DNA from: Xanthobacter agilis
GTDB lineage: Bacteria > Pseudomonadota > Alphaproteobacteria > Rhizobiales > Xanthobacteraceae
Direction of reading: 5' to 3'
DNA length: 34,944 bases
Assembly (NCBI RefSeq): GCF_021730435.1
Contig: NZ_JABWGX010000037.1
Location: forward strand, 1 to 34,944
In this document: piece after piece, positions 1-34,944 of the stretch
Numbering within the stretch: position 1 is the first letter of the stretch
How the letters are laid out: every line of letters begins with the position of its first letter
Notes under the pieces: generated by a model
What the model was told of the DNA's origin: nothing
What the model saw: the letters and a program-made list of their open reading frames with translations, nothing else
Database searches by the model: none
Program-made: the position numbers and the translations under genes

Positions 1-302
1 TAATGCACCAAACCACTAGGGTTGGTTCCACGACAGAACTCAAGCGTTTTACCGTGCGCCAGTTTCAGCCGATTAAGCGAAGATCACCAAACTTCCTAGA
101 AGCAGCCGTTGCTAAGGTCGGAAATGGGTCAACACCGGAAGCGGTGGCCAAGTGCCAAGGCAGGGCACTACGCCGATTTCAGGCCATTGCACGCCAGACT
201 GCGATGCCGGCCTTCCGTTGTTGAATCTCCCCCAATTCCCCCTTCTTTAATCATCCCCGTCCGGGAAGCCCCTGCATCGCTCCCGGCCAAGGCGGGGATG
301 AG
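1..302. other. Non-coding or unrecognised stretch upstream of the trb operon
   Basis: Short open frames cross this stretch (for example + strand 3-224), but none gives a protein I recognise or has a convincing ribosome-binding site. In related elements a coupling protein (traG) or a small CopG-like gene usually lies directly before trbB; neither is visible here, so the window may begin just after one or the order may be rearranged. The last bases, around 290-302, are purine-rich (GGGGATGAG) and can act as the ribosome-binding site of trbB. Confidence 0.4.
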
Positions 303-1289
303 ATGGCAGCTTCAGCTCACAATCCAGAGGGTCTGTCGCGCGGCGTGCGCATGCTGAGGACCGCGCTCGGTCCGGTGATTTCCCGCCTTCTCGATGACCC
401 CTCCGTCGTCGAGGTCATGCTCAATCCAGATGGCCGCCTCTGGGCCGACCGGCTGTCCGAAGGCCTCGGCGCCACGGGGGAGCGGCTGGCTCCCGGTGAT
501 GGCGAGCGCATCATCCGCCTCGTCGCGCACCACATCGGCGCCGAGGTCCACGCCGGGGCGCCTCGGCTGTCCGCCGAGCTTCCTGGGACCGGTGAGCGTT
601 TCGAGGGCCTCCTCCCGCCCGTAGTTGCGGCTCCGACCTTCGCCATCCGCAAGCCCGCCGTCGCCGTGTTCACGCTCGACGATTATGTCGCCGCCGGCAT
701 CATGTCTGCGCCGCAGGCAGAGGCTCTCCGTCACGGTGTTGTCTCCCGTGCCAACATCCTTGTGGCCGGTGGCACCTCCACCGGCAAAACCACCCTCACC
801 AATGCTCTGCTAGCCGAGGTCGCCAAGACCTCCGAGCGGGTCATCCTGATCGAGGACACGCGGGAGCTCCAATGCGCCGCGCCCAATCTGGTGGCCATGC
901 GCACGAAGGACGGCGTCGCCTCGCTCTCCGATCTCGTGCGCTCCTCGCTCCGCCTGCGGCCCGACCGCATCCCGATTGGCGAGGTGCGCGGCCCAGAGGC
1001 TCTGGATCTCCTGAAGGCGTGGGGGACGGGCCATCCCGGTGGCATCGGCACCATCCATGCGGGCAGCGCCATGGGCACTCTGCGACGGCTGGAGCAGCTC
1101 ATCCAGGAAGCCGTGGTCACCGTCCCGCGCGCTTTGATCGCCGAGACGATCGACCTCATCGCCGTGCTGTCGGGCCGCGGTGCCGCGCGCCGGTTGACCG
1201 AGCTCGTGCGTGTCGAAGGGCTCGGTCCTCAAGGCGACTACCGGATCTCCCCCCTCGTCCCTCCTTGTGAAGAAGGAACCTCCTCGTGA
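303..1289 (+). CDS. trbB: P-type conjugative transfer ATPase TrbB
   Basis: This is the VirB11-type hexameric traffic ATPase of the conjugative type IV secretion system. It works at the cytoplasmic face of the inner membrane and powers pilus assembly and substrate transfer. The 328-residue product has the family's usual length. The Walker A motif GGTSTGKTT lies at residues 156-164 (K162), followed by an acidic stretch (LIEDTREL) and the conserved [19 protein letters not shown] and GTIHAG segments of secretion ATPases. The start at 303 is preceded by a GGGGATGAG purine run. It is the first gene of a trb operon and its stop overlaps the GTG start of trbC. I see no missing catalytic residue. The family assignment is secure. 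Confidence 0.95.
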
Positions 1290-1618
1290 ATTCGATCCCC
1301 GTCTCCCTCCCTCGCCGCCTACTGATAACCACGGCTGCTGCAGCCGCCCTCGCCTGCGCGGTGTCCGCCGCCCATGCCTCCGGTTCCTCCATGCCCTGGG
1401 AGACGCCGCTGCAGTCGATCCTGGACTCCATCCAGGGGCCTGTTGCCAAGATCATCGCCGTGATCGTCATCATCTCGACCGGCCTCGCACTCGCCTTCGG
1501 CGACACCTCCGGCGGGTTCCGCCGGCTGATCCAGATCGTGTTCGGCCTCTCCATCGCCTTCGCCGCCTCGAGCTTCTTCTTGTCCTTCTTCTCCTTCAGC
1601 GGCGGAGCGCTGGTCTGA
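1286..1618 (+). CDS. trbC: TrbC/VirB2-family conjugal pilin
   Basis: This is the pilin subunit precursor of the conjugative pilus. The 110-residue product begins with a basic stretch and a hydrophobic signal segment ending in an Ala-rich VSAAHA cleavage-like region (residues about 10-32). Two further hydrophobic helices follow (about 54-72 and 83-105) with a short polar loop holding GDTSGGFRR, the usual VirB2/TrbC layout. The GTG start overlaps the trbB stop in GTGA, and GAAGGAA about 10 bases upstream serves as ribosome-binding site, which points to translational coupling. The stop TGA shares its last base with the ATG of trbD. Sequence conservation of pilins is low, so the call relies on topology and position. 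Confidence 0.9.
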   Translation: MNSIPVSLPRRLLITTAAAAALACAVSAAHASGSSMPWETPLQSILDSIQGPVAKIIAVIVIISTGLALAFGDTSGGFRRLIQIVFGLSIAFAASSFFLSFFSFSGGALV

Positions 1619-1890
1619 TGCCGGCCGATATCGGCGAAGTGCCCGGCTTCTCCGTCCCGGTCCACCGGGCCCTGAGCGAGCCGATCCTGCTTGGCGGCGC
1701 GCCGCGGGCGATCGCGATCTTCAACGGCACCCTCGCCGGCGCCATCGGGCTGGGGCTGAGGCTCTGGCTCGTTGGCCTCGCCCTTTGGGCCGTCGGCCAT
1801 CTCGCCGCCGTCTGGGCCGCCAAGCGCGATCCGCTCTTTGTCGACGTGGTGCGTCGGCATCTGCGCATCCCCTCCCATCTGTCGGTCTGA
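1618..1890 (+). CDS. trbD: Conjugal transfer protein TrbD (VirB3-like)
   Basis: This small inner-membrane protein of 90 residues belongs to the TrbD/VirB3 family, which partners the TrbE/VirB4 ATPase during pilus biogenesis. The start at 1618 overlaps the trbC stop as TGATG. The protein contains the family-like stretch PVHRALSEPILLGGAPR near residues 13-29, then one long or two closely spaced hydrophobic segments (about 32-65), and ends with a soluble tail (RDPLFVDVVRRHLR). An open frame continues upstream to 1210, but that part lies antiparallel to the trbB/trbC reading and is not expected to be translated. The gene sits between trbC and trbE, as in other P-type systems. Confidence 0.9.
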   Translation: MPADIGEVPGFSVPVHRALSEPILLGGAPRAIAIFNGTLAGAIGLGLRLWLVGLALWAVGHLAAVWAAKRDPLFVDVVRRHLRIPSHLSV

Positions 1891-1902
1891 GCGAGGCACA
1901 CC

Positions 1903-4341
1903 ATGATGAACCTCGCCGAGTATCGTCGTCAGGGGAGTCGTTTGGCGGACTATCTGCCGTGGGCGGCTCTCGTCGACCCGGGCATCGTCCTCAACAAGGA
2001 CGGCAGCTTCCAGCGCACCGCGCGCTTCCGCGGGCCAGACCTCGACTCGGCCGTGCCCGCCGAACTCGTGGCGGTGGCGGGTCGCCTCAACAGCGCCTTC
2101 CGCCGCCTCGGCTCAGGCTGGGCGCTGTTCGTGGAAGCCCAGCGGCACGAAGCGGGCGCTTATCCCGAGAGCCTCTTCCCCGATCCCGCTTCCGCTTTGG
2201 TGGATGCCGAGCGCAAGGCGGGCTTCGCCGAGGCCGGCAGCCATTTTGAGTCGAGCTATTTCCTCACCTTCTGTTGGCTCCCACCAGCGGAGGATGCCGC
2301 ACGGGCAGAGAGCTGGCTCTATGAGGGGCGTGGGCGCGAGGGTGTCGACCCCCGCGAAGCACTGGATGGCTTCGCCGACCGGACAGACCGGGTGCTCCGG
2401 CTGGTCGAGAGCTTCATGCCGGAGTGCCGCTGGCTCGATGACGCCGAGACCCTGACCTATCTGCACGGCTGCGTATCGACCCGGCGCCAGCGGGTGCGCG
2501 TTCCCGAGACGCCCATGTATCTCGATGCGCTTCTCGCCGACGAGCCGCTCACCGGTGGGCTGGAGCCCATGTTGGGCACGGAGCACTTGCGTGTCCTCAC
2601 CATCGTGGGTTTTCCCACGGCGACGACGCCAGGGATCCTCGACGACCTCAACCGACTGGCCTTTCCCTATCGCTGGTCCACCCGCGCCATCCTCCTCGAT
2701 AAGACAGACGCGACCCGGCTGCTCACGAAAATCCGTCGGCAGTGGTTCGCCAAGCGCAAGTCCATCGCCGCCATCCTCAAGGAGGTGATGACCAACGAAG
2801 CTTCGGTGCTGGTGGATTCGGATGCCGCCAACAAGGTGGAGGACGCCGACCTCGCCCTTCAGGAGCTCGGCGCCGACCATGCCGGCATCGCCTATGTCAC
2901 CGCCACGGTAACGGTCTGGGGTGCCGATCCCCGCATCGCCGACGAGAAGCTCCGGCTGGTGGAGAAGGTGATCCAGGGCCAGGACTTCACGGCCATGGTC
3001 GAGACCATCAACGCCGTAGACGCCTGGCTCGGCAGCCTGCCGGGGCATGTCTATGCCAACGTTCGCCAGCCGCCGGTCTCCACCCTGAACCTCGCCCACA
3101 TGATCCCGCTCTCGGCGGTCTGGGCGGGAGACGAGCAGGACGGGCATTTTGCGGCGCCGCCTTTGTTCTACGGCAAGACCGAAGGCTCCACCCCGTTCCG
3201 CTTCTCGCTGCATGTGGGGGATGTGGGCCATACGCTGGTAGTGGGACCGACCGGCGCCGGCAAGTCCGTGCTGCTGGCGCTGATGGCATTGCAGTTCCGG
3301 CGCTATGCCGGATCCCAGGTGTTCGCCTTCGACTTCGGCGGCAGCATCCGGGCGGCCGCCCTCGCCATGGGCGGCGACTGGCACGACCTCGGCGGAAGCC
3401 TGTCCGATGGGAGCGAAGACAGCGTCGCGCTCCAGCCGCTCGCCCGTGTGGATGAGCTCGCCGAACGCTCGTGGGCTGCTGACTGGATCACGGCGATCCT
3501 CTCCCGCGAGGGCGTTTCCATCGCCCCGGAGGTGAAGGAGCATATCTGGTCGACCCTCACCTCGCTCGCCTCCGCGCCGGTCGAGGAGCGCACCCTGACC
3601 GGCCTCGCCGTCCTGCTCCAGTCCAACGATCTCAAACAGGCGCTGCGTCCCTATTGTATCGGTGGCGCCCATGGCCGGCTGCTCGATGCGGAGGTCGAGC
3701 ACCTGGGACAGGCGTCCGTCCAGGCCTTCGAGACCGAGGGGCTGATCGGCACCAGTGCGGCCCCGGCGGTGCTGTCCTATCTGTTTCACAGCATCGAGGA
3801 CCGGCTCGACGGATCGCCGACCCTCCTCATCATCGACGAGGGATGGCTCGCCCTCGATGATCCGGGCTTTGCCGGCCAGCTCCGCGAGTGGCTCAAGACG
3901 CTGCGGAAGAAGAACGCCAGCGTCGTCTTCGCCACGCAGTCCCTCTCCGACATCGACGGCTCGGCCATCGCCCCGGCCATCATCGAGAGCTGCCAGACGC
4001 GGCTGCTGCTCCCCAACGAGCGGGCCGTCGAGCCCCAGATCACCGCCATCTACCGGCGCTTCGGCCTCAACGACCGGCAGATCGAGATCCTCGCACGGGC
4101 CACCCCGAAGCGGGACTATTACTGCCAGTCCCGACGCGGCAACCGCCTGTTCGAGCTCGGGCTGTCGCAGGTGGCGCTCGCCTTGTGCGCCGCCGGGTCC
4201 AAGACCGATCAGGCTGCGCTCTCGCAGATCCTCGCCGAGCATGGGCGCGATGGTTTCCTCGCCGCCTGGCTACGGCATCGGGGCCTCGGCTGGGCCGCCG
4301 ACCTCATCCCCACCCTCGACCTTCTGGAGACACGCTCATGA
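1903..4341 (+). CDS. trbE: Conjugal transfer ATPase TrbE (VirB4 family)
   Basis: TrbE is the large VirB4-type ATPase at the base of the secretion channel and is needed for pilus assembly. The 812-residue product has a CagE/TrbE/VirB4 N-terminal domain and a C-terminal ATPase domain. Walker A is GPTGAGKS at residues 448-455 (K454), and Walker B is LLIIDEG with D645-E646. Downstream the family-typical ATQSLSDI segment is present. Two adjacent ATG codons (1903 and 1906) are possible starts, with GAGCGAGG upstream. The gene follows trbD after 12 bases and its stop overlaps the trbJ start (ATGA). Length and motifs are complete. Confidence 0.96.
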   Translation: MMNLAEYRRQGSRLADYLPWAALVDPGIVLNKDGSFQRTARFRGPDLDSAVPAELVAVAGRLNSAFRRLGSGWALFVEAQRHEAGAYPESLFPDPASALVDAERKAGFAEAGSHFESSYFLTFCWLPPAEDAARAESWLYEGRGREGVDPREALDGFADRTDRVLRLVESFMPECRWLDDAETLTYLHGCVSTRRQRVRVPETPMYLDALLADEPLTGGLEPMLGTEHLRVLTIVGFPTATTPGILDDLNRLAFPYRWSTRAILLDKTDATRLLTKIRRQWFAKRKSIAAILKEVMTNEASVLVDSDAANKVEDADLALQELGADHAGIAYVTATVTVWGADPRIADEKLRLVEKVIQGQDFTAMVETINAVDAWLGSLPGHVYANVRQPPVSTLNLAHMIPLSAVWAGDEQDGHFAAPPLFYGKTEGSTPFRFSLHVGDVGHTLVVGPTGAGKSVLLALMALQFRRYAGSQVFAFDFGGSIRAAALAMGGDWHDLGGSLSDGSEDSVALQPLARVDELAERSWAADWITAILSREGVSIAPEVKEHIWSTLTSLASAPVEERTLTGLAVLLQSNDLKQALRPYCIGGAHGRLLDAEVEHLGQASVQAFETEGLIGTSAAPAVLSYLFHSIEDRLDGSPTLLIIDEGWLALDDPGFAGQLREWLKTLRKKNASVVFATQSLSDIDGSAIAPAIIESCQTRLLLPNERAVEPQITAIYRRFGLNDRQIEILARATPKRDYYCQSRRGNRLFELGLSQVALALCAAGSKTDQAALSQILAEHGRDGFLAAWLRHRGLGWAADLIPTLDLLETRS

Positions 4342-5072
4342 TCCGCCTGATGCTGCGGGCGGCGCTCGTCGCTGCGCCGCTCCTCATGTGTCCGCTCGCG
4401 CCGGCCGCGGCACAGGCCGTGGTCTTTGACCCCTCCAACTATGCCCAGAACGTCCTCCAGGCGGCGCGGGCGCTTCAGCAGGTCACCAACCAGATCACCT
4501 CGCTTCAGAATGAAGCACAGATGCTGATCAACCAGGCCCGCAACCTCGCGAGCCTGCCATATTCCTCCCTGAGCGCGCTCCAGCAGTCGGCCCAGCGTAC
4601 CCAGCAACTGCTCGGGCAGGCCCAGAAGATCGCCTATGACGTCGGCGCCATCGATCGGGCGTTCCAGGGCCAGTACGGCTCGGTCTCCGTGAGCAGTTCG
4701 GATGCCGCTCTTGTCACCCAGGCCAGGAGCCGCTGGGAGACCACGGTCGCCGGCCTGCAGGATGCGCTGCGGGTGCAGGCGGGCGTCGTGGGCAATCTCG
4801 ATTCCGGCCGCACCCAGGCCTCGACGCTGGTCGGCCAGAGCCAGGCGGCGAGCGGCGCACTACAGGCGATGCAGGCCGGCAACCAGCTCCAGGCGCTCCA
4901 GTCGCAGCAGCTCTCCGACCTCACGGCGGTGATGGCTGCCAATGGCCGGGCGCAGGCCCTGTCCGATGCCGAGCGCGCGACGGCGGTGTCGGAAGGCGAG
5001 GAGCGCTACCGGCGCTTCTCCACCCGGTCGAGCTACCAGCCCTCCACCGTCACCATGTTCCGCGGGAACTGA
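4338..5072 (+). CDS. trbJ: P-type conjugative transfer protein TrbJ (VirB5-like)
   Basis: TrbJ is a periplasmic or pilus-associated component corresponding to VirB5 and is thought to sit at the pilus tip or base. The 244-residue product has a clear signal peptide at residues 1-26 (basic MIRLMLRAA start, hydrophobic core, AAAQA end). The mature part is rich in Gln and Ala and predicted largely helical, with NYAQNVLQAARALQQVTNQ near its start, a hallmark of this family. The start at 4338 overlaps the trbE stop by four bases. The frame stays open upstream inside trbE, but the signal peptide fixes the start. Confidence 0.93.
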   Translation: MIRLMLRAALVAAPLLMCPLAPAAAQAVVFDPSNYAQNVLQAARALQQVTNQITSLQNEAQMLINQARNLASLPYSSLSALQQSAQRTQQLLGQAQKIAYDVGAIDRAFQGQYGSVSVSSSDAALVTQARSRWETTVAGLQDALRVQAGVVGNLDSGRTQASTLVGQSQAASGALQAMQAGNQLQALQSQQLSDLTAVMAANGRAQALSDAERATAVSEGEERYRRFSTRSSYQPSTVTMFRGN

Positions 5073-5081
5073 GGCGCGGCC

Positions 5082-5345
5082 ATGGATCAGGGCACCGCGC
5101 TCCGAACCCTCGTCGTCGCCGGCCTTGTGGGCGCGGTGATTACAGCCCTGGCCACGGCCGCAGGCAGGCCTCACGAGCCGACTGTCACTATCAGCAGCGT
5201 GCCAGCAGGAAACGTCTCCTCGGTCGACCTCAAGAGCTGCGCCACGCTGGAGCGGACCGATCCCGTCGATCCGCATTGCGCCGCGCTCTGGGAGGCGAAC
5301 CGCCGCCGCTTCTTCGGCAAGCCCGTGGACGGAGCGACGCCATGA
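5082..5345 (+). CDS. trbK: Putative entry-exclusion protein TrbK-alt
   Basis: This 87-residue protein has one N-terminal hydrophobic segment (about residues 8-27) followed by a small soluble domain containing two cysteines (in LKSCATLE and DPHCAALW) and ending in RRRFFGKP. That pattern is characteristic of the alternative TrbK family in rhizobial-type trb operons, proposed to block redundant entry of the same element into a cell that already carries it. Unlike plasmid RP4 TrbK, no lipobox is visible. It lies nine bases after trbJ and its stop overlaps the trbL start. The exclusion function is inferred from family naming and position only. Confidence 0.85.
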   Translation: MDQGTALRTLVVAGLVGAVITALATAAGRPHEPTVTISSVPAGNVSSVDLKSCATLERTDPVDPHCAALWEANRRRFFGKPVDGATP

Positions 5346-6613
5346 ATGACGTGGGCGTCATCGACACCTTCCTCAACACCTTCACCAGCTACATCGATTC
5401 CGGCTTCGGCCTGATCAAGGGCGAGGTGGCGGGCCTCTCCTCCATCCTGATCGCCCTCGACATCACGCTCGCGGGCCTGTTCTGGGCCTGGGGCGCCGAC
5501 GAGGACGTGATGCGCCGGCTGGTGCGCAAAACCCTCGCCATCGGCTTCTTCGCCTGGATCATCGGCAACTTCAACGGCCTTGCGAAGATCGTCTTCGAGA
5601 GCTTCGCCGGGCTCGGCCTCAAGGCCGGCGGGTCGACCATCAGCACGGCGGAGTTCCTGCGGCCGGGGCGGCTCGCGGAAGTGGGGCTCACCGCCGGCCA
5701 ACCATTGCTCGATGCGGCCAGCCAACTCACCGGGCCTGTGGCGCTCTTCGTCAATGCCGTGCAGATCGCCGTGCTTCTCGTCTCCTGGCTCCTGATCCTC
5801 ATCGCCTTCTTCATCCTGGCGGTGCAGCTCTTCGTCACCCTCATCGAGTTCAAGCTGACGACGCTCGCCGGCTTCGTCCTCCTCCCCTTCGCCTTCTTCG
5901 GCAAGACCGCCTTCCTCGCCGAGAAGGTGCTCGGCAACATCGTGGCGTCGGGCGTCAAGGTGATGGTGCTCGCCGTCATCGTCGGCATCGGCTCAGGGCT
6001 GTTCTCTCAATTCGCCACCTCCTATGGCGATGCCCAGCCGACCATCAGCCAGGCCCTGTCCGCCGTGCTGGCAGCGCTGGCGCTGCTCGGCCTCGGCATT
6101 TTCGGACCGGGGATCGCCACAGGCCTGATCACCGGCGCGCCGCAACTCGGAGCCGGCGCCGCCGTGGGGACTGGGCTTGCCGCAGGAGGTGTGGCGCTCG
6201 CGGGAGCGGGTGCCGCTGGCGTCGCGGTACGCGGAGCCGGCGCTGCCCTGTCGGGAACAGCAGCGGCAGCACGAGCTGGCGCGAACCTCGCCGGAGGTGC
6301 TGCATCCGCCTACAGCGCGGGGGCCGCCGGCCAGTCTGGGCTGTCCGGCGTCGCAGGAGGTCTGGGCGGCGTCGCGCGCGCTGGGGCAGCCTCTCCGTTG
6401 CGCGGATCAGCCGCCGCCTCGCCGACCTCTGGAGCCACTCCCACCCCGCCGAGCAGTCCGGCCTCTTCCGGAGATGTCCCGGATTGGGCCCAGCGCATGC
6501 GCCGCTCCCAGCAGGTCGCTCACGGCATCCAGACCGCCACACACGCGGTGCGGTCCGGCGACAGCCATGGCGGTGGCTCCTCCATCTCCCTCTCCGAAAG
6601 CGATCGCCCATGA
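5342..6613 (+). CDS. trbL: P-type conjugative transfer protein TrbL (VirB6-like)
   Basis: TrbL is the polytopic inner-membrane channel component matching VirB6. The 423-residue product opens with MNDVGVIDTFLNTFTSYID, typical of TrbL, and has about five or six hydrophobic helices between residues 30 and 270. The remaining third is a low-complexity tail rich in Ala, Gly and Ser, then Pro/Ser, which is common in this family and variable in length. The start at 5342 overlaps the trbK stop; the frame is open upstream to 5276, but that would overlap trbK further and adds no family sequence. Its stop overlaps the trbF start in ATGA. Confidence 0.94.
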   Translation: MNDVGVIDTFLNTFTSYIDSGFGLIKGEVAGLSSILIALDITLAGLFWAWGADEDVMRRLVRKTLAIGFFAWIIGNFNGLAKIVFESFAGLGLKAGGSTISTAEFLRPGRLAEVGLTAGQPLLDAASQLTGPVALFVNAVQIAVLLVSWLLILIAFFILAVQLFVTLIEFKLTTLAGFVLLPFAFFGKTAFLAEKVLGNIVASGVKVMVLAVIVGIGSGLFSQFATSYGDAQPTISQALSAVLAALALLGLGIFGPGIATGLITGAPQLGAGAAVGTGLAAGGVALAGAGAAGVAVRGAGAALSGTAAAARAGANLAGGAASAYSAGAAGQSGLSGVAGGLGGVARAGAASPLRGSAAASPTSGATPTPPSSPASSGDVPDWAQRMRRSQQVAHGIQTATHAVRSGDSHGGGSSISLSESDRP

Positions 6614-7299
6614 CGCCCTTCAAGCGACCATCGGTCCATTACGGCCGATCTCCCGAACCCGAGACGCCGTATCAGCGTGCGGCCCAGGTCTGGGACGATC
6701 GCATCGGCTCCGCTCGCGTTCAGGCGAAGAACTGGCGCCTCATGGCCTTCGGTTGCCTCGCGCTTGCGGCAGGCCTCTCCGGGGCTCTGGCCTGGCAGGC
6801 GCTGAGCGGCTCGGTGGTTCCGTGGGTCGTTCAGGTGGACAAGCTCGGGCAGGCGCAGGCGGTTGCACCCGCCACCTCGGACTATCGCCCCTCCGATCCC
6901 CAGATCGCCTTCCACCTCGCCCGCTTCATCGAGGAGGTGCGCAGCATCTCCGCCGATCCCGTCATCGTCCGGCAGAACTGGCTTAGGGCCTATGCCTATA
7001 CGACGCAGGCCGGCGCCATCGCGCTCAATGACTATGCCCGAGCCAACGATCCCTTCGCCCGGGTCGGCAAGCAACAGGTAGCGGTGGAGGTCTCGAGCGT
7101 CATCCGCGCCTCGCCGGACTCCTTCCGCATTGCCTGGACCGAGCGCCGCTACCAGGACGGCAGCCTCGCCGACACCGCCCGCTGGAGCGCCATCCTCACC
7201 GTCGTGGTGCAGGCGCCGCGGGACGCCGAGCGCCTCCGGGCCAATCCGCTCGGGATCTACGTCAACGCCATCAACTGGTCGAAGGAACTCGCACAATGA
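6610..7299 (+). CDS. trbF: Conjugal transfer protein TrbF (VirB8-like)
   Basis: TrbF is a bitopic inner-membrane protein equivalent to VirB8 that nucleates assembly of the secretion channel. The 229-residue product has a cytoplasmic N-terminus with the family signature ETPYQRAAQVWDDRIGSAR at about residues 17-35, one transmembrane helix (about 41-62), and a periplasmic VirB8-type domain ending in NPLGIYVNAINWSKEL. The length is normal. It overlaps both neighbours by four bases, trbL upstream and trbG downstream, consistent with coupled translation of assembly partners. Confidence 0.95.
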   Translation: MTPFKRPSVHYGRSPEPETPYQRAAQVWDDRIGSARVQAKNWRLMAFGCLALAAGLSGALAWQALSGSVVPWVVQVDKLGQAQAVAPATSDYRPSDPQIAFHLARFIEEVRSISADPVIVRQNWLRAYAYTTQAGAIALNDYARANDPFARVGKQQVAVEVSSVIRASPDSFRIAWTERRYQDGSLADTARWSAILTVVVQAPRDAERLRANPLGIYVNAINWSKELAQ

Positions 7300-8348
7300 C
7301 GACGGCCATCCGCACATCCGGGAGGCCGGCGCGCCGTGTCCTCTCTTCTCAGGCGTTCCGTAAGTCCGGCTTGCCGCTTCTCCTCATTTGCACTTCCGCC
7401 CTCGCCGGCTGTGCCACCTTCGAGAAGCCGCCCGAGATCGAATATGACGATGCTCCGCCCGCCGTCTTCAAGGCCGAGCCGCCGGGGCCGGTGCGCATCG
7501 TCGAGCTGCCGAAGCCTTTGCCGCTGCCTGGCCAGTTGAAGCCTGTGGGGAAGGACGGCAAGGCAGAACCGGAAGCGACCGACCCTGCAGCTCGCGTGAA
7601 CCAGGCCAATGCCGCCGCGCGCGTGCAACCCGTCCGCAACGGCTTCATCAACTCCATGCAGGTCTATCCCTTCGTGGAAGGCGCGCTCTATCAGGTCTAT
7701 GCAGCGCCGGGGCAGGTCACCGACATCGCCCTACAGCCCGGTGAGCAACTGGTGGGCACGGGGCCGGTCGCCGCCGGCGACACGGTGCGCTGGATCATTG
7801 GCGACACCGAGAGCGGGGCGGGCGGAGCGAAGCAGGTCCACATCCTGGTGAAGCCCACCCGGGTGGACCTCACCACCAACCTCGTCATCAACACCAATCT
7901 GCGCACCTATCACATGGAGCTGCGCTCCACCGAGAAGACCTACATGGCCTCGGTCTCCTGGCAGTATCCACAGGACCAGCTCATCGCGCTGCGGCGCCAG
8001 AATGCCGAGGCTCAGGTGGTGCAGCCGGTCGCCACCGGCATCGATCTCACACGAGTGAACTTTCGCTACGAGGTGACTGGAGACCGGGCGCCGTGGCGGC
8101 CGCTACGCGCCTTCGACGATGGCCAGCAGGTGTTCATCGAGTTTCCGCGCGGCATCGCCCAGGGCGAGATGCCGCCGCTCTTCGTGGTCGGCTCGCAGGG
8201 CGACACCTCCGAACTCGTCAACTATCGCGTGCGCGGCAATTACATGATCGTCGACCGCCTGTTTGCCGCGGCCGAGTTGCGCTTCGGCGCCGACAAGGAC
8301 CAGAAGCGCGTGAGGATCTCCCGAACCGACGGGAGGCAGGTCCTATGA
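7296..8348 (+). CDS. trbG: P-type conjugative transfer protein TrbG (VirB9-like lipoprotein)
   Basis: TrbG is the outer-membrane-associated VirB9/CagX-family component of the core complex, interacting with TrbI. The 350-residue product starts with a basic region and a hydrophobic signal ending in the lipobox LAGC (C39), so it is probably a lipoprotein. A Pro-rich linker follows, then the VirB9-type beta domain with YPFVEGALYQVYAAPGQV at about residue 125 and the C-terminal family block RGNYMIVDRLFAAAELRFG. In this system the usual VirB7 lipoprotein is not separately encoded; the lipid anchor on TrbG may substitute for it. Four-base overlaps link it to trbF and trbI. Confidence 0.95.
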   Translation: MTTAIRTSGRPARRVLSSQAFRKSGLPLLLICTSALAGCATFEKPPEIEYDDAPPAVFKAEPPGPVRIVELPKPLPLPGQLKPVGKDGKAEPEATDPAARVNQANAAARVQPVRNGFINSMQVYPFVEGALYQVYAAPGQVTDIALQPGEQLVGTGPVAAGDTVRWIIGDTESGAGGAKQVHILVKPTRVDLTTNLVINTNLRTYHMELRSTEKTYMASVSWQYPQDQLIALRRQNAEAQVVQPVATGIDLTRVNFRYEVTGDRAPWRPLRAFDDGQQVFIEFPRGIAQGEMPPLFVVGSQGDTSELVNYRVRGNYMIVDRLFAAAELRFGADKDQKRVRISRTDGRQVL

Positions 8349-9592
8349 GCGGCATCGAACCCGGGAAGGAGAAAGGGCTGGGATCGGCTGGCGATGACGG
8401 AGCCCGACCGCTCACGGGGGAGGCTATGGCGGCCATGCGGCTGCGGCCCGAGCCGCCGCGGGTGACCCGCCTGTCCCGCAAGGTTCTGGCCGGGCTGGGG
8501 CTGGTTGCTGGCCTCGGGATCGGCGGAGCCCTGATCTACGCCCTGCAGGCGCGGAAAGACCACGGACCCGGCCAGGAGCTGTACGCCACCGACTTTAGGG
8601 CGACGCCGGACGGGCTCGCCGGCCTGCCCAAGGATTACACTGGCATCCCCAAGCTTGGGCCGCCTCTGCCCGGCGACCTCGGTCGGCCCATCCTCAATGC
8701 GCAGACGGCAGTGCAGCCGCCGATCCCGGCGATGGGAGGCATGCCCAATCCCGCTCTGAGCCCCGAGGAGCAGCGCCAGCAGCAGGAGACCGAGTCGGCG
8801 CGGACAGGACGGCTGTTCGCCCAGACCAACACGCGGCCAGCCAGTCCTGTCGTGGCGCAACAGGTGAGCGCAGCGTCGGCAACGACGGCGACTCCTGTCC
8901 CGGATCTGACGTCCCTTGGTCTTGCCCCGCCGGCGGCGACACCGACGGCCCAGGAGCGCCAGCTCGCCTTCCTCAACCAGGCGGTGGACCGGCGCAGCGT
9001 CGCGCCCGACCGTGTGGCGGCTCCGGCCTCGGCCAATGTCCTGCAAGCCGGCGCCGTCATCCCCGCTGCGCTGATCACCGGCATCCGCTCCGACCTGCCG
9101 GGTCAGATCACCGCTCAGGTGACCGAGAATGTTCATGATAGCCCGACCGGCCGGATCCTCCTGATCCCTCAGGGCACCCGCATCATCGGCCAGTACGACA
9201 ATGGCGTCGGCTTCGGGCAGCGCCGGGTGCTTCTGGCTTGGAACCGCCTTATCTTCCCCAATGGCCGCTCCATCGTGCTGGAGCGCCAGCCCGGAGCCGA
9301 CGCCGAGGGCTACGCCGGCCTTGAGGATGGCGCCGACTATCACTGGGGCGAGCTGTTCAAGGCGGCTGTGCTCTCCACCATCCTGAGCGTCGGGGCGAGC
9401 GCAGGCACGTCAGGTAGCGACAGCGACCTCGCCAGCGCCCTGCGCGAGGGCGCCTCCGACAGCATCAGCCAGACCGGCCGCCAGATCGTCCAGCGCCAGC
9501 TCAACATCGCCCCGACGCTCAGTGTCCGGCCGGGATACCCGGTGCGGGTCATCGTCACGCGCGATCTCGTTCTTGAACCTTACGGAGGCTGA
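8345..9592 (+). CDS. trbI: Conjugal transfer protein TrbI (VirB10-like)
   Basis: TrbI is the VirB10-type scaffold that spans from the inner to the outer membrane in the core complex. The 415-residue product has a cytoplasmic N-terminus, one transmembrane helix at about residues 45-67, a long Pro/Gln/Ala-rich periplasmic linker, and the conserved C-terminal VirB10 domain with IPAALITGIRSDLPGQITAQV, LIPQGTRIIGQYDN and the ending RPGYPVRVIVTRDLVLEPY. Its start overlaps the trbG stop. One base separates its stop from the DUF2274 gene, which is the usual order in alphaproteobacterial ICEs. Confidence 0.95.
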   Translation: MSGIEPGKEKGLGSAGDDGARPLTGEAMAAMRLRPEPPRVTRLSRKVLAGLGLVAGLGIGGALIYALQARKDHGPGQELYATDFRATPDGLAGLPKDYTGIPKLGPPLPGDLGRPILNAQTAVQPPIPAMGGMPNPALSPEEQRQQQETESARTGRLFAQTNTRPASPVVAQQVSAASATTATPVPDLTSLGLAPPAATPTAQERQLAFLNQAVDRRSVAPDRVAAPASANVLQAGAVIPAALITGIRSDLPGQITAQVTENVHDSPTGRILLIPQGTRIIGQYDNGVGFGQRRVLLAWNRLIFPNGRSIVLERQPGADAEGYAGLEDGADYHWGELFKAAVLSTILSVGASAGTSGSDSDLASALREGASDSISQTGRQIVQRQLNIAPTLSVRPGYPVRVIVTRDLVLEPYGG

Positions 9593-9593
9593 C

Positions 9594-9881
9594 ATGCCGA
9601 AGCTGAAGCTCAGCGAGATCCTTGACGAGAAGCCGGTGAAGGTGACCGTGGAGCTACCGGCGAAGCTGCATCGGGACCTTGTCGCCTACTCGGAAATCCT
9701 TAGTCGGGAAAACAATCAGTCCCCTACAGAGCCATCCCGTCTCGTAGTCCCCATGCTTGAGCGCTTCATCGCGACGGATCGTGGATTTGCGAAGGCTCGG
9801 CGCGCTGCGCCTCCAGATCCTGCGAACGGGCAATCGCTGGGTTCGCTTCCGAGGAGGGAGCCATCGTCCGGGCAAGGCTGA
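9594..9881 (+). CDS. DUF2274 family protein of the trb operon
   Basis: The 95-residue product begins KLKLSEILDEKPVKVTVELPAKLHRDLVAY, matching DUF2274 proteins that regularly close trb operons in Hyphomicrobiales elements. The arrangement (short strand, then helices, then VPMLERFIATDRGFAKARR) recalls ribbon-helix-helix DNA-binding proteins, so a regulatory role is plausible, but no function is established. The start at 9594 is one base after the trbI stop, with TTACGGAGG at 9580-9588 as ribosome-binding site inside trbI. The C-terminal roughly 38 residues overlap the 3' end of the convergent LysR gene, so this tail may be non-native extension caused by loss of the original stop. Confidence 0.82.
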   Translation: MPKLKLSEILDEKPVKVTVELPAKLHRDLVAYSEILSRENNQSPTEPSRLVVPMLERFIATDRGFAKARRAAPPDPANGQSLGSLPRREPSSGQG

Positions 9882-10791
9882 GGAGCGTTCGAAACGCGGG
9901 ATTGTCGTTCTTCGGCGACCAGGCCGCATGGAATGAAACCACCTCGTCGTGCAGCGGGCGATAGGTCACCCCGGCGACCTTCACCAGACGTTCCGATTCG
10001 ATGATCAACGTCGTTCCGCGGCCGGACGCCACCAGATTGAGAAGCTTGTAGCGCCCGACCCCCTGCGCCTCGACACGGGCCTCTCCTTCGACCTCCCGGA
10101 TTCGCCGGACAACATAGTCTTGAATCCGCGCGCCCGCTGGCGTGTCTCGGAGAAGGAATTTCTCAGCTCTGAGATCCCGCCATGTCAATGACGCCAAGGC
10201 AGCAAGCTGATGGCCTTCAGGCAATGCCACCAGCACCTGTTCCGACCAAAGGTAAGCTGAGTCGCACTCGCCAAAATCGCTCAGCCCAATGACAAAGGCG
10301 ATATCAACCTGAAATTGGCGAAGGGCATTGATGTGCTCATGTGCTTCACCCTCGACGAAGTCGATGTGAACTGATCCATGTCTTGCATCATATGCTCGAA
10401 ACAAGGTTGACAAAAATCCGGAGGAAAGGGACGAAAACAGTCCAACCTTGAGATATCCACCCTCCGCCCGTCCGATGGCAGCCACTTCTGCAGCCCCGTC
10501 CTGAATGTGGTCCAGGGCATGACGGGCACGATGAAGGAAGCGCTGGCCGGCCATCGTCAGGTTAATTCCCCCTGAGTGCCGCACGAACAGGGACGCGCCG
10601 ATCTGGTCTTCAACGTCGCGAATCCGACGACTGACGGAGGATTCCTGCACCCCCAGTGCCGCTGCCGCCTTCCGAAAGCTTCCAGCATCTGCTGCCGCGA
10701 TGAAATATCGGAGATCACGCACTTCGATATCAAATAATGCTCGCCTCACAACACGCCTCAACGCACAACCGAAATAGGGAAAATTTACCAC
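9766..10791 (-). CDS. LysR-family transcriptional regulator
   Basis: This is a LysR-type regulator with an N-terminal winged helix-turn-helix (VRDLRYFIAAADAGSFRKAAAALGVQESSVSRRIRDVEDQIGASLF) and a C-terminal periplasmic-binding-like effector domain (YLKVGLFSSLSSGFL onward). The longest frame gives 341 residues from a GTG at 10791, but family members normally begin a few residues before RDLRYF, so a GTG at 10722 (318 residues) is a realistic alternative. The C-terminal about 39 residues overlap the DUF2274 gene tail to tail. Base composition is visibly less GC-rich than the trb genes or the chromosome to the right. LysR regulators are known to control rhizobial ICE transfer, so it may regulate this element; the effector is unknown. 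Confidence 0.9.
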   Translation of the reverse strand: MVNFPYFGCALRRVVRRALFDIEVRDLRYFIAAADAGSFRKAAAALGVQESSVSRRIRDVEDQIGASLFVRHSGGINLTMAGQRFLHRARHALDHIQDGAAEVAAIGRAEGGYLKVGLFSSLSSGFLSTLFRAYDARHGSVHIDFVEGEAHEHINALRQFQVDIAFVIGLSDFGECDSAYLWSEQVLVALPEGHQLAALASLTWRDLRAEKFLLRDTPAGARIQDYVVRRIREVEGEARVEAQGVGRYKLLNLVASGRGTTLIIESERLVKVAGVTYRPLHDEVVSFHAAWSPKNDNPAFRTLLSLARTMAPSSEANPAIARSQDLEAQRAEPSQIHDPSR

Positions 10792-11296
10792 TCGCCAGCC
10801 AAAGTCGCAATCTTAAGTTGTCCTTAGCGTCGCATTTGCCGGCGCTCTCGGCATCCCTCGCCCGTTCGCCGCCGAGCGAATCGTTGCATCATCCGCTGGG
10901 GATCCCGCTCTTACCTTGATCGCTGACCACCCATTTTACCCCTCCGATTTGGCGCTCACCTCGTTTGGCCGGCAAGCGCGAGACCGTGAGCCCGACAGCC
11001 ATCTTTGACAGCCACGCCGAGCGGCGGAACCACGTTCAAAGTTGCTATTGGAAGCCGTCAGGCGGTTGGAGAGCGACTTGAGTTGCGATCTCTGCTCCGG
11101 GAAGACGCTTCGGAGGGACGCAGTTGAAGGAGATGGGACACCAAGCACAGGCCGACGCTGTCGCCCAACGCAGCTATCCGCTCACGCCCCCTATATGGAG
11201 CGAAGCGAGCCACATCGTGGTCCTAGGCGATTAATGTTCCCCGCCCGGTTCGGATCGCGGGATGATGCGCAAACGCCAAAACAATCATCAGTTGCA
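10792..11296. other. Gene-poor end of the ICE region
   Basis: This stretch of about 505 bp lies between the LysR gene and the 3' end of tRNA-Arg. Short open frames exist (for example minus strand 10936-11148), but none gives a recognisable protein, and composition is mixed. It presumably contains the LysR promoter and one end of the integrated element. I found no integrase remnant and no second copy of the tRNA 3' end in it. Confidence 0.45.
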
Positions 11297-11373
11297 TGGC
11301 GCACCCGACACGATTCGAACGTGTGGCCTCCGCCTTCGGAGGGCGGCGCTCTATCCAGCTGAGCTACGGGTGC
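11297..11373 (-). tRNA. tRNA-Arg, anticodon CCG
   Basis: The minus strand reads a complete 77-nt tRNA. The acceptor arms are GCACCCG (11373-11367) and CGGGTGC (11307-11301), with discriminator G and an encoded CCA at 11299-11297. The D-arm (GCTCAGCTGGATAGAGC), the anticodon stem CCGCC/GGCGG with loop CTCCGAA, and the T-arm with GTTCGAATC are all intact. Anticodon CCG reads the Arg codon CGG. The 3' end faces the trb region, the orientation expected when an ICE integrates into the 3' end of a tRNA gene. A partial copy of its 5' half lies upstream at 11498-11539. No strong promoter is visible directly before this copy. Confidence 0.97.
11332..11373 (-). repeat. 42-bp direct repeat, copy 1 (5' half of intact tRNA-Arg)
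   Basis: These 42 bases, tRNA positions 1-42 through the anticodon loop, are identical to 11498-11539 in the same orientation. Identity stops sharply on both sides (11331 against 11497, and 11374 against 11540). The two copies enclose a 124-bp spacer. Confidence 0.9.
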
Positions 11374-11497
11374 CTGCTGCTTACGCAGTGCTTACTCGGA
11401 TTTCCTGCGAAAGTGAAGCCCTCGGCCCAACGCTCGCAAGTCGTTGAATTCAAAAACGCTTTTCTTCACACTTTTCGCACCAGCCGGCTTGACACGT

Positions 11498-11539
11498 GCC
11501 TTCGGAGGGCGGCGCTCTATCCAGCTGAGCTACGGGTGC
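11498..11539 (-). pseudogene. Truncated tRNA-Arg(CCG) copy, 5' half only
   Basis: This is an exact copy of nucleotides 1-42 of the neighbouring tRNA-Arg: acceptor 5' strand, D-arm, anticodon loop and the start of the 3' anticodon stem. It lacks the 3' half, the T-arm and CCA, so it cannot give a functional tRNA by itself. The sequence following it (minus strand ACGTGTCAAGCC) has no similarity to the missing half. It begins exactly at tRNA position 1 and sits just downstream of a well-spaced promoter, which suggests that this is the original 5' end of the gene and that the intact copy was made by an insertion or duplication event. Confidence 0.88.
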
Positions 11540-11916
11540 AGGAACGCGATGTCTATTGTGGCTTTCATAATCCATACATTCGCATCCGGCAACTCCGGCC
11601 CCGCCTTTTTCGCACAGCCATTCGTATCCGCGATTCCAGTCTCGACAGCCCCTCACAGCGACCGGAAAAGAGATACAAGCATTTGATATATATTTATTTT
11701 AATGGGATCAAGGGCAAGCGGCCGCGTGGAGCACCCGAGATCTTGCGCGGCAATCGGCCATGTTTTTCACTTTTCCGGTGCGCCACGGCACGCGGATTGA
11801 CGACCACGCCCCGCCGTCGGCTTGTCAGCCACACCACCTAAAATCCCCGCTGCGATCGCGACGCTTGCGAAGCTCCACTCCGCCGGCTGCGGATGGGCGG
11901 CTGGAAGCGCGAAGGA
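11540..11916. other. Intergenic stretch between tRNA locus and nrdA regulatory region
   Basis: No gene is supported here. Besides the predicted tRNA promoter it contains an AT-rich run around 11683-11702 that stands out in this GC-rich sequence. Frames crossing it on either strand lack family resemblance. Confidence 0.4.
11564..11592 (-). promoter_or_regulatory. Predicted promoter of the tRNA-Arg locus
   Basis: On the minus strand TTGCCG (11592-11587), a 17-bp spacer and TATGAA (11569-11564) form a sigma-70-like promoter about 25 bases before the 5' end of the truncated tRNA copy, a spacing typical of stable RNA genes. An AT-rich patch near 11683-11702 lies farther upstream, too distant for a standard UP element. 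The intact tRNA may be transcribed from here by read-through. Confidence 0.45.
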
Positions 11917-11946
11917 TTGACATTCATGCCGCGATGGCCACTAAAT
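11917..11946 (+). promoter_or_regulatory. Predicted nrdAB promoter
   Basis: A perfect TTGACA at 11917-11922 is followed after 18 bases by CTAAAT (11941-11946), a weak -10. Transcription would start near 11953, at or just inside the 5' edge of the cobalamin aptamer. The -35 match and the position are the main support; the -10 is poor, so the exact boundaries are tentative. Confidence 0.4.
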
Positions 11947-12130
11947 GTTGTGGTCACGGTCTCTCGACTCGCAAGATCGAGAGCGAAGAGGGAAGTCGGT
12001 TTGAAGCCGGCGCTGCCCCCGCAACTGTAAGCGGCGAGTTCTTGTTCAAGCCATGTCACTGGGGCCGCAAGGCTTTGGGAAGACGGACAAGAGCCATGAC
12101 CCGCGAGCCAGGAGACCTGCCGCGACATCA
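11946..12130 (+). ncRNA. Cobalamin (B12) riboswitch aptamer upstream of nrdA
   Basis: The conserved core of the cobalamin riboswitch is directly readable: GAGGGAAG, then GCCGGCGCTGCCCCCGCAAC and TGTAAGCGGCGA, a GTCACTG segment, TTTGGGAAGACGGAC, GACCCGCGAG, and the B12 box AGCCAGGAGACCTGCC at 12106-12121. Order and spacing match the known class. It is on the same strand as nrdA and 112 bases before its first ATG. The family binds adenosylcobalamin and usually switches off the downstream gene. The 5' edge is approximate. Confidence 0.93.
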
Positions 12131-12152
12131 TGAACGTCCACGGGCGGGGTGT

Positions 12153-12198
12153 CCCGGGGGAACGCTTGCTCCGGGTGGCCTGTGCCGGCCCGGTTTTT
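12153..12198 (+). terminator. Riboswitch expression platform: antiterminator/intrinsic terminator
   Basis: CCGGG-T-GGC (12171-12179), loop CTGT, and GCC-GG-CCCGG (12184-12193) can form a GC-rich hairpin with a small internal loop, immediately followed by five T residues at 12194-12198. This is a textbook intrinsic terminator between aptamer and nrdA. The upstream CCCGG at 12153-12157 can pair instead with 12171-12175, giving a competing antiterminator. The expected logic is termination when adenosylcobalamin is bound. Folding was judged by eye. Confidence 0.7.
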
Positions 12199-12241
12199 CG
12201 CACGCGTCCGCCCGAACTCCGCCCCCAGTTCCACATCGGGG

Positions 12242-15148
12242 ATGATGATGCCTGCGACCGCCGAACGCCATGCCAATGGACTCCAACAGCTCCATCCGCC
12301 GGGGGCCGACCATGCGGTGGCGACGAGCGCCCCCGGCTACCAGCTCATCCGTCGCAACGGCGCGGTCACGCCGTTCGATGCCTCGAAGATCACGGTCGCG
12401 TTAACCAAGGCCTTTCTGGCCGTGGAAGGACAGCCCGCCGCCGCGTCTCGCCGCATCCACGACATCGTCGCCGGCCTGACCGAACAGATCGTGGCAAGCC
12501 TGACCCGGCGCCCCGACATCGGACGGACCTTTCATATCGAGGAGGTTCAGGATCAGGTGGAATTGGCGCTGATGCGCGGCGAGCACCACAAGGTCGCCCG
12601 AGCCTATGTGCTCTATCGCGAGGAGCGCGCGAAGGCCCGCGCCGCGGCACGGCCGGTGGCCATCCCCGCCCCCATGCTGCGGATGACGGCGGCGGACGGC
12701 ACACTTGAGCCGCTGGATGCCGGGCGCCTCGCCACCGTGATCGGCGAGGCCTGCGCGGAGCTCGACGGCGTCTGCGCCGAGGCGATCCTCACGGAGGCGC
12801 GGCGCAATCTCTATGACGGCATCTCGCTCGACGAACTGGCGCAGGCGCCCATCCTGGCGGCGCGCACGCTGGTGGAGACCGAGCCAAACTATTCCAAGGT
12901 CAGCGCCCGCCTGCTGCTGGACAAGCTGCGAAGAGAGGCCTTGAGCTTCGTCGCCGGACGGCCGGAACAGGCGACGCAGGCCGAGATGGCGGAGCGCTAT
13001 GGCGCGTATCTCCACGTTTATGTGAAGACCGGTATCGCCAATGCTCTGCTCGATCCCGAGCTCGGCCGCTTCGATCTGAGCCGGCTTGCGGCCGCGCTCA
13101 AGCCCGAGCGCGACCTCAAGTTTGATTATCTCGGCCTGCAGACCCTCTATGATCGCTATTTTCTCCATGTCTGCGGCACCCGCTTCGAGCTGCCGCAGGC
13201 GTTCTTCATGCGGGTCGCCATGGGGCTGGCTATGCGCGAGGTGGATCGGGAAGCGCAGGCCATCGCCTTTTACGATCTGCTTTCGTCCTTCGATTTCATG
13301 GCTTCGACGCCGACCTTGTTCAACGCCGGCACGCTCAGGCCGCAGCTGTCCTCCTGCTTCCTGACCACGGTGGCGGACGATCTCGAGGGCATCTTCAAGG
13401 CGGTGAAGGACAACGCCCTGCTCGCCAAATATTCCGGCGGCCTCGGCAATGACTGGACGCCGGTGCGCGGCCTCGGCGCGCACATCAAGGGCACCAACGG
13501 CGAAAGCCAGGGCATCGTGCCGTTCCTCAAGGTAGCCAACGATACCGCCATCGCGGTCAACCAGGGTGGCAAGCGCAAGGGCGCGGTCTGCGCGTACCTC
13601 GAAACCTGGCATGTGGACATCGAGGAGTTTCTCGACCTGCGGAAGAACACCGGCGACGACCGCCGCCGCACCCACGACATGAACACGGCAAACTGGATCC
13701 CCGATCTGTTCATGCAGCGGGTCGAGACCGGCGGACCATGGACCTTGTTCTCGCCCGACGAAGTGCCGGACCTGCACGATCTTTATGGCAAGCCCTTCAA
13801 GGCCGCCTATGAAGCCTATGAGGAAAAGGCCCGGCGCGGGGACATCAAGGTGTTCAAACAGGTGGCCGCGGTCGACCTCTGGCGGCGGATGCTGACCATG
13901 CTGTTCGAGACCGGCCACCCCTGGATCACCTTCAAGGATGCCTGCAACCTGCGCTCCCCGCAGAGCCATGCCGGTGTGGTGCACTCCTCGAACCTGTGCG
14001 CCGAGATCACGCTGAACACCAGCGCCGACGAGGTCGCGGTCTGCAACCTGGGCTCGGTTAACCTTGCCGCCCATGTCACCGTTGAGGGGCTCGATCAGGA
14101 AAAGCTCAAGCGCACGGTGACGACCGCCATGCGCATGCTCGACAATGTGGTGGACATCAATTTCTACACCATCTCCGAGGCGCGCCGCTCCAACCTGCGG
14201 CACCGCCCGGTGGGCCTGGGGCTGATGGGCTTCCAGGACGCGCTCCAGACCCTGCGCCTGCCGGCGGCGTCCGAAGCCGCGGTCAACTTTGCCGACACCT
14301 CCATGGAGGCGATCAGCTTTCATGCGATCTCGGCCTCGGTCGATCTCGCCGCCGAGCGCGGCCGCTATCCGAGTTTCGCCGGCTCGCTGTGGTCGAAGGG
14401 CATCCTGCCGATCGATTCGCTCGAAATCCTGTCGCAGGCCCGCGACGGCGATGTGGAGCTTGACCGGTCCTCGACGCTGGACTGGGAGAGCCTGCGCCAA
14501 CGGGTGCAGACCACCGGCATGCGCAACTCGAACACCATGGCGATCGCGCCGACCGCCACCATTTCCAACATCGTCGGCGTCTCCCAATCCATCGAGCCGT
14601 CCTACAGCCAGCTCTACGTCAAGGCGAACATGTCCGGTGACTTCACCGTGGTGAATGCCGACCTCGTGCGCGACCTGAAGGCGCGCGGGCTATGGGACGA
14701 AGTCATGATCTGCGACCTGAAATATTATGATGGCATGGTCAGCCGGATCGACCGCGTACCCGACGATCTGAAAGCGCTCTATGCCACCTCCTTCGAGATC
14801 GAACCGAGCTGGCTGATCCGCGCCGCCGCGCGCCGACAGAAATGGATCGACCAGGGCCAGTCGCTCAATCTCTACATGGCGCAGCCCTCGGGCCGGAAAC
14901 TTGATGAAGCCTATCGCCTGGCCTGGCGGCTGGGTCTCAAGACCACCTATTATTTGCGCGGCCTCAGCGCCACCCATGTGGAAAAATCCACCCTCAAGGG
15001 CACCGACGGCAAGCTCAACGCCGTTGCCGTCGGCGGCCTCACGGTCGCGGCGGCCGGTCCCATCCTGGTCGAGACGCCGCCATTCAACGACCCGGCCGCG
15101 CCGAGCGCCTGCGCCATCGACGACCCGACCTGCGAAGCCTGCCAGTGA
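12242..15148 (+). CDS. nrdA: Ribonucleoside-diphosphate reductase large subunit (class I, NrdA)
   Basis: NrdA reduces ribonucleoside diphosphates to deoxyribonucleotides using a thiyl radical delivered by NrdB. From the ATG at 12242 the product has 968 residues. It carries an N-terminal ATP-cone (about 33-125, [14 protein letters not shown]) and a second, more divergent cone-like repeat (about 145-235), as in Chlamydia NrdA. Active-site residues are C372 (LSSCFL), C586 with N584 and E588 (SNLCAEI), probably C601 (AVCNLG), the PTATISN block, and a C-terminal redox pair C964/C967 (TCEACQ). Three consecutive ATGs (12242, 12245, 12248) are possible starts; the frame continues upstream to 12149, but that would run through the terminator. 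The stop overlaps or nearly abuts nrdB. Confidence 0.95.
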
Positions 15149-15174
15149 GCAGCCGGAACCAAGGACTCATCACC

Positions 15175-16308
15175 ATGCTCGACTGGTCAGACCCCACCCC
15201 ACCGGCCGTCCCCACCCGCCGGCCCGCCGCGCCGCCGTTCGGAAACGCCGCCGGAGACACCACGGGACTTGGCGCCATCGACCGCTCCGGCGGACGCGTG
15301 AGCGTTGACGAGAAGCGGATGATCAACTGCCGCGCCGACGTCAATCAGCTCCTGCCACTCAAGTACAACTGGGCCTGGGAAAAGTATCTCTCCGCCTGCA
15401 ACAACCATTGGATGCCGACCGAGGTCTCCATGCAGGCCGATATCGCTTTGTGGAAGTCGCGCGATGGCCTCAGCGCGGACGAGCGACACGCCATCAAGCG
15501 CAATCTCGGCTTCTTCGCCGCCTCCGAAAGCCTCGTCGCCAACAACATCGTGCTGGCCATCTACCGCCACCTCACCAATCCCGAATGCCGGCAATATCTT
15601 TTGCGACAGGCGTTCGAGGAGGCGGTGCATACGCACACCTTTCAATACATCGTGGAAAGCCTGGGCCTCGACGAGGGCGAGCTGTTCAACATGTATCGGG
15701 AAGTGCCCTCCATCACCGACAAGGCGGCCTGGGCGCTGGCCCACACCCAGAGCCTGAGCGACCCGGCGTTCCGGACCGGGACGCCGGCGGCGGACCAGCA
15801 GTTCCTGCGTGATCTCGTCGCCTTCTACGTCGTGTTCGAGGGCATGTGGTTCTACACCGGCTTCGCGCAGATCCTCTCGCTCGGCCGGCGCAACAAGATG
15901 GTCGGCATCGCCGAGCAATACCAGTACATCCTGCGCGATGAGAGTATCCACCTGAACTTCGGCATCGACGTCATCAACCAGATCCGGCACGAAAACCCGC
16001 ATCTGTGGACGACGCAATTTCAGGAGGAGGTGCGCGGCATGCTGAAAGAGGCGGCCGCGCTCGAGGCCGCCTATGGGCGGGACACCATGCCGCGCGGCTT
16101 CCTCGGGTTGAACGCGGCGCTGTGCGAACAATACATGCACGTCATCACCAACCGCCGCTGCGCCCAACTCGGCCTTGCCCCGGTGTTCGCGGAAGCCGAG
16201 AATCCGTTTCCTTGGATGAGCGAGGCCATGGACCTGAAGAAGGAGAAGAACTTCTTCGAAACCCGCGTCATCGAATACCAGAACGGCGGCGCACTGGCCT
16301 GGGATTGA
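15175..16308 (+). CDS. nrdB: Ribonucleoside-diphosphate reductase small subunit, class Ic type
   Basis: NrdB builds the metal cofactor that starts catalysis in NrdA. Numbered from the ATG at 15175 (377 residues; AAGGA ten bases upstream), the metal ligands are E118 (ASESL), E149 and H152 (EEAVHTH), E222 (VFEGM), and E256 and H259 (RDESIH). The residue at the radical-tyrosine position, three after the H in THTF, is F156 (codon TTT at 15640-15642) instead of Tyr. First ligand Glu rather than Asp and Phe at this site define class Ic enzymes with a Mn/Fe cofactor, known from Chlamydia trachomatis; much of the rest also resembles that protein, including [14 protein letters not shown] near the end. 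A GTG at 15145 overlapping the nrdA stop is an alternative start. Confidence 0.94.
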
Positions 16309-16466
16309 GGCGACAACGGCTCCGGCCCGCGTGAGGCGCGCCCACGCCCCCGCGGTGGCGGCGCCGCCCCGTCCCGATGGAATGCGCGCGCCCCCCTTGC
16401 CATCGGCGCGCGGCGCCTGTCCCATGGCGAGATCCGTTCAGACCGGTCCGGGGGGATTAAGAGGCC

Positions 16467-17837
16467 ATGAGTTCCAACACCTCCTTTTTCGGCGACCTGC
16501 TCGGCTCCATCGCGGAGCGTGGCCGCGCGTTGCTGGAGCGTTCCAGCCGGGTCAGCGGCGCCACCAAGGCGGCAACCCTGGTGGAACGCTGCGAGGAGCT
16601 GCTTTCCGGCAAGGGCGAGGCCTCCGGCGTCGCTCTGGCCACCGACATCCTCGACCGCTACGGCCGCATGAAGACCGGCGAGCGCATTGCCTTCTTCGAG
16701 GCCCTGGCGCAAACCTTCGGGGTGGATCGCGCCCGGCTCGCAGCCGCCATCGAAGCCTACGGCCGCACCGAATCGGATGCCGCCGCCGCCGAACTGCACG
16801 CGGCCAGCGAGCCGCGCCGGCTGGAGCTGTTTCGCCGTTTCAACATGGCGCAGGGCGCCACCTTGTCGCTGGTGCGCATGCGGGAAAATCTCATGGACGC
16901 GCTGGTGCACCGGCGCGACCTTTCGGCCGTGGACCGGGACTTCGGCCACCTGTTCTCGACCTGGTTCAATCGGGGGTTCCTGGTGCTGCGCCGTATCGAC
17001 TGGGCCACGCCCGCCAACGTGCTGGAAAAGATCATCCGCTATGAGGCGGTGCACGAGATCCGCGATTGGAACGATCTGCGCGCCCGCGTCGACAGCCCCG
17101 ACCGGCATTGCTACGCCTTCTTCCACCCCGCCCTCGTGGACGAGCCCCTGATCTTCGTGGAAGTGGCGCTGGAAAAGGAGATTCCCGGCGCCATCGCCCC
17201 CATCCTCGACCAACAGCGGCAACACCTCGACCCCGCCAAGGCCACCACCGCGGTGTTCTATTCCATCTCCAATTGCCAGCGTGGCCTGTCGGGGGTGTCG
17301 TTCGGCAATTTCCTCATCAAGCAGGTGGTGGAGGAGATTTCCCGCGAACTGCCGAACCTGACCACCTTCGTCACCCTGTCCCCGGCGCCGGCCTTCGGCA
17401 AATGGCTGGAGGCGGAGCGCGCCAGCGGGTCGTCGGCGGTGCTGTCGGCGGCGGACCTGGAGACCCTGAAGCTCCTGGACGATCCCGAATGGCCGCAGAA
17501 GGACGAAGCGCGCGACACCATCACCCCGGTGCTGCAGGCCACCGCCGCCTATTATTTCCTGGTCGCCCGCTCGGCCAAGGGACGCCCGCTCGACCCGGTG
17601 GCGCGCTTCCATCTGGGCAATGGCGCCCGGCTGGAGCGCATCAACGCCATGGGCGACCTCTCGGCCAAGGGCATCGCCCAGGCGGCCGGGCTCATGGTGA
17701 ACTACCGCTATGTGCTCACCGACATCGAGAAGAACCACGAAGCCTTCTTGGGCAAGGGCGACGTGGTGGCGAGCTCGGCGGTGAAGAAGCTGCTGCGGGG
17801 CGAGCATTCCGCCCGCGCGCTGGTGCCGGCAAGCTGA
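16467..17837 (+). CDS. matA: Malonyl-CoA decarboxylase MatA
   Basis: MatA converts malonyl-CoA to acetyl-CoA and CO2. The 456-residue protein has the helical N-terminal domain of the family and a C-terminal GNAT-like catalytic domain. Family signatures include FFHPALVDEPLIFVEVAL, YSISNCQRGLSGVSFGNFLIKQV, TLSPAPAFGKW with S305, and FHLGNGA with H382; these Ser and His correspond to the catalytic residues known in the human enzyme. The start has AAGAGG five bases upstream. The 158-bp gap before it holds a 7-bp inverted repeat (16374-16380 with 16400-16406) that may end nrdAB transcripts. matB follows after 21 bases, as in rhizobial mat operons. Confidence 0.95.
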   Translation: MSSNTSFFGDLLGSIAERGRALLERSSRVSGATKAATLVERCEELLSGKGEASGVALATDILDRYGRMKTGERIAFFEALAQTFGVDRARLAAAIEAYGRTESDAAAAELHAASEPRRLELFRRFNMAQGATLSLVRMRENLMDALVHRRDLSAVDRDFGHLFSTWFNRGFLVLRRIDWATPANVLEKIIRYEAVHEIRDWNDLRARVDSPDRHCYAFFHPALVDEPLIFVEVALEKEIPGAIAPILDQQRQHLDPAKATTAVFYSISNCQRGLSGVSFGNFLIKQVVEEISRELPNLTTFVTLSPAPAFGKWLEAERASGSSAVLSAADLETLKLLDDPEWPQKDEARDTITPVLQATAAYYFLVARSAKGRPLDPVARFHLGNGARLERINAMGDLSAKGIAQAAGLMVNYRYVLTDIEKNHEAFLGKGDVVASSAVKKLLRGEHSARALVPAS

Positions 17838-17858
17838 AGCAAGACCATTGGAAACGCC

Positions 17859-19430
17859 ATGAGCCAAGACCAGAGCCAAAACCTGAGCCAAGACCTGAGC
17901 CAAGACCAGACTCACGCCAACGCCCTCTTTGGAGCCATTCGCGCGGCCATGCCCGCGCCGGATAAAGCCCTCGTCATCCATGCCGATGGCCGCGCCGAGA
18001 GCTACGCCGAGGCCCTCGCCCTCTCCGGGCGGCTCGCCAACCTCCTGGTGGCGCGGGGGGTGAGGCCGGGAGACCGGGTGGCGGTGCAGGTGGAAAAATC
18101 CTGGCCGGCGCTGGCGCTGTATCTGGCGACGGTGCGCGCGGGCGCGGTCTATCTTCCGCTCAACACCGCCTACACGCTGGTGGAGGTGGCGTATTTCCTC
18201 TCCGATGCCGAGCCGGCCCTGTTCGTCTGCCGGCCGGAGATCCTCGCCGCGGCGCGCGCGCTTGCCGACACGGTGAAGGTGCCGGTGGTCGAGACCCTGG
18301 GGAGCGAGGGCGCGGGCACCCTCACCGATGCCGCCGCCGCCCTGCCGGATGCCTTCGAGGACGTGGCGCGCGGGCCCGACGACCTGGCGGCGATTCTCTA
18401 CACCTCGGGCACCACGGGGCGGGCCAAGGGGGCCATGCTCAGCCACGGCAACCTGCTCTCCAATGCCCTGGTGCTGAAGGACCATTGGCGCTTCACGGGC
18501 GCCGACGTGCTGATCCACGCTTTGCCCATCTTCCACACCCACGGGCTGTTCGTGGCGTCCAACATCATCCTGCTGGCCGGCGCGTCCATGATCTTCCTGC
18601 CGAAGTTCGACGCGGCTGAAGTGCTCGCCCTGATGGCGAAGGCCACCTGCCTCATGGGGGTGCCCACCTTCTACACCCGCCTGCTCGACCAAGACGGCCT
18701 CACCCGCGAGACGACGCGGAACATGCGCCTGTTCGTCTCCGGCTCGGCGCCGCTGCTGGCGGAAACCCATCGCGCGTTTCAGGAGCGCACCGGTCATGCC
18801 ATCCTCGAGCGGTACGGCATGACCGAAACCAACATGAACACCTCGAACCCCTATGACGGCGCGCGCATCGCCGGCACGGTGGGCCTGCCCCTGCCCGGCG
18901 TCACGCTGCGCGTGACCGATCCCGACAGCGCCCGCGTGCTCGGACCCGACGAGATCGGCATGATCGAGGTGAAGGGCCCCAACGTGTTCAAGGGCTATTG
19001 GCGCATGCCGGAGAAGACCGCCAGCGAGTTTCGCGACGGCTTCTTCATCACCGGCGACCTCGGCAAGATCGATCGCCAGGGCTATGTCAGCATCGTCGGG
19101 CGCGGCAAGGATCTCGTCATCACCGGCGGCTTCAACGTCTATCCCAAGGAAGTGGAAAGCGAGATCGACGCCATCCCCGGCGTGCTGGAAAGCGCCGTCA
19201 TCGGCGTGCCCCACCCCGATTTCGGCGAAGGCGTCACCGCGGTCGTGGTGCTGAAGGCGGGCGTGCGCCTCACCGAGGCCGACATCCATGGCGCGCTGGC
19301 CGAGCGGCTCGCCAAGTTCAAGCAACCGAAGACGGTGTTCTTCGTCGCCGAGCTGCCGCGCAACACCATGGGCAAAGTGCAAAAGAACGTGCTGCGCGAC
19401 ACCTATCGGGGGACCTATGGCGTCGCCTGA
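17859..19430 (+). CDS. matB: Malonyl-CoA synthetase MatB
   Basis: MatB ligates malonate to CoA with ATP through a malonyl-adenylate. The 523-residue protein is an AMP-forming acyl-CoA synthetase. It has the P-loop YTSGTTGRAKG starting at Y181, ALPIFHTHGLFVASN, ERYGMTETNMNT, the hinge GRGKDLVITGGFNVYPKEVE, and the catalytic lysine K506 in NTMGKVQKN. The motif sequence around ERYGMTETNMNTSNPYDG fits malonyl-CoA synthetases rather than acetyl-CoA synthetases. The first 17 codons are a fourfold 12-bp repeat (17862-17909), not part of the conserved fold. Together with matA it forms a malonate-to-acetyl-CoA route; no transporter matC or regulator matR is adjacent. Confidence 0.95.
   Translation: MSQDQSQNLSQDLSQDQTHANALFGAIRAAMPAPDKALVIHADGRAESYAEALALSGRLANLLVARGVRPGDRVAVQVEKSWPALALYLATVRAGAVYLPLNTAYTLVEVAYFLSDAEPALFVCRPEILAAARALADTVKVPVVETLGSEGAGTLTDAAAALPDAFEDVARGPDDLAAILYTSGTTGRAKGAMLSHGNLLSNALVLKDHWRFTGADVLIHALPIFHTHGLFVASNIILLAGASMIFLPKFDAAEVLALMAKATCLMGVPTFYTRLLDQDGLTRETTRNMRLFVSGSAPLLAETHRAFQERTGHAILERYGMTETNMNTSNPYDGARIAGTVGLPLPGVTLRVTDPDSARVLGPDEIGMIEVKGPNVFKGYWRMPEKTASEFRDGFFITGDLGKIDRQGYVSIVGRGKDLVITGGFNVYPKEVESEIDAIPGVLESAVIGVPHPDFGEGVTAVVVLKAGVRLTEADIHGALAERLAKFKQPKTVFFVAELPRNTMGKVQKNVLRDTYRGTYGVA
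17862..17909 (+). repeat. Four tandem 12-bp repeats at the start of matB
   Basis: Four 12-base units follow the start codon without a gap (AGCCAAGACCAG, AGCCAAAACCTG, AGCCAAGACCTG, AGCCAAGACCAG). They encode S-Q-D/N-Q/L four times. The unit length is a multiple of three, so copy-number change would keep the frame. Confidence 0.9.
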
Positions 19431-19431
19431 T

Positions 19432-19447
19432 CCCGGCGCCAGCCGGG
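19432..19447. terminator. Small hairpin after matB
   Basis: CCCGGC, loop GCCA, GCCGGG forms a 6-bp perfect stem directly after the matB stop. It lacks a T-tract, so it may end transcription only weakly or with Rho. Confidence 0.35.
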
Positions 19448-19450
19448 CCT

Positions 19451-19554
19451 AGAACGTCTTCCGTTCGCACCGGCTCGCGTCAGTCGCTCTCAGGTTTTGC
19501 ATCGGCCCATTTTCTTCACGCGAGCCGCAATCCACCTCGCTTGAAAATGCTCTA
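19451..19554. repeat. Intergenic palindromic repeat of Hyphomicrobiales type
   Basis: Read on the minus strand, this begins AGAGCATTTTCAAGCGAGGT, continues to GGCTCGCGTGAAGAAAATG, and ends near GACGTTCTAG. It resembles the dispersed mosaic repeats common between genes in rhizobia and relatives. A 10-bp perfect inverted repeat is visible (CGGCTCGCGT at 19471-19480 and ACGCGAGCCG at 19518-19527). It fills the gap between the convergent matB and transglutaminase genes. The family match is from memory. Confidence 0.6.
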
Positions 19555-20436
19555 ACGCTCCACCGGGATCACATCCACGCCCACCGACAGGAGGTGATCC
19601 CCGGACGAGACGATGACCCCGTCCACCGGGGCCACGTCCGCATAGTCGCGACCCACGGCGAGGATGATGTGGTCGTCGCCCGCCGGAATGGCATTGGTGG
19701 GATCAAGCCCGATCCATCCCGCCTCCGCGCCGCACCAGATTTCGAGCCATGCGTGGGTGGCATCCGCGCCCTCAAGACGAGCCTGCCCCTCCGGCGGCAC
19801 CGTGCGTAGATAGCCCGACACATAGCGCGCCGGCAGCCCGAGCCCGCGCAGGCCGGCGATCATCACCTGCGCGAAATCCTGGCACACCCCGCGCCGCGCG
19901 ACGAACGCCTCGTGTGGGGTGGTGGTGACGATGGTCGAGCCCGGCTCATAGGTGAAATCGTCCTTGATGCGGTGCATCAGCTCCAGCCCCGCCTCCAGGA
20001 TCGGCCGGTCGCCGGGACAGCTTGCGCTGGTCCATTCGGTGATGGCCGCATCCACGGGAATGGCGCGGCTGGGAAACAGGCCATGCACCGGCGAGCGGGG
20101 ACCGAGATCAAAGGCGCCCGCCGCCGCGGCCCGCACATCATCCACGCTTGGGGTGGCTGAAACCTCGGGCAGCGGGGTCGCGTTCACATCCACCCGGCTG
20201 CGGGTGGAAATCTGCAGATAGTCGTGGGGTTGGTCCAGGGTCAGCCAAGTGAGCCCATTGCCGAAGAAGTCGGTGCCCCGCTCCAGCTCGGCCGCTTCCG
20301 GCGAAAGGTCGAGCACATGGGCGATGACGTGCTGGTGGCCGGGGCGGTCCATGGGCGTCATGCGCAGCACCTGCCGCGCCACCCGCACCGGCACCGCGTA
20401 GGAATAAGAGGTGGTCTGGCGGATGTCGTAGAGCAT
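19552..20436 (-). CDS. Transglutaminase-like family protein
   Basis: The 294-residue protein has a bacterial transglutaminase N-terminal region (YDIRQTTSYSYAVPVRVARQVLRMTPM) and a transglutaminase/protease-like core. The catalytic triad is visible: C185 in RRGVCQDFAQ, H228 in ATHAWLEIW, D245 in GLDPTN. Proteins of this group occur with circularly permuted ATP-grasp and alpha-E proteins and are predicted to cleave or transfer peptide amide bonds, perhaps on a product made by the ATP-grasp partner. No signal peptide is seen, so it is probably cytoplasmic. It lies nine bases after the ATP-grasp/alpha-E gene, hence one operon. The substrate is unknown. Confidence 0.92.
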   Translation of the reverse strand: MLYDIRQTTSYSYAVPVRVARQVLRMTPMDRPGHQHVIAHVLDLSPEAAELERGTDFFGNGLTWLTLDQPHDYLQISTRSRVDVNATPLPEVSATPSVDDVRAAAAGAFDLGPRSPVHGLFPSRAIPVDAAITEWTSASCPGDRPILEAGLELMHRIKDDFTYEPGSTIVTTTPHEAFVARRGVCQDFAQVMIAGLRGLGLPARYVSGYLRTVPPEGQARLEGADATHAWLEIWCGAEAGWIGLDPTNAIPAGDDHIILAVGRDYADVAPVDGVIVSSGDHLLSVGVDVIPVER

Positions 20437-20445
20437 GCCGCCGCC

Positions 20446-22977
20446 TCACATCACCAGGGTCATGGTCATTTCGGGCGAATGACCCTGCAGGAAATAATGG
20501 GCCGCGATCTCGTCCGACAGCCGCATCAGCACCTTCTCCATCTCGTCGAACCAGGCTGGGGCGAAGCTCTCGGCGGTGGCGGCGGCCAGCTCCGCCCGCA
20601 TCCGCGCGACAAGGCGCTCCCACAAGGGCGGCGGCGCGTCATGGTCGCGACCGGGCAGCACCCGCAGATGGTCGCCCATGCGATCCACCTGGAACGCCAC
20701 CGAGCGCGGATTGTCCGGATCAAGCAGCACCAGATCCAGCACCGGGCCCCGCGCTTCCATCATCACATAGCGGCTGCGATAGGTGATCTGGCTATCGGCC
20801 ACCTGCAACAGGGCGTCGAGCGAGCCGGGCACGCCATGCTCGCCGAAAGTGCGGGCGAAGCGCAGGGTGCTGATGGCCCGCTCGGCCCGCCGCCCCAGCT
20901 CCAGGAAGCGCCAGCCGGTGAGCCGGTTCATGTTCTCGCTGGCGAGGCCCGAGAAGGCGGCGATGATGCGCAGCGCCGCATCCGCCCGCTCGTGGGCATC
21001 CGCCTCCGAGGGCGCGGCATTGATCGGCGCCATCACGCAGGTTTCGAGATCCACCAGCGCCTTCCAGGCATCGGGCGAGAACCGGTCGCGGATGACCGAG
21101 GCCGCCGCCCGAGCCGCCAGCACCAGTTGCGGCAGCGCGCCGGGCACATCGCGCCGCGTCAGCACCGCCACCGCGTAGCGGGCGGGCGTGGCGCGGGCGA
21201 GGTCGCGCGGCATCGCCCCCCAGGCGCCCAGCAAACCCAGCAGCCGCGAGACCAGAGGGCTGGTGCCGCTGTCGCCGGTCTCGGCAAGGCGGCCCACCAG
21301 CACGCGGGACAGGCGCAGCGTCGCCTCCGCCCGCTCCACATAGCGGCCGAGCCAGAACAGATTGTCGGCCGCCCGGCTCGGCAGCGTGCCCGAGGACCGG
21401 CGCACCTTCACATTGTCGGGGCTCGGCAACAGGCTGGCATCGGCCACGGCGTGGTCGGCGAGCACCCAGACGTCGGCGGAACGGTCGCCCTTCTGCAGGG
21501 AGATGGCGCGGGCATCGGGCGTCGAAGAGATGCGGCAGAAGCCGCCGGGCATCACCACCCACCCCTTGTCGGTGGCGGCGAGAAACACGCGCAGCATGAA
21601 CGGGCGCGGCGTCAGCCGCTCGCCGGTCCACACCGGCGTCGTGGAGAGGCGGGCAATGTCCTGCCCCACCAGTTCCACCCCGCGCCGGGCCAGGAGGGTG
21701 GAGAGCCGCCGTCGTTCCGCCGCGCTCAGGTCCGCCCCCAGCACCGAGCCGCCGGAGGGCAGCACCGGCACCGGCCGCCCGAACGCGGAGCTGATGACAA
21801 GCTCGTCCAGATGCTCCATCACCTGGGCGCGCTCCGCGTCCTGCCCGCACCACCAGGTGCCCACATGGGGCAGCTTCAGAGGCGTGCCCAGCAGCCGCAT
21901 GGCGATGCGCGGCAGGAAGGCGAGCAGAACCGGCGCCTCCACAAGGCCGCTGCCAAGGGCGTTGGCCAGGGCCACGCCCCCCTCCCGAAGCGCCTGCACC
22001 AGGCCCGGCACGCCAAGATGCGAACGGGCGTTCAATTCCAGCGGATCGGCAAAATCGGCATCGAGCCGGCGCAGCAGCACATCGATCCGCCGCAGCCCCG
22101 CCACCGTGCGCACATTCACCCGGTCGCCGCGCACCGTGAGATCCTCGCCCTCCACCAATAGGAAACCGAGGTAGCGCGCCAGCAACGCGTGCTCGAAATA
22201 GGTCTCGTTCAGGGGGCCAGGCGTGAGCAGGCCAATGCGGCCTTCCCCGGTCCGGTCCAGTTTCATCAGCGAGGTGCGCAGCGCCTGAAAGAAGCCCGCC
22301 ACCCGCTGCATGTGCAGCGCGCGCGACACGTCCGGCAGGGCGCGGGTCATGGCGAGGCGGTTTTCCAGCGCGTAGCCGGTGCCGGAAGGGGCCTGGGCGC
22401 GGTCCGCCAGCACCCACCAGCGGCCATCGGGACCACGGCCCACATCGGCCGCATAGAGGCGCAGGTAACGCCCGCCCGCCGGCTTCACCCCCACCAGCGG
22501 CCGCAGGAACTCGTCGCTGCCCGCCACAGCCGCCGCTGGCAGGTCGCCATCGGCCACCAGACGCGCCGGGCCATAGAGATCCTGAAGCACGGCTTCCAGC
22601 AGCTCGGCGCGCTGGATGAGACCGGAGGAAAGGGCCGTCCAATCGGACTGCTCGATGAGCAGCGGCACATGGCTCAGCGACCAGGGGCGCTCACCGCCGC
22701 CGGCATCGTCATAGACCCGGTAGAAGACCCCCGAATCGCGCAGGTAACGGTCGGCCGAGCCGAATCGGCGGCGCAGTTCCTCGGGCCCCATCCCGGCCAG
22801 CGCCGCCAAAAACGGCACCCAGTGGGGCCGTGGACGCCCGTCGGCATCCAGCATCTCGTCGCGGACCCCCGGCAAGGTGCGGTACCCGCCGAGCAGGCTC
22901 TCGGCCGCAGCTTTCTCGAAAACCTCGCTGCGTTGGTCCGCACCCGACACGAAGCCCCCTTTTCCCACGACCGCCAC
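20446..22977 (-). CDS. Fused circularly permuted ATP-grasp and alpha-E domain protein
   Basis: The 843-residue protein joins two families that are often separate genes. The first about 480 residues are a circularly permuted type 2 ATP-grasp domain (GPARLVADGDLPAAAV, LRLYAADVGRGPDGRWWVLADR, LENRLAMTRALPD, LTPGPLNETYFEHALLARYLGF, VEAPVLLAFLPRIA). The last about 320 residues are an alpha-E domain, all helical (PSRAADNLFWLGRYVERAEATLR; SENMNRLTGWRFLELGRRAERA; SQITYRSRYV). ATP-grasp members form amide bonds with ATP, so a peptide or amide ligase is predicted; the alpha-E part is of unknown role. The start is a GTG at 22977, with no good ribosome-binding site; no upstream in-frame ATG was found. 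It is followed by the transglutaminase gene. Confidence 0.93.
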   Translation of the reverse strand: MAVVGKGGFVSGADQRSEVFEKAAAESLLGGYRTLPGVRDEMLDADGRPRPHWVPFLAALAGMGPEELRRRFGSADRYLRDSGVFYRVYDDAGGGERPWSLSHVPLLIEQSDWTALSSGLIQRAELLEAVLQDLYGPARLVADGDLPAAAVAGSDEFLRPLVGVKPAGGRYLRLYAADVGRGPDGRWWVLADRAQAPSGTGYALENRLAMTRALPDVSRALHMQRVAGFFQALRTSLMKLDRTGEGRIGLLTPGPLNETYFEHALLARYLGFLLVEGEDLTVRGDRVNVRTVAGLRRIDVLLRRLDADFADPLELNARSHLGVPGLVQALREGGVALANALGSGLVEAPVLLAFLPRIAMRLLGTPLKLPHVGTWWCGQDAERAQVMEHLDELVISSAFGRPVPVLPSGGSVLGADLSAAERRRLSTLLARRGVELVGQDIARLSTTPVWTGERLTPRPFMLRVFLAATDKGWVVMPGGFCRISSTPDARAISLQKGDRSADVWVLADHAVADASLLPSPDNVKVRRSSGTLPSRAADNLFWLGRYVERAEATLRLSRVLVGRLAETGDSGTSPLVSRLLGLLGAWGAMPRDLARATPARYAVAVLTRRDVPGALPQLVLAARAAASVIRDRFSPDAWKALVDLETCVMAPINAAPSEADAHERADAALRIIAAFSGLASENMNRLTGWRFLELGRRAERAISTLRFARTFGEHGVPGSLDALLQVADSQITYRSRYVMMEARGPVLDLVLLDPDNPRSVAFQVDRMGDHLRVLPGRDHDAPPPLWERLVARMRAELAAATAESFAPAWFDEMEKVLMRLSDEIAAHYFLQGHSPEMTMTLVM

Positions 22978-23539
22978 CTCGCCCCATGGTCACCCCATGG
23001 TCCCCTAGTGGGGTCCTTCATCATGACAGACTTGCATTATGACAGACTTGGCGCCGGATGCATCATCCGCGCCGCAACCGTCCCGCCGTCCCCCGGCGCG
23101 TAACCGGACCATGGCTCCAACTGGCCCATGCAGCCCGAAACGCACCACGCCCAAGCCGTTGGCGCAAGCTGTGCGCCTTGTTCCCATGGCGCGCCCGCAC
23201 CCGCCCCGGCCGCGCCGGATGACGCCCTATGACATCCAAAGATGACAGGACCGCAAAAGCGTCCCCAAGTCCGCGCCCCTGCCCTTCGCGACAGCGACGC
23301 GCCCCGGCTGCCCCAGGCGCCCCCGCCCGCGACCATCCCGCAGTCGCGCCGAAGGAGCACGCGCGGCGGCGCACAATGTCAGTTGGCGCACGATACCCTT
23401 TGGCGCGCCGCGCCTGGTCCTGACTTCGCACCACGCGCCACAGCTCCCCGGCAGGCGAAGCCCCGGGCCGAGCCGGGACCCCCACGCCCGTGCGGCACGC
23501 ACCGCCCCCACGGGAGCGGCGCGCGCTGAGCCCCGCGCC
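22978..23539. other. 562-bp GC-rich gap inside the amidoligase cluster
   Basis: No supported gene. Frames on both strands give Arg/Pro/Ala-rich, low-complexity translations typical of random GC-rich DNA. Near the ATP-grasp start it holds two copies of ATGACAGACTTG (23023-23034 and 23039-23050, 16-bp period) and a doubled CCCCATGGTC around 22982-23003. These lie where the promoter of the ATP-grasp operon should be. Confidence 0.5.
23023..23050. repeat. Paired 12-bp direct repeat ATGACAGACTTG
   Basis: Two exact copies with a 4-base spacer (16-bp period) lie 46-73 bases upstream of the ATP-grasp/alpha-E start. Paired direct repeats at this place are often regulator binding sites, but no regulator can be named. 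Confidence 0.6.
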
Positions 23540-26500
23540 TCACACCCCGATCGGCCGCCGCAGATCAAGGGTCGTGGGGAACTCGTCCGGCGCCGTCTCG
23601 GCGGGGACATGGGTGACGCCCGGCGTATGCCCGTAATCCTGGAAGCGGGCGAGGCGGCGCGCCTCCGCCTCGTAGGAATTGACCGGGAACGTGTCGTAGC
23701 TGCGCCCGCCCGGATGGGACACGTAATAGACGCATCCCCCGCGCGACCGCTGGCTCCAGGTGTCAACGATGTCGAACGTCAGCGGCGAGTGGACCGGAAC
23801 GGTCGGGTGCAGCCCGGACCAGGGTTGCCAGGCCTTGTAGCGCACCCCGGCGACGAAGGTGCCGTTGCGCCCGGTGGGCGCCACCGGAACCCGGCGACCG
23901 TTGCAGGTGAGGATATGGCGCGAGGGATTGAAGCCCTCCACCGTCACCTGCAGACGCTCCACCGACGAGTCCACATAGCGGGCGGTGCCGCCGATGACCC
24001 CTTCCTCGCCCAGCACATGCCAGCATTCGAGCGCCTGGCGGATTTCCAGGTCCACGCCGGCCCGCTGCGTCTTGCCGAACGCGGGGAACCGGAACTCGTA
24101 CTGCGCCTTGAACCACTCCGGATCGAAGGCGTAGCCGGCCGCGCCGAGGTCATCCAGCACGTCCAGGAAGTCCTGCCACACATAGTGGGGCAGCATGAAG
24201 CGATCGTTGAGGATGGTGCCCCAGCGGGTCGCATGGCCCTGCACCGGCGCCCGCCACAGGCGGGCGATGAGCGCCCGCAGCAACAATTGCTGGGCAAGGC
24301 TCATGCGCCAGTCCGGCGGCATCTCGAAGCAGCGGAACTCCACCAACCCCAGCCGACCGGTGGGACCGTCCGGCGAATAGAACTTATCGATGGAAATTTC
24401 CGTGCGATGGGTGTTGCCGGTCACGTCCACCAGGATGTTGCGCAGCAGCCGGTCCACCAGCCACGGCGGCGGCGGCAGTTCGCCGCCCGGCAGCGGGATC
24501 TTGGAAAGGGCGATCTCGAACTCGTACAGGCTGTCGTGCCGCGCCTCGTCGATGCGCGGATGCTGCGAGGTCGGCCCGATGAACAGCCCCGAGAACATGT
24601 AGGACAGCGAGGGATGGCGCTGCCAATACAGCAACAGGCTTTTCAGCAGGTCGGGCCGGCGCAGGAACGGGCTGTCGGCCGGGGTGGTGCCGCCCACCAC
24701 CACATGGTTGCCGCCGCCGGTTCCGGTGTGGCGCCCGTCCACCATGAACTTCTCGGTACCGAGCCGCGCCAGCCGCGCTTCCTCATACAGGATGCGGGTG
24801 ACGTCCACGCAGCCGTCCCACGACGCGGACGGGTGGATGTTCACTTCCAGCACGCCGGGATCGGGCGACAGGCGGATCAGGTTCAGGCGATAATCGAACG
24901 GCGGCGGATAGCCTTCGAGGTGCAGCGGCGTGTTCAGCTCGATCGCCACCTGCTCGATGGCGGCGATGAGGTCCAAATAATCCTCGAGGGTGTCGAGCGG
25001 CGGCAGGAACACGCACAGGCGGCCGCCGCGCGGCTCCACGCACAAGGCGGTGCGGGTGTCCGCCGCGTCGATCTGCTGATCGTGCTTCAGCAAATATTCC
25101 TGCACCAGGGCCTGGGCGCGCTCTCCGACACCATAGGCCTCCGTGCGCGGTGCCACCGAATAGCGCTCGCGGCCGTCGGGGCTGGTGCCGCGATAGCGAT
25201 CCGCCAGCGCGTCCGCATCCGGCAGCGGCCCGCGCGGCTCGAACGGGTCCATGGGCGCGATGTGCGGATAGCGGGTCGGCGCGAGATATTGGAGGGAATC
25301 GAGCGGCAGGCGGTAGCCCATCGGGCTCTCGCCCGGGATCAGGAACAGGAATTCGCGGCGGAAGGTCCAGGCCTCCGAAGCCCAGACCGTCCCCTCGGGC
25401 GTCTCCGCCCGCCGCAGCGGCAGCACCGAACCGGTGGGATTGGCAAGCCCCTGGTTGAAGGTGCGGGCCAGCATGCGGCGCTGCGCCGCGTCGGCCATGC
25501 GCTCGTCGCCGGGGGTGATGTTCTCGGGAAGGCACTGCTCCTTCCACAGGTAATAGATATTGTCCTCGAAGGCCGGCTGCACGAACTGCGGGCCCACCTT
25601 CAGCTTCTCGGCCACCGCCTTGATGAAGCGCTCGGCATCCGCCGGCCCCACCCCATAATCGGTCGTCTCGTCGGCAATCAGGTCCTCGCGCCGCCACATA
25701 GGCTGGCCGTCCTTGCGCCAGAACAGATCGAACGACCAGCGCGGCAGTTGCTCGCCCGGATACCACTTGCCCTGGCCGTAGTGCAGCACGCCCTCGGACG
25801 AGAAGCGGCGGCGCAGGCGGCGGATGAGATCATCGGCGCGCACGCGCTTCTGCGGCCCGAGCGCCTCGGTGTTCCACTCCGGCGCCTGATAGTCATCGAT
25901 GGAGACGAAGGTCGGCTCGCCGCCCATGGTGAGCCGCACATCCCCGGCCGCCAGATCCTCGTCCACTTTCTTGCCGAGGCTGTCGAGCGCCGCCCAGGTT
26001 TCGTCCGAGAAGGGATAGGTGACGCGCGGCGCCTCCGCCACGCGGGCCACGCTCATCTCGAAGCCGAACTCGGCCTCCGACTTCTCCATCAGATAGCCGG
26101 TGATGGGCGCGGCGGAGCGGTAATGGGGCGTCGCCGCCAGCGGAATATGCCCCTCGCCGCACAACAGGCCCGAGGTCGGGTCGAGACCGATCCAGCCGGC
26201 GCCGGGCACATAGACCTCGCACCAGGCATGGAGGTCGGTGAAATCCACGTCGGTGCCGGAGGGACCGTCCAGGGACTTCACGTCCGGCTTCAACTGGATC
26301 AGGTAACCGGAGACGAATCGCGCGGCGAGGCCCAGATGGCGCAGCACCTGCACCAGCAGCCAGCCGGTGTCGCGGCAGGAGCCGAGCTTGCGCGTCAGCG
26401 TCTCGTCGGGCGTCTGCACGCCCGGCTCCATGCGGATGACGTAGCCGATCTCCTTCTGAAGGAGCTGGTTCAGCTCCACCAGGAAGTCGACGATGCGCCG

Positions 26501-26914
26501 CTCCTCGCGCGAGATCGACGCCACGAACGATTCGAACAGCGCCCCCTCGTGCTCCAGTTCGAGATAGGGCGCGAGTTCCGCCTTCAGCTCAGGAGCGTAG
26601 ATGAACGGGAAGTTCTCCGCATAATCCTCGACGAAGAAGTCGAAGGGATTGATGACATCGAGCTTGGCCAACAGGTCGACCTCGACCTTGAACTCCTCGA
26701 CCTTCTCGGGAAAGACGATGCGCGCCAGCCAGTTGCCGAACGGGTCCTGCTGCCAGTTGATGAAATGCTGGGCCGGGGAAATCTTCAGCGCGTAGGCGGG
26801 AATCTCAGTCCGGCTATGGGGAGCGGGGCGCAGACGGATGGTCTGCGGGCCGAGCACGACCGGCCGCTCGTAGCGATAGCTCGTGACGTGATGCAGGCTC
26901 GCGAGAATGGACAT
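23540..26914 (-). CDS. Large transglutaminase-DUF2126 fusion protein
   Basis: The 1124-residue protein has an N-terminal transglutaminase module (about 1-290) with its own triad: C180 in [11 protein letters not shown]229 in DLHAWCEVY and D245 in GLDPTSG. The rest is DUF2126, with the family blocks [43 protein letters not shown], the metal-ligand-like GGNHVVVGG near residue 735, [27 protein letters not shown], and ESYEAEARR-like end. DUF2126 has been linked to carboxylate-amine ligase chemistry by published comparative analysis, but the reaction is unknown. The start ATG at 26914 gives [19 protein letters not shown], a normal family N-terminus. It belongs functionally with the ATP-grasp/alpha-E and transglutaminase genes downstream, though 562 bp separate them. 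Confidence 0.92.
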
Positions 26915-27005
26915 GAAGAAGCACCTGGTCCTGCGGGCCGGTCCGGCCCTCGGGTGGATGGGACAAGGTTAGACAAGGCTGTCCTGAGGCGGAAGCGCGA
27001 CTTTA

Positions 27006-27042
27006 CGGCGGCATCCGCCTCCCATTGAGGCAGATGCCGCCG
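27006..27042. terminator. Strong hairpin after the RND pump gene
   Basis: CGGCGGCATCCGCCTC (27006-27021), a 5-base loop and GAGGCAGATGCCGCCG (27027-27042) pair over 16 positions with one mismatch or wobble. It lies 27 bases past the pump stop on the minus strand. No T-tract follows on that strand (TAAAG), so it is a probable but atypical terminator. Confidence 0.6.
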
Positions 27043-27068
27043 TGGTTCGCATGCGATCCGGCCCGCGC

Positions 27069-30000
27069 TCAGGCAGATGCCGGCGCGCTCGGCGGTGCCG
27101 GCTCTTCCGGCGGCCGCTGCGGCGCGACCTTCTTTTTCTTGCCGCGCTCCTCGAACCGCTGCAGCACCGTGAAGAAGGACGGCACGAACAGGACGGCGAG
27201 GCAGGTCGAGGCCAGCATGCCCGACACCACGGCGATGCCGATGGACTTGCGGGAATTGGCGCCGGCCCCGGTGGCGAACACCAGCGGCAGCACGCCGAGG
27301 ATGAACGCGAACGAGGTCATCAGGATCGGTCGGAACCGCAGGCGCGCCGCCTCCACCGCCGCATCCGTGATCTCCATCCCCTCAGCCCGTTTCTCGCGCG
27401 CATACTCGACGATCAGGATCGCGTTTTTCGACGCCAGCGCGATCAGGAGCACGAGGCCGATCTGCGTGTAGAGATTGTTCGAGACCCCGAGGCTGAGCAG
27501 GGCGCCCACGGTTCCCAGCAGCGCCAGCGGCACCGCCAGGATCACCGACATGGGCTGGATCCAGCTCTCATATTGCCCGGCCAGAACGAAATAGACGAGC
27601 AGGATGGCTAGGCCGAACACATAATAGATCTGATTGCCCACCGCCTCTTCCTGGAACGACATGGCGGTCCACTCGAACCCCGTTGCCGGCGGCAGAGTGG
27701 AGGCGGCGATCTGCTCCATCAGCTGCATCGCCTGCCCAGAGGAAAAGCCCTTCGCATTGGAGCCGACGACCGTGGACGAGGGATAGAGATTGTAGAGCGA
27801 AATCAGGGGCGGTCCCTGCGTCGTCTTCACTTCCACCATGGAGCCGATCGGCACCATGGTGCCCTGCGGCGTGCGCACCTTCAGGGCCAACAGGTCCGCC
27901 GGCGTGACGCGGAAGCGGGAGTCCGCCTGCACGTAGACCTGGAAGACGTTGCCGAAGCGGGTGATCTGATTGACGTAGGTCGAGCCGAGATAGGACGAGA
28001 TGGTGTCGAACACCTGGCCGACCGTCACGCCCAGGGTTTCCGCCATGACGCGGTTGACCGTGACCTCAAGCTGCGGCGCCCCGGCGCGGAACGAGGTCGC
28101 CACGTGCGACAGCGCCGATTGCGCCCGCGCCTTCTCCACCATCGAGTTGGTGATCTGCGCCAGCAGGGTGTAGTCGAAATTGCCGTTGCGCAGCTGCGGC
28201 TGCATGGTGAAGCCGGCGGCGTTGCCGATGCCCTGAATGGCCGGCGGCACCAGGATCAGCACCTGCGCCTCCTGCACATCCGCCACCGCCTTATTGAGGT
28301 TCTCGTAAAGCGATAGCAGGTCCTCACCCTTGACCTTGCCGGAATAACGCTCATCCCACGGCGTGAGCGTCACATAGATCACGCCCGCATTGGCGAGGGT
28401 GGCGGAATTGTCCATCACCGAAATGCCCGAAATGGCGAGCGCGGTCTGGACCCCCGGCACCTTGCGCACCTTTTCCGACACCTCGCCCATCACCACCTTG
28501 GTGCGGTTCATGTTGGCGCCGTCGGGCAGTTGCACCGCCACCAGGAAGTAGCCCTGATCCTCGATCGGCAGGAACGAGGTCGGAACACGGGTGATGCCGT
28601 AGCCGGCCACGCCGATGAGGGCGAGGGCAACCAGAACCATCGCCCCGGAATGATGCACCATGCGGGACATCAGGCCCGCATACCAGTGCTCCGCCCGACC
28701 ATAGACGGCATTGAAGCCGCGATAGACGATGTTGCGCTTTTCCGGCGGAACCGGCTTACGCAGCCACAGGGCGCACTGGGTGGGCTTCAGCGTGGCGGCG
28801 TTGATGGCCGAGATGAAGGCGGTCGCGGCGATGACGAGCGCGAACTGCTTGAACATCTGCCCCGACAGGCCCGGAATGAAGGACGCCGGCAGGAACACCG
28901 ACATCAGCACCAAAGTGATGCCGACCACGGGACCGAACAGCTCGTCCATGGCCTTTTCGGCCGCCGGCTGGCCCTCCATCCCCTCCTCGATGTGACGTGC
29001 CACGCCTTCCACGATCACGATGGCGTCGTCCACCACGATGCCGATGGCCAGGATGATGGCGAACAGCGTGGAGATATTGATGGTGAAGCCCATGGCGTCC
29101 ATGGCGGCGAAGGCGCCGATGATGGTCACCGGAACCGTGGTCGCCGGAACCAGCGTTGCCCGCCAGTCCTGGAGGAACATCAAGATCACCACCAGCACCA
29201 GGATCGCCGCCTCGAACAAGGTCTTCCAGACCTCATCGATGGAGGCGGACACGAACCAGGTGGTGTTGAACGGGATGCTGTATTCGAGCCCTTCGGGGAA
29301 GCCCTTCTTCAGCTCCTCCATCTTGCTCGCGATCAGGTCGGACACATCGAGCGCGTTGGCATTGGGCAATTGGAAAATGCCGATGCCGGCGGCCGGCTTG
29401 CCGTTCTGGGTGAAATCGCGCGAATAGCTCTGCGCGCCCAGCTCCACGCGCCCGATGTCCCGGATGCGGACGATGCGGCCGCCATCCTGATTGTCGACTT
29501 TCACGATGATGTTTTCATAGTCCGCCGCATCGTTGAGGCGGCCCTTGATGTTCACCGTGTACTGGAAGGCGGCATTGGAGGGCGCCGGCGGAATGCCGAG
29601 CTGGCCCGGGGTGACGAGCTGGCTCTGCTTTTCGATGGCATTGGAGATGTTGGTCGGCGTCAGGCCGAACGCCTGCATCTTGTCCGGGTCCATCCAGACG
29701 CGCAGCGCGTAGGTGCCGGTGCCGAAGATGACCACGTTGCCGACACCCGGCACGCGCTCCAGCTCGTTCTGGATGTTGATGATGCCGTAATTGTTCAGAT
29801 ACAGGCCGTCATAGCGGCCATCCGGCGAGATGAGGGTCACGAACTCCATGATGGAGGTGCCCTTCTGCAGGATGGTCACGCCCTGGGCCTGCACCGCCTG
29901 GGGGAGCGAGGCGAGGGCGATGTTGACCCGGTTCTGCACCAGCACCTGCGCCATGTTCGGATCGGTGCCGATGGCGAAGGTGACGACCAGCGTGTAGCTG

Positions 30001-30260
30001 CCGTCGGAGGCCGACCAGGACTGCATGTAGAGCATGCCCTCGACGCCGTTCACCTGCTGCTCGATGGGCAAGGCCACGGTGTCGATGAGCGTCTTGGCCG
30101 AGGCGCCCGGATAGCTGGTGGTGACCGACACCGTGGGCGGCACGATGTTTGGATACTGGGCCACCGGCAGCCGGATGAGCGACACGAGGCCGATCAGCAC
30201 GAAAACCAGGGCCAGCACGTTCGAAAGAACCGGCCTCTCGATGAAAAAGCGCGAGATCAT
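27069..30260 (-). CDS. RND multidrug efflux transporter, inner-membrane pump (HAE1 family)
   Basis: This is the proton-driven pump of a tripartite efflux system, exporting hydrophobic or amphiphilic compounds. The 1063-residue length and layout match AcrB/MexF: a first helix (SNVLALVFVLIGLVSLIRLP), a large periplasmic loop with GVEGMLYMQSWS, helices 2-6, a second periplasmic loop, and helices 7-12. The proton-relay aspartates D411-D412 sit in helix 4 (IVVDDAIVIVEG). The C-terminus is short and charged (ERGKKKK). It lies 31 bases after the adaptor gene and is surely co-transcribed. No outer-membrane factor is encoded next to it, so a TolC-type protein from elsewhere must be used. The substrate cannot be told from sequence. 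Confidence 0.96.
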   Translation of the reverse strand: MISRFFIERPVLSNVLALVFVLIGLVSLIRLPVAQYPNIVPPTVSVTTSYPGASAKTLIDTVALPIEQQVNGVEGMLYMQSWSASDGSYTLVVTFAIGTDPNMAQVLVQNRVNIALASLPQAVQAQGVTILQKGTSIMEFVTLISPDGRYDGLYLNNYGIINIQNELERVPGVGNVVIFGTGTYALRVWMDPDKMQAFGLTPTNISNAIEKQSQLVTPGQLGIPPAPSNAAFQYTVNIKGRLNDAADYENIIVKVDNQDGGRIVRIRDIGRVELGAQSYSRDFTQNGKPAAGIGIFQLPNANALDVSDLIASKMEELKKGFPEGLEYSIPFNTTWFVSASIDEVWKTLFEAAILVLVVILMFLQDWRATLVPATTVPVTIIGAFAAMDAMGFTINISTLFAIILAIGIVVDDAIVIVEGVARHIEEGMEGQPAAEKAMDELFGPVVGITLVLMSVFLPASFIPGLSGQMFKQFALVIAATAFISAINAATLKPTQCALWLRKPVPPEKRNIVYRGFNAVYGRAEHWYAGLMSRMVHHSGAMVLVALALIGVAGYGITRVPTSFLPIEDQGYFLVAVQLPDGANMNRTKVVMGEVSEKVRKVPGVQTALAISGISVMDNSATLANAGVIYVTLTPWDERYSGKVKGEDLLSLYENLNKAVADVQEAQVLILVPPAIQGIGNAAGFTMQPQLRNGNFDYTLLAQITNSMVEKARAQSALSHVATSFRAGAPQLEVTVNRVMAETLGVTVGQVFDTISSYLGSTYVNQITRFGNVFQVYVQADSRFRVTPADLLALKVRTPQGTMVPIGSMVEVKTTQGPPLISLYNLYPSSTVVGSNAKGFSSGQAMQLMEQIAASTLPPATGFEWTAMSFQEEAVGNQIYYVFGLAILLVYFVLAGQYESWIQPMSVILAVPLALLGTVGALLSLGVSNNLYTQIGLVLLIALASKNAILIVEYAREKRAEGMEITDAAVEAARLRFRPILMTSFAFILGVLPLVFATGAGANSRKSIGIAVVSGMLASTCLAVLFVPSFFTVLQRFEERGKKKKVAPQRPPEEPAPPSAPASA

Positions 30261-30291
30261 GGGCGCCGCGTCCTGGCGTTCGAGGGGCGGA

Positions 30292-31524
30292 TCAGTTCTT
30301 CGGAGCCGCGGGCACGGGCACCGCGGGGCTCTGGCCTTCGACCGGGGTCGGCTGCACCGGGGCGGTGATGGCGCCCTTCTCCACGGTCACCTTCGAGCCG
30401 GGCACGGCCCGCTGGATGCCGTTGACCACGACGCGATCCCCTTCCTTCAGCCCGCCTTCCACGGCCCTCAGGCCATTAGGCTGAAGCTGGCCCTGCTTGA
30501 TCTGCACCTGGGAGACCGTGTTGTCCGCCGACACCGTCAGCACATACGGGCCCAGCTGATTCTCGCTGATGATCGAATCCGGCACCAGCAGGGTGGGAAC
30601 CGCCTTGCCGAGCGGCAGCCGCACCCGTGCGAACAGGCCGGGCAGCAGCGACAGCTTCGAATTGTCGAAAATGCCGCGCACCGTCAGGGTGCCGAGGTTC
30701 GGGTCGACCTGCGGCGCGATGTAGTCGAGCTTGCCCTGGTGGGGGAAGCCGGTTTCCGTCTGCAGCCCGATCTCGACCGGCACCGCGCTCGGATTTTCGC
30801 GCAGGGTCATCATCTGGTGGCCGGCCTTGGCCATCCCCTCCTTGATGTTGAGCACCTGCTGCTCACTCAGGGAGAACCAGACGTAGATGGGGTTCACCTC
30901 GACGATGGTGGCGAGCTTGGTCGGGCCGGAATAGCCCACCAGCGCGCCCACGTCCTGAAGGTGGGCGGTGACCACGCCGTCGAACGGCGCGCGCACTTCC
31001 GTGTAGCCGAGATTGATGAGGGCAAGGTCCAGCGAGGCCTGTGCGTTCTGCACGTCCGCCACCGCCCCGTCACGCTTGGCACGGGCCTGGTCGAGGGTCG
31101 CCTGGGAGGCGAAGTCCTGCTTGGCGAGCTGATTCTGCCGATTGAACTCGGCCTCGGCCTGGACCTGAGATGCCTGCTTGGCGGCCAGGGTCGCCTTGGC
31201 CTGGGCGACATCGGCCTTGTAGACGTCCTGCTCGATGACGAACAGCAGGTCGCCCTTCTTCACCACCTGACCGTCGGCATAGTTGATCGAGGTCAGGAAG
31301 CCCTGCACACGCGCGTTCAGGTCCACCGAATTGATGGACGCCGTGTTGCCGGTGAGCTCCAGATAGGTGGTCACCGGTTGCTGGATGACCTCTGCCACCG
31401 TCACGGTCGGGGGCGGTGGAGCCACATAGGTGTTCTTCTCCTCGCATGCCGCGAGAAGGAAGGCCGCGCAGCACACCACGCCTGTGCGCCGCAGCAATGC
31501 AGCCGCCCGAATACCCCCCACCAT
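30292..31524 (-). CDS. RND efflux periplasmic adaptor (membrane fusion) lipoprotein
   Basis: This adaptor links the pump to an outer-membrane channel. From the ATG at 31524 it has 410 residues, with a lipoprotein signal ending in LAAC (C27). The HlyD/AcrA-type fold is visible: a barrel-sandwich half (LELTGNTASINSVDLNARVQGFL), a coiled-coil hairpin (KATLAAKQASQVQAEAEFNRQNQLAKQDFASQATLDQARAK), the second half (YTEVRAPFDGVVTAHL) and beta-barrel domains. An open frame extends upstream to 31752, but the lipoprotein signal and a promoter between 31554 and 31582 fix the start. It has a Pro-rich tail. Confidence 0.95.
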   Translation of the reverse strand: MVGGIRAAALLRRTGVVCCAAFLLAACEEKNTYVAPPPPTVTVAEVIQQPVTTYLELTGNTASINSVDLNARVQGFLTSINYADGQVVKKGDLLFVIEQDVYKADVAQAKATLAAKQASQVQAEAEFNRQNQLAKQDFASQATLDQARAKRDGAVADVQNAQASLDLALINLGYTEVRAPFDGVVTAHLQDVGALVGYSGPTKLATIVEVNPIYVWFSLSEQQVLNIKEGMAKAGHQMMTLRENPSAVPVEIGLQTETGFPHQGKLDYIAPQVDPNLGTLTVRGIFDNSKLSLLPGLFARVRLPLGKAVPTLLVPDSIISENQLGPYVLTVSADNTVSQVQIKQGQLQPNGLRAVEGGLKEGDRVVVNGIQRAVPGSKVTVEKGAITAPVQPTPVEGQSPAVPVPAAPKN

Positions 31525-31553
31525 GCGAAATCCCCCGTCACTCGAACGGCGGG

Positions 31554-31582
31554 ATACTAAGCATGCGGTCGTGACGTGTCCA
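31554..31582 (-). promoter_or_regulatory. Predicted promoter of the efflux operon
   Basis: On the minus strand TGGACA (31582-31577), a 17-bp spacer and TAGTAT (31559-31554) make a near-consensus sigma-70-type promoter. It would give a transcript starting about 20-25 bases before the adaptor ATG. No regulator gene or clear operator palindrome is adjacent. Confidence 0.55.
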
Positions 31583-31745
31583 TGCGAGGAATTGGTCGCT
31601 TCTGTGACAGCGGCGCCTTCCGAGGGCGCGCCGCGCCCCGAACCGGGCCGCAACGGCGCGGTCCCGGCAGCGCCTTCCCCAAAGGCGTGCCCACGCGCCC
31701 GTCGGGAACCTGCGCGTTCCGGAGACTGAACACCCCCGCCTCGCA

Positions 31746-31774
31746 TTGACATTGCCCCAACCCGTTCATAAGTG
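31746..31774 (+). promoter_or_regulatory. Candidate secA promoter
   Basis: A perfect TTGACA at 31746-31751 is followed after 17 bases by TAAGTG (31769-31774), a weak -10. The position implies a leader of about 190 bases before the secA ATG. The -35 is convincing, the -10 is not. Confidence 0.4.
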
Positions 31775-31966
31775 TCCGCGTGGCATTTGACCCGCCGAAA
31801 GGCGGAGGGGTTGCGGCTGCGCGCATCGTCGCGGCACCCGCGTGAGGCCCCGTCCGACTTGCTGACGCCCCATTGGGGGTGTCCAAAGGCGCACCATTTC
31901 CCGGAGGGTCCGGCGGCCCGTCTCCGCCCTCCTTAAAGACCCGACGGATCGGAACAGAGAACAACC

Positions 31967-34744
31967 ATGTTAGGTGGACTTGCCCGCAAGCTCTTCGGCT
32001 CCGCAAACGATCGCCGGGTGAAGGCGTACCGGCCCCGGGTCCAGGCCATCACCGCCCTGGAAAAGGAGATGGAGGCCCTCTCCGACGATGCGCTGCGCGC
32101 CCGCACGGCCGAGTTCCGCGACCAGATCGCCGCCGGCAAGGCCCTCGACGACCTGCTGATTCCCGCCTTCGCCACCGCCCGCGAGGCCGCGAAGCGCGTG
32201 CTGGGCATGCGCCCGTTCGATGTGCAGCTGATCGGCGGCATGGTCCTGCACGAGGGCGGCATCGCCGAGATGAAGACCGGCGAGGGCAAGACCCTCATGG
32301 CCACCCTGCCGGTCTATCTCAATGCCCTGGCCGGCAAGGGCGTGCATGTGGTGACGGTGAACGACTACCTCGCCAAGCGCGACGCCGAATGGATGGCCAA
32401 GCTCTACGGCTTCCTGGGCCTGTCCACGGGCATCATCGTCCACGGGCTCGATGATGCCGAGCGGCACGCCGCCTATCACAGCGACATCACCTACGCCACC
32501 AACAACGAGCTCGGCTTCGACTACCTGCGCGACAATATGAAGTATGAGCGCGCGCAGATGGTGCAGCGCCCGCACTTCTTCGCCATCGTGGACGAGGTGG
32601 ATTCCATCCTCATCGACGAGGCGCGCACGCCGCTCATCATCTCCGGCCCGCTCGACGACCGCTCCGATTTTTACAACACCATCGACGTGTATATCCCCCG
32701 CCTCGCCAAGGAAGACTATGAGGTGGACGAGAAGCAGCGCGCCGTGACCATGACCGAGGCCGGCATGGAAAAGATGGAGCAGATGCTCAAGGACGCGGGC
32801 GTGCTCAAGTCCGAGAGCCTCTACGACATCGAGAACGTGTCGGTGGTCCACCATGTGAACCAGGCCATGCGCGCCCACAAGCTGTTCCAGCGCGACAAGG
32901 ACTACATCGTGCGCAACGGCGAGGTGGTCATCATCGACGAGTTCACCGGCCGCATGATGCCCGGCCGGCGCTATTCGGAGGGCCTGCACCAGGCCCTGGA
33001 GGCCAAGGAGCACGTTCAGGTGCAGCCCGAGAACCAGACGCTGGCCTCCATCACCTTCCAGAATTATTTCCGCCTGTACCAGAAGCTTGCCGGCATGACC
33101 GGCACCGCCTCCACCGAGGCGGCCGAGTTCGCCGACATCTACAAGCTCGACGTGGTGGAAATCCCCACCAACATGCCGATCGCCCGCGTGGACGACGACG
33201 ACGAGGTCTACCGCACCGCCGGCGAGAAATACGCGGCCATCATCGCGCTCATCAAGGATTGCGGCGAGCGCGGCCAGCCGGTGCTGGTCGGCACCACCTC
33301 CATCGAGAAGTCCGAGCTCATCGCCGAACTGCTCAAGACGGCGGGCCTCGAGCAGCGCGACTTCTCGGACCCGGCGGCGCTCACCGGCATCGACACGTCC
33401 GGCAAGATGTTCTCGGTGCTGAACGCCCGCTATCACGAGCAAGAGGCCTACATCGTCTCCCAGGCCGGCGTGCCGGGCGCCATCACCATCGCCACCAACA
33501 TGGCCGGGCGCGGCACCGACATCAAGCTCGGCGGTTCGGCCGACATGCGCATCGAGAACGAATTGCGCGAGCTGCCTGAAGGCCCAGAGCGCTCGGCGGC
33601 GGCGGACCGGATCCGCGCCGAGGTGGAGGAACTGAAGCAGGTGGCCCTCAAGGCCGGCGGCCTGTTCGTGCTCGGCACCGAGCGCCACGAGAGCCGCCGC
33701 ATCGATAACCAGTTGCGCGGCCGCTCCGGCCGCCAGGGCGATCCCGGCCACTCCAAATTCTTCCTCTCCCTGGAAGACGACCTGATGCGCATCTTCGGGT
33801 CCGACCGGCTCGACGGCATGCTGCAGAAGCTCGGCCTGAAGGAAGGCGAGGCCATCATCCACCCCTGGATCAACAAGGCCCTGGAAAAGGCCCAGCAAAA
33901 GGTGGAAGCGCGTAATTACGACATGCGCAAGAACGTCCTGAAGTATGACGACGTTCTGAACGACCAGCGCAAGGTCGTGTTCGAGCAGCGCCTGGAGCTG
34001 ATGAACGACGAGGATGTGGCCGGCACGGTGGAGGACATGCGCCATGCCCTCGTCACCGAGATCGTGGCCAAGCACATTCCCGAGAATGCCTACCCCGAGC
34101 AATGGGACACCGCAGGCCTGCATCAGGCCCTGCTGGAGGCCGTCAACCTCGACCTGCCGGTGGAGGATTGGGCCAAGGAAGAGGGCATCGCCGGGCCCGA
34201 GGTCAGCGAGCGCATCGTCCGCGCCGCCGACACGTGGATGGCCGCCAAGGCGGCCCAGTACGGACCGGAGCTGATGCGCTACGTGGAGAAGTCCATTCTT
34301 CTCCAGACCCTCGACCATCTGTGGCGCGAGCATATCGCCATGCTCGACCACCTGCGGCAGGTGGTGGGCCTGCGCGGCTATGCTCAGCGCGATCCGCTCA
34401 ACGAATACAAGTCCGAAGCCTTCAACCTGTTCTCCGCCATGCTGAACCGCCTGCGCGAGGTGGTCACCGCCCAGCTCATGCGGGTGGAGATCGTCACGCA
34501 GCCGCCGGAGGAAGAGCTGCCGGTCATGGAGGCGCACCACGCCGATCCGGTGACCGGAGACGACGAGATGGCCGAGGTTGCCGCCGCCATCGGCAGCCGT
34601 CCGCAGCCGCTGCTCGCCGGCGACCTCGCGGTGGCAGAGCGCGATCCGCGCGACCCCTCGTCCTGGGGCAAGGTCGGCCGCAACGAGATGTGCCCCTGCG
34701 GTTCCGGCAAGAAGTACAAGCACTGCCACGGCCGCTTCGCCTGA
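31967..34744 (+). CDS. secA: Preprotein translocase ATPase SecA
   Basis: SecA drives unfolded secretory proteins through SecYEG using ATP. The 925-residue product is full length. It shows the N-terminal [13 protein letters not shown] start, Walker A GEGKT with K108, the [15 protein letters not shown] Walker B block, the preprotein cross-linking domain, the [13 protein letters not shown] motif VI region, [11 protein letters not shown], and the C-terminal zinc finger C909-P-C911 ... C920-H921 ([13 protein letters not shown]) that binds SecB and phospholipids. The start at 31967 follows an AACAGAGAA purine run. It stands alone, divergent from the efflux operon. As an essential gene it marks this part as core chromosome. 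Confidence 0.98.
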
Positions 34745-34755
34745 GGCGAAGCCCG

Positions 34756-34794
34756 GCGCTTCCACGCGCCCCGGCTCGGGGAGGGTGGAAGCGC
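34756..34794. terminator. Nested hairpin downstream of secA
   Basis: GCGCTTCCAC (34756-34765) and GTGGAAGCGC (34785-34794) form a perfect 10-bp stem enclosing a second stem CCCCG-GCT-CGGGG (34769-34781). It starts 12 bases after the secA stop, but no T-tract follows. Confidence 0.5.
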
Positions 34795-34850
34795 ATGGAG
34801 GGGCGCCGTCGCGCGGCCCCTGCCGGCCCCCCGGATCCATCGCCGCGGCT

Positions 34851-34881
34851 CCTGACGCCGCGCCGCGGGCACGGCGTCAGG
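34851..34881. terminator. Second hairpin downstream of secA
   Basis: CCTGACGCCG (34851-34860) and CGGCGTCAGG (34872-34881) form a perfect 10-bp stem with an 11-base loop. It may be a back-up terminator for secA or belong to the next, unseen gene. No T-tract is seen. Confidence 0.4.
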
Positions 34882-34944
34882 CCTCCTCGGCAGGGCTCCT
34901 CGAAATAAACAAAGGGCCGGATCTCGTCCGCAATGTGCGCGGAC

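What the first reader, a model, noticed from the sequence alone, without database searches (positions are those of the whole stretch)
11946..16308. B12 riboswitch with intrinsic terminator controls a class Ic ribonucleotide reductase
Seen: a full cobalamin aptamer core ending in the B12 box at 12106-12121, a terminator hairpin with T5 at 12171-12198, a competing antiterminator using 12153-12157, then nrdA and nrdB. Known: B12 riboswitches control the B12-independent reductase in some bacteria that also have a class II enzyme (Streptomyces nrdABS is the known case). Inferred: this organism switches from Mn/Fe class Ic to B12-dependent class II when cobalamin is available. I am not aware of a described case with the class Ic subtype.
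Basis: partly seen in the sequence, partly recalled or inferred. Interest (0 to 1): 0.75.

Follow-up and report, generated by a model that had tools for sequence, protein, structure and literature searches.

The report
B12 switch controls backup DNA-building enzyme
A vitamin B12-sensing RNA sits in front of genes for a DNA-precursor enzyme that works without B12, so the cell very probably makes this backup only when B12 runs short; the principle is known, but its use with this metal-based enzyme type, often beside other B12-free backup genes, seems little noticed.

Summary
The core of the finding holds. A full cobalamin aptamer (RF00174, 134 bits) lies directly upstream of nrdA-nrdB. NrdB carries the class Ic residues (Phe at the radical site, Glu as first metal ligand). 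The genome also encodes class II NrdJ, MetH and cobalamin genes; four further cobalamin riboswitches precede metE, a btuB-like gene, cobW-cobN-cobG and a cbiM-like gene.

The arrangement is common: 59 of 76 class Ic nrdAB loci with an intact upstream region carry the aptamer, mainly in Alphaproteobacteria, Acidobacteria and Actinobacteria. Streptomyces NrdB is class Ia by residues (29 of 29 looked at), so the Ic pairing differs from that precedent. My searches showed no paper describing it.

The intrinsic terminator is weaker than claimed: not conserved and not above chance in shuffles. A conserved L13 hairpin and, in most relatives, a tendency to mask the nrdA start site suggest translational control there.

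New here: in the window's genus, this nrdA and metE occur in exactly the same 4 of 14 genomes, while all 14 have NrdJ-type and MetH genes. Across the order class Ic nrdB and metE co-occur strongly and are often neighbours: a B12-bypass gene cluster. Verdict: real, new variant of a known kind.

The parts
11940..12138 (+). Cobalamin riboswitch aptamer (RF00174)
   Evidence: cmscan 134.2 bits, E 7.3e-34, full length; repeated in the whole-genome scan
12012..12022 (+). P5-L5 with C-rich loop (GCUGCCCCCGC), presumed half of the L5-L13 kissing loop
   Evidence: sequence; L5-L13 kissing loop described in PMC9600662 (passages); assignment of L5 here is mine
12105..12121 (+). B12 box (3' part of the aptamer core)
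   Evidence: sequence match
12138..12159 (+). P13-L13 hairpin (core pairs 12141-12144/12153-12156, loop CGGGGUGU 12145-12152), complementary to L5
   Evidence: motif in 40 of 42 leaders tested; alignment of 40 of those 42 leaders, L073 and L075 left out
12153..12175 (+). Candidate antiterminator: 12153-12159 paired with 12169-12175
   Evidence: unconstrained MFE of the RNA up to 12198
12171..12198 (+). Candidate intrinsic terminator hairpin + U5
   Evidence: -14.3 kcal/mol; not conserved and not above shuffles
12222..12241 (+). C-run (12222-12226) and G-run (12238-12241): counterpart of the start-site hairpin seen in relatives
   Evidence: G-run found in 36 of 42 leaders, all 36 with a C-run by a lenient pattern, G-run more paired than the shuffle median in 33 of 36, but not in the window itself
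12248..15148 (+). nrdA, class I ribonucleotide reductase large subunit with two ATP-cone stretches (start 12242, 12245 or 12248)
   Evidence: PRK07207 1680 bits; Pfam RNR barrel, ATP-cone
15175..16308 (+). nrdB, class Ic small subunit (Phe at radical site, Glu first ligand); ORF opens at GTG 15145, many relatives match from residue 11, i.e. ATG 15175
   Evidence: PRK07209 667 bits; residues; solved relatives; match starts in relatives

Best explanation
This is an AdoCbl-type riboswitch that turns OFF a B12-independent, class Ic (Mn/Fe-type) ribonucleotide reductase when cobalamin is plentiful, leaving deoxynucleotide synthesis to the B12-dependent class II NrdJ. Ligand binding lets C-rich loop L5 kiss G-rich loop L13, which stabilises P13 (core 12141-12144/12153-12156). 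That takes 12153-12159 out of the antiterminator, so the 12171-12193 hairpin can form before U5; masking of the nrdA start site may act as well or instead, as is likely in relatives. Without B12 the 12153-12159 strand pairs downstream and nrdAB is expressed. Shown here: aptamer, genes, subclass by residues, presence of NrdJ and of the rest of the B12 regulon, conservation of the arrangement, and nascent-leader fold energies that fit OFF-by-ligand. Inferred: ligand binding, sign of control, Mn/Fe cofactor, and which expression platform acts in this copy.
For: RF00174 134.2 bits. Class Ic residues, solved relatives. NrdJ, MetH, cobQ/cobW/cobN/cobG and metE above their cut-offs and a BtuB-like receptor below its cut-off, a CbiM-family protein. 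The five riboswitches precede btuB-like, cbiM-like, cobW-cobN-cobG, metE and nrdAB: the classic cobalamin regulon plus two B12-free isozymes. 59 of 76 intact class Ic loci have the aptamer. In the alphaproteobacterial set the aptamer goes with NrdJ: 33 of 38 with aptamer against 2 of 7 without (Fisher p 0.003). Folding of the RNA to 12198: -30.2 free with antiterminator, -25.5 with terminator when the P13 core is formed and L13 is kept unpaired. In P. acnes much nrdAB transcription appears to end before the first gene, where a cobalamin riboswitch is annotated (PMC3848588, passages).
Against: No ligand or expression data. The terminator is not conserved and not above chance. In the full leader (to 12256) even the free MFE contains the 12171-12193 hairpin, so the antiterminator wins only in the nascent RNA. 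The start-site G-run is not better paired than in shuffles in the window itself. 6 of 55 aptamer-bearing genomes scored for NrdJ showed none (L015, L016, L026, L043, L067, L087; L015, L043 and L067 are MAGs); the association is not significant outside the alphaproteobacterial set (p 0.61). Folding energies ignore tertiary structure and transcription speed.
Confidence: 0.88

Rival explanations
1. Same OFF switch, but the control is translational: ligand-held P13-L13 leaves a C-run free to pair with the G-rich Shine-Dalgarno of nrdA; without ligand the L13 G-run takes the C-run instead. The window's hairpin+U5 is incidental.
For: Terminator not above shuffles across 42 leaders; no U-run in the printed leader of the congener L124. 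Of 42 leaders 36 have a G-run before the start, all 36 with a C-run upstream; the G-run is more paired than the shuffle median in 33 of 36 (binomial p 1e-7, which treats related leaders as independent).
Against: Only 7 of 36 leaders are individually in the lowest 5% of shuffles; the C-run pattern is lenient; in the window the G-run is less masked than in shuffles (0.10 against 0.06 unpaired); 6 of 42 leaders had no G-run at the start I assumed. This copy does have a strong hairpin + U5. No probing data.
Confidence: 0.45
2. The aptamer is a decayed relic and nrdAB is expressed constitutively.
For: A relative in which no NrdJ was detected (L016) has a lower-scoring aptamer (102.7 bits) with a changed core, so decay may occur.
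Against: 134.2 bits with intact core, B12 box, L5 and L13; NrdJ is present.
Confidence: 0.05
3. The switch turns nrdAB ON with B12.
For: If 12153-12175 were taken as P13, ligand would block the terminator.
Against: The conserved GGGG loop lies at 12145-12152, not in 12160-12168; with that P13 the terminator forms in the bound proxy; ON would make the B12-free enzyme when it is least needed (inference).
Confidence: 0.03

Closest known systems
Streptomyces nrdABS B12 riboswitch (Borovok 2006; title seen in reference lists, paper not read)
   Same: Cobalamin riboswitch upstream of a class I RNR; that Streptomyces also has class II NrdJ is recalled (an NrdJ match was seen here in S. nanshensis, G060)
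   Different: Ordinary Streptomyces NrdB is class Ia by residues (Tyr, Asp) in 29 of 29 loci looked at and 33-37% identical to P0002; the window's is class Ic. One Streptomyces (S. nanshensis, L077/L093) carries a class Ic operon with an aptamer
Propionibacterium (Cutibacterium) acnes nrdAB and nrdDG cobalamin riboswitches (PMC3848588, passages read)
   Same: Cobalamin riboswitch on B12-independent RNRs, none annotated before nrdRJ; RNA-seq suggests early termination
   Different: Actinobacterium; RNR subclass of its NrdB not checked here
metE cobalamin riboswitches (e.g. Priestia megaterium metE/metH, PMC9600662, passages)
   Same: Same logic: ligand represses the B12-independent isozyme; L5-L13 kissing loop
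   Different: Methionine synthase instead of RNR
Chlamydia class Ic RNR (solved chains 4d8f, 1syy; organism recalled)
   Same: 449-bit match; same Phe and Glu in the printed 4d8f alignment
   Different: Riboswitch there not examined

Membership tests
Cobalamin riboswitch RF00174 | Covariance-model match above gathering score | tested here: met
   134.2 against 31.5 bits, full length
Cobalamin riboswitch RF00174 | L5-L13 kissing-loop partners | tested here: met
   C-rich L5 at 12012-12022 and CGGGGUGU loop at 12145-12152 complementary; hairpin motif in 40 of 42 leaders
Cobalamin riboswitch RF00174 | Binding of a cobalamin and change of expression | not testable with these tools
   needs probing or reporter assays
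Intrinsic-terminator riboswitch | Terminator hairpin + U-tract competing with an antiterminator, more than chance | tested here: inconclusive
   present and competing in the nascent-RNA fold; not conserved, 38 of 500 shuffles as good
Class Ic ribonucleotide reductase (NrdB-Phe) | Phe instead of the radical Tyr; Glu as first metal ligand | tested here: met
   F166, E128 in the window and in 80 of 80 relatives; Tyr/Asp in 29 of 29 Streptomyces Ia controls; name NrdB-Phe for the Mn-Fe type in PMC2795772 (passages)
Class Ic ribonucleotide reductase (NrdB-Phe) | Mn(IV)/Fe(III) cofactor | not testable with these tools
   needs purified protein
B12-switched RNR pair (B12-free class I + class II NrdJ) | Class II NrdJ in the same genome | tested here: met
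   contig C3, PRK07562 2300 bits
B12-switched RNR pair (B12-free class I + class II NrdJ) | Cobalamin made or taken up by the host | tested here: met
   cobQ, cobW, cobN, cobG and a BtuB-like receptor, CbiM family; completeness of the pathway not tested

The most novel reading that the evidence does not exclude
Many Hyphomicrobiales that live by B12-dependent MetH and NrdJ have repeatedly gained a riboswitch-gated B12-bypass island: metE, class Ic nrdAB and in some a glycine-betaine-monooxygenase-like gbcAB pair, each with its own cobalamin riboswitch, which turns obligate B12 users into facultative ones. The window holds the nrdAB part of this module.
Probability: 0.6. Interest if true: 0.62.

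Novelty: new variant of a known kind. Interest (0 to 1): 0.5.

Why it matters
It extends riboswitch control of RNR choice from the tyrosyl-radical class Ia to the Mn/Fe-type class Ic enzyme, and ties dNTP synthesis to a choice between cobalt (B12) and Mn/Fe. The strong pairing of nrdAB(Ic) with metE gives a ready natural experiment: within one genus, 4 of 14 genomes carry both B12-free isozymes and 10 showed neither, although all 14 have NrdJ-type and MetH genes. That makes the question of how bacteria become facultative B12 users directly testable. In Sinorhizobium meliloti nrdJ is essential unless a B12-free RNR is supplied (PMC6759758, passage), so such a gain could matter.

Tried and rejected
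Intrinsic terminator as the conserved expression platform: rejected for the family after the shuffle and orthologue tests; left open for this copy.

The idea that Streptomyces nrdABS might itself be class Ic (which would have made the finding already known): rejected, 29 of 29 ordinary Streptomyces NrdB looked at have Tyr and Asp (loci were returned for 30 of the 59 matching genomes of 61 searched; one of the 30 is S. nanshensis).

An ON switch: rejected on the position of L13.

Pattern search for aptamers alone undercounted: 42 of 76; cmscan of the other 34 intact loci added 17.

Formal covariation of P13 and the start-site hairpin was not run: P13 is nearly invariant and the C-run is not aligned column by column.

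No structure prediction was run; the solved-chain matches and residues were enough.

Literature: ten searches. In the listings and in the passages I opened (14 papers) I saw no class Ic RNR under a cobalamin riboswitch and no metE-nrdAB island; many listed papers were not opened. The library lacks most subscription papers; Rodionov 2003 and Vitreschak 2003 were not held, so earlier listing of such operons cannot be excluded. Recalled, not read: those two reported B12 elements upstream of B12-independent isozymes. PMC4428469 mentions a class Ic-like NrdB in M. tuberculosis, without a riboswitch link in the passages shown.
Full report
What is there. The window is one whole contig (C30, 34,944 bases) of a 4.81-Mb genome. 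By its named relatives (Azorhizobium, Ancylobacter, Bradyrhizobium, Kaistia and others) it is probably a Hyphomicrobiales alphaproteobacterium (inferred). cmscan finds one riboswitch, RF00174 at 11940-12138 (+), 134.2 bits. It precedes nrdA (NCBIfam PRK07207, 1680 bits, two ATP-cone stretches) and nrdB (PRK07209, 667 bits). nrdB has the residues of class Ic, Phe in place of the radical Tyr and Glu as first ligand, and its best solved relatives are 6y2n and then 4d8f/1syy (that the latter are Chlamydia is recalled). All 80 named relatives share both residues. Many relatives match from residue 11 of the called ORF, so nrdB probably begins at ATG 15175.

The rest of the regulon. The genome has five cobalamin riboswitches: before nrdAB, metE, a BtuB-like receptor (below its cut-off), cobW-cobN-cobG and a CbiM-family cobalt transporter. 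It has two RNR large-subunit genes: this nrdA and a class II NrdJ with 2300 bits to PRK07562. MetH is present (1738 bits). So both B12-dependent enzymes have a B12-independent counterpart, and in each case the counterpart carries the riboswitch.

How it probably works. Cobalamin riboswitches act through a kissing loop between L5 and L13 (PMC9600662, passages; PMC2258182, passages: a C-rich loop pairing with sequence outside the core). I take L5 to be the C-rich loop at 12012-12022 and L13 the loop at 12145-12152 of a hairpin whose motif is in 40 of 42 tested leaders. In the RNA up to 12198 the free fold has 12153-12159 paired with 12169-12175 and no terminator (-30.2 kcal/mol); with four P13 pairs forced and L13 unpaired the terminator forms (-25.5). 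In the full leader to 12256, however, the free fold also holds the 12171-12193 hairpin. And the hairpin + U5 is not more than chance: 38 of 500 shuffles of this leader reach -14 with a T-rich tail, and 9 of 42 orthologous leaders have any such site against 199 of 840 shuffles. Of the same 42 leaders, 36 have a G-run before the assumed start codon, all 36 with a C-run upstream (lenient pattern), and in 33 of 36 the G-run is more paired than the shuffle median, though only 7 of 36 fall in the lowest 5% (p 1e-7 if leaders were independent). The window is one of the 3 exceptions. So most relatives look translational, and the platform of this copy is undecided.

How common it is. Of the 80 class Ic loci, 4 are cut off upstream (L017, L029, L062, L080). 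Of the other 76, 59 have the aptamer: 42 by pattern and 17 more by cmscan of the remaining 34. By the records' own titles: 41 of 48 in the alphaproteobacterial set, 6 of 6 Acidobacteria, 10 of 20 Actinobacteria, plus one Vicinamibacterales and one Eremiobacterota bin. NrdJ was scored in 72 (left out: L053 and L054 not held, L048 and L092 fragmentary): 49 with aptamer and NrdJ, 6 with aptamer only, 11 with NrdJ only, 6 with neither (p 0.028); alphaproteobacterial set alone 33, 5, 2, 5 (p 0.003); the others p 0.61. I called NrdJ by hand as a TIGR02504 match well above that of nrdA itself. L016, without detected NrdJ, has a changed core and 102.7 bits. L026 (Erythrobacter) has the aptamer and no NrdJ but a second, weaker RNR match.

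The bypass cluster. In the window's genus all 14 genomes have a NrdJ-type match (about 350 bits, frames of 1255-1344 aa) and MetH. An nrdA of this kind is in 4 (G000, G142, G148, G149), each with an aptamer just upstream. NrdB in G142 and G148 has Phe and Glu; in G149 the contig ends inside nrdA. Full-length metE is in exactly the same 4 (Fisher p 0.001). In G142 and G149 metE lies directly upstream of nrdA, each gene with its own aptamer. Across 249 genomes of the order (E at most 1e-80), NrdB of this type is in 31, MetE in 32, both in 23 (p 9e-19; by genus 17 shared of 23 and 21 among 108, p 2e-11). Of the 23, 17 have both on one contig within 20 kb and 14 within 5 kb. Against this, 8 of 31 lack metE; in 5 of the 23, the window's genome among them, the two lie on different contigs; metE is broken or cut in G346 and G393; and the counts do not correct for ancestry beyond genus. 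metE was also seen in the flank of 11 of the 80 named loci, in L029 and L037 only as a short piece; a metE-side aptamer was visible in 7 of those 11 (L014, L030, L034, L038, L046, L051 by pattern; L047 by cmscan).

A third member. Ten loci have an aptamer downstream of nrdB. In five of them (L026, L028, L031, L039, L046) it precedes a Rieske oxygenase that resembles glycine betaine monooxygenase GbcA (L031: 517 bits, below the curated cut-off of 670), with a GbcB-like gene after it in L031 (379 bits, cut-off 500); the L026 aptamer scores 109.6 bits in cmscan. PMC12478193 (passages) sets the dioxygenase GbcAB beside the cobalamin-dependent MtgBCD for demethylating glycine betaine; that GbcAB is the B12-free option is my inference. 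This fits the bypass idea but is sequence evidence only.

Known and new. Cobalamin riboswitches on B12-independent RNRs are known: Streptomyces nrdABS (title in reference lists), P. acnes nrdAB and nrdDG (PMC3848588, passages), nrdD in Chlorobium (PMC8620254, passages). Ordinary Streptomyces NrdB is class Ia (29 of 29 looked at). I saw no paper on class Ic with this riboswitch nor on the metE-nrdAB cluster, within an incomplete library and mostly from listings. I file it as a new variant of a known kind.

Noticed in passing
L026:7144-8711, L028:7079-8567, L031:6801-9426, L039:6951-8439, L046:6785-8280: A cobalamin aptamer with an unusual core (CGCAACGGTAG) and B12 box, downstream of class Ic nrdB, precedes a GbcA-like Rieske monooxygenase gene in five loci.
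   Followed up: partly
G142:C11 (L133), G149:C148 (L135); order-wide set: metE and class Ic nrdAB co-occur strongly and are often neighbours; in G142 and G149 each has its own riboswitch.
   Followed up: yes
window 303-9881: A conjugation (trb/T4SS) gene set (secretion ATPase, TrbC, TrbE-like, TrbL, VirB8, CagX, TrbI-like, DUF2274) lies left of the finding, as in integrative conjugative elements.
   Followed up: partly
window 11297-11373 and 11498-11539: tRNA-Arg (CCG) and a perfect 42-base partial copy of it 166 bases away, between the trb genes and nrdAB; may be an attachment-site remnant.
   Followed up: partly
L047, L051, L063 upstream of nrdA: Back-to-back cobalamin aptamers on opposite strands; in L047 and L051 they lie between divergent metE and nrdAB.
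   Followed up: partly
L016:2117-2317: Aptamer with changed core (GCTGTGCCCGCACCTGTCA) and lower score before class Ic nrdAB in a genome without detected NrdJ: possible decay after loss of class II.
   Followed up: no
L077/L093: Streptomyces nanshensis carries class Ic instead of the usual class Ia nrdAB, with an aptamer upstream; it is the only one of the 59 matching genomes in the Streptomyces draw with a class Ic-level match to P0002.
   Followed up: no
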